Made by a program: the position numbers and the translations under genes
The notes under the pieces: model-generated
What the model was told of the DNA's origin: nothing
Seen by the model: the letters and a program-made list of their open reading frames with translations, nothing else
The model's database searches: none
NCBI RefSeq assembly: GCF_010500615.1
Contig: NZ_JAAGNX010000002.1
Span: 796,990 to 860,989 of the forward strand
Length of the DNA stretch: 64,000 bases
Direction of reading: 5' to 3'
DNA from: Oceanipulchritudo coccoides
Lineage (GTDB): Bacteria; Verrucomicrobiota; Verrucomicrobiia; Opitutales; Oceanipulchritudinaceae
In this document: positions 1 to 64,000 of the stretch, piece by piece
Layout: every line of letters begins with the position of its first letter
Numbering within the stretch: the first letter of the stretch is position 1

Positions 1-33
1 ATACGAGGTGCGTGATCATTTTCTCTGCGCTCA

Positions 34-1026
34 TTAATCAATGACTTCCCGCTCAATCAAGTCGCTCAGGTTATCCGTGTCAGCAGCAAATTTCCGGATG
101 CCTTCAGCCAGTTTGTCAGTTGCCATGGGATCGGCATTCATGTGCCAGCGAAAGGTCTTTTCGTCCACTACCATTTTCTGGATCGGCTCAACCTTCGCTC
201 GTTCGACAGTCAGTTGCCGCTCAAGCGGACGATGATCATTTTGCAGCTTCTTCAGCAGATCCGGGCTGATTGTTAGCAGATCACATCCCGCAAGGGCTTG
301 TATTTGCCCGATATTGCGAAAACTGGCCCCCATTACCTCGGTCTTGTGGTTGTGGTGCTTCAGGTAATGGTAAATCTGCGTCACTGATTGGACTCCCGGA
401 TCATCCTGGGCCTCGTACTCGCCGCCGGTTTGTGCGACATACCAATCAAGAATGCGGCCCACAAAAGGGCTGATCAGAGTGCATCCGTTCTGGGCTGCCG
501 TGATCGCCTGAATGAGTGAGAAAAGGAGTGTCAGGTTGCAATGAATGCCTTCTTTTTCCAACACCTTGGCTGCCTCGAGTCCTTCCCATGTGGAAGCAAT
601 CTTGATCAGTACGCGGTCCTTTTTCACCTCTTGCGCTTCGTAGAGGGAGATGATGTGGCGTGCCTTCCTGATAGTACCTTCCTTGTCGAAGGAAAGCCGG
701 GCATCCACTTCGGTCGATACCCGCCCGGGAATGATCTTGAGGATTTCCGTGCCAAACAGGACCAGTAAATGATCGATCACATCGTCTATCAGTTCGCTTC
801 CGTGCCGGTTTTCCTTTTCGGCCAGGGTGGCTGCCTTCTCCAGAAGATGCGCATAGGCATCCATTTGCACGGCCTTATAGATCAGGGTCGGGTTGGTTGT
901 CGCATCCTGTGGGGCATAGGATTCGATCGACTCAAAGTCTCCCGTGTCCGCCACAACGGTTGTGAACTGCTTTAATTGCGATAACTGATCCGCAATGATT
1001 GGAAGGTCCCCTGTTGCTGAACTCAT
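34..1026 (-). CDS. tal: transaldolase
   Basis: Transaldolase of the non-oxidative pentose phosphate pathway; in the cytosol it transfers a dihydroxyacetone unit from sedoheptulose 7-phosphate to glyceraldehyde 3-phosphate. The 330 residues fit the long TalB-type subfamily. Visible signatures are [10 protein letters not shown] at 41-50 and the Schiff-base lysine K142 inside [10 protein letters not shown]. The start is ATG at 1026, with GGAAAG just upstream as a modest ribosome site. It stands alone and is transcribed away from the barrel protein gene at 1233, leaving about 200 bases for two promoters. No clear terminator is seen in the 33 bases left after its stop. Confidence 0.96.
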
Positions 1027-1181
1027 GCTTTCCAGCTTGGGCTATTCCCCGGACTTTGACAACCCCGTTCACGCCAGAGGAGGTAATTTGCCGGCGTTGT
1101 GATTAAAATGAAAAAAAATCACTTTTTGGGACAAATTGGAACGCAATTGGCTTCATTTATACGATTGACAGATTTAGGTTA

Positions 1182-1210
1182 TTGGCTGTCATTCTTGCTT
1201 TGGTTATAAA
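1182..1210 (+). promoter_or_regulatory. candidate sigma70-type promoter for the barrel protein
   Basis: TTGGCT at 1182-1187 and TATAAA at 1205-1210 are 17 bases apart and end 22 bases before the ATG at 1233. A perfect TTGACA also lies at 1165-1170 but has no good -10 at the right distance. Assigned by eye only. Confidence 0.45.
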
Positions 1211-1232
1211 CCAATAACTAAAACTACAAAAC

Positions 1233-1925
1233 ATGAAAACGAAAATGAAAAAGATTACTGCTATCCTCGCTGCCTCTGTGGCAGGCGCAACGATTGCTGG
1301 TGCCCAGGAATTGTCCGTGAGCACTGGTGTTGCCTGGGAATCGGATTACATCTTCCGCGGCGTTCAGCTTGCTGAAGAGTACTTCGCTCCTTCGGTTGAC
1401 GTGAGCTATGGCGATTTCTACGCAGGCATGTGGGCCGCTTTGCCGGTCGATGCTGAATTTGCGAATGAAATCGACTTCTACGCTGGCTATGGCTTCGGCA
1501 TCAACGAAACTGTGAGTGGCGACTTCGGTGTCACCTACTACACTTACCCGGAAGACGGCGTTGGTGAAGACACAGTTGAACTATATGCTGGTCTCAGCTT
1601 CGAAGCTACCCTCAGCCCGGCGATCTACGTCTTCTATGATTTCGATCTGGAAGCCCTGACGCTTGAAGGTTCAATCGGCCACTCAGTTGAGCTGAGCGAA
1701 GAAGGATCCGTGGATATGTCCGCTTACCTCGGTTGGGTTGATCCTGACTTGGGTGATGACTGGAACTACTACGGAGCCGGTGTTGCTTACAACTACGCAT
1801 TCACGGAAAGTGCCAGTTTCAGCATTGGCCTGAACTGGTATGCTTCTTCTGAAGACACGATCGGCGAAAGCGGTGGCGACGACAACGAGTTCACCCTCGC
1901 GACAAGCATCACAGCCGGATTCTAA
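1233..1925 (+). CDS. outer-membrane barrel protein, Gcw_chp/TorF-like family
   Basis: Probable outer-membrane beta-barrel protein of 230 residues. The N-terminus MKTKMKK followed by a hydrophobic run and AGAQ at about 23-26 is a signal peptide with a likely cut before QELS. The mature start contains SDYIFRGVQLAEEY, typical of the Gcw_chp (TIGR02001) family of unknown function, also described as TorF-like porins. Alternating aromatic strands and a C-terminal Phe (ITAGF) fit a barrel inserted by the BAM machinery. It is low in Lys/Arg and rich in Asp/Glu. An in-frame ATG at 1245 is a possible alternative start. It is a single-gene unit, closed by a terminator at 1950. The substrate cannot be read from the sequence. 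Confidence 0.8.
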   Translation: MKTKMKKITAILAASVAGATIAGAQELSVSTGVAWESDYIFRGVQLAEEYFAPSVDVSYGDFYAGMWAALPVDAEFANEIDFYAGYGFGINETVSGDFGVTYYTYPEDGVGEDTVELYAGLSFEATLSPAIYVFYDFDLEALTLEGSIGHSVELSEEGSVDMSAYLGWVDPDLGDDWNYYGAGVAYNYAFTESASFSIGLNWYASSEDTIGESGGDDNEFTLATSITAGF

Positions 1926-1949
1926 ATTGATTTAGATCTGATTTTTGAG

Positions 1950-1985
1950 CCCCGGTCCCGCAGCAGTGGGATCGGGGTTTTCTTT
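1950..1985 (+). terminator. Rho-independent terminator after the barrel protein
   Basis: A ten-base stem, CCCCGGTCCC pairing with GGGATCGGGG (one G-T pair), encloses an eight-base loop and is followed by TTTTCTTTTT. It ends the barrel gene and lies just upstream of the rplM promoter. Confidence 0.85.
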
Positions 1986-1999
1986 TTGGACAAATTGAG

Positions 2000-2027
2000 T
2001 TGACAGGGGTGGGCCTAAATCTACGGT
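2000..2027 (+). promoter_or_regulatory. candidate promoter of rplM-rpsI
   Basis: TTGACA at 2000-2005 and TACGGT at 2022-2027 are separated by 16 bases; a C/T-rich stretch CCTTCCTTTTTTCC follows before the ATG at 2046. The same TACGGT box, 16-base spacer and pyrimidine tract precede rpsL at 58474, which raises confidence in both. Confidence 0.5.
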
Positions 2028-2045
2028 CCTTCCTTTTTTCCGATA

Positions 2046-2474
2046 ATGAAAAGCTATCTGGCCAAAACAGGTGAAATTGAACCCAAGTGGTACGTGATCG
2101 ACGCCGAAGGCGAAGTCCTCGGCCGCTTGGCAGTAAAAATTGCAAACATTCTACGTGGTCGGCATCGCCCGACTTACACTCCCCATACGGATACGGGCGA
2201 TTTTGTCGTTGTCCTGAACGCCGCCAAGGTGGCCGTCACTGGCCGCAAGGAAGAACAGAAGAAGTACATGTTCTACAGTGGTTATTTCGGCAACGAGAAG
2301 TACATCGGCCTGAAGGAATTCCGTAACCGGAAGCCAGAATTCATCATCGAGAATGCCGTCAAGGGGATGTTGCCCCGCAATCGGCTGGCTCGCGCCCAGA
2401 TGAAGAAATTGAAGATTTATGCAGGAACTGAGCATCCGCACGAAGCTCAGAATCCAGTTCCTTACGAAGGTTAA
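2046..2474 (+). CDS. rplM: 50S ribosomal protein L13
   Basis: Ribosomal protein L13, an early-assembly 23S rRNA-binding protein of the large subunit. At 142 residues it has the normal bacterial length. Recognisable family features include KWYVIDAEGEVLGRLA near 20-35, LRGRH at about 38-42, and GMLPRNRLAR near 111-120. It is followed 20 bases later by rpsI, the almost universal rplM-rpsI pair. The ATG at 2046 lies 18 bases after a likely -10 box, so the leader is short and no strong Shine-Dalgarno is seen. Confidence 0.98.
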   Translation: MKSYLAKTGEIEPKWYVIDAEGEVLGRLAVKIANILRGRHRPTYTPHTDTGDFVVVLNAAKVAVTGRKEEQKKYMFYSGYFGNEKYIGLKEFRNRKPEFIIENAVKGMLPRNRLARAQMKKLKIYAGTEHPHEAQNPVPYEG

Positions 2475-2494
2475 TTTAAGCAAACGAGAGACAT

Positions 2495-2896
2495 ATGAGT
2501 GACGCAGCAACGGTTTTACGGGCCACAGGACGGCGGAAGCGGGCATCTGCCCGGGTTCGGCTGATTCCAAACGGTTCAGGTTCCTTCACGGTGAATGGCA
2601 AGGAGATGGAGACATACTGTTATTCCGAGTCGTTGGCCCGTGTGGCCGAGTTGCCCTTGGTGACGGTCGACAAGAAGGGTCAATTCGACGTGATTGCCTT
2701 GGTGCAAGGTGGTGGCCCGAATGGCCAAGCGGAAGCGATCTCACATGGTTTAGCCCGTGCATTGGAAAAGTTTGATGGTGAGCTGCGGCAGCCACTCAAG
2801 AAAGCAGGACTTTTAAAGCGGGATCCCCGACGTCGCGAGCGTAAGAAGCCTGGACAGCCCGGAGCGCGCAAACGCTTCCAGTTCAGCAAGCGTTAA
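2495..2896 (+). CDS. rpsI: 30S ribosomal protein S9
   Basis: Ribosomal protein S9 of the small-subunit head, whose C-terminal tail reaches the P-site tRNA. The 133-residue protein has ATGRRKRASARVRL near the N-terminus, GGGPNGQAEAISHGLARAL at about 72-90, and ends in KRFQFSKR, the expected basic tail with terminal SKR. GAGAG lies upstream of the ATG. It is the second gene of the rplM-rpsI operon, closed by a strong terminator starting 32 bases after the stop. Confidence 0.98.
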   Translation: MSDAATVLRATGRRKRASARVRLIPNGSGSFTVNGKEMETYCYSESLARVAELPLVTVDKKGQFDVIALVQGGGPNGQAEAISHGLARALEKFDGELRQPLKKAGLLKRDPRRRERKKPGQPGARKRFQFSKR

Positions 2897-2928
2897 GACG
2901 TTCTGTCATCGGGGACACGTATCCTTGC

Positions 2929-2985
2929 AAAGGGTCTTTTCCTTCCTCGGCAGTCGTCTGCCGTCGAAGGAAAGGGCCCTTTTTC
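2929..2985 (+). terminator. Rho-independent terminator after rpsI
   Basis: Long arms (AAAGGGTCTTTTCCTTC and GAAGGAAAGGGCCCTTT) pair over about 17 bases with G-T wobbles, followed by a T run. The inner loop also contains CGGCAG/CTGCCG. It insulates rplM-rpsI from the arginine cluster. Confidence 0.88.
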
Positions 2986-3025
2986 GTTATCGAGTTAATT
3001 ATTTCAGGGCATAGCCTGTTTAATC

Positions 3026-4048
3026 ATGAAAACAGTAGGAATTATTGGAGCCTCCGGATACTCGGGGGAAATCCTTGTCGAGTTGCTGGCGGGGCACCCC
3101 AAAGCGAAATTGGCGGTGGTGGCCTCCCGAACCCATGCTGGGAAACGGGTGGACTCCATCCTGAGCCGGCTGTCGGGTCTCACGGGGGATCTTGAGTTTA
3201 CCAAGGCGAATCCGAAAGCTCTCGCCAAGGAAGAGGTCGATATCTGGTTTCTGGCGCTACCGCACGGGGTAGCTGCCGAATATGCGCTGCCATTGGTGGA
3301 GGCGGGCAGGCTGGTTATCGACCTGAGCGCGGATTTCCGCCTCAATTCGGACGAAACCTACACCACCTATTACGGCCAGAAGCATCCAGTTGCTGAATGG
3401 TTGCAGAAGGTTCCGTATGTCTTGCCTGAGTTTACCCAGCCTGGCTGGAAAAAGGCCGACTTAATCGCCTGTCCCGGCTGTTATCCCACAAGTATTCTTC
3501 TACCCCTGCTACCATTGGTCAGGGAAAAACTCCTGACAGGGGAGGGAATCATCGTCAACGCCTTGAGCGGGGTCTCTGGAGCAGGCAAGAAGGAGAGCGT
3601 TTTCTACAGTTTCTGCGAGCGCACGGACAGCGTACTGGCCTACGGGCTTGGACAACACCGGCACTTGTCTGAGATTGAGGAGCAGCTTGGTATGGCTGCC
3701 CGCCAGGCTGTGCAGGTCCAGTTCACACCGCACTTGGTTCCCATGATGCGGGGGATTGCCAGTACGATTGTGGCTCCCTTTGAAGGAGCTGTTGATGAAA
3801 TTTATGCCTCATGGGAGAAAGCCTACGGGAAGAAGCAGGGAATCCGGCTTCTCCCAAGCGGGACAGCTCCGGATACGCGGGATGTCCTGGGCCGAAACAG
3901 GGCGGATTTCTCGGGATATGTCGATTCGCGGACCGGTAACCTGATCATCACGAGTGCCATCGACAACCTGATGAAGGGGGCAAGTGGACAAGCTGTGCAA
4001 ATTATGAATTTGCGCATGGGGTGGCCGGAATTTGCGGGCCTGGTTTAG
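3026..4048 (+). CDS. argC: N-acetyl-gamma-glutamyl-phosphate reductase
   Basis: Third step of arginine synthesis: NADPH-dependent reduction of N-acetylglutamyl phosphate to the semialdehyde. The 340 residues carry an N-terminal nucleotide-binding GIIGASGYSG (5-14) and the catalytic cysteine C152 in ACPGCYPTS. The histidine-containing GLGQHRHLSEIE segment near 208-219 also fits the family, and the length matches the long ArgC type. It opens the argCJBDFG cluster; the next gene begins 16 bases after its stop. The preceding terminator at 2929 implies that a promoter for the cluster lies in 2986-3025, although none is convincing by eye. Confidence 0.97.
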   Translation: MKTVGIIGASGYSGEILVELLAGHPKAKLAVVASRTHAGKRVDSILSRLSGLTGDLEFTKANPKALAKEEVDIWFLALPHGVAAEYALPLVEAGRLVIDLSADFRLNSDETYTTYYGQKHPVAEWLQKVPYVLPEFTQPGWKKADLIACPGCYPTSILLPLLPLVREKLLTGEGIIVNALSGVSGAGKKESVFYSFCERTDSVLAYGLGQHRHLSEIEEQLGMAARQAVQVQFTPHLVPMMRGIASTIVAPFEGAVDEIYASWEKAYGKKQGIRLLPSGTAPDTRDVLGRNRADFSGYVDSRTGNLIITSAIDNLMKGASGQAVQIMNLRMGWPEFAGLV

Positions 4049-4064
4049 TTCTGGAGGAAAATCT

Positions 4065-5303
4065 GTGGACGACTTTCAAATCATTGAGGAAACATCGGGT
4101 CTTGTGGACACGCCGGGCTTTTTGGCTACTGGCGTGCATTGTGATATTCGCAACAAAGCTGATGGCCGACTGGATTTGGCTCTGGTCGTATCGGAAACCC
4201 CATGCACCGTGGCGGGCGTATTCACTCAAAACAAGATGGCGGCCGCGCCCGTCCGGCTTGGACGTGAGCAACTGGCTTCAGGAATTGCTGCTCGTGGTTT
4301 TGTCGCCAACAGCGGTAATGCCAACGCCTGTACGGGCCCTGAAGGCCTTGTCGATGCCTTGAAGATGCGGGAATTGGCAGCTGCTGAGCTTGGCTTCAAG
4401 CCGGAGGAGGTTTTTGTCTGTTCCACAGGCCGGATTGGTGAGCGCCTTCCCATGGATCAGATTGCCAAAGGTCTCACAGACGGCAAAATCACGCTTGGTA
4501 CGAATAGCGCAGATGGTCTGAAAGCTGCAGAGGCGATCCTGACTTCCGACACATATAGTAAGCTTGTTTCAGTCGAGGTGCCGACCTCGCGGGGAACTGT
4601 CCGGATTTCTGGGATGGCAAAGGGTGCCGGAATGATTGAGCCGAACATGGCCACGATGCTGGCTTTTATCTGTACGGATGGACAAGTTGGTGCAACTGAC
4701 CTCCAGGCGGTCCTGAGCGAGGCTGTGGATGCTTCCTTCAACGCTGTTACGGTGGATGGAGATGAAAGCACCAATGACACGGCCCTGTTCCTTGCCAACG
4801 GGATCAGCGGGGTGGAATTATCTCCCAAAAGCGCGGATTGGCAGGCTTTCAAAAAGGCGGTGGCTTATGTTTGTCACACGCTGGCGATGAAGATTGTCGG
4901 GGATGGCGAAAAAATCACAAAAGTCGTGGAAATTTCCATTGAAGGAGCGGCCACGGAAAAAGAGGCCAACATGGCTGCACGGGCCATTGCCAACTCCCTT
5001 CTGGTGAAATCCTCCTGGTACGGCAATGATCCGAACTGGGGCCGGTTAATGGATGCCCTTGGGTATAGTGGCGCCCAGGTTTCCGAGGAGACGGTGGAGC
5101 TCCAATATGCCAACGCGGTCAAGGAGCCGGTGGCCGTATTCTCGAAGGGTCGTACTTTCCATGAAAACAAGCCCCTCTGGAAGGAGGTTGTTTCCGCCAA
5201 GACGTTCAGCATCCTGTTCAATCTCGGCCAGGGCAACGCATCCTGCCGGGTCTGGTCGACGGACCTGACGGAGGGCTATGTAAACTTCAATAAATCCGAA
5301 TAA
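4065..5303 (+). CDS. argJ: bifunctional ornithine acetyltransferase / N-acetylglutamate synthase
   Basis: ArgJ moves the acetyl group from N-acetylornithine to glutamate, closing the acetyl cycle; many homologues also use acetyl-CoA. The chosen start is GTG at 4065 because GGAGG lies at 4053-4057; a longer TTG-started frame (4032) would overlap argC and extend ahead of the conserved N-terminus. From this start the protein has 412 residues. The autocleavage site is visible as PNMATML, with the nucleophile Thr197 that becomes the N-terminus of the beta chain. GNANACTG near 84-91 and the NDPNWGR segment also match. No argA or argH is in the window. Confidence 0.96.
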   Translation: MDDFQIIEETSGLVDTPGFLATGVHCDIRNKADGRLDLALVVSETPCTVAGVFTQNKMAAAPVRLGREQLASGIAARGFVANSGNANACTGPEGLVDALKMRELAAAELGFKPEEVFVCSTGRIGERLPMDQIAKGLTDGKITLGTNSADGLKAAEAILTSDTYSKLVSVEVPTSRGTVRISGMAKGAGMIEPNMATMLAFICTDGQVGATDLQAVLSEAVDASFNAVTVDGDESTNDTALFLANGISGVELSPKSADWQAFKKAVAYVCHTLAMKIVGDGEKITKVVEISIEGAATEKEANMAARAIANSLLVKSSWYGNDPNWGRLMDALGYSGAQVSEETVELQYANAVKEPVAVFSKGRTFHENKPLWKEVVSAKTFSILFNLGQGNASCRVWSTDLTEGYVNFNKSE

Positions 5304-5304
5304 G

Positions 5305-6186
5305 ATGCCGGTTGACATAAACATACAGGCGAAGACCGAGGTGCTGCTCGAGGCACTTCCGTATATCCAGACCTTCAAAGGCAGCACCTTTGTTGTTAAG
5401 TTTGGCGGGTCCTTCATGGACACCGAACGGGCGCGTATCGGGGTCGCGACCGACCTTGTCTTCCTGGCGACGGTCGGGATTCATGTAATTGTCGTCCATG
5501 GGGGCGGGCCAGCAATCAACAAGGCCATGTCCGAGGCGTTGATTGAGCCGGTCTGGAAAAACGGATTGCGCTACACGGACGAAAGGACGGTCCAAATTGT
5601 CGAGAAGACCCTTAACGAGAACATCAACTTATCGGTCTGTGAAAATATCCAGATCCAGAAGGGCCATCCGATCGCTGTAAAAGGCCAGGATGTATTTCGC
5701 TGCAAGCGCCTTGAAGAGGATTCAGACGGGAACCCAGTCGATCTGGGCTACGTCGGCAGTATTACAAGCGTTGAATCATCCCGCTTAAAGCGGTATCTGG
5801 AACAGGACTACATGCCGATTGTTTCCCCGATTGGAAGGGATGCAGAGGGACAACTTTATAACACCAACGCTGACACGGCGGCGGCACACCTGGCCGCGGC
5901 AATTGGCGCACGCCGACTGGTTTACCTATGCGACGTGCCCGGATTGCTGCGGGACAAGGATGATCCTTCATCGCTGATTTCAAGCATCTCGCAGGAGGAA
6001 GTACCGGCGATGAAGGCCGAAGGGATTATTGGAACAGGAATGCTTCCGAAGGTGGAGAGCGCTATCAACGCGCTGACCAGCGGAGTGCACCGCGTCCACT
6101 TGATCGACGGGACCATGCCGCACAGTATCCTGCTTGAAATATTCACCGACAAGGGTGTTGGAACGGAAATTGTCCATGCCTCCTGA
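5305..6186 (+). CDS. argB: acetylglutamate kinase
   Basis: Phosphorylates N-acetylglutamate, normally the controlled step when the acetyl cycle is used. The 293 residues belong to the amino-acid kinase fold: FVVKFGGSFMD near 28-38, VHGGGPAIN near 65-73, and NTNADTAAAHLAAAIGA in the substrate/ATP region. An N-terminal helix precedes the first strand (MPVDINIQAKTEVLLEAL), as in arginine-sensitive hexameric kinases; feedback inhibition by arginine is therefore plausible but inferred. Only one base separates the argJ stop from this ATG, so translation is probably coupled. Confidence 0.96.
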   Translation: MPVDINIQAKTEVLLEALPYIQTFKGSTFVVKFGGSFMDTERARIGVATDLVFLATVGIHVIVVHGGGPAINKAMSEALIEPVWKNGLRYTDERTVQIVEKTLNENINLSVCENIQIQKGHPIAVKGQDVFRCKRLEEDSDGNPVDLGYVGSITSVESSRLKRYLEQDYMPIVSPIGRDAEGQLYNTNADTAAAHLAAAIGARRLVYLCDVPGLLRDKDDPSSLISSISQEEVPAMKAEGIIGTGMLPKVESAINALTSGVHRVHLIDGTMPHSILLEIFTDKGVGTEIVHAS

Positions 6187-6199
6187 GAAAGGAATTAAA

Positions 6200-7429
6200 A
6201 TGAGCTCCAGAACGTCATCAAAAATTACTTCCAAGAAAACAGCCGCGCTTTATGATTCGCATGTCTTGAAGAATTATGGCCCTGCGCCCTTCACGCTCGT
6301 CAAGGGAGAGGGAAGTATGCTTTGGGATGCCGAGAATCGCCGCTATCTTGATTTCAGCACGGGTATCGCTGTCAATACGCTCGGGCATGGCCATCCGGTC
6401 TGGGTGGAACGGGTGAGCGAACAGTTGGGCAAGCTGGTACACGTGAGTAACTTGTTCAATGTGGCGCAGCAGGGACAGCTAGCGCAGCGTCTTTGTGAAA
6501 GAGCAGGACCGGGCAAAGTCTTTTTCTGTAACAGCGGGGCGGAAGCCAACGAGTTTCTCATCAAGCTGGCTCGCTTGCATGGACGGGCTAAGAGTGGGGG
6601 AGAAGAAGGCCATTGCTACAAGGTTATAACGGCAAAGAACGCCTTCCATGGCCGGACATTCGGAGGAATGAGCGCTACGCCACAAGCCAAGGTGCAGGAT
6701 GGGTTTGGTCCCTTGCTCGACGGCTTCCTGCATGCTGAGTTCAACAACCTGGAGAGTTTTCGTTCCATGGTCGATGAGTCCGTGGCAGCCATCATGCTTG
6801 AAACCATACAAGGGGAGGGTGGTATCCATCCAGCCACTACAGAATTCCTTCTGGGAATCCGTGAGCTCTGTAATGAAAAGGGAATTCTTCTTTTGATCGA
6901 CGAGGTCCAGTGTGGAATCGGCCGTACTGGTAGATTCTTTGCATACGAGCACGCGGGCATTCAACCCGATGCCATCGGTATGGCCAAGGGACTTGGCGGG
7001 GGCTTTCCGATCGGTGCAGGTTGGGTGGCTGACGCGTATGCGGGATTGTTCACCCCGGGTTCCCATGGCACCACTTACGGCGGAAATCCCCTTGCTTGCA
7101 CGGCGGCCCTTGCCGTCATGGACGTGATGGAGGAGGAACAGTTGCTGGAGCAGGTGACCGAGCGCAGTGTTGCCTGGCATTCCGCCCTCAAGAAGCTTGT
7201 CGAAAAGCATCCCCAACACCTTTCCGGCTTTCGTGGCATGGGCTACCATGCCGCCCTTGTCGTGAACGGGGATCCTCTGCCGTGGGTGGGTCGTCTTCGT
7301 GAAAACGGCCTTCTTGTTGTCCGTGGCGGTACGGATGCTATCCGGCTGATGCCACCTTTGAATGTCAGTATTCAGGATTTGGATACGGCAGTTGAAATAC
7401 TCGATTTAACTTTTGGAACACACACATAA
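6200..7429 (+). CDS. argD: acetylornithine aminotransferase
   Basis: PLP-dependent class III aminotransferase converting N-acetylglutamate semialdehyde to N-acetylornithine. The ATG at 6200 is preferred because GAAAGGA sits six bases before it; upstream ATGs at 6134 and 6179 would overlap argB and add a non-conserved tail. That gives 409 residues. Signatures: NSGAEANE at 111-118, LIDEVQCGIGRTG near 232-244, and the PLP lysine K263 in MAKGLGGGFP. The gene runs directly into argF (stop and start codons adjacent). Confidence 0.95.
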   Translation: MSSRTSSKITSKKTAALYDSHVLKNYGPAPFTLVKGEGSMLWDAENRRYLDFSTGIAVNTLGHGHPVWVERVSEQLGKLVHVSNLFNVAQQGQLAQRLCERAGPGKVFFCNSGAEANEFLIKLARLHGRAKSGGEEGHCYKVITAKNAFHGRTFGGMSATPQAKVQDGFGPLLDGFLHAEFNNLESFRSMVDESVAAIMLETIQGEGGIHPATTEFLLGIRELCNEKGILLLIDEVQCGIGRTGRFFAYEHAGIQPDAIGMAKGLGGGFPIGAGWVADAYAGLFTPGSHGTTYGGNPLACTAALAVMDVMEEEQLLEQVTERSVAWHSALKKLVEKHPQHLSGFRGMGYHAALVVNGDPLPWVGRLRENGLLVVRGGTDAIRLMPPLNVSIQDLDTAVEILDLTFGTHT

Positions 7430-8374
7430 ATGACTCAGTTATCTTCCTTTTTAAAAACAACCGACTTGTCCCAAGCGCAGCTGGGAGAAGTGCTGGAGTT
7501 GGCGGCCCGGTTCAAGGCGAACCGGGGAGACCCATCAACAAAGCCGTTGGATGGGCAGACATGGGCCCTCCTTTTTCATAAGTCATCCACGCGGACGCGT
7601 ATCTCCTTTGAAGTGGGGATCCATGAGCTTGGAGGGCATACGATGATCCTCGATCAGAACAGCATGCAAACTGGACGAGGCGAGACCGTCGAGGATACAG
7701 CCAAGGTCCTGTCACGTTATATTCACGGCATCATTATCCGGACCTTCGAGCACCAGTTTATTGAGGATATCGCCCACTTCGGATCCATCCCTGTCGTCAA
7801 TGCACTGACTGATGCCCTCCATCCATGCCAGATTGTTTCCGACCTGCTCACGCTTGCGGAGCGGTGGGGTGAGCCTGGGTCGCTGTTGGATTCGCTGAAG
7901 GGGAGAAAGCTCGTCTTCTTTGGCGATTGTGCTTCCAACATGGCCCATTCCTGGATCCTTGGAGGTGCGCTTGCAGGAATGGAGATTGTCCTTTGCGGTC
8001 CCGAAAAATTTGCCCCAAAGCCGTTCGTCAATGATCTCCTGAAAGAGGCAGGACTCGAGCAGACCTACACCTTTACGAGCGATGTGCTGGCTGCCGCAAA
8101 GGCCGCCGACGCAGTTTACACGGATGTCTGGGTGAGCATGGGTGACGAGGATGAGCGGGAGCAGCGCCTGCAGGAGATGGCGCCTTATCAGGTGAATGCT
8201 TCCGTCATGGGGGCGGCCAAGCCGGATGCCTTCTTTCTGCATTGTCTACCGGCCCATGAGGGTGAGGAGGTATCTTCCGAAGTCTACAAAAGTGCCCAGA
8301 GCATTGTCTTTGATGAGGCGGAAAACCGCTTGCACGCACAAAAGGCGATTCTTTCCTTCCTAGGCGCCCGATAA
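7430..8374 (+). CDS. argF: ornithine carbamoyltransferase
   Basis: Forms citrulline from ornithine and carbamoyl phosphate in the cytosol. The 314-residue protein has the carbamoyl-phosphate loop SSTRTR at 52-57, HPCQ at 131-134, and the ornithine-site HCLP at 271-274, so it is an ornithine rather than aspartate enzyme. NALTDALHPCQIVSDLLT is typical. Its ATG follows the argD stop with no spacer (ACATAAATG), suggesting termination-reinitiation. The HCLPAHEGEE ending matches the ordinary OTCase rather than the acetyl- or succinylornithine variants, consistent with the argJ-based route. Confidence 0.96.
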   Translation: MTQLSSFLKTTDLSQAQLGEVLELAARFKANRGDPSTKPLDGQTWALLFHKSSTRTRISFEVGIHELGGHTMILDQNSMQTGRGETVEDTAKVLSRYIHGIIIRTFEHQFIEDIAHFGSIPVVNALTDALHPCQIVSDLLTLAERWGEPGSLLDSLKGRKLVFFGDCASNMAHSWILGGALAGMEIVLCGPEKFAPKPFVNDLLKEAGLEQTYTFTSDVLAAAKAADAVYTDVWVSMGDEDEREQRLQEMAPYQVNASVMGAAKPDAFFLHCLPAHEGEEVSSEVYKSAQSIVFDEAENRLHAQKAILSFLGAR

Positions 8375-8394
8375 TCCACTAAATCAATCTGCTT

Positions 8395-9648
8395 ATGAAA
8401 ATCGTATTGGCATATTCCGGGGGCCTCGACACCTCCGTTCTCGTGAGTTGGCTGAAACAGCACTACAATGCTGAGATCATTACCTTTGCGGCCGATGTCG
8501 GTCAGGAAGAGGAACTGGACGGCCTTGCCGAAAAGGCCAAGGCCACTGGAGCCAGCGCGCATTACACGGTGAATCTGGTAGAGGAGTTTGCCTCCGATTT
8601 TATCTACCCGATGATGCGCGGAAACGCCCTCTACGAGAACCAGTATTATCTCGGGACCTCCATTGCCCGCCCGTTGATTGCAAAGGCTCACATCGCCATT
8701 GCCCGCAAGGAGGGCGCTGATGCCGTGGCCCACGGTGCGACAGGGAAGGGGAACGACCAAGTCCGCTTTGAGCTGACCTATGCCGCCCTCGCCCCGGACC
8801 TGAAAATTATCTCTCCATGGCGCATGGCGGAATTTCGTAAGCAATTCCCGGGCCGTACGGAAATGATCGAGTATTGCCGGGAACAGAATATCAATGTCGA
8901 GGCATCTGCCAGCAAGCCGTACTCGATGGATCGCAACCTGCTCCATATTTCCTACGAGGCCGGTATCCTGGAGGATCCATGGTTTGATCCGACGACTAAG
9001 GAGAACAAGGATATGTTCAAGTTGACCGTCGATCCGGTCGATGCACCGGATGAGGAGGAATATGTCGAACTGGAATTCGAGAAGGGCGACTGTGTGGCTG
9101 TCAATGGGGACAAGCTTTCCCCTGGCGAAGCCCTCATGACCTTGAACAAGTTGGCTGGCAAGCACGGCATCGGACGCGTGGATATTGTTGAAAATCGCTT
9201 TGTCGGCATGAAAAGCCGCGGTGTCTACGAGACCCCGGGTGGGACGATCCTTCTCCACGCCCGCAAGCAGATGGAGACCCTCACCCTTGACCGTGACCTT
9301 GAGCACCTCCGCGACAGCCTTATTCCCAAGTACAGCGAGCTTGTTTATAACGGCTTCTGGTACGCTCCCGAGCGCGAGGCTCTCCAGGCCTTCTTCGACA
9401 AGAGCCAGGAATGTGTCTCCGGGATTATCCGCCTGAAGCTCTACAAGGGCAATATCACCACCGTTGGACGCAAGTCCCCCAATTCCCTTTATGACGAGAA
9501 TATCGCCTCCATGGAGGGCGTCCTGAGCGATTACAACCCCGATGACGCCACCGGATTTATCCGTCTTCAGGGCCTGCGCCTCCGTGCCCGCGCCAAGGCA
9601 CAGGGAATCCCCGACGCCGGCCCTGATCCAAAGCTCGTCCGCGAGTAG
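8395..9648 (+). CDS. argG: argininosuccinate synthase
   Basis: Joins citrulline and aspartate using ATP, producing argininosuccinate. The 417 residues begin with the PP-loop [11 protein letters not shown] at 5-15; [19 protein letters not shown] and [13 protein letters not shown] further on are hallmark segments. It is the last gene of the cluster and lies 20 bases after argF. The final lyase, argH, is not found nearby, so it must be encoded elsewhere. The 3-prime end is followed within 65 bases by a tRNA-Leu gene without an obvious terminator between. Confidence 0.97.
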
Positions 9649-9712
9649 GCTTTCCCGCAGGAATTTGCTTGCCCTGAGCCGTTCTCCTTTCTCTCTTCTA
9701 TCTTTCCCTTTT

Positions 9713-9797
9713 GCCCGGGTGGCGGAATTGGCAGACGCGCCGGACTCAAAATCCGGTTCCGCAAGGAGTGTGGGTTCGACCCCCACCCCGGGTACCA
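9713..9797 (+). tRNA. tRNA-Leu (anticodon CAA)
   Basis: An 85-base class II tRNA. The acceptor arms GCCCGGG and CCCGGGT pair (first pair G-T), the anticodon stem CCGGA/TCCGG encloses CTCAAAA, giving anticodon CAA for UUG codons. It has a long variable arm, a TTCGACC T-loop and an encoded CCA at 9795-9797. It lies 64 bases after argG and is preceded by a CT-rich stretch. Confidence 0.96.
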
Positions 9798-10099
9798 TTC
9801 GACTCCCCCGCTGGCGCGGGGTCGCTCATGGCAGGCCATCCTACATTGAGTCTACAGTAAAAGAGGGGTCTAGAACAGAAAGTGGGGACGGCGTATATTT
9901 TTGATGGTTCATGATGTGTAACAGGCCTCTGGCCGGTTGTTATGTTTATAGTGGGCCACCAGTCCAGGCGAGGACGCCTGTGACATATCTTATGACCATT
10001 ATGTCTTACGGGCCTCTGGCTTGTTGACGGGAGTGATTCGCTTTGCAGGCGTCTCTATTTCATAGCCAGATCCTTTCTTAATCATCATCCTGAAAGCCC
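9798..10099. other. 302-base non-coding stretch with several hairpins
   Basis: No gene is recognisable here. Visible structure: CCCCGC/GCGGGG hairpin at about 9803-9822 directly after the tRNA but without a T run; TAACA-GGCC paired with GGCC-TGTTA around 9920-9945; and a perfect CAGGCG-AGGA-CGCCTG hairpin at 9965-9980. GGCCTCTGGC occurs twice about 85 bases apart. The content could be a degraded repeat element, a small RNA, or simply 3-prime and 5-prime untranslated sequence of the flanking genes. Confidence 0.4.
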
Positions 10100-10786
10100 A
10101 TGAAGAGGTGTGTCATTTTATCCGGATCCGGCGTATCGGAGGAAAGCGGGATCCAAACCTTTCGCGGAAGTGGCGGTTTGTGGGAGGGCTACAAGCTGGA
10201 GGAAGTGGCCACGCCGGAGGCCTTTGAGCGGGATCCTGAGCTTGTCCTGCGGTTTTACAACATGCGTCGAAAGGCGGTGCGGGAGGCGGACCCCAACAAG
10301 GCCCATCATGCCATTGCCCGACTGGAGACGCATTTTGATGTGATGGTCATTACCCAGAATGTGGATGATCTCCACGAGCGGGCCGGATCCAGCAAGGTGC
10401 TGCATTTGCACGGTGAGCTGCTACGTGCCCGAAGCAGTCAGGATCCCGGATACCGGGTTCATCTCGGGCAAAAGGATATCTTCCTTGGAGACCTTGATCC
10501 CGCCGGTAATCAGTTACGCCCGGATGTTGTCTGGTTCGGGGAAGAGGTGCCCGCGATTGCCGAGGCAGCTGGCATTGTTGAGATGGCCGACATCCTCATT
10601 GTGATTGGGACCTCTCTTGTGGTCTATCCGGCGGCCAGTTTAATCCACCATGCGCCCCTGGATTGCCGTAGGTTTGTCATCGATCCATGCATTCCCGGGA
10701 GTATCCCCTTGGGCGGATGGGACTGTATCCAGAAAAAGGCTACGGAAGGAATGAACGAGTTGCTTAAGGAGCTGATTCCGGAATGA
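10100..10786 (+). CDS. Sir2-family NAD-dependent deacylase, zinc-ligand-free type
   Basis: Sirtuin of 228 residues that would remove acyl groups from lysines using NAD. Visible: nucleotide-binding SGSGVSEESGIQTFRG at 8-23 (the usual GAG is GSG here), TQNVDDLHERAG at 85-96, and catalytic H104 in LHLHGEL. Y53 and R56 in FYNMRR match the Tyr-x-x-Arg pair that marks desuccinylase/demalonylase sirtuins of the SIRT5/CobB class. The small domain between 105 and 150 contains no cysteine, so the structural zinc of most sirtuins is absent. It stands alone. Substrate preference is inferred from the motif only. Confidence 0.88.
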   Translation: MKRCVILSGSGVSEESGIQTFRGSGGLWEGYKLEEVATPEAFERDPELVLRFYNMRRKAVREADPNKAHHAIARLETHFDVMVITQNVDDLHERAGSSKVLHLHGELLRARSSQDPGYRVHLGQKDIFLGDLDPAGNQLRPDVVWFGEEVPAIAEAAGIVEMADILIVIGTSLVVYPAASLIHHAPLDCRRFVIDPCIPGSIPLGGWDCIQKKATEGMNELLKELIPE

Positions 10787-10848
10787 GGGTGCACCTCTCG
10801 CTGATGAGGGCTTGCCGTTGTTCAGTTCCCAAAATACGTTTTTGATCA

Positions 10849-11823
10849 ATGGAATTAGGGCTCCATCCGGTACAAAGCAGGACCTGCGAATTCAGCCAGA
10901 GGTGTTGTCGTTCGTTTCTTGCCAACCTGCCCGACGGCATCGAGGTGCTGGATCGGCCGGAGGAAGCGGATTTGATTCTGGTCTTTGACTCGTATGACGA
11001 GCGAATCATCCGGGAACTTCCGTGGGGTTTTTTGCTATCGCCGAGGACGGTCATGTATTCGCAGGGAGATGCCGGGGTGCCGGTGCTTCCGGGGCTCTAT
11101 GTGAACCTCACCCGTAAGATCCACGTGCCGGGTATGACAGCCAGCCATGGATATTTCGAGTACCTTGCCGAAACCGGAGGCAATCGCTTTTGCAAGAACC
11201 ACCTGCCCCGTGAGAAGTCCTACCTGTTCTGTTTTTCCGGAAGAAACTCCCATCCGGTCAGGGACAGGGTGCTGAGATTCTTAGAGGGCTTTCCAAACGC
11301 CATCGTGCAGGACACCTCCGAGGTATACAACCACTGGTCCCCCTCCCGGCCCGAGGACGCACAGTCCGCTTATGTGGAGCAAATCCGACAAGCCTCGTTT
11401 TCAATCTGTCCGAGGGGGAAGGGGGCAAATTGCATCCGCCTCTTTGAGTCGATGAGGATGGGGGTTGCTCCCGTACTGATTTCAGACGATCTGGTTTTGC
11501 CAGATGGACCGGATTGGGAAACATTCCTGCTGCGAGTTCCTGAGAACCGGATTGAGGACATTCCGGCTATCCTTGAAAGGGAGCAACACCGCGCCGGGGA
11601 AATGGGCCATCTGGCCAGGGCGGCCTATGAATCCCATTTCTCGCCTGAAAGCATGCCCCGGAGGATTCTTGAGCAACTGAGAGAAATATCTGTTCGCGGA
11701 AAGACAGGTGTTTCCGGGCGCTTGGTTCGCTGGGGTAAACACCGAGTCGTTGGAGTATTCTGGGACCTTTATTTTCTCCTGGTGGATTTCAGGGACTGGA
11801 TTCGCGGGATTCTATTGCCTTGA
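10849..11823 (+). CDS. exostosin-like glycosyltransferase (GT47 type)
   Basis: Probable glycosyltransferase of the exostosin family. The 324-residue protein has a segment near 183-215 reading SICPRGKGANCIRLFE followed by SMRMGVAPVLISDDLVLP; this PRG...RLFESMxxGxxPVxxSD pattern is the exostosin/GT47 nucleotide-sugar region. No signal peptide is seen; a hydrophobic C-terminal stretch (about 298-323) might be a membrane contact. Bacterial members usually act in surface polysaccharide synthesis, but no polysaccharide cluster surrounds it. It begins 62 bases after the Sir2 gene. Donor and acceptor are unknown. Confidence 0.75.
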   Translation: MELGLHPVQSRTCEFSQRCCRSFLANLPDGIEVLDRPEEADLILVFDSYDERIIRELPWGFLLSPRTVMYSQGDAGVPVLPGLYVNLTRKIHVPGMTASHGYFEYLAETGGNRFCKNHLPREKSYLFCFSGRNSHPVRDRVLRFLEGFPNAIVQDTSEVYNHWSPSRPEDAQSAYVEQIRQASFSICPRGKGANCIRLFESMRMGVAPVLISDDLVLPDGPDWETFLLRVPENRIEDIPAILEREQHRAGEMGHLARAAYESHFSPESMPRRILEQLREISVRGKTGVSGRLVRWGKHRVVGVFWDLYFLLVDFRDWIRGILLP

Positions 11824-11980
11824 ATCCCGGTTCCAATCAGCGATCCGGAAACCAAAGATTCCGGCCGGGCTGACTGGGTAAGCCTATTGAATAAGTACTG
11901 ATTAAACACCCCATAAACTTTTCTTTGATACCTCAAAGGGCTTTCTGCCGTTGCTCCGAAGTTCCGGGACAATTATTCAA

Positions 11981-12868
11981 ATGACCATGAAAGTACGTCC
12001 CCTAAATCCCCGCCCCCAAAGTATTCTCTTTTCCATGGCCGCTATTGCCGGCCTGCTGTTTCAGCCGATTGGTCTGCTCGCTTACGAGAGCTATCATGAT
12101 CCGGCTCAGGATGATTTGGGCTATTGCTCGACGTGCCATCCCGGCTTTACCGGAGGAAGATCGGATACGCTTCACGATCTCCACACCGGAAATCCCGACA
12201 ATGTGACCGGATCCTGCTCTTTTTGCCATACGGGGGATGGTCGGGACAACCCCCTGATCATGTGGAGTGAAGGCGATGAGTTGGGCTGCATGGGCTGTCA
12301 CGGGCGCGACTATGGGGAAACGGTTCAGAGTAATTACAACGAGCTTCCCACAAATGGCAAAGCGAAGAACAGCGGTTACGGGTTGCGGAAGCACCATGCT
12401 GTCAACGGAGTTTCACTCTGTGCTGGATGCCACCCTGACACCATCGAACCCTATCCGGAAAACGTCATTGATCCGGGTTTAGGCAATACGGTTCATTATT
12501 ACTTGCGAACGGGCGACGTGAGCCTGGGTGGATCCCCGGTAGACCCAAGTGTGAATGAAGATTCAGCCAATGACGCAGACTCTAAGGGATTGGATAATGA
12601 CGGGGACAACCTGTATGATGAGAATGATCCGGACACGGTCCTGAATCCCGATCAGGTCTTTATATCCGAGAATCCCCTTGGTGGATTCCGGCTGACCTGG
12701 CCGACTCCAAGCCCGAACTGGATCCTGCAGGAAAACACCTCCCTCGATACCAACTGGGGAAACCTGCCGGTTCCGGCCCCGACAGATCGGGTGAACGGAT
12801 TCTGGTTTGTGGATGTGAACCCGGCAATCAGCCCGTCCGTCTTTTATCGCTTGTCGGATACTCCATAA
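11981..12868 (+). CDS. exported tetraheme c-type cytochrome-like protein
   Basis: Exported protein with four CxxCH heme-attachment motifs: CSTCH (49-53), CSFCH (79-83), CMGCH (103-107) and CAGCH (147-151), counted from ATG 11981, giving 295 residues. A hydrophobic stretch at about 15-33 is the Sec signal. After the heme part comes an Asp/Asn-rich segment (about 190-220, DNDGDNLYDENDPD) resembling thrombospondin type 3 calcium repeats, then a C-terminal all-beta-like domain with WILQENTSLDTNW, common in secreted Verrucomicrobiota and Planctomycetota proteins. An upstream TTG-started extension (11951) was rejected. It probably acts in periplasmic or surface electron transfer; the partner is unknown. 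Confidence 0.78.
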   Translation: MTMKVRPLNPRPQSILFSMAAIAGLLFQPIGLLAYESYHDPAQDDLGYCSTCHPGFTGGRSDTLHDLHTGNPDNVTGSCSFCHTGDGRDNPLIMWSEGDELGCMGCHGRDYGETVQSNYNELPTNGKAKNSGYGLRKHHAVNGVSLCAGCHPDTIEPYPENVIDPGLGNTVHYYLRTGDVSLGGSPVDPSVNEDSANDADSKGLDNDGDNLYDENDPDTVLNPDQVFISENPLGGFRLTWPTPSPNWILQENTSLDTNWGNLPVPAPTDRVNGFWFVDVNPAISPSVFYRLSDTP

Positions 12869-12999
12869 GGAAACGGCCGGGATTGGGTTTTCCAGACGAT
12901 TGAGACAAATCTTCTGCTACTCTGGGACAATATCCCTCCCAGTTGGGTGGATAATTGTGGTAGGATGTCAGCAGGCCTTTGCTAATCCTTAACCCTAAA

Positions 13000-13710
13000 A
13001 TGAGCATGAAGAAATCAATCCTTTTTACCCTGCTTGTCTCTATGGTCGTACTCACGCTGGGTGCCGAGACAACCGGACTCCGTTTACTCGATGGTAACCA
13101 GCCCACTTACCCTGAGGAGCTCAGGTTCAGCGGCGAAGACGGTGTCGTTAAAATCCGTGCGACCATTGATACCGAAGGTGATGTCTCGGAATCTTCGATT
13201 GTCTCCGCCACCCATGATGCATTTGGGGAGGCTGCACTTGAAGCTGTCAAAGGCTGGAAATTCAGCCCGGCGATGAAGGATGGCAAAGCGGTTTCCCAGA
13301 CCGTGGTTATTCCTGTCCTTTTCAAGTTGTCGATCAAGGACCGGGTCAATGCCCTCGCTGGGCGGGATGTATTCGTGGACATCGATTCCATGACAGACAA
13401 AATTTACGAGTGGAGCGACGTGAAGAAATACTTCTCCCTTCAGGGCAAGCTCGGTAAAGAAATCCCTTATCCGGAGGAATTAAAGGGCAGTGGCATCAGC
13501 GAGGAAATTGTCATCTTCTGCATACTTTCCCCGGACGGGTATGCCTTGAATCCTGAGATTATTAACATCAAGAACAAGGAGCTCGCTTTACCCGCCATCA
13601 TGCACCTGTCCCAGTTGCGCTTCAGCAGACCCAAGCTGAACGGCAAGCCCATTTACCTTAAGCAGAAAGTAAAGCTCCTCTGCTCGGAAGATGCCGATCC
13701 TGAAAATTAA
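13000..13710 (+). CDS. periplasmic protein with two TonB C-terminal domains
   Basis: A 236-residue exported protein. MSMKKSILFTLLVSMVV and LTLGAE form a cleavable signal peptide. Residues about 33-110 form one TonB_C-type domain: YPEELRFSG, a VxIRATIDxEGDV strand, AALEAVKGWKFSPA. Residues about 150-235 form a second, diverged copy (YPEELKGSG, FCILSPDGYA, LSQLRFSRPK). Classical TonB has an inner-membrane anchor and a Pro-rich linker, and both are missing here. Proteins with only TonB_C domains occur in Bacteroidota and Verrucomicrobiota, but their role is unclear. The ATG at 13006 is an alternative start; the TTG extension to 12979 was rejected. Confidence 0.75.
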   Translation: MSMKKSILFTLLVSMVVLTLGAETTGLRLLDGNQPTYPEELRFSGEDGVVKIRATIDTEGDVSESSIVSATHDAFGEAALEAVKGWKFSPAMKDGKAVSQTVVIPVLFKLSIKDRVNALAGRDVFVDIDSMTDKIYEWSDVKKYFSLQGKLGKEIPYPEELKGSGISEEIVIFCILSPDGYALNPEIINIKNKELALPAIMHLSQLRFSRPKLNGKPIYLKQKVKLLCSEDADPEN

Positions 13711-13756
13711 TTCCGGTCCTAGCCAGCCGAGACAACCCCTTACAATCCAAATCAAA

Positions 13757-15175
13757 ATGAAATATCCAATTCTCATTACCGCGCTTTTCCTGGCCTTCAC
13801 TCATTACATCAGCGGTGCTAGCGAGAGCCCGCCTAATCTGGTCGTGATCCTTGCCGATGACCTTGGTTACGCGGATGTCGGATTCAATGGAGGCACCGAA
13901 ATCCCAACCCCGCATATCGACAAGATCGCTGATCAGGGCGTTCAGTTCACCAGCGCTTATGTCACTTATCCTGTTTGTGGACCGAGCCGGGCTGGTTTCA
14001 TGAGCGGCCGTTATCCGCAACGCTTTGGCTTCGAGCGAAATCCGCAATACAAGACTGAAGATTCGAACATGGGACTGCCGTTGAGCGAGGATACGATTGC
14101 CTCTGCCCTTCAGAAGGTTGGCTACACATCCGGTATCGTCGGAAAGTGGCACCTTGGCGCGCATCCGGATCTGCATCCGCTCAACCGAGGGTTTGACTTC
14201 TTTTACGGTCACCTTGGCGGAGGTCATAGATATTTTCCCGAGGAACTCACGATCAAGGATAGCTACAAGGCAAGGAACGAGATTGAAAGTTACCGGACTT
14301 GGATTCTCCGCAACCACGAGCATGTGAAGCCGACCAAATATCTTACGGATGCGTTTTCTGATGCAGCGGTGGAATTCATCGAGGAGAACAGTGACAGGCC
14401 GTTTTTCCTCTTCCTGTCCTACAATGCGCCGCACGGCCCTCTGCAGGCGACAGAAGAATACCTTGCCCGCTTTCCCAGCATTGAAAACCCAGACCGCCGG
14501 ACCTATGCTGCCATGGTCAGTGCCTTGGATGATGGAGTGGGCCGTGTGCTGGAAACGCTTGCCGCCAATGGGCTCGATGAAAACACCCTCGTATTCTTCC
14601 TCTCGGACAACGGCGGGCCTCAAAGCAATGCTTCCAGCAACGCGCCTTTACGTGGATGGAAATCAGATGTTTGGGAAGGCGGCTGGCGGGTTCCCTTCGC
14701 TCTCCGCTGGACGGGCCAGCTTCCCGTGGGGACGACTTATCGCGACCCGGTCAGTGCCCTCGATATTTTCGCCACTATTGCCGATCTGGCTAATGCCCCG
14801 ATTAATCCCGAAAAGCCTTTGGACGGCGTGAACCTCGTCCCTCATGTGACTGGGAAGAATCCGGAACCCGCCCATGCGGCAGTCTTCCTGCGCAAGTTTG
14901 ATGCGGGAGCCTACGCGGTCCGAAGGGGTGACTACAAAATGGTCATCCCTCCAGGTAAGGAGAAATACCTTGGCCTCTACAATGTCGACCGCGACCCCCA
15001 AGAGCGCTTTAATTTCATCGTTACCAAGAAGGACGTTTTCGATGAAATCGACAAAGTGCGCCTTGAATGGGAGTCTGGGCTGATTGAACCGGTTTTTCTG
15101 GGACTCTCCCAGACCGAGGCTTGGCAGAATCGATTGAAGCGTGCGCGGGAGGCCAAGGCCAAGAAGAAGGATTGA
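13757..15175 (+). CDS. exported sulfatase (formylglycine type)
   Basis: Type I arylsulfatase-fold hydrolase of 472 residues, exported by a signal peptide (MKYPILITALFLAF, cut near SGAS). Metal-binding ILADDLGYADVG follows at 31-42. The active-site cysteine, to be turned into formylglycine, is C74 in VCGPSRAGF, followed by SGRYPQRFGFERN; GIVGKWHLG and FFYGHLGGGHRYFP also match. FLSDNGGPQSN carries further metal and substrate ligands. It likely removes sulfate from polysaccharides outside the cytoplasm. The ATG at 13757 gives an immediate signal peptide; the longer frame from 13691 overlaps the preceding gene and is not credible. Confidence 0.93.
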   Translation: MKYPILITALFLAFTHYISGASESPPNLVVILADDLGYADVGFNGGTEIPTPHIDKIADQGVQFTSAYVTYPVCGPSRAGFMSGRYPQRFGFERNPQYKTEDSNMGLPLSEDTIASALQKVGYTSGIVGKWHLGAHPDLHPLNRGFDFFYGHLGGGHRYFPEELTIKDSYKARNEIESYRTWILRNHEHVKPTKYLTDAFSDAAVEFIEENSDRPFFLFLSYNAPHGPLQATEEYLARFPSIENPDRRTYAAMVSALDDGVGRVLETLAANGLDENTLVFFLSDNGGPQSNASSNAPLRGWKSDVWEGGWRVPFALRWTGQLPVGTTYRDPVSALDIFATIADLANAPINPEKPLDGVNLVPHVTGKNPEPAHAAVFLRKFDAGAYAVRRGDYKMVIPPGKEKYLGLYNVDRDPQERFNFIVTKKDVFDEIDKVRLEWESGLIEPVFLGLSQTEAWQNRLKRAREAKAKKKD

Positions 15176-15282
15176 GTCCTTTTCAGTCTTCATGGGAGAA
15201 CACTCACTCCGAACTGCCTGCACATTATAGAGTTGCAGGGCGGATCGTTGAAAATTAGGTATTTTCCGTGGGGATTTGTACT

Positions 15283-16521
15283 ATGAAAAAATTGCACGCG
15301 ATAATTTTGATTATATTGGCTATTGCTGGTGGAACCTCGGCTATGGCTCAACCTTGGCCGAACGTGGATGCCGCGGTTCAGATGAGTACAGATGGCACAA
15401 CCTGGCTTCCGGTTAGCCCCGGTTTGGTCGAGGTAAGCGCGACTAATGTGCAATTTCGAACGGTCCTTACACCAACGGGTGGTGGGGTTCCGCTTATCAG
15501 TGACACGATCAGCGAATCCTTTCCGACCGGAAGTGGATCTGTGGAGGTTTCTCTTGATCGCAGTAACGACCTTGCCGCCTGGGCGGGAATTGCTCCGGGG
15601 ACGGAAGCAGTTGACCCGAAAATCTTCCTCAGGGTTGAAACCACAGGCGCCATGTCATTGGTCTCTTCAGGTTTATTTACGATGGGAAGCCCTACAGATC
15701 CCGCAGAGCCAGGACGTGATTCAGATGAGATTCCCCATGAGGTGACCTTGACGCGCTCATTCTACATCCAGCAAACAGAAGTCACCAAGGCCCAGTGGGA
15801 TGCCGTGCGCGCACAGGGTGCAGCTTTGGGATTGGGATACACGGATATTTCAGTAGGCCAGAATGGATTTGATGGAACTTCGGGGCTTCCGGTTGGCCAA
15901 AATGGATTCAGCGAAGAGTTCATGCATCCGGTGACGCTTGTTTCATGGAATGATGTCGTGAAGTGGCTCAATCTGCTGAGTGAATTGCACGGGTTGGATC
16001 CATGCTACACTCTTGGAGGTGAAACTCATCGAACGGGTGGAGGCATCCCGCAGTATGAATTTGATAATAATGGGTATCGCCTGCCCACTGAGGCGGAATG
16101 GGAGTATGCCTGCCGGGCTGGAACAACGACTGCCTTTTACAGTGGGCCGATTACTCACACCGGTACATCGCCTCTCGATCCAAACCTCGACTTGATTGGC
16201 TGGTATGGAGGAAACGAAAACACTAGCACACATCCTATCGGTGAAAAGCAGCCGAATGCGTGGGGCCTCTATGATACGTCAGGGAATGTCCTCGAGTGGT
16301 GTTGGGATTTCTACGACTCGTATGATACCGGACCCGTGACAGATCCGGTCGGGCCCGTTACCTCCGGCTTTGGCCAACGCCTTCTCCGCGGCGGGGCGAT
16401 AACCAATGGGATTCTCCTGTTCAATGCTTTCGAGTGCAGGTCTGCCTATCGCAACTTTTCTGCCCCTGAGTTCGGATTCAATTATGCCGGCTTCCGCCCT
16501 GTGCGGACCGTCGTCCCTTGA
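15283..16521 (+). CDS. exported SUMF1/FGE-domain protein, apparently without the FGE cysteine pair
   Basis: A 412-residue exported protein: signal peptide MKKLHAIILIILAIA ending at AMAQ, a 100-residue N-terminal beta-rich part, then a SUMF1 (formylglycine-generating-enzyme-like) domain from about 120. Marks are FTMGSP, TEVTKAQWDAV, YRLPTEAEWEYACRAGT and NVLEWCWDFYD, ending in GFRPVR. True FGE enzymes have two cysteines in an SYCxRYR-like segment near the end; here that region reads FECRSAYRNF with one cysteine, so maturation of the neighbouring sulfatase is doubtful. VGQNGF occurs twice within 25 residues. The start ATG 15283 is preferred over GTG 15268. Confidence 0.85.
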   Translation: MKKLHAIILIILAIAGGTSAMAQPWPNVDAAVQMSTDGTTWLPVSPGLVEVSATNVQFRTVLTPTGGGVPLISDTISESFPTGSGSVEVSLDRSNDLAAWAGIAPGTEAVDPKIFLRVETTGAMSLVSSGLFTMGSPTDPAEPGRDSDEIPHEVTLTRSFYIQQTEVTKAQWDAVRAQGAALGLGYTDISVGQNGFDGTSGLPVGQNGFSEEFMHPVTLVSWNDVVKWLNLLSELHGLDPCYTLGGETHRTGGGIPQYEFDNNGYRLPTEAEWEYACRAGTTTAFYSGPITHTGTSPLDPNLDLIGWYGGNENTSTHPIGEKQPNAWGLYDTSGNVLEWCWDFYDSYDTGPVTDPVGPVTSGFGQRLLRGGAITNGILLFNAFECRSAYRNFSAPEFGFNYAGFRPVRTVVP

Positions 16522-16557
16522 TCCCGGGGTGGGTTCAGCGCAGTGCCATGGGATAAC

Positions 16558-18024
16558 CTACTGTCCTGGATTTTCCGCTACAGTCGCGAGCAGTTTCTGG
16601 ATATCAATCTCCGAGGCATCAACACCCGTGAAGTGAGAAACAATCCTTTGCACGGCTGAGGCCACGGCGACCTGTTCGCGATGGGAACTGTCTTTCTTCA
16701 GTTCTTCCTGCTGATGTTCCAGGAGTGCTTTCTGCTTGGCCCCAAACTCCGCCGTCAGGGTGGCTTTTGTATCCATGACAAACGGGTTGTCGACCCCGGC
16801 AAGCTCCTGGAGGGTTTTCCAGAGATGGATCTGGTCGGACATCTGGGTGACAATCGACTGCGAAACCAGCAGGGTGGATTCGGATCCATCTTCCCCGGTG
16901 ATGGTGACTGATGGCAGTTTGCCAATGCGCTGACGTCTTGTCAGTTCCAGATAGGCAGACACGGGAACGAGGTTGCGCGGATCAGTCCCGTCAGGCGGAA
17001 TGGAGAACTCTTTCGCAAAGTCCTTTTCTTCTGCGGCAAAGTGGGCAAAATTGAAATCGGTCGGCCCCTCGGGATTGGCAGAGAGATTAAAGCAGGTAAC
17101 AAAACCGCGGGCGACATCCGGATTATAAACAACTGCTGGAAAGGCCCGTGACCGTACGGCCTTTTGCGCCCTGAGTTGAAAGACGGGTCCATCCTCTCCC
17201 TTCTTCTGGGCAAGGATGGAGAGCAGGGTCGGGCGCGGCGAAGTCAGCCCCTCAAAGAGCCGGTTATGAAAATCGTGCGCGGCCACGCTGCTCTGGAGAA
17301 AATAAACCCCGCGCATGGCGACGGGAATCATTTCAATGGCGAGGGTAGCGGGAACGCTCGGGTCGGAAGTGGGGGAATAGGTTTTTTTCAGGGTTGACCG
17401 CATGGCCACGACCTTGATCGGTTTGCGGCTCTCAAGGAGCGACATGATCTTGCGCAGGACCGGTCCACTATCACTCCCAATCTCGGCGTTCACGATAAAG
17501 GGCGGGCAGACGCTCAACTCGGTGGGGTTCAGGGTGCGCCAAGTGAATTCCTTGAACACGGGGCCATGCTCCGCATCCTTGTATTTCGAATGAATCTCAA
17601 GTTGGGCAATGCGGAGATTGGCAAAAATCCGGGCCATCTCATTGAGATGCTTTTCCGCTTTCTGGTGAATAACGGCCTCATCTTCCTCGAGATCGGCATA
17701 CGGCAATTTATTCGGTGTGGACTGGCAGTACTTATGGAGTTTCTGCAAGTCATCCAGCAGTTGGCTGATCCGTTCGAGACGTTCCTTCGGAATGAGCCTG
17801 CCTGAGCTTCCAAGAACATCTGAAAGGGCGCTCAGGTCGAGGGTCGATGAGCCGAAGGGACCAAGGGATTCCTTGAGCTTCGGTTGCTCATGTCCATGTC
17901 GATGATATTCATCGAGTCGAAGAAGATTCTGGAGACCGCGAATGGATTCATCCAGAGCCTCTTCAAGAGTTCCCAAGTGATGATGCCAGACATCTGTGAC
18001 CGGTTGGCGGATTTGGCTATTCAT
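16558..18024 (-). CDS. unknown protein of the korAB operon, resembling a diverged pyruvate:ferredoxin oxidoreductase domain
   Basis: Third gene of the korA-korB operon, 488 residues, with GGAGA eight bases before its ATG and only 14 bases after korB. The N-terminal 160 residues look alpha-helical and charged (LLDDLQKLHKY, HLNEMARIFANLRIAQLE). Around 173-205 it reads CPPFIVNAE followed by SLLESRKPIKVVAMRS, and around 280-305 AQKAVRSRAFPAVVYNPD. These recall the distal half of the thiamine-diphosphate domain of long NifJ-type enzymes (the AVESGxxPxxRYNP region). The GDGD cofactor signature is missing and there is no cysteine cluster. I infer a non-catalytic partner subunit; this rests on remembered patterns, not a search. 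Confidence 0.6.
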   Translation of the reverse strand: MNSQIRQPVTDVWHHHLGTLEEALDESIRGLQNLLRLDEYHRHGHEQPKLKESLGPFGSSTLDLSALSDVLGSSGRLIPKERLERISQLLDDLQKLHKYCQSTPNKLPYADLEEDEAVIHQKAEKHLNEMARIFANLRIAQLEIHSKYKDAEHGPVFKEFTWRTLNPTELSVCPPFIVNAEIGSDSGPVLRKIMSLLESRKPIKVVAMRSTLKKTYSPTSDPSVPATLAIEMIPVAMRGVYFLQSSVAAHDFHNRLFEGLTSPRPTLLSILAQKKGEDGPVFQLRAQKAVRSRAFPAVVYNPDVARGFVTCFNLSANPEGPTDFNFAHFAAEEKDFAKEFSIPPDGTDPRNLVPVSAYLELTRRQRIGKLPSVTITGEDGSESTLLVSQSIVTQMSDQIHLWKTLQELAGVDNPFVMDTKATLTAEFGAKQKALLEHQQEELKKDSSHREQVAVASAVQRIVSHFTGVDASEIDIQKLLATVAENPGQ

Positions 18025-18038
18025 TTTAGATTCTCCAA

Positions 18039-18992
18039 TCAGACTGCGAACCGGTCGAGGACCCCGTCGAGCCGCTTGATAAAGGTTTCATGATCTGGGC
18101 GCTTGCAACGTCCGGCTCGGATTTCCTCATAGGTGGGAAGTTCCGGATTGTGATAGATCAAGCCCATTGGGGCGGGGTCGACCGTGGCCGCAACGCGCTG
18201 TGCGTCATTCAGGTCGAAGTGGTTGTGCGGCTTGCTTGGCCCGCGCTTGAGCAGTCCGGGATGAACGGGAATGCCACTTTCATTCTCGAGGAAGGTGACC
18301 GGGTAATTCAGGCCGCCCTCGCCAAAGGCACTCGGCATGAAGACCGGACAACGCTGAAGGATGCGGACAAAGGAGAGCCCCTTGTGATCCCACGCCTTTT
18401 CAATGGTCTCATCCAGATGGGACGGGAGCCAAGTGGCGCTTTGTGCAATGAAGGAGACATTGGTCATCCCCGCGACGATACTCAACGGGTTCATCGGGCG
18501 CAGGTAAGTGCCCTTCGGTGTCGTGTTGGTTTTTGTTCCCTCAGGAGAAGTCGGGGAAACCTGCATCTTGGTCAGCGCGTAGACTTCATTGTCCAAGACC
18601 AGGACAACCGCATCAATATTGTAACGGATCGCGTGGAGCCAGTGGTTGCCTCCGATACTGAAGCAATCGCCATCGCCCATCGTCACAATCACCTTCAGTT
18701 CCGGGCGGGCAAGCCGGACACCCGTGGAGATCGGCAAGGCGCGTCCATGGATGCCATGGAATCCGTAGGTGTTCATGTAATGCGGGAGCCGGCTTGAGCA
18801 TCCGATGCCGGAGACCGAGACGACATTCTCCGGATCGATATTGTTCTTCCGCAGGACCCGCTGCAGCGCGGCCAGCACGCCGTGGTCGCCACAGCCCTTG
18901 CACCAGCGCGGCATCTCGGATTCATAATCCTCAAGTGTGTGTGCCCCCATGGAGCAGGTTTCTTCAAGACATTCTTCAATGATCGTGGCCAT
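18039..18992 (-). CDS. korB: 2-oxoacid:ferredoxin oxidoreductase, beta subunit
   Basis: TPP-binding beta subunit, 317 residues, of a 2-oxoacid (probably 2-oxoglutarate) ferredoxin oxidoreductase. The thiamine-diphosphate signature is VTMGDGDCFSIGGNHWLHA; WCKGCGDHG near the N-terminus, the SGIGCSS cysteine and ILQRCP later supply the expected [4Fe-4S] ligands. NEVYALTKMQVSPTS is the usual metal/TPP loop. It decarboxylates 2-oxoacids and passes electrons to ferredoxin, working with the alpha/gamma chain encoded two bases upstream. The choice of 2-oxoglutarate over pyruvate follows from the two-subunit KorAB architecture and is not proven. Confidence 0.92.
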   Translation of the reverse strand: MATIIEECLEETCSMGAHTLEDYESEMPRWCKGCGDHGVLAALQRVLRKNNIDPENVVSVSGIGCSSRLPHYMNTYGFHGIHGRALPISTGVRLARPELKVIVTMGDGDCFSIGGNHWLHAIRYNIDAVVLVLDNEVYALTKMQVSPTSPEGTKTNTTPKGTYLRPMNPLSIVAGMTNVSFIAQSATWLPSHLDETIEKAWDHKGLSFVRILQRCPVFMPSAFGEGGLNYPVTFLENESGIPVHPGLLKRGPSKPHNHFDLNDAQRVAATVDPAPMGLIYHNPELPTYEEIRAGRCKRPDHETFIKRLDGVLDRFAV

Positions 18993-18994
18993 GA

Positions 18995-20896
18995 TTAATT
19001 CCCTTCCTTTTGTGCGGCGGTCTTTTCCTTCCCCGGCTTGGCACCTTCCTCAAGGTGCTTCTGGATTTCGTTATAAATCTCGACCGGCATGAGCGGCCTT
19101 CCCGGTACCTTCGCATAGCAATCAATATCGATCAGCGTTGCTGCGCGGAGTAACCATGCAAGCTGCCCGTAGCGTCGGCTTTCAGCGTTGATGAGGGGAT
19201 CATCCCAGTCATCGCTGTAGTTGAGCTCCACCGTCATCACTTTTTGGAAGCGCGAGAAAATCTTCTTCAATCCTGGTGGAAGCGGGCTGAGAAACTGGAT
19301 ATTGACCGAGGAAACATTGCTTCCCTCGGCGCGGGCCATGTCGACTGCCTCCTCTATTGTCCCACGTGTGCTTCCCCAGCCGATGAGCAACAGATCGCCT
19401 TCCTCAGCACCGTGAATCGCTGGCGGCTGCAGACTCTTCTGCAGGGCGGCCAATTTTCGGCTCCTCATCTGATGGCCCCGTTGGTTGCGTTCCGAATCAT
19501 AGCAGGCCTTGCCGTTGCGGTCGTGGTTGAGTGAAGTGATCACGCCCATGCCGCCGGGTTGTCCCGGAATGAGGCGCTGTGAAAGGCCGGTGACGGGATC
19601 CCAGTCGTAGGGGAGGGCATCGTCTGCCACGGGGCTTAAGTCGAGCGGCGGACGTCGTGGAGTTTTCGATACATCCGGCCTGACAAAAAGTTGCTGCCCG
19701 GTGGCAAGGTTGGCATCCGAAAGCACAATCACCAGCATACGGAATTCCTCGGCGATCTTCCGGGCGGTTGAGAGGATGTAGTAACATTCTTCAATTGTGC
19801 TCGCCGCCATGACGACCTTCGGGGCGTCGCCGGGTGTGCCGTAAAGGGAGTGGAGCAGATCACCTTGTTCGATTTTCGTGGGCAACCCGGTGCTCGGTCC
19901 CCCGCGCTGGACATCGACAATGACCAGCGGCGTTTCGGTCATCACCGCGAGTCCCTGGAATTCTGTCTTGAGCGCCATCCCCGGACCGGAGGTAATCGTG
20001 ATCGCGGTCTTGCCCGCGTACGATGCTCCAAGGGCAACGCCAATGGCTGCGATTTCATCCTCGGCCTGATGGACAAAGCCGCCAAAGTCCTCGAAAATAT
20101 CTGACAGGACGTGTGAGGCGGAAGTCGCCGGCGTGATTGGATACATGGAACAAAGATCAAACCCTGCGGCCACGGCCCCGATTGCCAGCGCGGTGTTGCC
20201 GTTCATCGCGACCATCGATTTATCCGTCGGGAGTGCAGGAATTTCAAAGCGGGTCTCAAAATTCGCCAGTCCGTACTCATAGCCGGCGGTCGCCAGCTTG
20301 ACAGCCGTGTCGACCACTTTGCGGGTCTTCTTCTTGAAAACGTTTCTCACAACCTCCCTGAGGATTTCCAGTTCCTTGCTGTAGAGTGCACAGAGCATTC
20401 CCACCGCGAACATGTTCTTTCCACGACGTGTGTCGTCGACATGCTTCTGGGTCTCTTTCTCGAGCGGCACCTCGATGACCGTTCCTCCTCCTTTCCGGAC
20501 CTGTTCAAGGACCTCGCGGTAGGATTTCCGGTAGGCTTCGACATCATGCGTGGCCCATTGGTCATCTATGAGAAAGAGGGCATCCGGGGCGACCGATTCC
20601 GCCTGCAGGCGTGAAAGCAGTGCCATTTCGTTGAAGGCAAAGACCACATTGGCGAGGTTGCCGACATTGGTCACATTACCGCGCTCGGCCAACCGGATCC
20701 GGTTGCCACTGGCGCTGCCGGTTGTGTGCGGTGGCGGTTGAATCTCCGACGGAATAATTTCCACTGTCCACAAGCCGTTTCCGGCCTTGGCGCAGACTTG
20801 GGCAAAGCTGACTGCTGCCTTCTGGGCGCCTTCTCCGGCGTCACTGACAATTTCAACAATATGTTCCGGTAGACGGACAATTTGGGGGCCGTTCAT
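18995..20896 (-). CDS. korA: 2-oxoacid:ferredoxin oxidoreductase, fused gamma-alpha subunit
   Basis: A 633-residue chain combining the gamma domain (about 1-200, GNRIRLAERGNVTNVGNLA, HVDDTRRGKNMFAVGML) with the pyrimidine-binding alpha domain (from about 225, NGNTALAIGAVAAGFDL then SMYPITPATSASHVL). FVHQAEDEIAAIGVALGASY and TSGPGMALKTEFQGLAVMTE are typical. It partners KorB in coenzyme-A-dependent oxidation of a 2-oxoacid. The fusion order gamma-alpha is usual for KorA of aerobic bacteria. It is the first gene of a three-gene minus-strand operon, with a promoter expected in 20897-21045. Confidence 0.94.
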   Translation of the reverse strand: MNGPQIVRLPEHIVEIVSDAGEGAQKAAVSFAQVCAKAGNGLWTVEIIPSEIQPPPHTTGSASGNRIRLAERGNVTNVGNLANVVFAFNEMALLSRLQAESVAPDALFLIDDQWATHDVEAYRKSYREVLEQVRKGGGTVIEVPLEKETQKHVDDTRRGKNMFAVGMLCALYSKELEILREVVRNVFKKKTRKVVDTAVKLATAGYEYGLANFETRFEIPALPTDKSMVAMNGNTALAIGAVAAGFDLCSMYPITPATSASHVLSDIFEDFGGFVHQAEDEIAAIGVALGASYAGKTAITITSGPGMALKTEFQGLAVMTETPLVIVDVQRGGPSTGLPTKIEQGDLLHSLYGTPGDAPKVVMAASTIEECYYILSTARKIAEEFRMLVIVLSDANLATGQQLFVRPDVSKTPRRPPLDLSPVADDALPYDWDPVTGLSQRLIPGQPGGMGVITSLNHDRNGKACYDSERNQRGHQMRSRKLAALQKSLQPPAIHGAEEGDLLLIGWGSTRGTIEEAVDMARAEGSNVSSVNIQFLSPLPPGLKKIFSRFQKVMTVELNYSDDWDDPLINAESRRYGQLAWLLRAATLIDIDCYAKVPGRPLMPVEIYNEIQKHLEEGAKPGKEKTAAQKEGN

Positions 20897-21045
20897 GGCT
20901 ATTGATTATGGGGGTTTTTTGACTGTTGAAACAAGAGCATTTGTTTCCGACGTCCGGCACGGATCGCCGCGCCTCCAAGATGCCAATTAAAATTAACGGG
21001 GCAAGGGTTTACTTGGTCTTGGGATATATTTCTTTTCCACTGGTA

Positions 21046-22002
21046 TCAAAGCCAACCGACGACGGCGTTCATGACGTACCCCGAGATGATGATTGCCGCT
21101 GTGGTAACACCGAAGAAAACAGCGATTAGCGAGAGCTTCATGACACGGCGGAGCATAATGGCTTCGGGCAGGCTCAGGGCCGCCATGGCCATCATGAACG
21201 CGAGGGCTGTTCCCAGCGGAATCCCTTTTTCGAACAGCACGACGGCCACCGGGACAATCGCCGCGCAACTCCCGTAAAGCGGGACCCCCAGGAATGTGGC
21301 AATCGGGACGGAAAGGATTCCTGTTTTTTCCATGACAGCATGGATACTTTCCTGTGGGACGTAATTATGGATGATCGCCCCCACACCAACCCCGAGGAGT
21401 ACCCAGAGCCAGATTTTCGCAAGGATGGAGTAGGCTTCGTCCCAGCCATACTTGAGCCGGTCCTTGAAAGCCAAATTAGCTTCTCCTTGGTTTGTCCCTC
21501 CGGACGGATCCACCAGATCATGCTCCAGCTGGCTTTCCAGCTTCAGGCGACCAATCACAGCTCCGGCGGTAATCCCCATGACCATGCCGAGCAGGACGTA
21601 CAGCCCGGTTATTTTCCAACCAAAAGTCCCCAGCATTAGGATGACGAGGTACTCGTTGATGAGTGGCGATGTCACCAGAAAGGAAAAGGTCACTCCAAGG
21701 GGCGCGCCAGCTTTCAGGAAACCAATAAAGAGTGGAATCGAGGAGCAGGAGCAAAAGGGCGTGATGGCCCCGAATGTGGCTGCGACAAAATTTCCGAAGA
21801 GTCCCCCGCGGCTCATCCAGTCCTTCAGCTTTTTTTCCGGCAGGTAGGTCCGGATGACTCCGATGAGGAAAATCAGGACGGTCAGCAGTGAGAAGATCTT
21901 CAGGACATCATAGACGAAAAAGTGGAGCGCCTGCACATGATGAGCTCCTGGATCAAGGCCGAGGAGGCTGTAGATCAGCCAGTCAACAAAGCTCAGCAGC
22001 AT
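21046..22002 (-). CDS. putative permease, ArsP/YraQ family (DUF318)
   Basis: Inner-membrane permease of 318 residues with about eight hydrophobic segments. The hallmark CSCSSIPLF lies at 84-92 and the matching second-half [12 protein letters not shown] at 243-254; TSPLINEYL follows the first. Members of PF03773 include ArsP, which exports trivalent organoarsenicals, but most are uncharacterised. A Cys-rich 64-residue gene lies immediately upstream and overlaps it by ten bases (the permease ATG lies within the last codons of that gene), so both should be co-translated. No ArsR-type regulator is nearby. The transported compound is not readable from the sequence. Confidence 0.85.
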
Positions 22003-22187
22003 TTGTCGCCCGCCTTCTTATCGGACTTCCCGTCATCGCAGCAGCAGTTACCTGCACTGGCCTCTGCTTTTGCCTGCATCTTCGCGTCCAGCTTTTGCCA
22101 GAGGCGCTGGAAGACATTGGGCTTTTTGCCAGAGGGAGAATGGGTGGAAGTGGTCTGCGGATTTGTCGCTGTCATATCCGCTATCAC
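21993..22187 (-). CDS. small Cys-rich protein coupled to the permease
   Basis: A 64-residue, lysine-rich soluble protein ending in two cysteine clusters, [18 protein letters not shown], with no signal peptide. The likely start is GTG at 22187, because AAAGGGA lies six bases before it; ATG at 22175 (MTATNP) is the alternative. Its last codons TGC TGC TGA contain the ATG of the permease gene, a ten-base overlap. Five cysteines in the last 18 residues suggest binding of a soft metal or metalloid handed to or from the permease. No family is recognised, and the function is an inference. Confidence 0.65.
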
Positions 22188-22429
22188 AAATTTTCCCTTT
22201 GATTAAGTCAAGGCGGCTGAGGGAAGTTCAGCGATCAAGAAGTCCCACAATTTGGAGATCAGGATGATCAATGATGCGGCAGCATTCAACGAGGACGAAT
22301 AAATTTTCCGGTCTGGAGAATAAAGCCCGGACCTGTTCGTCGATTTGTGTATGGGGCAATTCCGCTCCAGCCGTTTGGGAGCCTGTTGGCCCTGCCGGTG
22401 TTTCATTCACCTCAAACACACTTATCAAA

Positions 22430-22891
22430 ATGAAATATACACAACTCCGTAACCTGACTCTCGCCCTTGCCTTTCTTTTGGCCGGGGTCCTCGCCAACGC
22501 AGCCAGCGATAAGGCCTCCACTCGCGTCGATGACGTGATCTGGGCCAATGGTGATATTTATTCCACGGTTTTGACGACCAACAGCTTCAAGAACCCTCCC
22601 GCCCATACCCTTGATTTGCTCTTTAATTTCGACATGAGCGGCCTCAGTGGCCAGCGCCCTGTTGCCGATGCCGCCCCGGGCGTGGGGCACTACAATGGTG
22701 GTCGCTGGTCCGTCCAACTGGTGGCCTTCACGGACGCAGGCAAGGCAGCCCACGATCCGGATGGCGACGGCGTGGTGAACTTCGAGTTAACCTCTGCTGA
22801 CATGGTGCTGCATCATGTTGAGCTCGGTCACATTGTGATCACCCCGGTCAACTTTTACTTCTCCTGCCCATTGGTGAAGTCTGGCCGATAA
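22430..22891 (+). CDS. exported protein of unknown function
   Basis: A 153-residue exported protein. MKYTQLRNLTLALAFLLAG leads to a cut near ANAASD. The mature part has TRVDDVIWANGDIYSTVLT, an NGGRWSVQLVAFT strand, and DPDGDGVVNFELTSADMVL, whose DxDGDG loop looks EF-hand-like. It ends with YFSCPLVKSGR and has a single mature cysteine. Similar small secreted proteins seem to exist in marine Bacteroidota, but I know no function. The longer frame back to 22271 lacks a plausible signal start, so ATG 22430 was chosen. It lies 53 bases upstream of an ECF sigma factor and may be part of that regulatory unit. Confidence 0.7.
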   Translation: MKYTQLRNLTLALAFLLAGVLANAASDKASTRVDDVIWANGDIYSTVLTTNSFKNPPAHTLDLLFNFDMSGLSGQRPVADAAPGVGHYNGGRWSVQLVAFTDAGKAAHDPDGDGVVNFELTSADMVLHHVELGHIVITPVNFYFSCPLVKSGR

Positions 22892-22944
22892 AGGAGTAGA
22901 GGATAGCCTTTACCCTACAATTGAATTCCCTTACGGATGGTTGT

Positions 22945-23460
22945 ATGAAAACGCCTGCAGCCGTCCGTTCGGGGATCGATCTCGAAGAAGCTGTGCGCGA
23001 GCATTACAAGACAGTTTATCGATTTGCCCTGCATCTGGCCAAACGTCCGGAAGATGCCGCCGACTTGACCCAGTACGCCTATGAGCGCCTGGCGAGGAAG
23101 CATCGGGATATTCAGGATCCATCCAAGGTCAAGGCATGGCTCAATTCGACCGTCTACCGGAAGTTTATTGACCAGAAGCGCCGCCTGACGCGCTTTCCGG
23201 AGGTGGAGTTTGATGAGGAAATTGGCAATCATGAGGCACCAGTGAGTGATTCAGGCAACCGGATTGACGCAGCGGCGGCGGTCGCCGCGTTGAATGAGCT
23301 TGAGGACGACCTACGGGCTCCTCTTTCCCTCTTCTATCTCGAATCCAGCACTTACAAGGAAATCGCGACCATCCTTGGGCTCCCCATTGGAACGGTCATG
23401 TCGCGGCTCTACCGGGGCAAGGAAAAGCTCTATCAACACCTCACCGGACAACTTTCATGA
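22945..23460 (+). CDS. ECF-type RNA polymerase sigma factor
   Basis: Extracytoplasmic-function sigma factor of 171 residues. Region 2 (about 15-80) includes YKTVYRFALHLAKRPEDAADLT and the promoter-melting segment around AWLNSTVYRKFIDQKRR. Region 4 (about 115-165) has the helix-turn-helix TYKEIATILGLPIGTVMSRLYRG. The ATG at 22945 was chosen over the TTG at 22921 (extra MNSLTDGC). The gene overlaps the next by four bases (ATGA), the usual sigma/anti-sigma coupling. It probably directs a small regulon, including its own operon, in response to an envelope signal sensed by the anti-sigma protein. Confidence 0.92.
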   Translation: MKTPAAVRSGIDLEEAVREHYKTVYRFALHLAKRPEDAADLTQYAYERLARKHRDIQDPSKVKAWLNSTVYRKFIDQKRRLTRFPEVEFDEEIGNHEAPVSDSGNRIDAAAAVAALNELEDDLRAPLSLFYLESSTYKEIATILGLPIGTVMSRLYRGKEKLYQHLTGQLS

Positions 23461-24251
23461 ATAAACAGGAAGCAAAGGAACGGCTTAGCGCCTACCTCCA
23501 GTCATCGGAGGCGGAACTTGATGAACAAATGCAGGAAGCACTGGAGATGGCTGAATCCGATCCGGAACTGCAGGAGTGGATGCAGCTGCAGGCAGAGATG
23601 GATCCCCAGTTAAGGGAGGCTTTCGATCAGACCCCGGTCCCTGATGATCTTGAAGCCGCCTTGCTGGAAACTGTTCGCGCGGCTCCGGTCGCCGCTCCCG
23701 CCCGTTTCTTCAGCCGGAACCTCTTGTGGGCCTTTGGCGCCGCCGCTGCGGTTATTCTTGGGCTTGGATCGTTCTTTTACGTGCGCCAAAATGAAGTGCT
23801 CATACAGGACATCCAGCAATCCATCACGGGGAAGTCCCCGGATGACTTTGGCAATTTCCGCGATGGCATGGCCTACTATGTGCGCAATGTTTATTTCCAG
23901 CTGGATCATCTGACAGAGGACCTGACCTCGATCGAGTCATGGCTTGATAATAAGGAAGCTCCTGTTTACGAGGGGCTGCCTGCAGGCCTGACAGCCCTCG
24001 TCCCGATCGGTTGCAAGCAATTGACCTGGCAGGACCAGAATGTCTCCCTCGTTTGCTTCCATACCGCGGATGGAAAGATTGTACACCTGTTCATTCTCAA
24101 TCGCCAAGGGATCGACGCCTCCCTTTACGAGGACATTACAGCAGTCGCTAATTCCCAGAGCCTTGAAACAGGCGGCTGGATGACCGGTTCGACGGTCTAC
24201 CTGCTCGTCGGGTCCGATCCGCAGGTCGATATTGAATTTGCCCTTGGGTGA
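23457..24251 (+). CDS. probable anti-sigma factor, single-pass membrane protein
   Basis: A 264-residue protein with a cytoplasmic acidic N-terminal part (1-85, KERLSAYLQSSEAELDEQM), one membrane segment at about 88-108 (LLWAFGAAAAVILGLGSFF) and a periplasmic C-terminal domain. The ATGA overlap with the ECF sigma gene and this topology fit a membrane anti-sigma factor that holds the sigma factor until a signal triggers release. No HxxxCxxC zinc motif is visible in the N-terminal part, so it is not a classical ZAS protein. The periplasmic part (GLTALVPIGCKQLTWQD) looks like a sensor, but its ligand is unknown. Confidence 0.75.
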   Translation: MNKQEAKERLSAYLQSSEAELDEQMQEALEMAESDPELQEWMQLQAEMDPQLREAFDQTPVPDDLEAALLETVRAAPVAAPARFFSRNLLWAFGAAAAVILGLGSFFYVRQNEVLIQDIQQSITGKSPDDFGNFRDGMAYYVRNVYFQLDHLTEDLTSIESWLDNKEAPVYEGLPAGLTALVPIGCKQLTWQDQNVSLVCFHTADGKIVHLFILNRQGIDASLYEDITAVANSQSLETGGWMTGSTVYLLVGSDPQVDIEFALG

Positions 24252-24380
24252 GTGCCTTCGGGGTGGGGCCTCCCATGTCTTCCGGGCCGATGCTTGGCAG
24301 AAGAATCGCTTGATCGTTGCCCTTGGTGGTATTAGCTAAATTAATGGCTTTTGTCCGGCTGAATTAATTTAATTTATTGC

Positions 24381-24408
24381 TTGGCAAGCCCCCGATTGCG
24401 CCTATACC
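24381..24408 (+). promoter_or_regulatory. candidate promoter of gapA
   Basis: TTGGCA at 24381-24386 and TATACC at 24403-24408, 16 bases apart, lie about 100 bases upstream of the gapA ATG. An A/T-rich stretch precedes it. Identified by eye only. Confidence 0.4.
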
Positions 24409-24511
24409 CCTTGCGGTATCGCTTTAAAGGAGTGGAAGGTTTTTCTCGCCAACCTGCCTTTGGAGCGTTCATAACCATCATTTCGAAAATCAGCTTAAAA
24501 GAAACAGAATT

Positions 24512-25549
24512 ATGGCAACGAAAATAGCAATCAATGGATTCGGCCGCATTGGCCGTCTGGTATTCCGCGCACTGGTGGAACAAGATCTCCTCGGCAAGGA
24601 CTTCGAGGTCGTCGCAATCAACGACCTTGTTCCGGCAGACAACCTCGCGTATCTCGTGAAGTATGACTCCATCCAGGGTCGTTTCAACGGCACAGTTGCC
24701 AGCGAAAAGAGCTCCCCGGATGTAGACGCTGATGACACGCTGGTCGTCAATGGTCACAAGATCAAGTGTCTCGCCGTCCGCGAAGGCCCCTCAGCAATGC
24801 CTTGGAAGGAACTCGGCGTTGAAGTGGTCATCGAGTCCACTGGCCTGTTTGTTCAGGACACGCTGGCTGAAGGCCACATCAAGAGCGGTGCCAAGAAGGT
24901 CATTATTTCCGCACCTGGCAAGGGCGACAAGGTGAAGACAGTCGTAATCGGCGTCAATGACGGCGAGCTGACAGCTGAAGACACCATCATTTCCAATGCT
25001 TCCTGCACGACCAACTGTCTGGCGCCGATCACCAAGGTGATCATGGACAACTACGGCATCAAGGAAGGTCTGATGACCACGGTGCACAGCTACACCTCCA
25101 CCCAGAAGACCGTTGACGGCCCGAGCCGCAAGGACTGGAAGGGTGGTCGTACGGCGGCTATCAATATTATTCCTTCAACTACTGGTGCGGCCAAGGCTGT
25201 TGGCCTTGTTCTGCCAGCCGTGAAGGGCAAGCTGACCGGGATGGCTTTCCGCGTTCCGACCCCAACCGTTTCGGTTGTTGATCTGACGGTGAAGACTGAG
25301 AAGGAAACTTCCTACGAGGAAATCTGCCAGAAGATGAAGGAAGCCTCGGAAGGTGAGCTCAAGGGCATCCTTGAGTACACCGAAGACGAAGTGGTCAGCT
25401 CCGATTTCATTCACTGCAAGGCATCATCGATTTTCGATGCGGGCAGTGGCATGGGACTCAGCAGCACCTTCTTCAAGCTGGTCAGCTGGTACGACAATGA
25501 GTGGGGCTACTCGAACCGCGTGGTCGACCTGCTCAAGAAGATTGTCTGA
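24512..25549 (+). CDS. gapA: glyceraldehyde-3-phosphate dehydrogenase, type I
   Basis: NAD-dependent glycolytic GAPDH of 345 residues. [12 protein letters not shown] (9-20) is the Rossmann start; D38 in AINDL favours NAD over NADP. The catalytic cysteine is C165 in SNASCTTNC, followed by [10 protein letters not shown] with the catalytic histidine. [13 protein letters not shown] near the end is standard. It leads a glycolysis block gapA-pgk-tpiA, but a strong terminator follows at 25591, so expression can be higher than that of pgk-tpiA. Confidence 0.98.
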
Positions 25550-25590
25550 ATCACCGGATAATCTTTCAATAGTACCGAATTGATTTTGTC

Positions 25591-25633
25591 AGCCGCCCCC
25601 GTGATTCTACTCACGCTGAGGGCGGCTTTTTTT
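25591..25633 (+). terminator. Rho-independent terminator between gapA and pgk
   Basis: AGCCGCCCCCGTGA pairs with TCACGCTGAGGGCGGCT across a short loop (small internal mismatch) and is followed by seven T. It lies 41 bases after the gapA stop and 31 bases before the pgk ATG, so pgk needs read-through or its own promoter. Confidence 0.88.
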
Positions 25634-25664
25634 CATCCAATCACAACTTTCAACTCTTATAATA

Positions 25665-26858
25665 ATGGCTATCAAGACGATTAAAGATATCGACGTTAAA
25701 GGAAAACGCGTACTTGTACGGGTGGATTTCAATGTACCGCTTAGCGGAATGCAGATCACCGATGACACACGCATTGTGGCGGCGCTGCCGACCCTGAAGT
25801 ACCTCGTTTCAGAGGGTGCCCGGGTCATCATCATGAGTCACCTCGGGCGTCCCAAGGGGGAGCCCAATCTGGAGTTTTCATTAGGCCCCATCGCCAACGC
25901 GCTGTCAGTAAAGCTCGGCCAGCCGGTCGCCTTTGCGGGAGACTGTGTGGGCTCATCCGCCGAAGGTGCAGCCAACTCACTAGGGGATGGACATGTCCTC
26001 CTCCTTGAGAATGTCCGCTTTCACAAAGGCGAGACCGATAACGATCCGGAATTTGCCAAGCAGCTGGCCTCCCTTGGGGATATCTACGTCAACGATGCCT
26101 TCGGGACGGCCCACCGGGCACACGCGAGTACGGAAGGCGTAACCAAGTATCTGGATACCTGCGTCTGTGGATTCCTGATTGAAAAGGAACTGACTTTCCT
26201 TGGTGAGAAGACTTCCAATCCGGACCGACCCTTTGTGGTCATTCTCGGTGGAGCCAAGGTGAGCGACAAGATCATGGTGATTGATGCCTTGCTGGAAAAG
26301 GCCGACCAGATCCTGATTGGCGGGGCGATGGCCTACACGTTCAAACTTGCCCAAGGTGGCAAGGTGGGCGACAGCCTCGCTGAGCCGGATAAGGTTGAGA
26401 CTGCCCGGTTGGCCCTGGAAAAGGCCAAGGCCAAGGGGGTTGAATTCCTTCTACCTGAGGACAATCTTGTCTGCAATGCCCTCGACTTCAAGGCCGGGAC
26501 GCTCGGCGAGACAAAAATCCAGGAAGGTGATATTGAGGATGGTTGGGAAGGTGTCGATATCGGCCCGAAGACTATCGCGACCTACCGCAAGGCAGTTGAG
26601 AATGCCAAGACTGTTCTCTGGAACGGGCCAATGGGGATTTTCGAGATCGAGGAATCCTCCAAGGGTACCTTTGCTGTGGCGGAGGCTGTGGCGGAAGGGA
26701 ATGCCCTCTCGATTATCGGGGGAGGCGATTCCGTAAAAGCCATCAAGCAAAGCGGTTATTCCGAGAAGGTCTCCTTTATGAGCACCGGCGGGGGGGCCAG
26801 TCTTGAGTTTCTTGAGGGTAAAGCGCTCCCGGGTGTGGTTGCCCTTGACCAAGCCTGA
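25665..26858 (+). CDS. pgk: phosphoglycerate kinase
   Basis: Transfers phosphate from 1,3-bisphosphoglycerate to ADP. The 397 residues show KRVLVRVDFNVPL at 14-26, SHLGRPKGEPN near 58-68 and, near the end, GGGDSVKAIKQSG followed by MSTGGGASLEFLEGK, the nucleotide-binding glycine motifs. It lies 48 bases upstream of tpiA, and both share the terminator at 27705. There is no fusion with tpiA, unlike in Thermotoga. Confidence 0.98.
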   Translation: MAIKTIKDIDVKGKRVLVRVDFNVPLSGMQITDDTRIVAALPTLKYLVSEGARVIIMSHLGRPKGEPNLEFSLGPIANALSVKLGQPVAFAGDCVGSSAEGAANSLGDGHVLLLENVRFHKGETDNDPEFAKQLASLGDIYVNDAFGTAHRAHASTEGVTKYLDTCVCGFLIEKELTFLGEKTSNPDRPFVVILGGAKVSDKIMVIDALLEKADQILIGGAMAYTFKLAQGGKVGDSLAEPDKVETARLALEKAKAKGVEFLLPEDNLVCNALDFKAGTLGETKIQEGDIEDGWEGVDIGPKTIATYRKAVENAKTVLWNGPMGIFEIEESSKGTFAVAEAVAEGNALSIIGGGDSVKAIKQSGYSEKVSFMSTGGGASLEFLEGKALPGVVALDQA

Positions 26859-26906
26859 TCGCCATCTAGGGTGATTTTCTTTTTCTGAACCAATACAATT
26901 AAGACC

Positions 26907-27680
26907 ATGGCTAAAACTTTTCGTAAATACCTGATTGCCGGTAACTGGAAGATGAACAAGACCGGTTCTGAGGGCAGTGACCTGATCAATGAAATCAACA
27001 TTGCCCTCGGCAAGCAAACCGATGTCGGTGTTGCCGTATGCCCGCCCTTTACCGCTCTTGAGAGTTGTGCAAAGGCTCTTGAGGACAGCAATGTCCAACT
27101 CGGGGCACAGAACATGCACCCGAAATCAGAAGGAGCCTACACCGGGGAAGTTTCGCCGGTGATGCTGCGCGACTTGTTCTGTACGTTTGTTGTCCTTGGG
27201 CACAGTGAACGCCGGGAGTATTTCAAGGAGTCGGATGCCTTCATCAATGAAAAGGTCCTGGCTGCGCTCGATAGCTCGCTGAAGCCGATTCTTTGTGTGG
27301 GGGAAACCCTCGAGCAGCGGGAAGCCAATGAGACATTCGCAGTCGTCAAGGAGCAGTTGGTCGGGGGACTGAAAGGTGTCACTGCTGACGCAGCGGACAA
27401 TCTGGTCATTGCGTATGAGCCCGTCTGGGCCATTGGCACTGGCAAGACCGCCACTCCGGAAATGGCGCAGGAAGTCCACAAGATGATCCGTGACGAGCTT
27501 TCCAGCCTGCTTGGGGCAGGCGCCGCGGCCAAGATTCGCATCCTCTACGGAGGTTCGATGAAGCCGGAGAATGCTTCCTCACTGATGGATCAGCCCGACA
27601 TTGATGGCGGCCTCATCGGGGGCGCTGCATTGAAGGCAAAGTCCTTTGTCGAACTGGTCGAGATTGCCTCTTCCAAGTAA
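26907..27680 (+). CDS. tpiA: triosephosphate isomerase
   Basis: Interconverts dihydroxyacetone phosphate and glyceraldehyde 3-phosphate. The 257-residue TIM barrel has K15 in GNWKMNK, catalytic H99 in VLGHSERRE, catalytic E171 in AYEPVWAIGTGK, and the phosphate-binding YGGSMKPEN and GGLIGGAALK segments. It ends the glycolytic block and is closed by a clear terminator. Confidence 0.98.
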   Translation: MAKTFRKYLIAGNWKMNKTGSEGSDLINEINIALGKQTDVGVAVCPPFTALESCAKALEDSNVQLGAQNMHPKSEGAYTGEVSPVMLRDLFCTFVVLGHSERREYFKESDAFINEKVLAALDSSLKPILCVGETLEQREANETFAVVKEQLVGGLKGVTADAADNLVIAYEPVWAIGTGKTATPEMAQEVHKMIRDELSSLLGAGAAAKIRILYGGSMKPENASSLMDQPDIDGGLIGGAALKAKSFVELVEIASSK

Positions 27681-27704
27681 TCGCTCCCGAACGTCTTTTT
27701 ATCC

Positions 27705-27736
27705 AGCCGGTCCTCCGAAAGGGGGCCGGCTTTTTT
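27705..27736 (+). terminator. Rho-independent terminator after tpiA
   Basis: AGCCGGTCC pairs with GGGCCGGCT around a loop containing CGAAAG, followed by six T. It is 24 bases after the tpiA stop. Confidence 0.9.
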
Positions 27737-27802
27737 GTGTACTTTGCAGGTCAAAAAGCCAATACGGCTTTACAATAATGATTTCCCCATCACCCGTAGC
27801 GT

Positions 27803-29713
27803 ATGCGTATTTTTAAAACTCTCCTGTTCCTGCAGACACTCCTGATACCCGTTTGCGTGCTATTTTCCGCAGCGGACAAGTTTGAATTTGAATCCCGGGA
27901 CGATGTCCCAGCCAGCTATAAATGGGACTTTACCTTGTTTTATCCTGATTGGGAGGCATGGGAAAGCGACCTCCTGCGTATGGAGGAGCTCTACAATGAA
28001 GTCGCGACCTACGAGGGCCGGCTGGGCGAGGGACCTGCAACCTTGCTGGAGGTTTACCAGCTCTCCGACGAGGCCAGCAAGGTCTCGACCCGCCTCTGGG
28101 GCTTTGCCGGTCAGCGGCGGGATGTCGATACGCGGGACAATTTTGTCCAAGGCCAGGTAGGGAAGCTTCTGGCGACCTATTCACGGATTTCCGCCAGCAT
28201 CTCCTGGTTCACACCAGAGGTATTGACCATCCCACAGGAGACGATGATCGAATGGATTGATGCAACACCTGGCCTCGAGCAGTATCGCTTCGGCTTGATG
28301 GACGCCTACCGCACTGGCCGGTATACATTGAACTCCGAGGGCGAGCGCTTGCTCAGCCTGCATGGAAAGGTGCGGAGGACAGCGGCCCAGGTTTTCAGCT
28401 CATTGACTAATGCTGATGGTGACCGCCCGGAGGTGACACTTTCGGACGGCACCGTTATAACTGTTACGCCCGGGCTTTACAGCAAGGCCTTGACGACTTA
28501 CCGCAATCCCGAGGACCGGAAGGCCGTCCAGGAGGCCTGGATGGAGCAGTTTGAAGACCGCCAAAACACCTTTGCCTCGATTTATGAGGGAGTCTTGAAC
28601 CAGGGTTGGGCCCTTGCCGAGGCGAGAGGGTATGCCAGCACCATTGAGATGGAGCTGGACGAGAACAACATTCCGCTGGAAGTGGTTGAGTCGCTGGTCG
28701 AGGTCGCCCGTGACGGAGGGGAAGTCCTGCAGCGCTACCACCAGCTGCGCCAGCGCCTTCTCGGCCTCGAGCATTATGGATGGAGCGACATGTTCATGCC
28801 GCTCGTCGATGACACGACCTCCTACAACTACGACGAGATTGTCCCGCTCATAGTTGAATCAGTCGTACCGCTTGGTGAGGAATACTCAAGCAAGATGGCC
28901 CAGCAGTTCAGCGCTGGATTCGTGGACGTCTTTGAGACGCCCGGAAAACGGTCGGGGGCCTACAATGCGGGCCGTTACGGCATCGGCTCCTTCGTCCTGC
29001 TGAACTACCGTGGGACGCTGGATGACGTCTTCACCGTGGCGCATGAAATGGGTCATTCCATGCACACACGCCTGTCGCAGGAATACCAGCCCTACGCCAC
29101 TCACTGGTACACGATCTTTGTTGCCGAGGTGGCTTCCATCCTGAATGAGAAGCTCCTCCTGCGCCAGTTCCTTGAGACAGTTGACGATCCTGCACAACGC
29201 ATTGCCTTCCTCGAGTCCCAGCTCATGAAGATCAAGGGAACCTTCTTCCTGCAGACCATGATGGCCGACTTTGAGCTTCAGGCACATGCCATGGCCGAAA
29301 AAGGCGAGGGGATTACCGCCGAGAGCCTGACCAACCTCTGGAAGTCGATCGTCAAATCCCATCACGGTGATATCATTCCTGACGATGATCCCTACATGCT
29401 CTCATGGTCGCGCATCCCGCATCTCTACCGGACGCCTTTTTATGTTTACCAGTACGCCACCTGCTATGCCTCTGCGGCTTACCTGATGAAGCAGATGGAG
29501 ACAGATCCGGAAGGAACCGTTGAGAAGTACCTCACACTCCTGAAGTCCGGCGGCAACGACTACCCGATGACCCAGTTGCGCAAGGCAGGGATTGATCTGG
29601 AGAACGCCGATATCCTGAAGGCGGTCGTCGATGAATTTTCCCAGCTCGTCGACCTCCTCGAGAGCGAGTACCTGCGCTATCTTGAGTCCGAGGAAATCGA
29701 GAAGCCGGCCTGA
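27803..29713 (+). CDS. pepF: M3-family oligoendopeptidase F, with N-terminal export signal
   Basis: Zinc metallopeptidase of the M3B (PepF) group that cuts short peptides. The 636-residue protein has the metal site HEMGH at 414-418 in VAHEMGHSMHTR, with the third ligand glutamate expected in the following EVASILNEKL. The N-terminal RDDVPASYKWDFTLFYPDWE is typical of PepF. Unusually for the family it begins with MRIFKTLLFLQTLLIPVCVL, a likely signal peptide or membrane anchor, so it probably acts in the periplasm. It is a single gene between the tpiA terminator and the LRR gene. The exported location is inferred from the N-terminus only. Confidence 0.92.
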   Translation: MRIFKTLLFLQTLLIPVCVLFSAADKFEFESRDDVPASYKWDFTLFYPDWEAWESDLLRMEELYNEVATYEGRLGEGPATLLEVYQLSDEASKVSTRLWGFAGQRRDVDTRDNFVQGQVGKLLATYSRISASISWFTPEVLTIPQETMIEWIDATPGLEQYRFGLMDAYRTGRYTLNSEGERLLSLHGKVRRTAAQVFSSLTNADGDRPEVTLSDGTVITVTPGLYSKALTTYRNPEDRKAVQEAWMEQFEDRQNTFASIYEGVLNQGWALAEARGYASTIEMELDENNIPLEVVESLVEVARDGGEVLQRYHQLRQRLLGLEHYGWSDMFMPLVDDTTSYNYDEIVPLIVESVVPLGEEYSSKMAQQFSAGFVDVFETPGKRSGAYNAGRYGIGSFVLLNYRGTLDDVFTVAHEMGHSMHTRLSQEYQPYATHWYTIFVAEVASILNEKLLLRQFLETVDDPAQRIAFLESQLMKIKGTFFLQTMMADFELQAHAMAEKGEGITAESLTNLWKSIVKSHHGDIIPDDDPYMLSWSRIPHLYRTPFYVYQYATCYASAAYLMKQMETDPEGTVEKYLTLLKSGGNDYPMTQLRKAGIDLENADILKAVVDEFSQLVDLLESEYLRYLESEEIEKPA

Positions 29714-29780
29714 AGGGTTACGTGAATTTTATCTCTTGGATTAGCACAGTTAACAATAGCTTTGTCATTGGAACTTAGTG

Positions 29781-29798
29781 ATTTGTCGATAGACAAAT
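29781..29798 (+). promoter_or_regulatory. perfect hairpin at the LRR gene start
   Basis: ATTTGTC and GACAAAT form a perfect seven-base inverted repeat around GATA. It ends immediately before the GTG/ATG start region of the LRR gene, where a ribosome site would normally be, and no Shine-Dalgarno is seen. It could be an operator or a translation-control hairpin. Confidence 0.45.
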
Positions 29799-29804
29799 GT
29801 GCTA

Positions 29805-32800
29805 ATGACTTTCCCAAAGGTTTTCATTCCAGCTCTGGCAAAAGTCTTACTGGCCTTTGTTTTTTGCTCGCCACTTTCTGGTGCGAATGAGGGACCGTTT
29901 ACCTATGACGTTACGGGATCCGAGGTGGAGATTACCGGCTTCACCTGCGAGGTGGCGGAAGCAACTGTCCCGGCTGAGATAGAAGGATTCCCGGTAACAC
30001 GAATCGGACCGAGCGTCTTCTCCAACTGCCATTCTTTAACCACTGTTTCACTTCCCGACACGATTACACACATCGGGGACTACGCCTTCCTGAATGCCTC
30101 CAAGCTCTCAAGCATCAACCTTCCGGAGGGGCTTTTTACGATCGGAACCTGGGCCTTTGGAAGCTGTCAATCCCTGACCTCGATCAACCTCCCCTCGACA
30201 TTGACGGTCATCGGGTCACATGCCTTCAAGGAATGCAACAGCCTTGAATCGGTTGCACTTCCCGATGGAGTGGAAGCCGTACTCGACTCCACCTTCAGTC
30301 ACTGTACGAATTTGATTGAGGTCGTCCTTCCGCATACAGTCACCTCCATCGGTCCCAACAGTTTTGCCTACTGCCAGAGCCTGTCCGCAATAACGCTGCC
30401 GGACGGGCTGACCTTCATCGGGCAGAAGGCCTTCTTCGACTGCGAAAGCCTGGTCAACATGACCTTGCCCGATAGTGTTCGGCAGATCCAGGACTTCGCC
30501 TTCGCGTGGTGCTTCAGTCTGGAATCGATCAACATACCTGAAGGAGTGGAGTACCTGAGACACTACGCCTTCGCTGGATGCAATCAGTTGAGAAACGTGT
30601 CCTTGCCCGGGACCCTGTTGTCGATCGGTCCAGAGTGTTTTCGCGGGTGCAGCAGCCTCGTAAACCTGGCCCTCCCGGATTCTGTCCGGACAATCGAACA
30701 ATCCGCCTTTGCCGGATGTTCCAGCCTGCTTTCCATTGCGGTCCCTGAGGGGGTGCAGTTCATTCGCGGGAGAACATTTTCCGGATGCACCCAGTTGGCG
30801 GATGTGACCTTGCCATCCTCCTTGCTGGCGATTGACCACCACGCGTTCGCCACCTGCGTCAGCTTGACCGAGATCAACCTTCCTGCTTCCGTACAGGCCA
30901 TCTGGTCTGGCGCTTTCAGGGACTGCTCGGGACTAGCTCAGATCACTCTTCCGGCAAACCTTGAGTTGATTGATGAGTCTGCCTTTGCGAATTGCACAAG
31001 CCTGTCAGCCATCGACCTGCCCGACAGCCTGAAGGAAATTGGAAAGGCTGCTTTTTGGAACTGCACCAGCGTGACAAATCTGGCCATTCCGGACCGCGTT
31101 GGTTCGATCGGCTGGAGCGCCTTCTCTGGAATGACTAGATTGGAAAGTGTGGTCATGGGACAAGGTGTCGGTTGGATCAGCAACTTCGCTTTCAGTGATT
31201 GCTTGAGCCTCACTTCCATCGTCTTCCCTGAAGCCATTGCCTTCATTGGGGAAGGTGCCTTTGCCGGATGCGAGAGCCTTGTCTCAATTGTGATTCCGGA
31301 ATCCGTTCAAGAAATCAATCATGGTGCTTTTGAAGCGTGCACGGGCCTGAGCGCTATCACCTTGCCAAGCATGCTGACCCTCATTGAGGAGGATTCCTTT
31401 AGAGGATGCGTCAATCTTGGCGAAGTCGACATCCCTGATACCGTCGAGGTCATCGGAAGGCGTGCCTTTGCCGATTGTACTTCCCTCACTCATATCGACC
31501 TCCCGTCAGGGCTGCCGGAGATTTCAAACTCGACCTTTGCTGGTTGTATAAGCCTCCCATCCATCACATTGCCCGATTCCGTTGAGGAGATTCTTTATGA
31601 CGCTTTCGAGGACTGTTTCTCATTGTCCAAAGTTTCCTTTTCGCAAAACCTTCGCCGGATCGGGAGCCGAGCCTTCTTCAATTGTAGCGCTCTGGAAGCT
31701 CTTGCTCTCCCTCATGGCCTCGAATCGATCGGTTTTCAGGCCTTCGCCAACTGCACAGGCATTTCAGAATTGGAGATACCGGATTCAGTCCTTTCCATGG
31801 ACACCGCGGCCTTCCTTGGGATGTCCGGATTAGTGAGTGTCTCCCTCCCAGATTCCCTCCAGACTGTAAGCGATAACATCTTTAGGGACTGCCACAACCT
31901 TGCCTACATCGTAGTTCCGGATTCGGTTGTCAGGATTGAGTCCAGAGCCTTTGCCAACTGTTTTGCCCTGACGGAAGTATCCTTGGGTGCCAAGGTGGCG
32001 ACGATCGACGAGCTGGCCTTCGACAACACCCCGGGCCTGCAAACACTGGTCGTCCCTCAGTCGAATCCAAATTTTCTCATGAAGGGAGAGGCCCTGTATC
32101 AAGTCGACTTGGAATCCCCCGCCAACGAGAGACTGATCAAGGTCCTTGAGGGTTTTTCCGGCAGGTTGGAGATTCCCGATTCCTGTACCTCCATCGGGGA
32201 GTACGCCCTCAGCCGATGCGAAGGCCTGACCGGGGTCGACATTCCGGAATCGGTCCAGTCGATCGGGATACTCGCTTTCTCCAGCTGCACGAGTCTGGCT
32301 GAAATCACTATACCCGATGGGATTGAGGAACTGCCGGAAGGCGTCTTTTTTGCCTGCCTCGAGCTGAGACGGGTCCACTTGCCCGACAGCTTGAAGCGCA
32401 TTGGCAATACAGCCTTCGCCTATTGTGAGAGCCTGGTCTCGATAACTTTCCCCGCAGGCTTTGAAGGATTCAATAATCCCTACATTTCCTGGAATGGAGG
32501 CATCTTTCCGGAATTCACCAATGTCTTTGATTACTGCGACAGCCTGCAGAGTGTCTACTTCCTCGGTGCGCCGCCCAAGATTCCCTGCCACCGGCGTGAT
32601 CCCCGGTCATTCCCGAGTTGGTGCGAGACGCCGTTCGAGTATTTCAGGGATGTTCCCTCTCCTATCGTCTATTACCTTGAAGGTGCTGACGGGTGGCCAT
32701 CTCCCGAACTAAGCGACTCCAACAATTCGCTGCTCCAGCTTCCCTTCAGCCTCGGGCCATGGGACGACGCAATCCTCGCACAGGATGACTGGCGGCTACA

Positions 32801-33092
32801 CAGCTGGTTCGGGGAGTTCAAGGTGCTCGGAGACCAGTACATTTACCATCTCGAGCACGGGTTTCTCCTTTATTCAGGAGAGAGCAGCGAGGCGGTTTCC
32901 CTGTTTGATCCTTCACTGCATCGATGGATGCAGACTGGGAAATCTCTCTATCCCTTGATGTACTTTCCCGGCCTCGGCGGCTGGTTCCACTACATGGAGG
33001 GTTCGGGCAAGCCCGGTTCAAGGATGTTCTACGATTATGCCAAGCGGCAGTACGTCACAGAGACCCTCATCGCTGGACCAGGATCCATCTGA
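29805..33092 (+). CDS. giant BspA-like leucine-rich-repeat surface protein
   Basis: Exported protein of about 1095 residues. A signal-like N-terminus (MTFPKVFIPALAK, LLAFVFCSPLSGA) is followed by roughly 35-40 tandem 23-residue LRR_5 (BspA/TpLRR) repeats with the pattern FxxCxSLxxIxLPxxVxxIGxxAF, from about 45 to 935. An insert near 745-790 (NPNFLMKGEALYQVD) is the usual break in such proteins. The last 110 residues are a Trp/Tyr-rich domain (WLHSWFGEF-like, YHLEHGFLLYSG, YPLMYFPGLGGWFHY) seen at the ends of secreted Verrucomicrobiota proteins. It probably serves adhesion or recognition. ATG 29805 and GTG 29799 are both possible starts. Confidence 0.88.
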   Translation: MTFPKVFIPALAKVLLAFVFCSPLSGANEGPFTYDVTGSEVEITGFTCEVAEATVPAEIEGFPVTRIGPSVFSNCHSLTTVSLPDTITHIGDYAFLNASKLSSINLPEGLFTIGTWAFGSCQSLTSINLPSTLTVIGSHAFKECNSLESVALPDGVEAVLDSTFSHCTNLIEVVLPHTVTSIGPNSFAYCQSLSAITLPDGLTFIGQKAFFDCESLVNMTLPDSVRQIQDFAFAWCFSLESINIPEGVEYLRHYAFAGCNQLRNVSLPGTLLSIGPECFRGCSSLVNLALPDSVRTIEQSAFAGCSSLLSIAVPEGVQFIRGRTFSGCTQLADVTLPSSLLAIDHHAFATCVSLTEINLPASVQAIWSGAFRDCSGLAQITLPANLELIDESAFANCTSLSAIDLPDSLKEIGKAAFWNCTSVTNLAIPDRVGSIGWSAFSGMTRLESVVMGQGVGWISNFAFSDCLSLTSIVFPEAIAFIGEGAFAGCESLVSIVIPESVQEINHGAFEACTGLSAITLPSMLTLIEEDSFRGCVNLGEVDIPDTVEVIGRRAFADCTSLTHIDLPSGLPEISNSTFAGCISLPSITLPDSVEEILYDAFEDCFSLSKVSFSQNLRRIGSRAFFNCSALEALALPHGLESIGFQAFANCTGISELEIPDSVLSMDTAAFLGMSGLVSVSLPDSLQTVSDNIFRDCHNLAYIVVPDSVVRIESRAFANCFALTEVSLGAKVATIDELAFDNTPGLQTLVVPQSNPNFLMKGEALYQVDLESPANERLIKVLEGFSGRLEIPDSCTSIGEYALSRCEGLTGVDIPESVQSIGILAFSSCTSLAEITIPDGIEELPEGVFFACLELRRVHLPDSLKRIGNTAFAYCESLVSITFPAGFEGFNNPYISWNGGIFPEFTNVFDYCDSLQSVYFLGAPPKIPCHRRDPRSFPSWCETPFEYFRDVPSPIVYYLEGADGWPSPELSDSNNSLLQLPFSLGPWDDAILAQDDWRLHSWFGEFKVLGDQYIYHLEHGFLLYSGESSEAVSLFDPSLHRWMQTGKSLYPLMYFPGLGGWFHYMEGSGKPGSRMFYDYAKRQYVTETLIAGPGSI

Positions 33093-33237
33093 ATCCACGG
33101 GTGTGCGCATATGCCGATCACGTGCCTGAATTTGACTGGTTTTCGGGCTTCTGGAATTCGGGTCAGCAGTCAGCCCGCCAAATATGCCTTCAGCAAATCC
33201 GCTTGCCAGGACACCAAAACGGTTGCAAAATGGAACC

Positions 33238-33474
33238 ATGAATTTCACGATCAAGAACCTGCCTCCGGAAGTGCATGCGCGGTTGCAGGAAGCAGCCAAG
33301 CGGAGCGGACGCAGTCTCAACAAGCAAATCGTGACAACCCTTGAGCGGGCAGTTTCCCCGGTTGCGGTTGACCGGTCCACCCTGCTGAAGCGTGTAAGGC
33401 TGCGCCGTGAGGGGATGGAGACCTGGCTTGAAGATGCGAATCTTGATCAATTAAAGCGGGGGGGGCGCATGTGA
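33238..33474 (+). CDS. ribbon-helix-helix antitoxin (VapB/FitA-like)
   Basis: A 78-residue antitoxin whose N-terminal MNFTIKNLPPEVHARLQEAA and GRSLNKQIVTTLERAV form a ribbon-helix-helix (Arc-type) DNA-binding domain. The C-terminal basic tail (TLLKRVRLRREGMETWLED) would wrap the toxin. The ATG at 33238 is chosen because the RHH strand begins there; an extension to 33184 is not conserved-looking. The gene ends in TGA overlapping the toxin's GTG by four bases, and carries a run of eight G at 33458-33465. It probably represses its own operon. Confidence 0.85.
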   Translation: MNFTIKNLPPEVHARLQEAAKRSGRSLNKQIVTTLERAVSPVAVDRSTLLKRVRLRREGMETWLEDANLDQLKRGGRM

Positions 33475-33860
33475 TTGTCGTGGACGCAAACGTGATTGTT
33501 TACCTGTTAATTCGTGGTGAGCGCTCCGTGGCAGCTGAGGCATTGCTTCAGCGGGAGCCTGAATGGCTCGCCCCCGGTCTCTGGCTGGATGAATTCCTGA
33601 ATGTTCTTTGTACGCTCGAACGAAAGGGCGATGTATCCGCCTCCGAATCGCATGCCTTGCTCGAGGACGCTCATTCCCTGATGGGGGATAACGTCTACGA
33701 GGTTCCTCCGGAGCGCGTTTTAGCGGTAGCCCGCAGGACCGGTTTAAGCGGCTACGACAGCCAGTATGTTGCTCTCGCGGAAGACCTTGGACTAAAACTC
33801 CACACGTGCGACAAGGCGATCCTGACCTGCTGTCCGGAACTGGCCGTATTGCCGGAATGA
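33471..33860 (+). CDS. vapC: PIN-domain toxin ribonuclease (VapC-like)
   Basis: A 129-residue PIN-fold ribonuclease, the toxin of a type II pair. Acidic metal-site residues are visible as D5 (VVDANVIVYLL), E41 (LDEFLNVL), D96 (GYDSQYVALAE) and D114 (HTCDKAI), so the active site looks complete. The GTG start overlaps the antitoxin stop (GTGA), and the G-run five bases upstream serves as its ribosome site, tying toxin production to antitoxin translation. The gene ends 13 bases from the convergent fumarase gene. Confidence 0.9.
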   Translation: MIVVDANVIVYLLIRGERSVAAEALLQREPEWLAPGLWLDEFLNVLCTLERKGDVSASESHALLEDAHSLMGDNVYEVPPERVLAVARRTGLSGYDSQYVALAEDLGLKLHTCDKAILTCCPELAVLPE

Positions 33861-33873
33861 AGATGCCGCTTGA

Positions 33874-35508
33874 TTACCTCACCGGGCAATTGTTCATCAT
33901 CTGGAAGAAGTCGTTCCCCTTGTTATCTGTTAGGATGAAGGCGGGGAAATCTTCGACCTCAATCTTCCAGACGGCTTCCATGCCGAGCTCCGGATATTCG
34001 AGGACTTCGACTTTCTTGATGTTATCCTGTGCCAGCAAGGCAGCCGGTCCACCAACCGAGCCAAGATAGAAGCCACCGTGCTTCTTGCACGCATCCGTCA
34101 CCTGCTGGCTGCGATTGCCCTTGGCGATCATGATCTTGGAGCCGCCGTGCGACTGGAAGAGATCGACGTAGGAATCCATCCGCCCGGCAGTTGTCGGACC
34201 GAAGGAACCTGAAGGCATGCCTTCCGGGGTCTTGGCCGGGCCAGCATAATAAATCGGGTGGTTCTTGATATAGTCGGGCAGGCCTTCTCCAGCATCGATA
34301 CGCTCCTTGAGCTTGGCATGGGCGATGTCACGTCCGACAACAATCGTCCCGCTGAGGGCGAGCTGCGTCGTGACCGGATATTTGCTCAACGTTGCCAGGA
34401 TGTCTTCCATCGGCTGGTTGAGGTCAATTTTAACGGCTCCTGTTTTAGTCTGTGTCCGGTATTTTTCCGGAATGAACCGGCCGGGATTCGGCTCGAGTGC
34501 TTCCATCCAGATGCCGTCCTTATTGATCTTCGCCTTGGCGTTGCGATCCGCCGAGCAGGAGACGCCCATTCCGACCGGGCAGGAGGCACCATGACGGGGA
34601 AGACGGATGACACGCACATCCAGTGCAAAGTGCTTCCCTCCGAATTGCGCGCCGATTCCAGTCTGCTGGGCAATCTTGAGGAGCTTTGCCTCCAGCTCGC
34701 GGTCACGGAAGGCCTGGCCATGTTCATTCCCTTTCTCCGGAAGCCCGTCGAGGTACTTGGTCGAGGCCAGCTTGACCATTTTCAGATTTGCCTCTGCGGA
34801 AGTCCCGCCAATGACAAATGCCAGATGATAGGGCGGGCAGGCCGCCGTTCCCAAGGTCTTCATTTTTTCCGTGAGGAACTCCTCCAGACTCTCCGGGTTC
34901 AGCAAGGCCTTGGTCTTCTGGTATAGAAAAGTCTTGTTGGCAGATCCGCCGCCCTTGGCGACAAACAGGAATTTATATTCCATTCCATTCTCCGCATAGA
35001 TGTCGATCTGCGCGGGAAGATTCGTGCCCGAGTTTTTCTCCGTGTACATGTCGAGAGGCACGGTCTGTGAGTAACGGAGGTTCTCCTCGTTGTAGGTCTT
35101 GAAAATTCCCTTGCTGAGATGTTCCTCATCACCACCGCCTGTCCAGACCTGTTGGCCCTTTTTGGCGACAACGGTGGCCGTTCCGGTGTCCTGGCAGAAG
35201 GGGAGGATTCCATGGGAAGAGACATCCGCGTTGCGCAGCATGGCCAAGGCAACATACCGGTCATTGTCGCTCGACTCGGGGTCGTCCAGAATGGAGGCCA
35301 CCTGTTCAAGGTGGGCCGGGCGCAGCATGAAGGAAATATCCTTCGTGGCTTCGTTGGCCAGGAGCTCCAACCCCTTCGGATCCACGACAAGCACCGGCTT
35401 GCCGTCGAATTCCTTCACGCTGACGTAATCCTTTGTAATCAGGCGATATTCGGTGGTGTCTTCCCCGAGTGGAAAGGGGTTCTTGAATGTGAATTTTTTC
35501 GTGCTCAT
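33874..35508 (-). CDS. fumA: class I fumarate hydratase
   Basis: Iron-sulfur fumarase of the TCA cycle, 544 residues, close in length to E. coli FumA/FumB. The three [4Fe-4S] cysteines fall at C105 (LPFCQDTG), C224 (TAACPPYH) and C318 (GVSCSADRN), the same positions as in E. coli FumA. The hydratase C-terminal beta part ([13 protein letters not shown] near 463-475) is present. It is a single minus-strand gene, convergent with the toxin gene. Being an oxygen-labile enzyme, it fits with ferredoxin-dependent KOR in the same genome, although this does not prove anaerobic life. Confidence 0.96.
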
Positions 35509-35639
35509 GGTTTCTGTGATTGGTATTAGGAATCGGGTCGCCTTAGCAATCCTTTATTAGAAAACCTTATCCGGATTCTTTATTATCGCAAGCTGACTTC
35601 TGGGTTGTCTCCCGGCGCATCCTTTCTCTTCTTGGATTG

Positions 35640-37055
35640 ATGCGGATTTACTTCATGAGCATCTGCGGCACCGGTATGGGAAATGGTGCCTTGTTGATGC
35701 GAGCCCTTGGGCACGATGTGCTGGGTGCGGATCAAAACACTTACCCGCCGATGAGCGACCGGCTCCGGGAGAGTGGTATTGAAATTCTTGAGGGCTACAA
35801 TGCAAACCGGCTGAAGGCATTGCGGCCTGATCTTGTCGTGGTCGGGAATGTGAACACCCGGGGCAATCCCGAGGTGGAGTGGCTTTTATCAAACCGGGAG
35901 ATCCCTTTTGTCTCCCTGCCAGAGCTTCTGGCCCGGGAGATTCTGCAGAAGCGGAATACCATCGTGGTGGCCGGAACGCATGGAAAAACCACTACAACAA
36001 CGCTTGCTGCCCACCTGTTGAGAGAGTCCGGATTGGACGCCGGTTACCTTATCGGGGGCGTTCCAAATGATCTTCCCACAGGTGCGCATGCCGGATCCAC
36101 CGACGCCCCCTTTGTCATAGAGGGGGATGAATATGACAGCGCCTTTTTCGACAAGCGGAGCAAGTTCATCCATTACTGCCCGAATATCCTGATCCTCAAT
36201 AATCTCGAGTTCGACCACGCGGACATCTTCCGCGATCTCGAAGATGTTAAGCGGACCTTCAGCCACTTGATCAAGATTGTCCCGGAAAACGGCACGATCC
36301 TGGTGAACAGCGACGATCCCGCCCTTGAAGATTTGCTCCACATCAACTGGGCCCCGGTCCTGCGGGTAGGATTAGGCGATCGGGCGGATTTGCAGATTTT
36401 AAATTACAGGGAATCCGCTGAAGGCAGTGATTTTGACCTGATCTTCAAAGGAGAGGAATGGGGACATGTCAGCTGGCCTGTCTGGGGGCTCTTCAACGCC
36501 CGCAACGCTTCCATGGCCGCGCTTGCCTCGGCTCTTGCGAGTGGATGCCCCAACCCGGTTGAATTCCCACTCGGGGCGCTTGCCAGTTTTAATGGGGTCA
36601 AGCGTCGGCAAGAGACAATCCATGCGACGGAGTCCACTACCATCATGATGGACTTTGCCCACCATCCGACAGCTGTCCGCCACACCCTCGAGTCACTCCG
36701 GGGCCGCTTCCCTGAGCACCGGCTTGTCATGTGTTTTGAGGCGCGCTCCAACACGGCTTGCCGCAATATCCATGAGACGGCCTTCGAGCTGGCCTTCGAT
36801 GCAGCGGATGAAGTCCATCTGGGAGCGATCTTCCGGGCAGAGCGCTATCCGGAGAGCGAACGGATTGATCTTCCCGCAATGGCTTTGCGCCTTGGCAGCA
36901 AGGCCCATGCTTACAGCACCAACGAGGAACTGGAATCCGGACTCAAGGATTCCTTGAGTAATGGTGGCAAGCATGTGGTCGTTTTCCTCTCAAACGGGTC
37001 ATTTGACGGTGTCCCGCAGCGAATTGCCCGTTATCTCGGCAAGCCCAAGTTTTAA
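35640..37055 (+). CDS. mpl: UDP-N-acetylmuramate:L-Ala-gamma-D-Glu-meso-diaminopimelate ligase
   Basis: Murein-peptide ligase that attaches recycled tripeptide to UDP-MurNAc in the cytosol. The 471 residues start with MRIYFMSICGTGMGNGALL (MurC-like UDP binding) and carry the ATP loop GTHGKTTTT at 112-120, then IEGDEYDSAFFDKRSKF and LNNLEFDHADIF, hallmarks of Mpl rather than MurC. MMDFAHHPTAV is the further ligase motif. An ATG at 35640 is preferred to the TTG directly before it. Presence of mpl implies a peptidoglycan recycling route and diaminopimelate-type wall. Confidence 0.95.
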   Translation: MRIYFMSICGTGMGNGALLMRALGHDVLGADQNTYPPMSDRLRESGIEILEGYNANRLKALRPDLVVVGNVNTRGNPEVEWLLSNREIPFVSLPELLAREILQKRNTIVVAGTHGKTTTTTLAAHLLRESGLDAGYLIGGVPNDLPTGAHAGSTDAPFVIEGDEYDSAFFDKRSKFIHYCPNILILNNLEFDHADIFRDLEDVKRTFSHLIKIVPENGTILVNSDDPALEDLLHINWAPVLRVGLGDRADLQILNYRESAEGSDFDLIFKGEEWGHVSWPVWGLFNARNASMAALASALASGCPNPVEFPLGALASFNGVKRRQETIHATESTTIMMDFAHHPTAVRHTLESLRGRFPEHRLVMCFEARSNTACRNIHETAFELAFDAADEVHLGAIFRAERYPESERIDLPAMALRLGSKAHAYSTNEELESGLKDSLSNGGKHVVVFLSNGSFDGVPQRIARYLGKPKF

Positions 37056-37108
37056 ACAGGCTTCTGCATTGACGCCCGGAAGGCCCGCGACTGATAGTCA
37101 TCCCAGCA

Positions 37109-37999
37109 ATGAAACCTGAACTGGCAGCGGTATATCACGAACTCCTCAGGCGCCAGAAGGCCGGCGAGAAGTCGGTTTACCTGAGCGACGAGACACTGCA
37201 GGTTTTGCGGGATGTGGCGGCAGCCGCCGAAGCGGAAGCGCCGGCAAAGGTTGAACCTGTCGCGAAAGAACCTGCTCCCAAACCCAAGGTGACCAAGCCC
37301 TCCCGTCCAACCGCGAAGATGGCGAACGAGATTCCGGAAGTGCCTGCGCCACCGAGTGTCGCTCTCCCGGATGGGACAAAGGCGGAGCGAATGAAATTTC
37401 TACGGGAGAAAATCCTTTCTGACGACTGGTGCCAATCCCAGCTCAAGCCGGGGAAGAAAGTCGTCCCGGGTATCGGGTCCCTCGAGGCGCAGATTTTCTT
37501 TTGCGGTGAAGCCCCGGGGGCGGAAGAGGAGATCGAGGGTGAGCCGTTTGTGGGTCCGGCGGGCCAGTTGTTGACAAAAATCATCCAGACAATGGGCCTG
37601 TCACGTGAGGCAGTCTACATCGGCAACATCATGACCTATCGTCCACCGGTGCCGGGCCCCGTGGGAAATCGCCCACCGGCCGCAACTGAAATGGCTTATT
37701 GCCTTCCCTACCTGCTGGCGCAGCTGGAGATTATCCAGCCCAAGGTCATTGTTGCGCTCGGCAAGACCGCTCTCGACGGGTTGCTCGGAGCTGATCCAAA
37801 GCGCCGGATGGGCAAGATTCGTGGCCACTGGCAAAGTTTCAATGACATTTCCCTGATGCCGACTTACCATCCGAGCTACTTGCTGCGCAATCAGGGCCTT
37901 CAAGCCAAGCGCCATGTATGGGAAGACGTCCTCGCCGTGATGGAGCAGTTGGAAATGCCCATCTCGGAAAAGCAACGCAGCTACTTCCTGAAGCCTTAG
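37109..37999 (+). CDS. family 4-type uracil-DNA glycosylase lacking most Fe-S cysteines
   Basis: Removes uracil from DNA in base-excision repair. The 296-residue chain has a low-complexity Ala/Pro/Lys linker (about 38-85), then the glycosylase domain with motif A GEAPGAEEE at 133-141, GEPFVGPAGQLL at 144-155, and motif B HPSYLLR at 254-260. Family 4 enzymes hold a [4Fe-4S] cluster through four cysteines; here the usual NxxxCRPP is NIMTYRPP (Y177), the N-terminal CxxC is absent (only C108), and C198 remains. The cluster is probably lost. Related cluster-free proteins may exist in this clade; that is not verified. It ends four bases from pntB. Confidence 0.87.
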   Translation: MKPELAAVYHELLRRQKAGEKSVYLSDETLQVLRDVAAAAEAEAPAKVEPVAKEPAPKPKVTKPSRPTAKMANEIPEVPAPPSVALPDGTKAERMKFLREKILSDDWCQSQLKPGKKVVPGIGSLEAQIFFCGEAPGAEEEIEGEPFVGPAGQLLTKIIQTMGLSREAVYIGNIMTYRPPVPGPVGNRPPAATEMAYCLPYLLAQLEIIQPKVIVALGKTALDGLLGADPKRRMGKIRGHWQSFNDISLMPTYHPSYLLRNQGLQAKRHVWEDVLAVMEQLEMPISEKQRSYFLKP

Positions 38000-38003
38000 A
38001 CGG

Positions 38004-39428
38004 CTAGTCTTCCTTCAATTGGCCGACAAGGGCACTGACGGTTGCCTTCGCATCACCGTAGAGCATCCGGGTCTTTTCAAGGAAATAGAGCTGGTTGATC
38101 AACCCGCTAAAGCCGGCCCCTTGTCCGCGCTTGAGGGCGTAAACTGTCTTGGCCAGGTGGGCATTGATGATCGGCATCCCATAAATCGGGCTTGCTTCAT
38201 CATCGGCCGCGGCCGGATTGACGACATCGTTTGCCCCAATGACAATGGCCACATCCACGGAAGGCATTGTGGGATTGATATCATCCATCTCGACGAGCTG
38301 CTCATAGGGCACATCCGCCTCCGCGAGGAGCACGTTCATGTGGCCCGGCATGCGACCAGCGACAGGGTGGATGGCATACTTGACCTCGCAACCATTCGCC
38401 TCAAGCAACTCGCCCAGCTCCTTGACCACGTGTTGTGCCTGGGCAACCGCCATCCCATAACCCGGAATAATAACAACGGAGGAAGCAGCCTCCAGGACGT
38501 AATAGGCGTCCTCAACCGAGGCGGCCTTCATTTCGCCTTTGACTTCAGCACCGGTTTTCTGGGTTGAGGATCCGAACCCGCTGAAGAGGACATTTGTCAG
38601 GCTGCGGTTCATCGCCTTGCACATAATGATCGTGAGGATCAAGCCACTGCAACCAACGAGGCAACCCGCAACGATGAGAACGTTGTTGAGGATGACAAAA
38701 CCGGCTGCTGCGGCGGCCAATCCGGAAAAACTGTTCAAGAGAGCAATGACCACCGGCATATCGCCGCCCCCAATGGGGAGCACGCCCAGCACACCCAGCG
38801 CAAGGGACAGGAGAACTACCCCGAGGAAGATCGCCAACTGCGTCCCGGAGCTTAATTCAAGATTGCCTGAGAAGATGAAAAGCAGGGAAAGCAGGACGAT
38901 GCCGCCCACGATTGCCCCATTGATCAAGCGCTGAGCTGGAATAATTACCGCGCGGCTACCGAGCTTGCCCGAAAGTTTGCCCCATGCCTGGATGCTTCCC
39001 GTGAAGGTGATTCCACCGATGAGCACAGCGAGGACGATCACCGTCGAGGTAAAGATCACTGGTGCATCCTGGCGGGTGAAATACTCAAGGAAGCCCTGTC
39101 CGCGGATTTTTTCGTACTCGGCCCAGCCGACGAGAAGACTGGCCAGTCCCCCGAATCCATTGAAGAGGGCGACCATCTCGGGCATGGCGGTCATCTTGAC
39201 CCGCTTTGCTGCAACTAGTCCGATTGCTCCACCGATGATCAAGCCGACAACGATATATTTGAAGTCCAGCCCCTTGTAGAGCAGGGTCACGACAACCGCC
39301 ATGAGCATGCCCACAGACGAGATCAGGTTGCCCTTGCGGGCAGTCTTGGCTGACCCGAGCATCTTAATCCCGAGGACAAAGAGGATCGAGGCGACAATGT
39401 AGACAAAATTGATTAGTGAGGGACTCAT
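38004..39428 (-). CDS. pntB: NAD(P) transhydrogenase, beta subunit
   Basis: Membrane subunit of the proton-translocating transhydrogenase that makes NADPH from NADH using the proton gradient. The 474 residues have many hydrophobic segments in the first two-thirds (dII) and an NADP-binding domain III at the end: VIIPGYGMAVAQAQHVVKEL, AIHPVAGRMPGHMNVLLAEA and VAIVIGANDVVNPAA. It overlaps the preceding pntA2 by four bases. The final part DSxIYGMPIINAHLAKTV is the usual lid. The three-gene arrangement resembles that of Rhodospirillum rubrum. Confidence 0.96.
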   Translation of the reverse strand: MSPSLINFVYIVASILFVLGIKMLGSAKTARKGNLISSVGMLMAVVVTLLYKGLDFKYIVVGLIIGGAIGLVAAKRVKMTAMPEMVALFNGFGGLASLLVGWAEYEKIRGQGFLEYFTRQDAPVIFTSTVIVLAVLIGGITFTGSIQAWGKLSGKLGSRAVIIPAQRLINGAIVGGIVLLSLLFIFSGNLELSSGTQLAIFLGVVLLSLALGVLGVLPIGGGDMPVVIALLNSFSGLAAAAAGFVILNNVLIVAGCLVGCSGLILTIIMCKAMNRSLTNVLFSGFGSSTQKTGAEVKGEMKAASVEDAYYVLEAASSVVIIPGYGMAVAQAQHVVKELGELLEANGCEVKYAIHPVAGRMPGHMNVLLAEADVPYEQLVEMDDINPTMPSVDVAIVIGANDVVNPAAADDEASPIYGMPIINAHLAKTVYALKRGQGAGFSGLINQLYFLEKTRMLYGDAKATVSALVGQLKED

Positions 39429-39712
39429 TTCTTGCTTTCTTTATTTTTAAACATGGCGAGCATGCGGTCCGTCACGACATAACCGCCCACGACATTGATT
39501 GTCGCAAGGATCAGCGCCAGAAATCCCAGAATGAGGGCGAAATAGCCCGTGTCCGTGTGCAGGGCAAGGATGGCCCCGACAATCGTGATGCCGCTGATGG
39601 CATTGGAACCCGACATCAATGGCGTGTGCAATTGTGAGGGGACCTTTTTAATCAGCTCGTACCCGAGAAAGGCCGCGAGCACGAAAATGAACAGTAGCTG
39701 AATGATATCCAT
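39425..39712 (-). CDS. pntA2: NAD(P) transhydrogenase, alpha subunit C-terminal membrane part
   Basis: A 95-residue membrane protein with three hydrophobic segments, corresponding to the C-terminal part of E. coli PntA. MDIIQLLFIFVLAAFLGYELI, SQLHTPLMSGSNAISGI and FVLAAFLG-like segments are typical, and the split from the soluble part is a known variant. It lies 27 bases after pntA1 and overlaps pntB by four bases. Confidence 0.93.
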   Translation of the reverse strand: MDIIQLLFIFVLAAFLGYELIKKVPSQLHTPLMSGSNAISGITIVGAILALHTDTGYFALILGFLALILATINVVGGYVVTDRMLAMFKNKESKK

Positions 39713-39739
39713 GGTGTAAAAGTGAGTTTTGTGATTGGG

Positions 39740-40864
39740 CTAGTCCCGGAAGCGTTCGTCCCGTATCTCGCCGTCGTGGGTCATCAGGCATCCCTTCAGG
39801 ATTTCATCCTCCAGATTGTATTGGAACGCCTTCGCTTCCTTGTCCCAGAAATGCTCGATGAAGTTGGCCAGATTGGACGCATAGACCTGCGTGGCATGGC
39901 AGGGTAGGCAGGCTTCAAGCTTGTTAAGGCCGATAATCCGCACGCCGCCTTTGGTTTCCACTTCTTCACCGGCGACCGTTCCCTCGACATTCCCACCGGT
40001 TTCCGCGGCCAGGTCGACAAGGATACTCCCGCGCTTCATGCCAGCGACCATCTCCTTCGTCACGAGGGTGGGGGCCGGCCGTCCAAAGAGCTTGGCTGTG
40101 GTCACGACGATGTCGCTCTGCGCACAGACTTTTGCCATTCCCTTGCGCTGCATTTCAATCTGCTCGGGTGTCAATTCCTTGGCATATCCCTGATCGGTCT
40201 GCCCGGTCTCGCCCAGATCTATCTTCACGAATTTCGCCCCCAGCGAACGAACTTGTTCCTCGACAACCGGGCGCGTATCAAAGGCCTCCACTCGTGCCCC
40301 GAGCCGCTTTGCCGTGGCAATGGCCTGCAAGCCGGCCACCCCGACTCCAATGACAAAGACGCGTGCTGGCGAAATGGTTCCCGCGGGAGTCATCATCATG
40401 GGAAGAATCCGGTTAAGCCGCTCCGCAGCCAGAATGACCGAATAATAACCGGCGAGATTGGCTTGTGAGCTAATGGCATCCATCTTCTGTGCCAGCGTGG
40501 TCCGTGGCATCATTTCCATGGAGACCGCATGGACACCCGCTTCTGCAAAGGCCTTCAGGAGGTCCTTCCGTGCGAAGGGATTGAGAAAACTGACGTGTAG
40601 GGCCCCGCGTTTCAGTTTAGCGATTTCTTCCACTTCGGGAGAGCCGACCCTGAGGACAATATCGGCATTTGCCAATGCCTGGTCCCGGTTTTCAGAAATG
40701 CCGGCGCCGGCATCGACGTAGGCTAGATCATCATGGTCGCTGGCCAGTCCCGCACCAGACTCGATGGTGACGCTCAGCCCCAGGTCGACCATTTTCTTGA
40801 CTGATTCCGGGTCGGCACTGGCCCTTGTCTCCGGATCAGGTTCTCGTGGGCAAAAAAGATGCAT
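39740..40864 (-). CDS. pntA1: NAD(P) transhydrogenase, soluble alpha subunit
   Basis: NAD-binding domain I of the split transhydrogenase, 374 residues, related to alanine dehydrogenase. Signatures: RASADPESVKKMVDLG near 14-29, the nucleotide fold VIGVGVAGLQAIATAKRLGA, and TAKLFGRPAPTLVTKEMV. It opens the pntA1-pntA2-pntB operon and is divergent from the TPR operon with 122 bases between the starts. The operon supplies NADPH for biosynthesis. Confidence 0.95.
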   Translation of the reverse strand: MHLFCPREPDPETRASADPESVKKMVDLGLSVTIESGAGLASDHDDLAYVDAGAGISENRDQALANADIVLRVGSPEVEEIAKLKRGALHVSFLNPFARKDLLKAFAEAGVHAVSMEMMPRTTLAQKMDAISSQANLAGYYSVILAAERLNRILPMMMTPAGTISPARVFVIGVGVAGLQAIATAKRLGARVEAFDTRPVVEEQVRSLGAKFVKIDLGETGQTDQGYAKELTPEQIEMQRKGMAKVCAQSDIVVTTAKLFGRPAPTLVTKEMVAGMKRGSILVDLAAETGGNVEGTVAGEEVETKGGVRIIGLNKLEACLPCHATQVYASNLANFIEHFWDKEAKAFQYNLEDEILKGCLMTHDGEIRDERFRD

Positions 40865-40986
40865 AGGACCTCACTGCGTAGAGGTAATCTCCGCTACATT
40901 CAAGCTACGAATTCTGATATTTGGAAGGAAACGGTCCTTGCCGATTCAACGACGAGAACAATACTTCGCTACTAATCGATTTATCT

Positions 40987-43620
40987 ATGTCATTGCGAAT
41001 ATTTACCTTGGCTCTGGTTTTGGCGGCATCATTTGTCGCTGCCACGCTCTGCCTACAGGGACAAATAACAGATGCACCCACCGGGGAATCGGTTCTGTTC
41101 CCTGAAACCCTCAGCACGGAGGAGTCGGTGGCGGAAATTCGTCGCAAATGGGAACTGGACGGCTTGGATTCGGCCATCGCCAGCGGTTTCCTTTCTGTGG
41201 CGGAAATCCTCGTCGACCAACTTCTGGAGTCTTCTGAATCCACGCAAGAGACTGTCGATCTCTTGAATAAGCGTCTCGAGATTTCTCTTGTGATGGGCAA
41301 GCTCGACGCCGCCCGTGCGGTTTATGAGCGCCTCCAGTCGGATGGCTTCGCCGTGGATCCGCTCATTGAGTCGATGTATCTCTTCTTCGCATCCGATGAC
41401 GAGGCCTTCCGTATTTCACTCAATCAAATCGATCCAGATGAACTTGGCCCCTCAGAACGGTCCTGGTTTATTCTGCTGCAAGCCTTGCTCCTTGCTCGAA
41501 ACGACTCGCTCGAGCAGGCCAACCAACGGTTTCTTGAGGCTGAAGAAGCTGCCCCAACAGAGCTCCTTTCCGATCATTTTGAGATTATCCGCTTACGGGA
41601 GGATCTCAAAAACGGTATTTACGACGAAGAAACGGTCAGTGCCCTGCGCGAGGCGGTCCGGTCGATGAAAGGCGAACGTGGAGGATTCGAGGCAGCCAGG
41701 TTGCTGGCAGTCGCCTTAAACCGGAGCGGGCAGTCGAATCTGGCTGTCGAGGTGCTCAGTGATCATCTCGCCCTTCCCGGGCTCAGGGAATTTGGCTTTC
41801 GCTCGGATTTCCTGCTCTTGCTGGGTACGATTGCCGGAGCCGACTCAACCCGTGGGCGCATTGCCCTCCGTCAACTTGTCTCGGAGGCTTCGGCAGACCC
41901 AGAAGACCTTGCGCTTGCTTTTTCTCTTCTGACCCAGTCATACAGCGGGGAACGTGACCGGGAGACCTTCCTGGACGATCTTGAGACATGGCTTGAGAGT
42001 TCCCCCTCGCATCCCTTGACAGACCGATTTCTGGCTTTTCAAGCATATCTGCTTATTGAAAAAGGGGAACTCCTTGAAGCTGAAACAAGCGCACTCGAAC
42101 TTTACAACGGATATCCCAATTCGGAATTGATGCCGACCGCCCTCAGGCTGCTGGCTTACGTCTCATGGAATCAGCGCCCGCCCCGCTACCGGACAGCTGC
42201 CGATTACCTTAACCAGTTGAGATCGAAACTGCCTCCCGGCGAGCAATCTCTTCGGACAGGTGTTTTAATCGCTGATTGTTTTTTTCTCAATGAAGACTAC
42301 AGCAGTGCCTCGGAGGCCTATGCCGCGGCCCTGCTCGAGGCTCCGGAATCACTGGCCCCAACAGTTTTCTTCCAGCAGGTTCTTTGCGAAATTGGTGCTG
42401 GCCGTGCCGAAGCGGCAGGGAATTTGATCAATGCCGCCTTTTCAGATCCACGCCTGGAACTGGCTGTCATCTGGAAGGCGGAATGGAACCTGCTCGATTA
42501 TCTCCGGCGCAACGCCCGCATTCAGGAGGCCTTTGAGCGCATTGAATCGGTACTTGATCTGGGCGATGCGGATGGCGAACAAGTCCCTCCGGGTCTCTTT
42601 TTGCGGTTGAAGTGGATCGCCGCACGCCTGACCCTCGAAGCATCTGAACCTGCCAGTGCAGAGGAGCAGGCCAGCTCCCTTCTTGCTGATTTGGATTCAC
42701 CCCGTAATGAATCTCTCCCCCCGGAGCTCCTCCAGGAGGTCGAGGCCAATTTGCTCTTGCTCATCGGGGAAGCTCGCTATGCGCGGGCTGAAAAGGCGGG
42801 AGCCTTGGAGGTTTTTACCGAATTGAGAGGGAAGTTCCCCCAAAGCGGCCCGACAATCCTGTCTTATCTAGTCGAATCCAGGGTTGAATCCAATCAGGAC
42901 AACCTGGTCAGCGCCCAGCAGAGCCTGATCAATCTGGTCGACCGTTTCCGGGACAGTGAATACGCCCCCATCGCCCTTTGGGAAGCTGCCTTGAACGCAG
43001 AGCAACGGGGACTGGCCATCCACTTGCAGGAGGCCATCACGATTCTCGAGCGACTCGTGACGGATTATCCCAACCATGGGCTGGTCTATTATGCCCGCCT
43101 CAAGCAGGGGGACCTTGCCAGGCGCTTGAACGATTTCCCCACTGCCTTGCTGCTTTATGAGCGGCTCCTGGCCCAGTATCCGCAGCATCCAGAGCGGTAC
43201 CGCGCCGAACTCAGTCGCGCTGATTGCCTCATGGCATTGGGAAGTGAGGACAGTTCCCGCTACGATGTAGCTGCCGTTATTTACGAGCGCACCTGCCTGC
43301 TCTCTGAAGCGCCTGCGGCCATTCGGCTGGAGGCCGGCTACAAATGGGCTCATGCCCTCCATGAACAAGGTGATATCGAAGCAGGCGAGGGGATTCTCTG
43401 GTTGGTTTATGAGCGGTTTGTTCTCGACCCCAACCTGAGTCAACCGGTTCTGACAGAGGACGCTGGTCGCTACTGGATGGCCCGGGTTCTCCTCGAAATT
43501 GGAGATATTCAGGCGAAAAACGGGCAAAGCGCCGTCGCTAGAAGGATTTTTGAGACAATTCCGCTTCTTGGGCTGCCGGGAAAGGCCTTGGCCCAGGCAA
43601 AGTTGGATTCATTACGTTAA
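40987..43620 (+). CDS. exported TPR-repeat protein of the ExbBD operon
   Basis: An 877-residue exported protein: signal peptide MSLRIFTLALVLAASFVAA then a long alpha-solenoid of tetratricopeptide-like repeats, most clearly in the region after residue 600 (YPNHGLVYYARLKQGDLARR, ALLLYERLLAQYPQHP). It is probably periplasmic and resembles YbgF/BamD-type TPR proteins that accompany Tol or Exb systems. It is the first gene of an operon with ExbB-, ExbD- and TonB-like genes, 12 bases before exbB. ATG 40987 was chosen as the one directly giving a signal peptide; the TTG extension to 40921 adds a charged non-conserved tail. Its precise role is unknown. Confidence 0.8.
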   Translation: MSLRIFTLALVLAASFVAATLCLQGQITDAPTGESVLFPETLSTEESVAEIRRKWELDGLDSAIASGFLSVAEILVDQLLESSESTQETVDLLNKRLEISLVMGKLDAARAVYERLQSDGFAVDPLIESMYLFFASDDEAFRISLNQIDPDELGPSERSWFILLQALLLARNDSLEQANQRFLEAEEAAPTELLSDHFEIIRLREDLKNGIYDEETVSALREAVRSMKGERGGFEAARLLAVALNRSGQSNLAVEVLSDHLALPGLREFGFRSDFLLLLGTIAGADSTRGRIALRQLVSEASADPEDLALAFSLLTQSYSGERDRETFLDDLETWLESSPSHPLTDRFLAFQAYLLIEKGELLEAETSALELYNGYPNSELMPTALRLLAYVSWNQRPPRYRTAADYLNQLRSKLPPGEQSLRTGVLIADCFFLNEDYSSASEAYAAALLEAPESLAPTVFFQQVLCEIGAGRAEAAGNLINAAFSDPRLELAVIWKAEWNLLDYLRRNARIQEAFERIESVLDLGDADGEQVPPGLFLRLKWIAARLTLEASEPASAEEQASSLLADLDSPRNESLPPELLQEVEANLLLLIGEARYARAEKAGALEVFTELRGKFPQSGPTILSYLVESRVESNQDNLVSAQQSLINLVDRFRDSEYAPIALWEAALNAEQRGLAIHLQEAITILERLVTDYPNHGLVYYARLKQGDLARRLNDFPTALLLYERLLAQYPQHPERYRAELSRADCLMALGSEDSSRYDVAAVIYERTCLLSEAPAAIRLEAGYKWAHALHEQGDIEAGEGILWLVYERFVLDPNLSQPVLTEDAGRYWMARVLLEIGDIQAKNGQSAVARRIFETIPLLGLPGKALAQAKLDSLR

Positions 43621-43632
43621 CCGATACTGATT

Positions 43633-44310
43633 ATGGGAGAAGTTGATTTCAGTCTAATTGAACAGGGTGGCCCAATGATGTGGGTACTCCTCGCGGTGAG
43701 CCTCTTTGGCTTTATCATTTTTATCGAGCGGACGCTCTTCCTGCACCGGGGTCAATTGAGGACCGGGCAGTTCCTTGAGGGAATTCGCAACCTGGTCAGC
43801 CGGGGTCGCCGCCTGGAGGCCCTGACCCTTTGTGAGGATATGCCCGGACCGATCCCGGGTATCGTCAAAGCGATTCTGCTGCAAGCGGGAGCCTCCGAGT
43901 CAAAAATGCGGACTGTGGCGGAAGAGGCTGCCTTGGTTGAAATTCCTATTCTTGAACGCCGCATTGGTTCCATCGCGGCAATCGCCCGGATTGCTCCGTT
44001 GATTGGCTTGTTGGGTACAGTCCTTGGAATGCTTCAGGCCTTTTTCGGCGTCCCATTCAGCGAGACAGTCGGATATCCGACTTTTGGGCTGTTGCTGGGA
44101 GGAATCGGCCAAGCCTTGCTGACAACCGCTTTCGGGCTGATGATCGCCATCATGGCGCACATTGCGCACCACTTCCTGCATGGGCGGGTCCGCGCACTCG
44201 TGCACGACATGGAATACACCGGACATGACTTGATCCAGTTCATGCAACAGGAGCAAACGGACGGTGGGTTGCCCGATGAAGAGACCCAAGAACCGGAGGC
44301 GGATCAATAA
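43633..44310 (+). CDS. exbB: ExbB/TolQ-family proton channel
   Basis: Inner-membrane proton-channel protein of the MotA/TolQ/ExbB family, 225 residues, with about three membrane segments: one near 14-30 (MMWVLLAVSLFGFIIFIERT), two in the second half around LIGLLGTVLGMLQAFFG and GQALLTTAFGLMIAIMAH. It couples the proton gradient to movement of a TonB or TolA partner. Its stop overlaps the ExbD start by one base (TAATG). The family does not tell Exb from Tol; the missing TolB/Pal and the TonB-like last gene favour Exb. Confidence 0.9.
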   Translation: MGEVDFSLIEQGGPMMWVLLAVSLFGFIIFIERTLFLHRGQLRTGQFLEGIRNLVSRGRRLEALTLCEDMPGPIPGIVKAILLQAGASESKMRTVAEEAALVEIPILERRIGSIAAIARIAPLIGLLGTVLGMLQAFFGVPFSETVGYPTFGLLLGGIGQALLTTAFGLMIAIMAHIAHHFLHGRVRALVHDMEYTGHDLIQFMQQEQTDGGLPDEETQEPEADQ

Positions 44311-44789
44311 TGCCCGGAATTACCGAACCGCTCGAGCTGAGGAAATTCATCGGTTGCCGGCCCCGGTCCGGCTTCGATGTCGTTCCATTTCTAGATGTTA
44401 TCCTCATCGGGCTCTTTGTCTCTTTGAACGTGTCAGCCTTTATACTTACCCCCGGGACGGCGATCCGCCTTTCCAAAAGCAGTTCGTTGGAGCTGCAACG
44501 CGGGTCCGTGGCGGCAGTCCTGACAGTTGACCGGAACGAGCTCTATTTCTTCGATGGGGAAAAACTTTCTGCCCTTACCCTTGAATCGCACCTCAAGGAC
44601 TATGTGACGGAAAACGGACTGGGCACGGAAGACTTTCCCGCCACCTTGCTGATTAAAGCCGATGCCACTATTTCTACAGAGACGCTCTTCATGCTTATGG
44701 ATCTGGCTGGCCGCGCTGGATTTTCAGAAGTGCATCTGGCTGCTGAGCTGCCATATGAGGAGGAATTCTTTAATTCCGATGGCTTTTGA
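44310..44789 (+). CDS. exbD: ExbD/TolR-family biopolymer transport protein
   Basis: A 159-residue single-pass protein: cytoplasmic tail, membrane segment around FLDVILIGLFVSLNVSAFIL (about 25-45; the aspartate of VPFLDVILI is the conserved proton-path residue) and a small periplasmic domain ending near EVHLAAELP. It forms the rotor/stator complex with the upstream ExbB. GGAGG about 12 bases upstream supports the ATG at 44310, and the next gene follows 14 bases after its stop. Confidence 0.88.
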   Translation: MPGITEPLELRKFIGCRPRSGFDVVPFLDVILIGLFVSLNVSAFILTPGTAIRLSKSSSLELQRGSVAAVLTVDRNELYFFDGEKLSALTLESHLKDYVTENGLGTEDFPATLLIKADATISTETLFMLMDLAGRAGFSEVHLAAELPYEEEFFNSDGF

Positions 44790-44803
44790 GCGGAAGTTCC
44801 ATC

Positions 44804-45529
44804 ATGAAACGAATTCTCACACTGGCCTTCGTCTCCATTCTGGGTGGTCTAGTCGTCCATATCGGTGTTTTCTATTTTATCAGGATTGAATTTCCCTCAC
44901 CGCGTTCGGCTCCAGAGGATCCCGTGCAGGTTCACTATGTTGGGAATTCGGGCATTCGCGTCAATCCAGCCCTTGGTGAACAGGCCTTCCTTCAGGACAG
45001 TGCGCCTTTGTTCATGCCAACCAAATGGAACCTGGTCAGCCAGATGGATGATGTGGCCAGCCTCCGGGAAGCAACGGAAGTGTTTTCCCAGTATGAGCCA
45101 ATTTTGACTCTTCCGGACTCATCACCTGCTACAATTTCCCTGCCACCGTTCGGAAGTGCACCGCCGGAGATCGCTCTTCCGGCGGGACCCGCATTTTATC
45201 TGTCTCGGTTTGGTCGCCAGCCAACGGCCCCGCTGCCTAGCATTGTTTCGGAAACCAGCCTTCAATCGATTCCCCTCGGGGAGAGGGTTGACCATTCACT
45301 CCGGGTGTCCGCGTTGCCGGACAGCCTCAGGCAGCTTTCCCCCGAGGCGCTCTGGCCGCCGATTCGCTTTTACCTGCATCTGGTCCATGAAATACCTCTT
45401 GGGAAACCTGTCATCTCTGGCAGTTCAGGTTTCACCGACTGGGACCAGGCCCTGCAGGGCTATATCGGGTCGCTGGATTACTATCGCGGCTTGCCAAGTG
45501 GCTACTATCGCATAACGGTCTATCCGTGA
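44804..45529 (+). CDS. TonB-like energy transducer, diverged
   Basis: A 241-residue protein with one N-terminal membrane anchor (MKRILTLAFVSILGGLVVHI), a Pro-rich middle (PDSSPATISLPPFGSAPPEI, LPAGPAFYLSRF) and a C-terminal part reading GKPVISGSSGFTDWDQALQ and GLPSGYYRITVYP, which matches the end of a TonB_C domain in a worn form. The layout anchor, Pro-rich linker, beta domain fits TonB. As the last gene after ExbB/ExbD, it is likely their energy-transducing partner, but the domain is too diverged to be sure. The TTG start (44786) overlapping exbD was rejected. Confidence 0.62.
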   Translation: MKRILTLAFVSILGGLVVHIGVFYFIRIEFPSPRSAPEDPVQVHYVGNSGIRVNPALGEQAFLQDSAPLFMPTKWNLVSQMDDVASLREATEVFSQYEPILTLPDSSPATISLPPFGSAPPEIALPAGPAFYLSRFGRQPTAPLPSIVSETSLQSIPLGERVDHSLRVSALPDSLRQLSPEALWPPIRFYLHLVHEIPLGKPVISGSSGFTDWDQALQGYIGSLDYYRGLPSGYYRITVYP

Positions 45530-45589
45530 GCAATCCGAGCTCTATTTCCGGCTCTGGAAAATTTGTTTATAAAATCGCGGAAAAAGGTC

Positions 45590-45618
45590 TTGACCCTACG
45601 GTTCATGACCCGCAAATT
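45590..45618 (+). promoter_or_regulatory. candidate promoter of tRNA-Thr/tuf
   Basis: TTGACC at 45590-45595 and CAAATT at 45613-45618 are 17 bases apart, 35 bases before the tRNA. CTACGGT also occurs just after the -35 (45596-45602), as in the rplM and rpsL promoters but at a different position. Weak -10 match. Confidence 0.3.
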
Positions 45619-45652
45619 CCGCCACTTTGCTTTAATTCAAATCTTCTTCGGC

Positions 45653-45728
<76 letters not shown>

Positions 45729-45803
45729 CTAAACATCAACCTTCAACTATCACCAGCAGTTAAGTCGTACAAACAACGTCGTAACATAATCTGATTAGCG
45801 ATC

Positions 45804-46994
45804 ATGGCCAAAGAAACATTCGAAAGAACAAAACCTCACGTTAACGTGGGAACAATCGGTCACATTGACCACGGTAAAACAACACTCACAACTGCCATTC
45901 TCAAGGTGCAGTCCGACAAGGGTCTTGCCCAGTTCAAGTCCTACAAGGATATCGCCAAGGGAGGGACAGTTCGTGACGAAACGAAGACAGTGACGATCGC
46001 CGTTGCGCACGTTGAGTATGAGTCCGACAATCGGCACTATGCTCACGTTGACTGCCCGGGACACGCTGACTTCGTTAAGAACATGATCACGGGTGCCGCC
46101 CAGATGGACGGAGCTATCCTCGTTGTTAGCGCCGCTGACGGGCCTATGCCGCAGACTCGTGAGCACATCCTTCTCGCTCGCCAGGTTGGCGTGCCGAAGA
46201 TTGTTGTTTTCCTTAACAAGGTTGACTTGCTGGATGACGAAGAGCTTCTCGAGCTTGTCGAAATTGAAGTCCGCGACCTTCTCTCCAAGTACCAGTATGA
46301 CGGTGACAACGCTGTTGTTGTTCGTGGTACAGCCCTCGGCGCTCTCGAAGGCACCCCACAGGGTGTTGAGTGCATCGGCAACCTGATGGAAGCTATTGAT
46401 GCTGAGATTCCTGCTCCTGAGCGTGAAATCGACAAGCCATTCCTTATGTCCGTTGAGGACGTGTTCTCCATCACGGGTCGTGGTACTGTTGCCACTGGCC
46501 GTATCGAGCGCGGAATCGTCAAGGTCGGCGAGGAAATCGAAATTGTCGGGCTGACCGACACCCGCAAGTCCGTCGTCACAGGTGTGGAAATGTTCCGCAA
46601 GCTGCTGAACGAAGGCCAAGCTGGTGACAATGTCGGTGTGCTTCTCCGTGGTGTTGCCAAGGATGATGTTGAGCGCGGCCATGTTCTGGCCAAGCCAGGT
46701 TCGATCACCCCGCACACCAAGGGTAATGCTGAAATTTACGTCCTGACCAAGGAAGAGGGTGGTCGTCACACGCCGTTCTTCAGCGGGTATCGTCCGCAAT
46801 TCTACTTCCGTACCACCGACGTGACGGGTATTCTTACCCTGAAGGAAGGTGTGGAAATGGTTATGCCGGGTGACAATCTTTCCGTGGAAATCGCCTTGCA
46901 GAAGCCGATTGCCATGGAACCTGGGCAGCGGTTTGCGATCCGTGAAGGCGGGCGCACAATTGGTGCTGGCCGTGTCACGGAAATCACGGAATAA
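45804..46994 (+). CDS. tuf: elongation factor Tu
   Basis: GTPase that delivers aminoacyl-tRNA to the ribosome. The 396-residue protein has the P-loop GHIDHGKTT at 19-27, the effector region, [22 protein letters not shown] and NKVDL (G4). Length and sequence are typical. It lies between tRNA-Thr and tRNA-Trp in a tRNA-tuf-tRNA-secE arrangement. No second tuf follows fusA in this window, so this may be the single copy. Confidence 0.98.
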
Positions 46995-47017
46995 TCCTAT
47001 TCCCTTTTGTCGCCGGT

Positions 47018-47050
47018 TGCCGGGTTTCTTCGAAATGAAGACTCCCGGCA
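47018..47050 (+). other. strong hairpin between tuf and tRNA-Trp
   Basis: TGCCGGG-TT-TCTTC pairs with GAAGA-CT-CCCGGCA around GAAAT, a 12-pair stem with a symmetric internal mismatch. No T run follows, so it is more likely an RNA processing or 3-prime-end stabilising structure than a terminator. Confidence 0.5.
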
Positions 47051-47077
47051 TCCGCACTTAAACATTTTGAGAATTAC

Positions 47078-47153
47078 AGGGCAGTAGCTCAATTGGTAGA
47101 GTAGTGGTCTCCAAAACCATTGGCTGGGGGTTCGAGTCCCTCCTGCCCTGCCA
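47078..47153 (+). tRNA. tRNA-Trp (anticodon CCA)
   Basis: A 76-base tRNA with acceptor arms AGGGCAG and CTGCCCT, discriminator G, encoded CCA at 47151-47153, anticodon loop CTCCAAA giving CCA for UGG. It precedes secE-nusG, the classic tRNA-Trp-secE-nusG order. UGA therefore needs no other decoder here. Confidence 0.97.
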
Positions 47154-47202
47154 GTTTTTTACAGTTAATGCCTGCTTCAGGAAATAATCATTCATTCAAA
47201 TC

Positions 47203-47409
47203 ATGCCTAACCCATTCAGAAAAGCCCGCATATTCCTTGGAGAAACCTCTACGGAGCTCAAAAAGGCAGTCTGGCCGACCAAGACAGAGCTGAGGGACAG
47301 CACCGTTGTGGTGTTTTTCGCCACTTTGCTTCTGGGGGCGTTCATCGCTCTGGCTGATTTCAGTGTATACAATTGGATCCAATTGCTGACCAACTGGGTT
47401 CGCGGGTAG
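47203..47409 (+). CDS. secE: preprotein translocase subunit SecE
   Basis: Small essential SecYEG component, 68 residues with one membrane segment at about 35-60 (VVVFFATLLLGAFIALADF). The cytoplasmic ETSTELKKAVWPTKTELRDS before it is the conserved SecE amphipathic helix. The length matches the short single-span type of most bacteria. It sits 16 bases upstream of nusG. Confidence 0.95.
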   Translation: MPNPFRKARIFLGETSTELKKAVWPTKTELRDSTVVVFFATLLLGAFIALADFSVYNWIQLLTNWVRG

Positions 47410-47425
47410 GAATACAGGTTGATTA

Positions 47426-48022
47426 ATGGAAGAAGATTCATCCAACAGCGATAATCCGGTCCGGCAAGGACAGTGGTTTGTCGTGCAGACGCTCTCAAAC
47501 AAGGAGCCTGCCGCAAAACGCTATATTGATCGCTATATTTCTGAAAATGAGCTCGAGGACTTTGTTTTCGAGGCGCTCATCCCCGACCAGACCGTTTCGG
47601 AGGTCAAGCATGGCAAAAAGTCCCAACGGAAGCGAAAGCTCTACCCGGGCTATATTTTCGTGCATTGCCGTCTTTATGATGAAAACAACGATTTGGTCCA
47701 GAAAGTCTGGTACTTTATCAACGGGGCTGACGGGGTAATTGGGTTTGCTGGCGGGAAATCCCCGGCTCCACTCAAGGACTCGGAAATTGACCGTATTCTG
47801 AAGCAGGTTGAAGAATCCGAAGGCAAGGAAGTGCCGAAGGTTCAATACGAAGTGGGTGAGGAAGTTAAAATCACGGATGGACCTTTCCTCAATCTGAGTG
47901 GCCGAATCGATGAAATCGATACGGAGCGCGGAAAGCTCAAGGTCTCTGTTTCCATTTTTGGGCGATTCACACCTGTTGAGCTCGAATATTGGCAGGTTGA
48001 GCGAATGACGGATGGCGACTAA
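47426..48022 (+). CDS. nusG: transcription termination/antitermination factor NusG
   Basis: RNA-polymerase-binding elongation factor of 198 residues linking transcription to Rho and the ribosome. QWFVVQTLSNKEPAAKRYI starts the NGN domain and KRKLYPGYIFVHC ends its core; the C-terminal KOW domain contains VKITDGPFLNLSGRIDEID. An acidic N-terminal extension (MEEDSSNSDNP) is a mild oddity. It is followed by rplK, the standard order. Confidence 0.96.
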   Translation: MEEDSSNSDNPVRQGQWFVVQTLSNKEPAAKRYIDRYISENELEDFVFEALIPDQTVSEVKHGKKSQRKRKLYPGYIFVHCRLYDENNDLVQKVWYFINGADGVIGFAGGKSPAPLKDSEIDRILKQVEESEGKEVPKVQYEVGEEVKITDGPFLNLSGRIDEIDTERGKLKVSVSIFGRFTPVELEYWQVERMTDGD

Positions 48023-48094
48023 TTTATGAAATAACCTTCGGCCGCACCGATACGCCTCTTATTCGCGTGAGCCGGAAAAATCTAGAAAGCAACA

Positions 48095-48520
48095 ATGGCA
48101 AAGAAAGTCACAGGAACAATCAAACTTCAACTCCCGGCAGGGGCTGCTAATCCGGCTCCTCCAGTTGGCCCTGCCCTCGGTGCGGCTGGTGTCAATATCA
48201 TGGCCTTTTGTAAGGATTTTAATGCCCGCACGAAAGATCAGGCCGGCACAATCCTTCCAACAGTGATCACGGTCTATGCAGACCGCTCATTCAGCTTTAT
48301 CACCAAATCCCCGCCTGCAGCGGTTTTGCTGAAGAAAGCTGCCGGTCTGGCCAAGGGATCTGGCGTGCCCAACAAGGAGAAGGTCGGCAAGGTTAAGCGT
48401 AAGCAGATCCTGGAAATCGTTGAGACGAAGAGGAAAGACCTTAACGCGACAACCGATGAGGCCGCGATGCGTATTATTGAAGGGACTGCCCGTTCAATGG
48501 GCATTGAAGTGGTCGACTAA
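48095..48520 (+). CDS. rplK: 50S ribosomal protein L11
   Basis: L11 of the GTPase-associated centre, 141 residues. [20 protein letters not shown] near 10-29, [16 protein letters not shown], and [10 protein letters not shown] at the end are universal. The 72-base leader from nusG could hold the L1 regulatory site, but I cannot fold it confidently. It is followed by rplA. Confidence 0.98.
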
Positions 48521-48565
48521 TTTTTTAACCCAAACGTTCGAACCTCCAAGGAGGGAGTTTACTAA

Positions 48566-49264
48566 ATGGCAAAAATCACAAAGAAACGAAAGACTGCGAG
48601 CGAGTTATATACGCACGCGGACACATATCCACTGAACGAGGCTCTGGAACTCCTGAGCAAGTTCCCCAAGGCCCGGTTTGATGAGACCGTGGAATTGTCG
48701 CTCCACCTCGGGGTGGATCCAAAACAAAGCACCCAAATGGTCCGAGGCATTGTCAATCTTCCCAAGGGAAGCGGCAAGAAAGTCCGGGTTGTTGCCTTTA
48801 CCGATAATGCGCAGGAGGCCCTCGATGCAGGTGCTGACGAAGCTGGTATGGATGACCTGATCGCCAAGATCATGGACGGATGGACAGACTTTGACGTCGC
48901 TGTGTCAACGCCGGCCGCGATGAAGGAAGTGCGCAAGGTGGCGCGTGTCCTGGGGCCGCGTGGGTTAATGCCCAATCCCAAGTCGGGAACAGTTACAGAC
49001 GACATTTCGGCAGCCATCCAGTCCGTCAAGAGCGGAGGCCGTGTTGAATTCAAGATGGATAAGACTGCCAACATCGGTATTGTTGTCGGCAAGCGTTCTT
49101 TCTCGGTTCAGGATCTGGAGGAGAATATCACTACGGTATTCGATGCCCTCGGTAAGGCTCGTCCGGAGTCATTGAAGGGGCACAGTTACATCAAGTCAGC
49201 TGCGATTTCGGGAACAATGTCCCCGGGAGTCCGCTTGGATTCAGCTGTTTACGCTAATTTATAA
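48566..49264 (+). CDS. rplA: 50S ribosomal protein L1
   Basis: L1 of the stalk that guides the E-site tRNA, 232 residues. ELSLHLGVDPKQSTQMVRG, GPRGLMPNPKSGTVT and GKRSF are typical. It usually also represses its own rplK-rplA mRNA. A good AAGGAGGGAG ribosome site lies upstream of the ATG. rplJ follows only 18 bases later, so no L10 leader separates the two transcripts. Confidence 0.98.
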   Translation: MAKITKKRKTASELYTHADTYPLNEALELLSKFPKARFDETVELSLHLGVDPKQSTQMVRGIVNLPKGSGKKVRVVAFTDNAQEALDAGADEAGMDDLIAKIMDGWTDFDVAVSTPAAMKEVRKVARVLGPRGLMPNPKSGTVTDDISAAIQSVKSGGRVEFKMDKTANIGIVVGKRSFSVQDLEENITTVFDALGKARPESLKGHSYIKSAAISGTMSPGVRLDSAVYANL

Positions 49265-49282
49265 GTCGGAAGGAACAAATCT

Positions 49283-49795
49283 ATGCAACCAGAGAAAAAA
49301 TTTCTAGTCGAAGAAGTCGGCCAGTATCTTGAGAAGTCCGATTATGTTTATCTTGCAGACTTTGAGCGTGTCACCGTAGCCGAGACAGAAGAGCTCCGTC
49401 GCATCCTGGCGGAAGTTGGTGCGGAATTCCACGTGGTGAAAAACCGTATTTTGAAGATTGCGGCTAGCGATCGTGAAATGCCCATTGAAGAAGAGAATTA
49501 CCGTGGGCCAACAGCGCTCGTGGTGGGTGGCGAAAATGCCGCTGGCGTGGCGAAGGCCCTCGAAAAATTCTTCAAGGACAAGAAGAAGTTGGAGATTAAA
49601 GGCGGTGTTCTCGACAACAACCCCCTTTCGGCATCCCAGATTTCTGATCTGGCCAAGCTCCCTTCAAAGGAAATTCTCCAGGCCCAGTTGCTGGGTCTGC
49701 TCAACCAACCGGCATCGCAGATGGTCCGGATCATTCAGGCCGTTCCGCAGGGACTCCTCAATGTCCTCCATGCCAAGTCGGAACAGGACGGTTGA
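49283..49795 (+). CDS. rplJ: 50S ribosomal protein L10
   Basis: L10, base of the L7/L12 stalk, 170 residues. EEVGQYLEKSDYVYLADF, AEFHVVKNRILKIA and PTALVVGG are typical, and the C-terminal helix binds L12 dimers. GGAAGGA upstream of the ATG is the ribosome site. The gap to rplL is 124 bases, longer than usual. Confidence 0.96.
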   Translation: MQPEKKFLVEEVGQYLEKSDYVYLADFERVTVAETEELRRILAEVGAEFHVVKNRILKIAASDREMPIEEENYRGPTALVVGGENAAGVAKALEKFFKDKKKLEIKGGVLDNNPLSASQISDLAKLPSKEILQAQLLGLLNQPASQMVRIIQAVPQGLLNVLHAKSEQDG

Positions 49796-49919
49796 GGTCG
49801 AAACACTCTATTATATTATTAATTTCAACCTGAACGAATCAGCTAGGGAGAAAGTCTCCTTAAACGGATAAAGCACGCGGTGTGTGAGTAACGCTAGTTG
49901 TCTCTAATAGGATATAACC
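49796..49919 (+). other. rplJ-rplL intergenic leader with hairpin
   Basis: 124 bases containing an A/T-rich TATTATATTATTAA stretch and a small hairpin GGAGA-AAG-TCTCC at 49847-49859 (extendable by G-T/A-T pairs). TAGGATATA lies directly before the rplL ATG. Extra L12 copies are needed per ribosome, so an internal promoter or stronger translation signal is possible here. Confidence 0.35.
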
Positions 49920-50306
49920 ATGGCAGAAATAACAAAAGAAGACGTCATTGAATGGCTCAGTTCCCAGTCGGTTCTCGATATCGCTGGATTGGTCAAGGAC
50001 CTCGAAGAAAAATGGGGTGTCAGCGCTGCTGCACCTGTCGCCGTAGCTGCTGCTGGCGGTGCTGCTGGCGGTGAAGCCGCTGCAGAAGAGGAAAAGACCG
50101 AGTTTGACGTGGTCCTGAAGGGTCACGGCAGCAACAAGATTGCCGTCATTAAGGAAGTGCGCGCCATCACCGGACTCGGCCTCAAGGAGGCTAAGGAACT
50201 GGTCGAAAGTGCACCGAAGGCCGTCAAGGAAGCTACCACTAAGGACGACGCTGACGAGCTCAAGAAGAAGCTTGAAGCAGCTGGTGCTGAAGTCGAAATC
50301 AAGTAA
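49920..50306 (+). CDS. rplL: 50S ribosomal protein L7/L12
   Basis: Stalk protein L7/L12, 128 residues, recruiting translational GTPases. The N-terminal dimer part, an Ala-rich hinge ([20 protein letters not shown]) and the C-terminal factor-binding domain with [20 protein letters not shown] are all visible. It is followed by a 125-base gap to rpoB holding a strong hairpin. Confidence 0.98.
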
Positions 50307-50334
50307 ATCTGACGAATTATCGATCATATTTTTC

Positions 50335-50381
50335 CAGGTACGCTGGCAGAGGCTCGCAAGGGACTTTGCCAGCGCTACCTG
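50335..50381 (+). promoter_or_regulatory. hairpin between rplL and rpoB (attenuator or RNase site)
   Basis: CAGGTACGCTGGCA pairs with TGCCAGCG-C-TACCTG (one bulged base), giving about 14 pairs and an 18-base loop, followed by GTTATTTAATTT. The weak T run suggests partial termination or RNase III cleavage between ribosomal protein and polymerase genes, as known for E. coli rplL-rpoB. Confidence 0.6.
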
Positions 50382-50431
50382 TTATTTAATTTCCCCGCTG
50401 GAAATCCATCATCTCTCAATCTGAAAATACC

Positions 50432-53400
50432 ATGTCTGACAGAATCAACTTTGGGAAACTGAAAGAGGTCATCGCTCCGCCGAACCTGATTCAAATTCAA
50501 TTCAATTCCTTCAAGGAATTTTTGCAGGAAGATGTTCCTCCGACCCAGCGCGAGCATGTCGGTCTGGAAGCAGTCCTGCGTGAAGTATTCCCGATTGAGA
50601 GCTACGATGGTCGTTGCAGCTTGGAATATGTCTCGTACACGCTTGCTGGTCCGAAGATGACCGAGATGGAAGCGATTCGTGAAGGAGTGACCTATTCCAT
50701 TTCTCTTTATGTGAAGCTTCGTCTCCGTGAAGAGGACTCCATTAAGGATGAGGAAATTTACATGGGTGAAATGCCCATGATCACCGAGCGTGGTTCCTTC
50801 ATCATCAACGGGGCAGAGCGTGTGGTGGTAAGCCAGCTGCACCGGTCGCCGGGCATCGCCTTTGAGACAACCCCGCACACGAGTGGAAAGACCCTGTACA
50901 GTTTCCGGATCATTCCTGACCGTGGTACTTGGCTGGAAACCCAGTTTGATCAGAATGACCTGCTGTATGTCTATCTTGATCGCCGCCGTCGTCGCCGCAA
51001 GTTCCTGATCACGACCCTTCTCCGCGCAATGGGGTACGGCAGTGATTTTGAGATTCTAAACTTTTTCTATAATATTGAAGACCTCAAGGTAAAGAAGGCC
51101 CTGAAGCTTGAAAGCGTCAGCCGGCTTGTGCTGGTGGAAGACCTTGTCGATGCTGACAAAGGTGCGGTTCTTGCCCGGTCATTCGAACCACTCACCAAGA
51201 CCATTGTCCGGAGCATTGAAGCGGCCGGGATTGATACTGTCCGGGTCATCGATACAACCATTGACGATGGAGCGATCATTCGCTGCCTCAAGAAGGACCC
51301 GACCCGCAATGAGGAGGAGGCCCTCAAGGATATTTACAAGCGTCTGCGCCCAGGTGAGCCGCCAACAACAGCGAACGCCAAGGCCCTCCTGAAGCGTCTC
51401 TTCCAGGATCCCAAGCGCTATGACCTCGGCCGGGTTGGTCGTTATAAGATCAACCAGAAGCTGGGCCTCGAGACTGCTCTAGAAACCCGAATCATTGTCG
51501 TTGAAGACATTGTTGAGGCGACCAAATACCTTGTCCGTTTGAAAAAGGGTGATGGGATCGTTGACGATATCGATCACCTTGGCAGCCGTCGTGTTCGCAC
51601 AGTTGGGGAGCTTTTGATGAACCAGTGCCGTATTGGTCTGGCCCGGACAGAGCGCCTCGTGAAGGAGCGCATGACACTTTATGACCAGAGTGTTGATTCG
51701 GTCACGCCACAGAAACTGATCAATCCAAAGGCCTTGAGCACGGTGATCCGCGATTTCTATGCGCGTAGCCAGTTGAGCCAGTTCATGGACCAGATCAATC
51801 CGTTGGCTGAGGTGACGCACAAACGCCGTCTTTCCGCTCTCGGCCCTGGAGGGTTGAATCGGGACCGCGCTGGTTTTGAAGTGCGCGACGTCCACCCCTC
51901 GCACTACGGCCGTATTTGTCCGGTTGAGACCCCTGAAGGACCAAATATTGGTTTGATCAACAGTCTTTCGACCTATGCACAGGTCAATGAGTTTGGTTTC
52001 ATTGAAGCCCCTTATCGTGTTGTTAAAAACGGCAAGGTGCTTGACGAGGTGATTTACCTGAATGCTGACCAGGAAGAAGGTAAGATCATAGCCCAGGCAA
52101 ATTCCAAAGTGACCAAGGGGAAACTGGAAGGTCGTGTGACTGCCCGGAAGGCGGATGACTTTATTGAAGTCGATCCGAAGGAAGTCCACCTGATGGACGT
52201 ATCGCCCAAGCAGGTTGTTTCTGTGGCTGCCGGTCTGATTCCATTCCTTGAGCATGACGATGCCAATCGCGCGTTGATGGGATCCAATATGCAACGCCAA
52301 GGGGTGCCGCTTCTTAAAACCGAGGCCCCACTTGTGGGCACCGGAATTGAAGAACGTGTCGCACGGGACTCAAAGACAGTTACGATTGCCGAGGCGGATG
52401 GAGTGATTGCTTCAGTCGATGCGCGGCGAATCATTGTCACAAGCGACGGGGAGGTTTCTCCCAAGCTGCTCAAAAAGGACAAGAGCGACCCGAAAACCGG
52501 TTTTTATGTTTATCCGCTACGTAAGTTTCTGCGCTCCAACGCGGGTACCTGCTTCAACCAGAAGCCGGTCGTCAAGCGGGGGCAAAAGATCAAGGCGGGC
52601 GACTTGCTCGCTGATGGGGCTTCCACGGATCAGGGTGAATTGGCACTGGGCCGTAATGTCCTTGTGGCCTACATGCCTTGGAACGGGTACAACTTTGAAG
52701 ATGCTATCCTGATCAGTGAGCGGCTCCTCAAGGATGATGTTTTCACTTCGATTCACATTGAGGAATTTGAAGTGACCGCACGAGACACCAAACTCGGGCC
52801 GGAAGAAATCACACGAGATATTCCCAATGTGGGTGAGGAAGCTCTCAAGAATCTGAACCATGACGGGGTTATCCGCGTTGGTGCTGAAGTGAAACCCGGC
52901 GATATTCTCGTGGGCAAGATCACACCAAAGAGCGAAACCGAGTTGGCTCCTGAAGAAAAGCTTCTCCGTGCGATTTTCGGTGAAAAGGCTGCCGATGTGA
53001 AGGATACTTCTCTCCTCGTTCCGTCAGGCACGACCGGGATCATCATGGACGTCAAGGTGTCGAGTCGTGTCGAGGGTGAAACGGAGAAGCTCTCCGCCTC
53101 GGACCGCCGCCGGCAGATCAAGAAGATCAACGAAGAATTCCGTACGCAGATGGATCGCTTGCGTGAGTCCCTGACAGAAAGCCTCTCAAATATCCTTCTC
53201 GGGGAAAAGATTCCTCTCGATGTGGTTAACGGCGAAAGTGGGGAGATCATCATTCCGGCCAACCGGAAGATCACGAAGACCCTTCTTCGCAAGCTGGCCT
53301 CCGTCTACAAGTCGATTGATATCGATCCTTCTCCGGTCCGAATCAAGATCATGGAGATCATCGACAGCTTCAAAAGCAAGTTTGATGAGCTTGAAACGGA

Positions 53401-54211
53401 TCAGGAGCGCCGCATTGAAGGCGTTGAATCCGGCGATGATGTCGACCAAGGCACAGTGAAGAACGTGAAGGTCTACATCGCGACGAAGCGCAAGATCCAG
53501 GTTGGAGACAAGATGGCCGGCCGTCACGGGAACAAAGGCGTTGTCGCCAAGATTGTTCCGGTTGAGGACATGCCCTATCTCGCCGATGGGTCTTCCGTGG
53601 ATATCTGCCTTAATCCGCTTGGGGTTCCGAGCCGGATGAATGTCGGACAGGTTCTCGAGTGTCACCTCGGTTACGCCGCGAAAGCACTTGGGCTCAAGAT
53701 TGCGACACCGATTTTTGACGGTATTGAGGAAGAAAAGATCAAGGGCTACCTTGAACAAGCCAACCTCCCGTTGACCGGCAAGAGCTTCCTTTACGATGGC
53801 CGGTCCGGCCGTCGCCTCGACCAGGAGGTCGTTGTCGGCTATACTTACATGCTCAAGCTCAACCACTTGGTCGCGGACAAGATCCACGCCCGCGCAGTGG
53901 GTCCTTACAGTCTCATTACCCAGCAGCCATTGGGCGGTAAGGCTCAGTATGGCGGACAGCGATTCGGTGAGATGGAGGTCTGGGCCCTCGAGGCATATGG
54001 AGCTGCCTACACGCTGCAGGAGTTGCTGACCGTCAAGTCCGACGACGTCGCAGGACGTACCAAAATCTACGAGTCCCTTGTCAAAGGTGACAACAGTCTG
54101 CAAGCCGGCACTCCGCAGTCCTTCAATGTTCTCATGAAGGAAATGCAGAGCCTCTGCCTTGATATCAAAATGGGCGACCAGGATCCTCTGGCCTCCGCCT
54201 TCGCCAACTGA
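50432..54211 (+). CDS. rpoB: DNA-directed RNA polymerase subunit beta
   Basis: Catalytic core beta subunit, 1259 residues. The rifampicin pocket region reads SQLSQFMDQINPLAEVTHKR then RLSALGPGGLNRDRAGFEVR; the position equal to E. coli N518 is Ile (I455 here). DVHPSHYGRICPVETPEG, MAGRHGNKGVVAKI and the C-terminal GGQRFGEMEVWALEAYGA are standard. The gene is followed by rpoC after 32 bases. No large lineage insertion is obvious beyond the 1259-residue length. Confidence 0.98.
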   Translation: MSDRINFGKLKEVIAPPNLIQIQFNSFKEFLQEDVPPTQREHVGLEAVLREVFPIESYDGRCSLEYVSYTLAGPKMTEMEAIREGVTYSISLYVKLRLREEDSIKDEEIYMGEMPMITERGSFIINGAERVVVSQLHRSPGIAFETTPHTSGKTLYSFRIIPDRGTWLETQFDQNDLLYVYLDRRRRRRKFLITTLLRAMGYGSDFEILNFFYNIEDLKVKKALKLESVSRLVLVEDLVDADKGAVLARSFEPLTKTIVRSIEAAGIDTVRVIDTTIDDGAIIRCLKKDPTRNEEEALKDIYKRLRPGEPPTTANAKALLKRLFQDPKRYDLGRVGRYKINQKLGLETALETRIIVVEDIVEATKYLVRLKKGDGIVDDIDHLGSRRVRTVGELLMNQCRIGLARTERLVKERMTLYDQSVDSVTPQKLINPKALSTVIRDFYARSQLSQFMDQINPLAEVTHKRRLSALGPGGLNRDRAGFEVRDVHPSHYGRICPVETPEGPNIGLINSLSTYAQVNEFGFIEAPYRVVKNGKVLDEVIYLNADQEEGKIIAQANSKVTKGKLEGRVTARKADDFIEVDPKEVHLMDVSPKQVVSVAAGLIPFLEHDDANRALMGSNMQRQGVPLLKTEAPLVGTGIEERVARDSKTVTIAEADGVIASVDARRIIVTSDGEVSPKLLKKDKSDPKTGFYVYPLRKFLRSNAGTCFNQKPVVKRGQKIKAGDLLADGASTDQGELALGRNVLVAYMPWNGYNFEDAILISERLLKDDVFTSIHIEEFEVTARDTKLGPEEITRDIPNVGEEALKNLNHDGVIRVGAEVKPGDILVGKITPKSETELAPEEKLLRAIFGEKAADVKDTSLLVPSGTTGIIMDVKVSSRVEGETEKLSASDRRRQIKKINEEFRTQMDRLRESLTESLSNILLGEKIPLDVVNGESGEIIIPANRKITKTLLRKLASVYKSIDIDPSPVRIKIMEIIDSFKSKFDELETDQERRIEGVESGDDVDQGTVKNVKVYIATKRKIQVGDKMAGRHGNKGVVAKIVPVEDMPYLADGSSVDICLNPLGVPSRMNVGQVLECHLGYAAKALGLKIATPIFDGIEEEKIKGYLEQANLPLTGKSFLYDGRSGRRLDQEVVVGYTYMLKLNHLVADKIHARAVGPYSLITQQPLGGKAQYGGQRFGEMEVWALEAYGAAYTLQELLTVKSDDVAGRTKIYESLVKGDNSLQAGTPQSFNVLMKEMQSLCLDIKMGDQDPLASAFAN

Positions 54212-54243
54212 TCCAACGCTAAACAATCAGCCAATTATTTGCC

Positions 54244-57200
54244 ATGAGTGACGAACTTCAGACACGCGAAGCCCGCGACCTTCTGGGATTTGACAAGGAA
54301 AAGTCCTTCGATCAAGTCTCCATCACAATCGCCTCCCCGGATGCCATCCGCAGCTGGTCACGGGGCGAAGTGAAAAATCCCGAAACAATCAATTACCGTA
54401 CTTTCAAGCCTGAACCAGGCGGATTGTTTTGCCAGCGCATCTTCGGTCCAGTCCGGGACTACGAGTGTGCTTGCGGAAAGTACAAGCGCATCAAGTACAA
54501 GGGTGTCATTTGTGACCGATGTGGTGTAGAAGTCACGGTAAGCCGAGTCCGCCGTGAACGGATGGGCCACATCGAGCTGGCCGTTTCCTGCTCTCATATT
54601 TGGTTTCTCAAGAGTATGCCCAGTCGCCTTGGTCTGCTCCTCGACCTGACGGCGCGTAACCTTGAGCGGGTCATCTACTACGAGAATTATGTTGTTGTTG
54701 ATCCGGGCAAGACACCTCTGGAAGAGCGCCAGTTGCTGACAGAGCAAGAGTATACGGCTGCCATGGACGAGTATGGGGATGATTCCTTTGTTGCTGAAAT
54801 GGGCGCTGGGGCGATTCGCAAGATCCTGGAAAACATGGATCTTCCCTCGGTTGTCGACGAGTTGCACGAGCAGATGCACAACACCCGTTCGAAGCAGATT
54901 AAAAAGAAGCTTTCGAAGCGCCTGAAGGTAATCCAGGGCTTCATCGAGTCTGAGTCACGTCCTGAATGGATGGTGCTCGAAGTCGTTCCGGTGATTCCGC
55001 CGGATCTGCGCCCGCTTGTTCCTCTTGAAGGAGGCCGCTTCGCCACTTCTGACCTGAATGACCTGTATCGTCGGGTGATCAACCGGAATAACCGTTTGAA
55101 GAACCTGCTTCTTTTGAAGACCCCGGATGTCATTATCCATAATGAAAAGCGCATGTTGCAGGAAGCGGTCGATGCGTTGTTCGACAATGGTCGTCATGGC
55201 CGTGCTGTGACAGGCGCTGGGAACCGCCCGCTGAAGTCGCTCAGCGACATGCTCAAAGGCAAGCAGGGACGCTTCCGTCAAAACCTTCTTGGCAAGCGAG
55301 TGGATTACTCTGGCCGTTCGGTCATTGTCATCGGCCCTGAACTGAAACTCCACCAGTGTGGTTTGCCGAAGAAGATGGCTCTGGTTCTTTTTGAACCCTT
55401 CATTATCCGGCGCCTGAAAGAACTGGGCTTTGTCCATACAGTTCGTGGTGCTCGCAAGATGATTGAAAAGCGTTCACCCGAAGTCTGGGACATCCTTGAA
55501 GAGGTGACGATCGGCCATCCGGTGCTCTTGAATCGTGCTCCGACCTTGCACCGCCTTTCCATCCAGGCTTTTGAGCCGACTTTGATTGAAGGGGATGCTA
55601 TCCGCCTGCACCCGCTTGTCTGTGCCGCCTACAATGCTGACTTTGACGGTGACCAGATGGCCGTGCACGTGCCGCTGAGCCTTGAGGCAATTCTTGAGGC
55701 AAAGCTGCTCATGATGAGCACAAATAATATTTTCTCACCTTCCAGTGGGGATCCAATTCTCACTCCTTCCCAGGATATTGTCCTCGGTTCCTATTATCTG
55801 ACAATCGAGCCGCGCGAGCAACCTGTGAAGGGTGCCCATGTGCCTTTGTTCAGCTCCATCGAGGAAGTTCTCCTTGCTGAAGCCGATGGCGTCATTGGCA
55901 AGCACGATTGGATTCGGTTTGAAAACCCGAATTATGGAACAAAGACCCCCTACGGCAATTCCCGTCAAAAGGTAATTGTGACGACACCGGGTCGCGTCAT
56001 TTTCAGTGGAATCTGGCCGGAAGTCCTTGGCTTTATGAATTTCCCGGTGGCCAAGAAAAAGTTGGGTGAGCTGATCAACAGCACCTATCAGGCAGCCGGT
56101 CGTGAAGAATCCATCAAAATGCTGGATCGCTTGAAAGAAACCGGATTCACAATTGCCACGATGGCCGGTATTTCAATCGGCATGGAGGATATGATCATTC
56201 CTCCCGAAAAGAGCGAAATTGTTGCACGGGCGCGCAAGCGCATCGGGGACGTCTCCAACCAGTACCGGAAGGGTATCATCACCGGCGGCGAACGCTATAA
56301 CAAGGTGGTTGATATTTGGACTCAGGCCACTGACGAGATTGCCCAGGCGGTCTTCGAGCATCTTAACGAGAATAATGGCAAGCGAGAGGTCAACCCGGTC
56401 TATCTGATGATGGACTCCGGTGCCCGTGGCAACAAGCAGCAGGTCCGCCAGCTGTGCGGAACGCGTGGGTTGATGGCCAAGCCGTCAGGTGAAATTATTG
56501 AGCGTCCGATCCTCTCCTCCTTCCGTGAAGGCTTGAGCGTTCTGGAATACTTTATTTCCACTCACGGGGCCCGCAAGGGATTGGCCGATACGGCCTTGAA
56601 AACAGCCGATGCGGGTTATCTTACCCGTAAGCTTTGTGATGTCGCAATGGATTGTATCATCACGGATATTGATGATGGAAACCGGGATGGTATCTGGAAG
56701 TTCGCCATCATCGAAGGTGACGACGTCATTGTCCCGCTTCGTGAGCGCATCATTGGTCGCTGTGTTTCCCTCGATGTTCGCAACCCGATTGATCCGGATG
56801 ACATTGTCATTAAGGCAGGCGAAATGGTTACCAAGGAGATTGCCGCCCGTATTGACGAGCTGGGAATCGAGCGGGTCAAAGTCATGTCCGCCTTGACGCA
56901 CATCCGCGGCAACAGTCTTTCCGCCAAGGCGTACGGTATCAATCCGGCCACCAATGATCTGGTGGAAATCGGGACGGCTGTCGGCATTATTGCTGCCCAG
57001 TCAATCGGCGAGCCGGGCACGCAGTTGACAATGCGTACATTCCACATCGGTGGTATCGCTTCCGCCCTTGCCCAGTCGGCCGACATTACCGTCAAGAATG
57101 GTGGTTTTGTCCGTTTTAATGGTCTGCGGCTGGTTGAAGTGGGGGATGGTGCTTCCCGCGTTGTCCTTAACAAGACTGGTGCGGTCTCAATTATCGACGA

Positions 57201-58377
57201 TAACGAGAAGGAACTGGAAACCTACAATATTCCCGCCGGTGCTGTTTTGACGGTCCGTGATGGCGATCAGATTGAGGCGGCCAAAAAATTGGCCCAGTGG
57301 GATCCGTTCAATGTTCCGATTCTATCCGAAAAATCGGGTACAGTCCGTTTCAGCGACATGATTCCCGGTGTCACCGTCAAGCGCGAGATTGATCCTTCAT
57401 CAGGTCGGATCGCGACGGTCGTCATTGAGCACAAGGAAGACCTTTCACCGCAAATTGAAATTGTTGATGCCAAGGATGCCAAGCGCCTCCTCGCAACGTA
57501 CTCGATTCCCACAGGGGCGACTGTCTCTGTAACCGAAGGGGATGAGATTGACGGTGGTTCATTGCTCGCCAAGACACCTCGTCAAGCTTCGAAGACACAG
57601 GACATCACCGGGGGCCTCCCGCGGGTTGCCGAATTGTTCGAGGCCCGCCGCCCGAAGGAAGCCACCGAAATGGCCAAGATCGACGGTATTGTTTCAATGA
57701 ATGGCACGGTGCGCGGGAAAAAGCGTCTTGTTGTCACGGACCAGGAGTCCGGACAGGAAGAGGAACACCTTATTCCGCACGGCAAGCACATCATCGTACA
57801 ACCTGGGGATGTGGTCTACAAGGGACAGCACCTGACAGAAGGAGCGGCTGATCCGCACGAGATCCTCGATATTCTCGGACCGAGCTCTGTCCAAGAGTAC
57901 CTTCTTGCCGAAATCCAGAAAGTTTACCGTCTGCAGGGGGTGACGATTAACGATAAGCACATCGAAGTCATCATTTCGCAGATGCTCCGCAAGGTCCGTA
58001 TTACGGAGCCCGGCGACAGCGACTTCTTCTGGGGTGAACAGATCGACAAGGATTCCTTTATCCGGGAAAATGAGCGAATCTCCGAAGCGGGTGGCCAGCC
58101 TGCTGAAGGGGAGCCAATCCTCCTCGGAATTACCAAGGCCTCTGTGGAGACGGAAAGTTTTATTTCCGCTGCTTCCTTCCAGGAAACCACTCGTGTCCTC
58201 ACTGATGCCGCCACGCTCGGCAAGGTCGACAAGTTGGAAGGCTTCAAGGAAAATGTCATCATGGGTCACCTGATTCCAGCAGGAACAGGGCTTCCGACCT
58301 ATCGGCGCCTGAAGATCAACACTCTTGTTGCACCGTCTTCGGAGGAAGTCGGGGAGGACGCTGTCGACGCCAGTTAG
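54244..58377 (+). CDS. rpoC: DNA-directed RNA polymerase subunit beta-prime, second zinc site missing
   Basis: Beta-prime subunit, 1377 residues. The active-site aspartates lie in [12 protein letters not shown] (N464-H475). The first zinc site is intact: C75, C77, C90, C93. The second, which in E. coli uses C814, C888, C895 and C898, is replaced here by D811, H886, S893 and A896 (the local sequences are DIDDGN and [15 protein letters not shown]), although the flanking [22 protein letters not shown] is perfect. So the fold is kept without those ligands. It ends the rpoBC unit and is followed by a terminator. Confidence 0.98.
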
Positions 58378-58399
58378 TCACAATTCTTACACTTACAGC

Positions 58400-58444
58400 G
58401 ATGCCGGTTGTCACCGTAATTGATGCGACCGGCATCCTTTTCTA
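58400..58444 (+). terminator. Rho-independent terminator after rpoC
   Basis: GATGCCGGT and ACCGGCATC form a perfect nine-base stem with a 19-base loop, followed by CTTTTCT. It lies 23 bases after the rpoC stop and separates rpoBC from rpsL. Confidence 0.75.
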
Positions 58445-58473
58445 AAACTAAATTCAAACCAGCTAAAAAAAAC

Positions 58474-58501
58474 TTGCCGTGGAATTCCAAAGCTCTACGG
58501 T
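58474..58501 (+). promoter_or_regulatory. candidate promoter of rpsL-rpsG-fusA-rpsJ
   Basis: TTGCCG at 58474-58479, 16-base spacer, TACGGT at 58496-58501, then CTGCCCTTTTTCC. It sits between the rpoC terminator and the rpsL ATG and mirrors the rplM promoter at 2000. Confidence 0.48.
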
Positions 58502-58532
58502 CTGCCCTTTTTCCAAAATCGAATCTTGAGCC

Positions 58533-58907
58533 ATGCCAACAATCAATCAATTGGTCCGTAATCCACGCGTTTCCACCTTTAAGAAGGGGAAGTCGCCCGC
58601 TTTGCGTAAAAATCCATTTCGCCGCGGCGTCTGCACACAGGTAATGACCCGCACACCGAAAAAGCCAAATTCGGCTATTCGGAAGGTTGCCAAGGTCCGC
58701 CTGACCAGCGGATATGAGGTGATCGCCTACATTCCGGATGAAGGGCACAGTCTTCAGGAGCACAGTGTGGTTCTGGTCCGTGGAGGTCGCGTAAAGGACC
58801 TTCCTGGTGTCCGTTATCATATTGTGCGCGGAGCACTTGATTGCACTGGAGTCGAAAAGAGACGCCGCAGCCGTTCCAAATACGGTGTCAAACGGCCGAA
58901 AAGTTGA
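58533..58907 (+). CDS. rpsL: 30S ribosomal protein S12
   Basis: Decoding-centre protein S12, 124 residues. [17 protein letters not shown] carries the two conserved lysines (E. coli K42, K43), wild type with respect to streptomycin. [11 protein letters not shown] near 86-96 is the second conserved loop. Starts the str-type operon, 30 bases before rpsG. Confidence 0.98.
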
Positions 58908-58937
58908 TTTTAAACACCCAAATTTAGAGAGAAAACC

Positions 58938-59408
58938 ATGTCACGACGCCGCAGAGCCGAAAAGCGCGAACACACGCCTGACCCCCGCTATAACAGCCCC
59001 TTAGTCAGTCATCTGATCAATGTCATCATGTTGGATGGCAAGAAGTCCATAGCTCAAGCTATTGTCTATGGAGCTTTTGAAAAGGTCAGTGAAAACCTTG
59101 GCAAGGGAGATCCAGTCGACCTTCTTCTGGGTGCCCTGGAGAATATCCGGCCAAAGCTCGAGGTAAAGAGCCGTCGTGTCGGGGGAACAACCTATCAGGT
59201 TCCGCTGGAAATCAGCTTCGAGCGACAGCAGAGTCTGGCCTTTCGCTGGCTTGTCACCGCATCCCGCGCCCGGCGCGGTTCCATGAGTGCCAATCTCGCC
59301 GCAGAAATAACTGATGCCTACAACAACACGGGAACGGTCGTTAAGAAAAAGGACGATACTCACCGAATGGCCCAAGCTAACCGGGCTTTTGCCCACCTCC
59401 GCTGGTAG
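58938..59408 (+). CDS. rpsG: 30S ribosomal protein S7
   Basis: S7 of the small-subunit head, 156 residues; nucleates 3-prime-domain assembly and contacts the E-site. [29 protein letters not shown] and NRAFAHLRW are recognisable. In some bacteria it represses the str operon; nothing specific is visible here. fusA begins 18 bases later. Confidence 0.98.
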
Positions 59409-59426
59409 TTCCAGTACTTAAATTCC

Positions 59427-61595
59427 ATGAGCACTTTCGATCCTAAAAAGGTATCACCAGCAAACGATTCTTCCCGAACCGTACCCCTTGAGTTTCAGCG
59501 TAATATTGGTATTGTCGCGCACATTGATGCCGGCAAGACGACCACAACTGAGCGCATTCTCTTTTATTCCGGTAAGATCCACAAGATAGGCGAGGTTCAC
59601 GAGGGTGCCGCCACGACTGACTGGATGGAGCAGGAGCGCGAGCGTGGCATTACAATCACCTCGGCGGCCATTTCCACTGAGTGGATGACCAAAAGAGGTC
59701 CTTACGAGGCTATTCCGCACCGGATCAACATCATTGACACCCCCGGGCACGTTGACTTCACAGCCGAAGTAGAGCGTTCGCTTAAGGTCCTTGACGGCGC
59801 TGTCGCTGTATTTTGTGCAGTGGCCGGGGTTCAGCCCCAATCTGAAACGGTTTGGCGCCAGATGAACAAGTACATGGTTCCAAGGATCTGTTTCATCAAT
59901 AAAATGGACCGTACAGGGGCTGATTTCTTCAGTGCCGTTGATGATATTCGCAACAAACTTGGTGGAAATGCCCATCCGATCTATATTCCGATTGGTGCTG
60001 AAGAGAATTTCAAGGGCCTCATTGATTTGATCCGCATGCAGGCTCACTTCTACAATGATGATGATACCACCGGGACAAGTTACACTGAGGAGGATATTCC
60101 TGAAGAGTATCTCGAGCAGGCCAAGGAGTATCGTGAGTCTCTTCTTGAGGACATAGCAGCCTTTGACGACGCTCTCGCCGAAAAGTACCTTGAGGGTGAA
60201 GAGATCACTGAGGAAGAGTTCATGGCGGGAATTCGCAAAGCGACTCTTTCACATCATTTCATCGGTGTGATCCCCGGAACGGCATTCAAGAACAAGGGGA
60301 TTCAAAAGCTCCTCAACGCTGTCGTAAATTACCTTCCCAGTCCATTGGACATCCCTGCCCAGAAGGGGCACTCAGTGGATGACGAATCTGTTCTTGTCGA
60401 AGTTGGCCCAGACGATTCAGGCAAAATCGCCGGCTTGGCATTCAAACTTTTTACTGATCCTTACGTGGGGAAATTGCTTTTCTTCCGCGTCTACAGGGGA
60501 ATTCTTGAAAAGGGATCCACTCTTTACAATCCGCGGACTGGCAGATCTGAGCGCGTGAGCCGCTTGATGGTCATGCACGCTGATCGCCGCGAGGATATTA
60601 CCCGGGCCTACTCGGGTGACATTGTGGCCATAATTGGTGCCAAGGATGTTCGCACTGGCGATACGCTGACTGAAAAGGGTGTCGATCTCATTCTTGAGCC
60701 ACCGACATTCCCGGAACCGGTCATCAGCATGAGCGTTGAGCCTGCTTCAAAGGCTGACCAGGAGAAACTTTCCATCGCCTTGCAACGCCTCGCTGAAGAA
60801 GATCCGACTTTCATGGTTTCTTCCGACGAGGAGACTGGGCAGACCATCATTGCTGGAATGGGTGAGCTTCACTTGGATATTATCCGCGACCGTCTGCTCC
60901 GTGAATTCAAGGTTGAAGCTACGGTGGGACGTCCCCAGATCGCTTACCGTGAAACGATCACGCATCCTGCCGATGGCTTGGGCAAGTTTGTCCGCCAGTC
61001 GGGTGGTCGTGGTCAGTATGGCCATGCTGAAATCAAGATTGAGCCGCTGGACACGGGTAAGGGATACGAATTCTCCAACGAAATCGTTGGCGGGGTCATT
61101 CCCAAGGAATACATCAAGCCAACTGAGGAGGGGATCAAGGAAGCCATGCGCAATGGTACTGTGGCCGGTTATCCTGTCGTCGATTTCAAGGTTCGCCTCA
61201 CTTTCGGCTCCTTCCACGAAGTGGATAGTTCGGAAATGGCCTTTAAAATGGCCGGTATTTTCGCCTTCCGGGACGCAATGGCCAAGGCCAAGCCCGTCCT
61301 TCTTGAGCCAATAATGAAGGTTGAAGTTGAGACACCAGATGAATTCCAGGGAGATATTGTTGGCGATGTGAATCGTCGTCGTGGCGTTATCCAGGGAATT
61401 GAAACCAAGAATAACCTCACCAAGATTATGGCTCATGTTCCTCTTGAGCAGATGTTTGGTTATTCCACGGATGTCCGCTCTCTTTCCAAGGGTCGTGCCT
61501 CGTATTCGATGGAGCCGAGCCACTTTGAGCCTGTTCCTAACAATATGCTTGAGGATATTGTAAAAACATCCTCCCGCGCACCGGCTCGAACTTGA
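59427..61595 (+). CDS. fusA: elongation factor G
   Basis: Translocation GTPase, 722 residues with a short N-terminal extension (about 20 residues before the domain). P-loop [31 protein letters not shown] and [10 protein letters not shown] are complete, and domains II-V follow in order ([17 protein letters not shown] in domain IV). It is the standard FusA type rather than the EF-G2 paralogue. rpsJ follows directly with no tuf in between. Confidence 0.97.
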
Positions 61596-61631
61596 TCTAA
61601 CCAAACCAATTCACCTTTTAAAAATTTCGTT

Positions 61632-61940
61632 ATGAGTGGTCCACGTATTCGCATTAAACTTCAAGGTTACGACTATCGCATTATCGATCAGAGTGCATCT
61701 GAGATCGTAGATACTGCCAAGCGCTCGGGAGCCCGTGTCGCTGGCCCGATTCCCCTGCCGACCCTGATTGAGAAGGTCTCCTTGAACCGGTCCCCCCACG
61801 TTGACAAGAAGTCAATGGACCAGTTCGAGCAACGTACCCACAAGCGTTTGATCGATATTGTTGAACCGACAGCCCAGACAGTTGATGAGCTCAAAAAGCT
61901 CAACCTGCCTGCCGGGGTGGACATCACGATCAACGTTTAA
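61632..61940 (+). CDS. rpsJ: 30S ribosomal protein S10
   Basis: S10 (NusE), 102 residues, also part of transcription antitermination with Nus[25 protein letters not shown] and [17 protein letters not shown] are conserved. It lies 36 bases after fusA, then an unusual 202-base gap precedes rplC. Confidence 0.97.
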
Positions 61941-61971
61941 TGATTTTTCCGCAGATTTTTCTGCAAAAGAT

Positions 61972-62000
61972 TTGACAGGGCTTTTGCGGCCCACTTTTCT
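61972..62000 (+). promoter_or_regulatory. candidate promoter before rplC
   Basis: Perfect TTGACA at 61972-61977, 17-base spacer, TTTTCT at 61995-62000, followed by a pyrimidine-rich CCTCTGTTTTTCCCC stretch. The -10 is weak, but the layout resembles the rplM promoter. Confidence 0.35.
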
Positions 62001-62008
62001 CCTCTGTT

Positions 62009-62038
62009 TTTCCCCTCGGGGAAACCCGGTTTGTCGGG
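62009..62038 (+). other. paired hairpins in the rpsJ-rplC leader
   Basis: TTTCCCC-TC-GGGGAAA (62009-62024), a near-perfect inverted repeat with a tight loop, followed by CCCG...CGGG (62025-62038). They lie in the 202-base gap between rpsJ and rplC and could be part of a ribosomal-protein-controlled leader. Confidence 0.4.
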
Positions 62039-62142
62039 AAAGTGCCAGGAATCCTCCAGGCAACTCCAAACACAAGCCGTAAATCCATTTTATTAACCTC
62101 TAATGCAGGGTCTGGGAGTCCTTCCCGTCTGCCGCTTAGATT

Positions 62143-62784
62143 ATGAGTACAGCATTAATTGGCAAAAAAGTCGGCATGACCCAAGTCTACATAGAGACTG
62201 GGGAGCTTGTGCCTGTAACCGTCATTGAAGCCGGTCCTTGTCCTGTCGTTCAAGTGAAGAATCAGGAGAAGGATGGCTACAGTGCTATTCAAATCGGCTT
62301 CGGCTCCAAAAAGGAGAAGAACACAAGCAATGGCGCGAAAGGCCATTTCAAGAAGGCCGGTTCGGATCCCCAGAGGTTTCTGCGGGAGATTCGCCTGACA
62401 GAGGATTCCACTGCTGAAGCAGGATCCTCCCTGACTGTGGAGATTTTCCAGGATGACGCCAAAGTCGACGTCATCGGGGAGACCAAGGGTCGTGGTTTTC
62501 AGGGGGTCGTTAAACGCTGGAATTTTGCTGGCGGACCTGCTTCCCACGGTTCCATGTTCCATCGTCGCGGTGGATCTTATGGGATGTGCCAGTGGCCAGG
62601 CAAGGTCATCAAGGGAAAGAAGATGCCCGGACAGTTCGGGACCCACCGCCGCACCGTGCAAAACCTGAAGATCGTGAAAATCCTGCCTGAGAAGAATCTC
62701 ATTCTGGTAAAGGGATCTGTCCCGGGTGCAACAGGGTCGACCGTTCTGGTCCGCAAGGCGATCAAGGCCAAGGCTTCGGCTTAA
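62143..62784 (+). CDS. rplC: 50S ribosomal protein L3
   Basis: L3, 213 residues, one of the first proteins to assemble on 23S rRNA and near the peptidyl transferase centre. LIGKKVGMTQVYIETG at the start, KGRGFQGVVKRWNF with GGPASHGSMFHRRGGSYG, and GKKMPGQFGTHRRTVQNL are all typical. Followed by rplD, rplW, rplB as the S10 operon. Confidence 0.97.
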   Translation: MSTALIGKKVGMTQVYIETGELVPVTVIEAGPCPVVQVKNQEKDGYSAIQIGFGSKKEKNTSNGAKGHFKKAGSDPQRFLREIRLTEDSTAEAGSSLTVEIFQDDAKVDVIGETKGRGFQGVVKRWNFAGGPASHGSMFHRRGGSYGMCQWPGKVIKGKKMPGQFGTHRRTVQNLKIVKILPEKNLILVKGSVPGATGSTVLVRKAIKAKASA

Positions 62785-62806
62785 TTTCCAAGAGGATTTT
62801 ATAATC

Positions 62807-63436
62807 ATGAAACTCAAAGTTTTCAGTTCAGATGGTGGTTCCTCCTCGGAGAAGGAATACGCTATTCCACAATTTGACGGGGAAAAGGGCCTGCAGGCCT
62901 TGAAGCAGGTGATTCTGGCCGTAATGGCCAATCGTCGCCAAGGCACTGTTTCCACAAAGACCCGCTCAACGGTTCATGGAACTGGCAAAAAGCCGTTCCG
63001 CCAGAAGGGTTCAGGAACAGCCCGTCAGGGATCCAAGGTTGCTCCCCAGCATTACCATGGTTCTGTTGCACACGGCCCTCAGCCCAGGGACTTCAGCCAG
63101 CGCATCAACAAGAAGATGCGTCATGCAGCCCTTTCCCGCGCTCTTTTCGACCGTGCTGTTGACGGGGAAGTCGTAGTTATTGAAAAATGGGAAGTTGCTG
63201 ACCGGAAGACCCGTCTTTTCAACGAGGTGTTGGAGAAAGTTGCCCCGAAAGGTCGTCTGCTCATTCTTGATGACAGCTGGTCCGATCAAAGCCTCTTGGC
63301 AGCCCGCAACATCAACCGAATAGAGGTCAACGAGGCAAGCGATGTGAATGCATACGACCTCAGCGCCTATGACCAGGTGATTTTCAGTGAAAAGGGTTTG
63401 GAGCGTCTGCTCACCCGTTTGAATGGAGGCAACTAA
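62807..63436 (+). CDS. rplD: 50S ribosomal protein L4
   Basis: L4, 209 residues, lining the exit tunnel and in E. coli the S10-operon repressor. STKTRSTVHGTGKKPFRQKG and GTARQGS with the long tunnel loop are visible. ATG 62807 is preferred to the overlapping extension from 62726, since AAGAGGA lies about 12 bases before it and the extension runs into rplC. Confidence 0.96.
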   Translation: MKLKVFSSDGGSSSEKEYAIPQFDGEKGLQALKQVILAVMANRRQGTVSTKTRSTVHGTGKKPFRQKGSGTARQGSKVAPQHYHGSVAHGPQPRDFSQRINKKMRHAALSRALFDRAVDGEVVVIEKWEVADRKTRLFNEVLEKVAPKGRLLILDDSWSDQSLLAARNINRIEVNEASDVNAYDLSAYDQVIFSEKGLERLLTRLNGGN

Positions 63437-63437
63437 T

Positions 63438-63728
63438 ATGATTTACCGCGATAGTATTTTACTCGAACACGTTATCACCGAAAAGGCGACGGAAGCGACT
63501 TCCCATGCCAATCAGTACACGTTCAAAGTTGCTGATTCGGCCAATCGGGTCGCCGTCAAGCAGGCCATTGAAGCTCAGTTTGGAGTGGAAGTGTCCGTGG
63601 TCCGGATCGCCAACGTAAAACCCAAATTCAAGCAGGATCGCATGCGACGCGGAAAGGTGCATCGCCGGTCCAGTTACAAGAAAGCCATTGTACGATTGAA
63701 GCAGGGATCAACCATTGAAATGGCCTAA
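63438..63728 (+). CDS. rplW: 50S ribosomal protein L23
   Basis: L23, 96 residues, at the exit-tunnel rim where trigger factor and SRP dock. [33 protein letters not shown] and VRIANVKPK are typical. The start at 63438 is set by GGAGG at 63425-63429, eight bases upstream; the ATG at 63423 lies inside that ribosome site. Confidence 0.96.
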
Positions 63729-63748
63729 GGTCATCAGGAGATAAGAAA

Positions 63749-64000
63749 ATGCCTATTATTTCAAAACGACCCATCACGCCGGCACAGCGATTCCATGTTG
63801 GAGTTCGCACCGAAGGTCTCAGCAAGGAACGTCCGGTCAAAAGCCTCACGGAATCCAAAAAGCGCACCGGTGGCCGTAATTTCTACGGACGTATCACCAG
63901 CCGTCGCCGCGGTGGTGGGCATAAGAAGCTGTACCGCCGGATTGATTTCCGTCGCGACAAGATCGATATGCCTGCCGAGGTTATCCGCTTCGAGTATGAT
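63749..64000 (+). CDS. rplB: 50S ribosomal protein L2, 5-prime part
   Basis: First 84 codons of L2, cut by the window edge. [19 protein letters not shown] lacks the exact text of Proteobacteria, but [20 protein letters not shown] followed by [13 protein letters not shown] is the conserved L2 block. ATG at 63749 follows AGGAGATAAG. L2 is needed for subunit joining and peptidyl transfer. Confidence 0.95.

Follow-up and report, generated by a model that had tools for sequence, protein, structure and literature searches.

Directly behind the two subunit genes of a 2-oxoacid oxidoreductase (korA and korB), the 64,000-nucleotide stretch of the Oceanipulchritudo coccoides genome analysed here (the window) carries a third gene, which encodes a 488-residue protein and was given the working name korX. 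Two-subunit KorABs function without a KorX-like protein, and two-subunit OFORs, which have no internal ferredoxin domain V, leave room for an external ferredoxin in a pocket between domains III and VI (PMC5020499). What does a third protein contribute at this locus?

A PFOR-like protein encoded behind korA and korB

The product of korA matches TIGR03710 OAFO at 2e-151, exceeding the cut-off of the model, and that of korB matches TIGR02177 PorB_KorB at 4e-71 (Table 1). The substrate of this KorAB is probably the 2-oxoacid 2-oxoglutarate. As the initial annotation had it, korX sits in a tight operon: it starts with ATG 14 bases past the korB stop codon (18039-18041) and has its own GGAGA site, a plausible Shine-Dalgarno sequence. 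korA is preceded, at a distance of 149 bases, by a co-directional ArsP_1 family permease gene (21046-22002, minus strand). A sulfatase-like protein is encoded at 13691-15175, beside a protein at 15268-16521 that by eye resembles a formylglycine-generating-enzyme/SUMF1 domain protein (both plus strand).

Table 1. Features of the korA-korB-korX locus (positions in the window).
Feature	Position	Strand	Basis
korA (alpha subunit, gamma domain fused)	18995-20896	-	TIGR03710 OAFO
korB (TPP-binding beta subunit, 2-oxoacid:acceptor oxidoreductase)	18039-18992	-	TIGR02177 PorB_KorB
korB-korX spacer, 14 bases, TTGGAGAATCTAAA, contains GGAGA	18025-18038	-	
korX (working name; 488 aa; short form of a PFOR domain-VI-like protein, lacking both TPP site and ferredoxin domain)	16558-18024	-	ORF, homology, AlphaFold2 model
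korX codons 1-100, N-terminal helices, corresponding to the long-PFOR insert that separates cluster cysteines two and three	17725-18024	-	Alignment, secondary structure
korX codons 180-189, AEIGSDSGPV against PFOR TPP motif GGDGAMFDIG: motif lost	17458-17487	-	Alignments
korX codons 211-221, site of PFOR motif SNTGGQ: lost; weakly aligned, low-confidence loop	17362-17394	-	Alignment, model

The window protein matches no family in Pfam or NCBIfam, and as the sole query it gave no usable match among PDB sequences. Within the same genome, it matches a 1642-residue PFOR at E values of 9e-10 and 2e-7, and the KorX family profile scores that PFOR at 2e-57. The aligned region of the PFOR starts in a helical insert past the CxxC cluster ligands and extends through domain VI. 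A likeness to the distal half of long NifJ-type oxidoreductases had been suspected from the motifs CPPF, SRKPIKVV and KAVRSRAFPAVVYNP, all of which are found in the 488-residue protein. The pairwise E values, the family profile and the predicted structure bear out this likeness, which is not due to chance.

An AlphaFold2 model of the window KorX, calculated with 69 family members as the alignment, had a pLDDT of 90.1 and a pTM of 0.79. The top 24 Foldseek matches in the PDB were, without exception, PFOR, archaeal POR beta or oxalate oxidoreductase. With VIA-align, the model was superimposed on PFOR residues 813-1170 (domain VI; also of D. africanus, 1b0p) with Z scores of 17.6-17.7 and rmsd values of 4.8-5.0 over approximately 250 residues, on the oxalate oxidoreductase beta subunit with a Z score of 13.9 (rmsd 3.4), and on KorB of Magnetococcus OGOR with a Z score of 7.7. 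The similarity to PFOR domains that had been named as decisive for the initial reading is therefore present. By these scores, KorX is a PFOR-type beta domain that stands beside a KorB with its own TPP site. For Aliiruegeria (L080), whose korB and korX share a reading frame, a KorB-stop-KorX read-through chain was modelled; KorB, KorX and its ferredoxin each fold well, but the overall pTM is 0.60 and the model gives no information on an interface.

The cofactor sites have disappeared from this fold, as had been noted for the GDG motif and the cluster cysteines of the window protein. The GDG motif is replaced (Table 1), and SNTGGQ and the four proximal-cluster cysteines are gone. In the family alignment, the TPP motifs (GDG...N and SNTGGQ) and the cluster cysteines are retained in nearly all of the 15 PFORs and in none of the 69 KorX proteins. 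The columns of the proximal [4Fe-4S] ligands are empty or substituted in KorX, and most long forms (see below) keep one cysteine near the former CxxC site. These results support a description of the window KorX as PFOR domain VI plus the helical insert, without a TPP site and without a cluster. It is hardly conceivable that KorX still works as a TPP enzyme whose cofactor site has diverged: although its fold is that of the TPP-binding domain VI, GDG...N and SNTGGQ are missing from every member, KorX has no domain I partner of its own, and KorB of the same operon retains the TPP motif.

With long homodimeric PFOR/NifJ (6cin, 1b0p), KorX shares the domain VI fold and a conserved order of residues (Q, A..SR..P....P, NP, W..L). 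The PFOR of the same genome shares the helical insert with KorX and a C-terminal Fer4_13 ferredoxin with the long form. Unlike these enzymes, KorX has no domains I-IV, TPP motif, proximal cluster cysteines or domain V clusters, and it is encoded behind korAB. The KorB of two-subunit OGORs (Magnetococcus, 6n2n; Sulfolobus StOFOR, 5b46) has a distant common fold (Z of about 7.7). KorB binds TPP and one cluster, whereas KorX is nearer to PFOR domain VI and is present in addition to KorB.

Long and short forms of KorX

A typical KorX is approximately 700-880 residues long and has a C-terminal single-cluster ferredoxin domain (CxxCxxC...C). The four ferredoxin cysteines are retained in 63 of the 63 complete long proteins and are absent from the window protein and five other short ones. 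Pfam Fer4_13 scored above its cut-off in three of the four long members tested (L022, L032 and L080) and slightly below it in the other (L023), and ferredoxin I (1dax) was matched by profile at 6e-7. The mean identity within KorX is 64% in the ferredoxin domain and 36-42% in the body (the dead domain VI); in PFORs, the ferredoxin domain and domain VI are both at about 80%.

In a quick tree, KorX separates from the PFORs as one clade (SH-aLRT 100). The listed orthologs of the window korX are at loci L020, L021 and L025-L029. The short clade (SH-aLRT 100) unites the window protein with its Opitutales orthologs (L025-L028) and the Polyangiaceae protein L029, and it has lost the ferredoxin domain and the N-terminal part ahead of the insert. 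A search of the window's own genome for a separately encoded version of this ferredoxin domain matched only the C-terminus of the PFOR. L029 comes from a MAG whose korABX operon encodes a KorA approximately 80% and a KorX approximately 50% identical to the Opitutales versions, which reflects either horizontal transfer or a binning error.

The short-form korX is under purifying selection: it is open and free of stop codons in six genomes, including the one Polyangiaceae, with dN values of 0.30-0.42 against dS values of at least 1.7 (saturated), and dN/dS is well below 1. Within the window's clade, KorX proteins are 57-59% identical compared with 78-82% for KorA and KorB, indicating that KorX evolves faster. 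This faster evolution and the loss of the ferredoxin and domain-V parts are what a decaying, functionless relic of a long KorX or of a PFOR would show, but we give such a relic very little credence, given the well-folded model and the maintained position behind korB. Pseudogene decay of the window korX was rejected on the basis of the six intact genomes and the low dN/dS.

Distribution and genomic neighbours

A scan of 84,980 species genomes with one conserved peptide as the probe returned 78 loci, 75 of which encode KorX-like proteins by blast criteria, a lower bound because the scan relied on that single peptide. By MAG labels that may be wrong in places, the carriers belong to Pseudomonadota, Verrucomicrobiota, Planctomycetota, Gemmatimonadota, Calditrichota, Cloacimonadota, Ignavibacteriota, Myxococcota and Acidobacteria, with single bins of Actinomycetota and Chloroflexota. 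Cultured carriers are Aliiruegeria, Cohaesibacter, Tropicimonas, Photobacterium lipolyticum and Ramlibacter lithotrophicus. A scan of viral contigs gave no match to KorX, and a plasmid collection gave two partial matches (Persicobacter and Gemmatirosa), the former being a long PFOR within an rnf cluster.

The gene order is conserved, in line with the initial annotation, which would have been contradicted by the absence of the gene from behind korAB. korB lies immediately upstream of korX at 67 of the 71 loci that have enough upstream DNA, as it does in the window. The remaining four are all from Beggiatoales (L035, L050, L052 and L089). At L035, L052 and L089, korX follows nadD- and rsfS-like genes (by eye), and Thiomargarita (L039) retains korA-korB-korX. 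At a Gemmatimonadetes locus, a gene for a 708-residue KorB-KorA fusion (L030:4291-6417) is flanked by korA and a second korB, and korX comes next.

KorX also co-occurs with a particular type of KorA. Among 55 genomes related to that of the window, KorX is present in exactly five, which are the five with a KorA at least 51% identical to the window's. In 17 further related genomes, KorA is at most 42% identical and KorX is absent, and a congener (G003) has neither KorX nor a close KorA; hits of KorX on long PFORs, such as the one in G003, did not enter this count.

The neighbouring genes point to electron transfer. The order nfnB-nfnA-korA-korB-korX, or nfn nearby, was found at 36 of the 45 loci with at least 5.5 kb of upstream sequence. 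rnfB lies near korX at eight loci, followed in L057, L071, L084 and L097 by a PFOR-like gene and rnfC. In the window, neither nfn nor rnf adjoins korABX; the rnf cluster with the PFOR is found elsewhere on the same contig. The intact 1642-residue PFOR, with its extra C-terminal Fer4_13, is encoded in this rnf operon (rnfB-PFOR-rnfC; L005:1660-6588, G000:C2).

Possible roles of KorX

We favour, with a probability of roughly 0.6, the reading that KorX is a third, non-catalytic subunit of KorAB, built on a dead PFOR-type beta domain that attaches to the enzyme and usually has a ferredoxin tethered to it, and that the window's clade keeps the docking body alone. The ancestor of KorX would be the C-terminal portion of a long PFOR, made up of the helical insert, domain VI and a single-cluster ferredoxin; TPP binding and the domain-VI cluster were lost, and the fold persisted. 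Long KorX would use its dead domain to bind the KorAB of one particular two-subunit clade, and its tethered ferredoxin would accept electrons from the [4Fe-4S] cluster of KorB and pass them to Nfn or Rnf, both of which use reduced ferredoxin. KorX probably aids this onward passage of electrons. Running counter to a third subunit are the separation of korX from korB at the four Beggiatoales loci, the faster divergence of KorX than of KorA and KorB, and the ability of two-subunit KorABs to function without any such protein.

The short form lacks cluster-binding residues, so an electron-transfer role cannot apply to it unchanged. Its body would most likely be a docking or scaffold subunit and ease the access of a separate ferredoxin or partner to KorAB. 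The initial annotation had suggested a regulatory or scaffold subunit; because the short window copy is derived, its ferredoxin having been lost, "scaffold" fits it, whereas "regulatory" found no support, and the family resembles an electron-transfer adaptor with a C-terminal ferredoxin.

A regulatory or protective subunit nevertheless deserves consideration as an unlikely alternative, in which the dead TPP domain would bind a metabolite or shield the exposed KorB cluster (for example, from oxygen) and the ferredoxin of the long form would serve as a redox sensor. Dead catalytic folds frequently become regulators, many carriers are aerobic or facultative (e.g. Photobacterium and Aliiruegeria), and the cluster-less short form persists under selection. 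However, the strong linkage to nfnBA or rnf and the ferredoxin domain as the most conserved part argue for electron transfer. The ferredoxin domain and the Nfn or Rnf neighbours would be left unexplained if KorX served the assembly of KorAB or of its cluster and were no part of the mature enzyme. The tight operon order and the loss of all catalytic residues would suit such a factor, but no assembly-specific feature was seen, and we consider it less probable still than a regulator.

If the third-subunit reading holds, KorX may, more tentatively, mark a widespread three-subunit KOR class, in which a pseudoenzyme derived from the C-terminal half of PFOR binds KorAB and links it to Nfn or Rnf through a tethered ferredoxin. 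A soluble ferredoxin enzyme would thereby become a channelled 2-oxoglutarate:NAD(P)+ or ion-pumping complex; the Opitutales clade and the one Polyangiaceae would keep only the dead docking domain. In general, the link from KorAB to NAD(P)H or the membrane is ascribed to freely diffusing ferredoxin. A conserved dead-PFOR subunit that bears a ferredoxin, with its gene placed between korAB and those of Nfn or Rnf, would show how low-potential electrons can be channelled, and KorX would exemplify the conversion of an oxidoreductase domain into a structural subunit.

KorX would fill the same electron-relay role as the delta subunit of four-subunit OFORs (KorD/PorD/OorD, a dicluster ferredoxin), a role that is missing in two-subunit KorAB. 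The architectures are unrelated: in KorX, a single-cluster ferredoxin is attached to a large PFOR-like body that is catalytically dead, this ferredoxin is lost in the window's clade, and no dicluster ferredoxin domain of the KorD/PorD type was found in the window protein with Pfam and NCBIfam. The 2-oxoglutarate:NADP+ oxidoreductase of Azoarcus evansii reportedly consists of KorAB and an extra electron-transfer subunit linking it to NADP. This subunit is said to be a GltD-like flavoprotein, which would make it comparable to NfnA and not to KorX. We found no published description of a KorX subunit in the open PMC literature and no curated family model for it in Pfam or NCBIfam, in keeping with the undescribed type initially proposed. 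KorAB, PFOR domain VI and Fer4_13 are each known; their combination appears to be new. A "PFOR-like" gene co-regulated with dimeric korAB in the Riftia symbiont (PMC11636981) is possibly korX or a relative.

The PFOR-like proteins between rnfB and rnfC at L057:10565-14131, L084:4545-9119 and L097:4584-9035 are 1188-1524 residues long and have lost all TPP motifs and iron-sulphur cysteine motifs; the L071 copy is partly degenerate. They make up a second and larger class of dead PFOR with linkage to Rnf.
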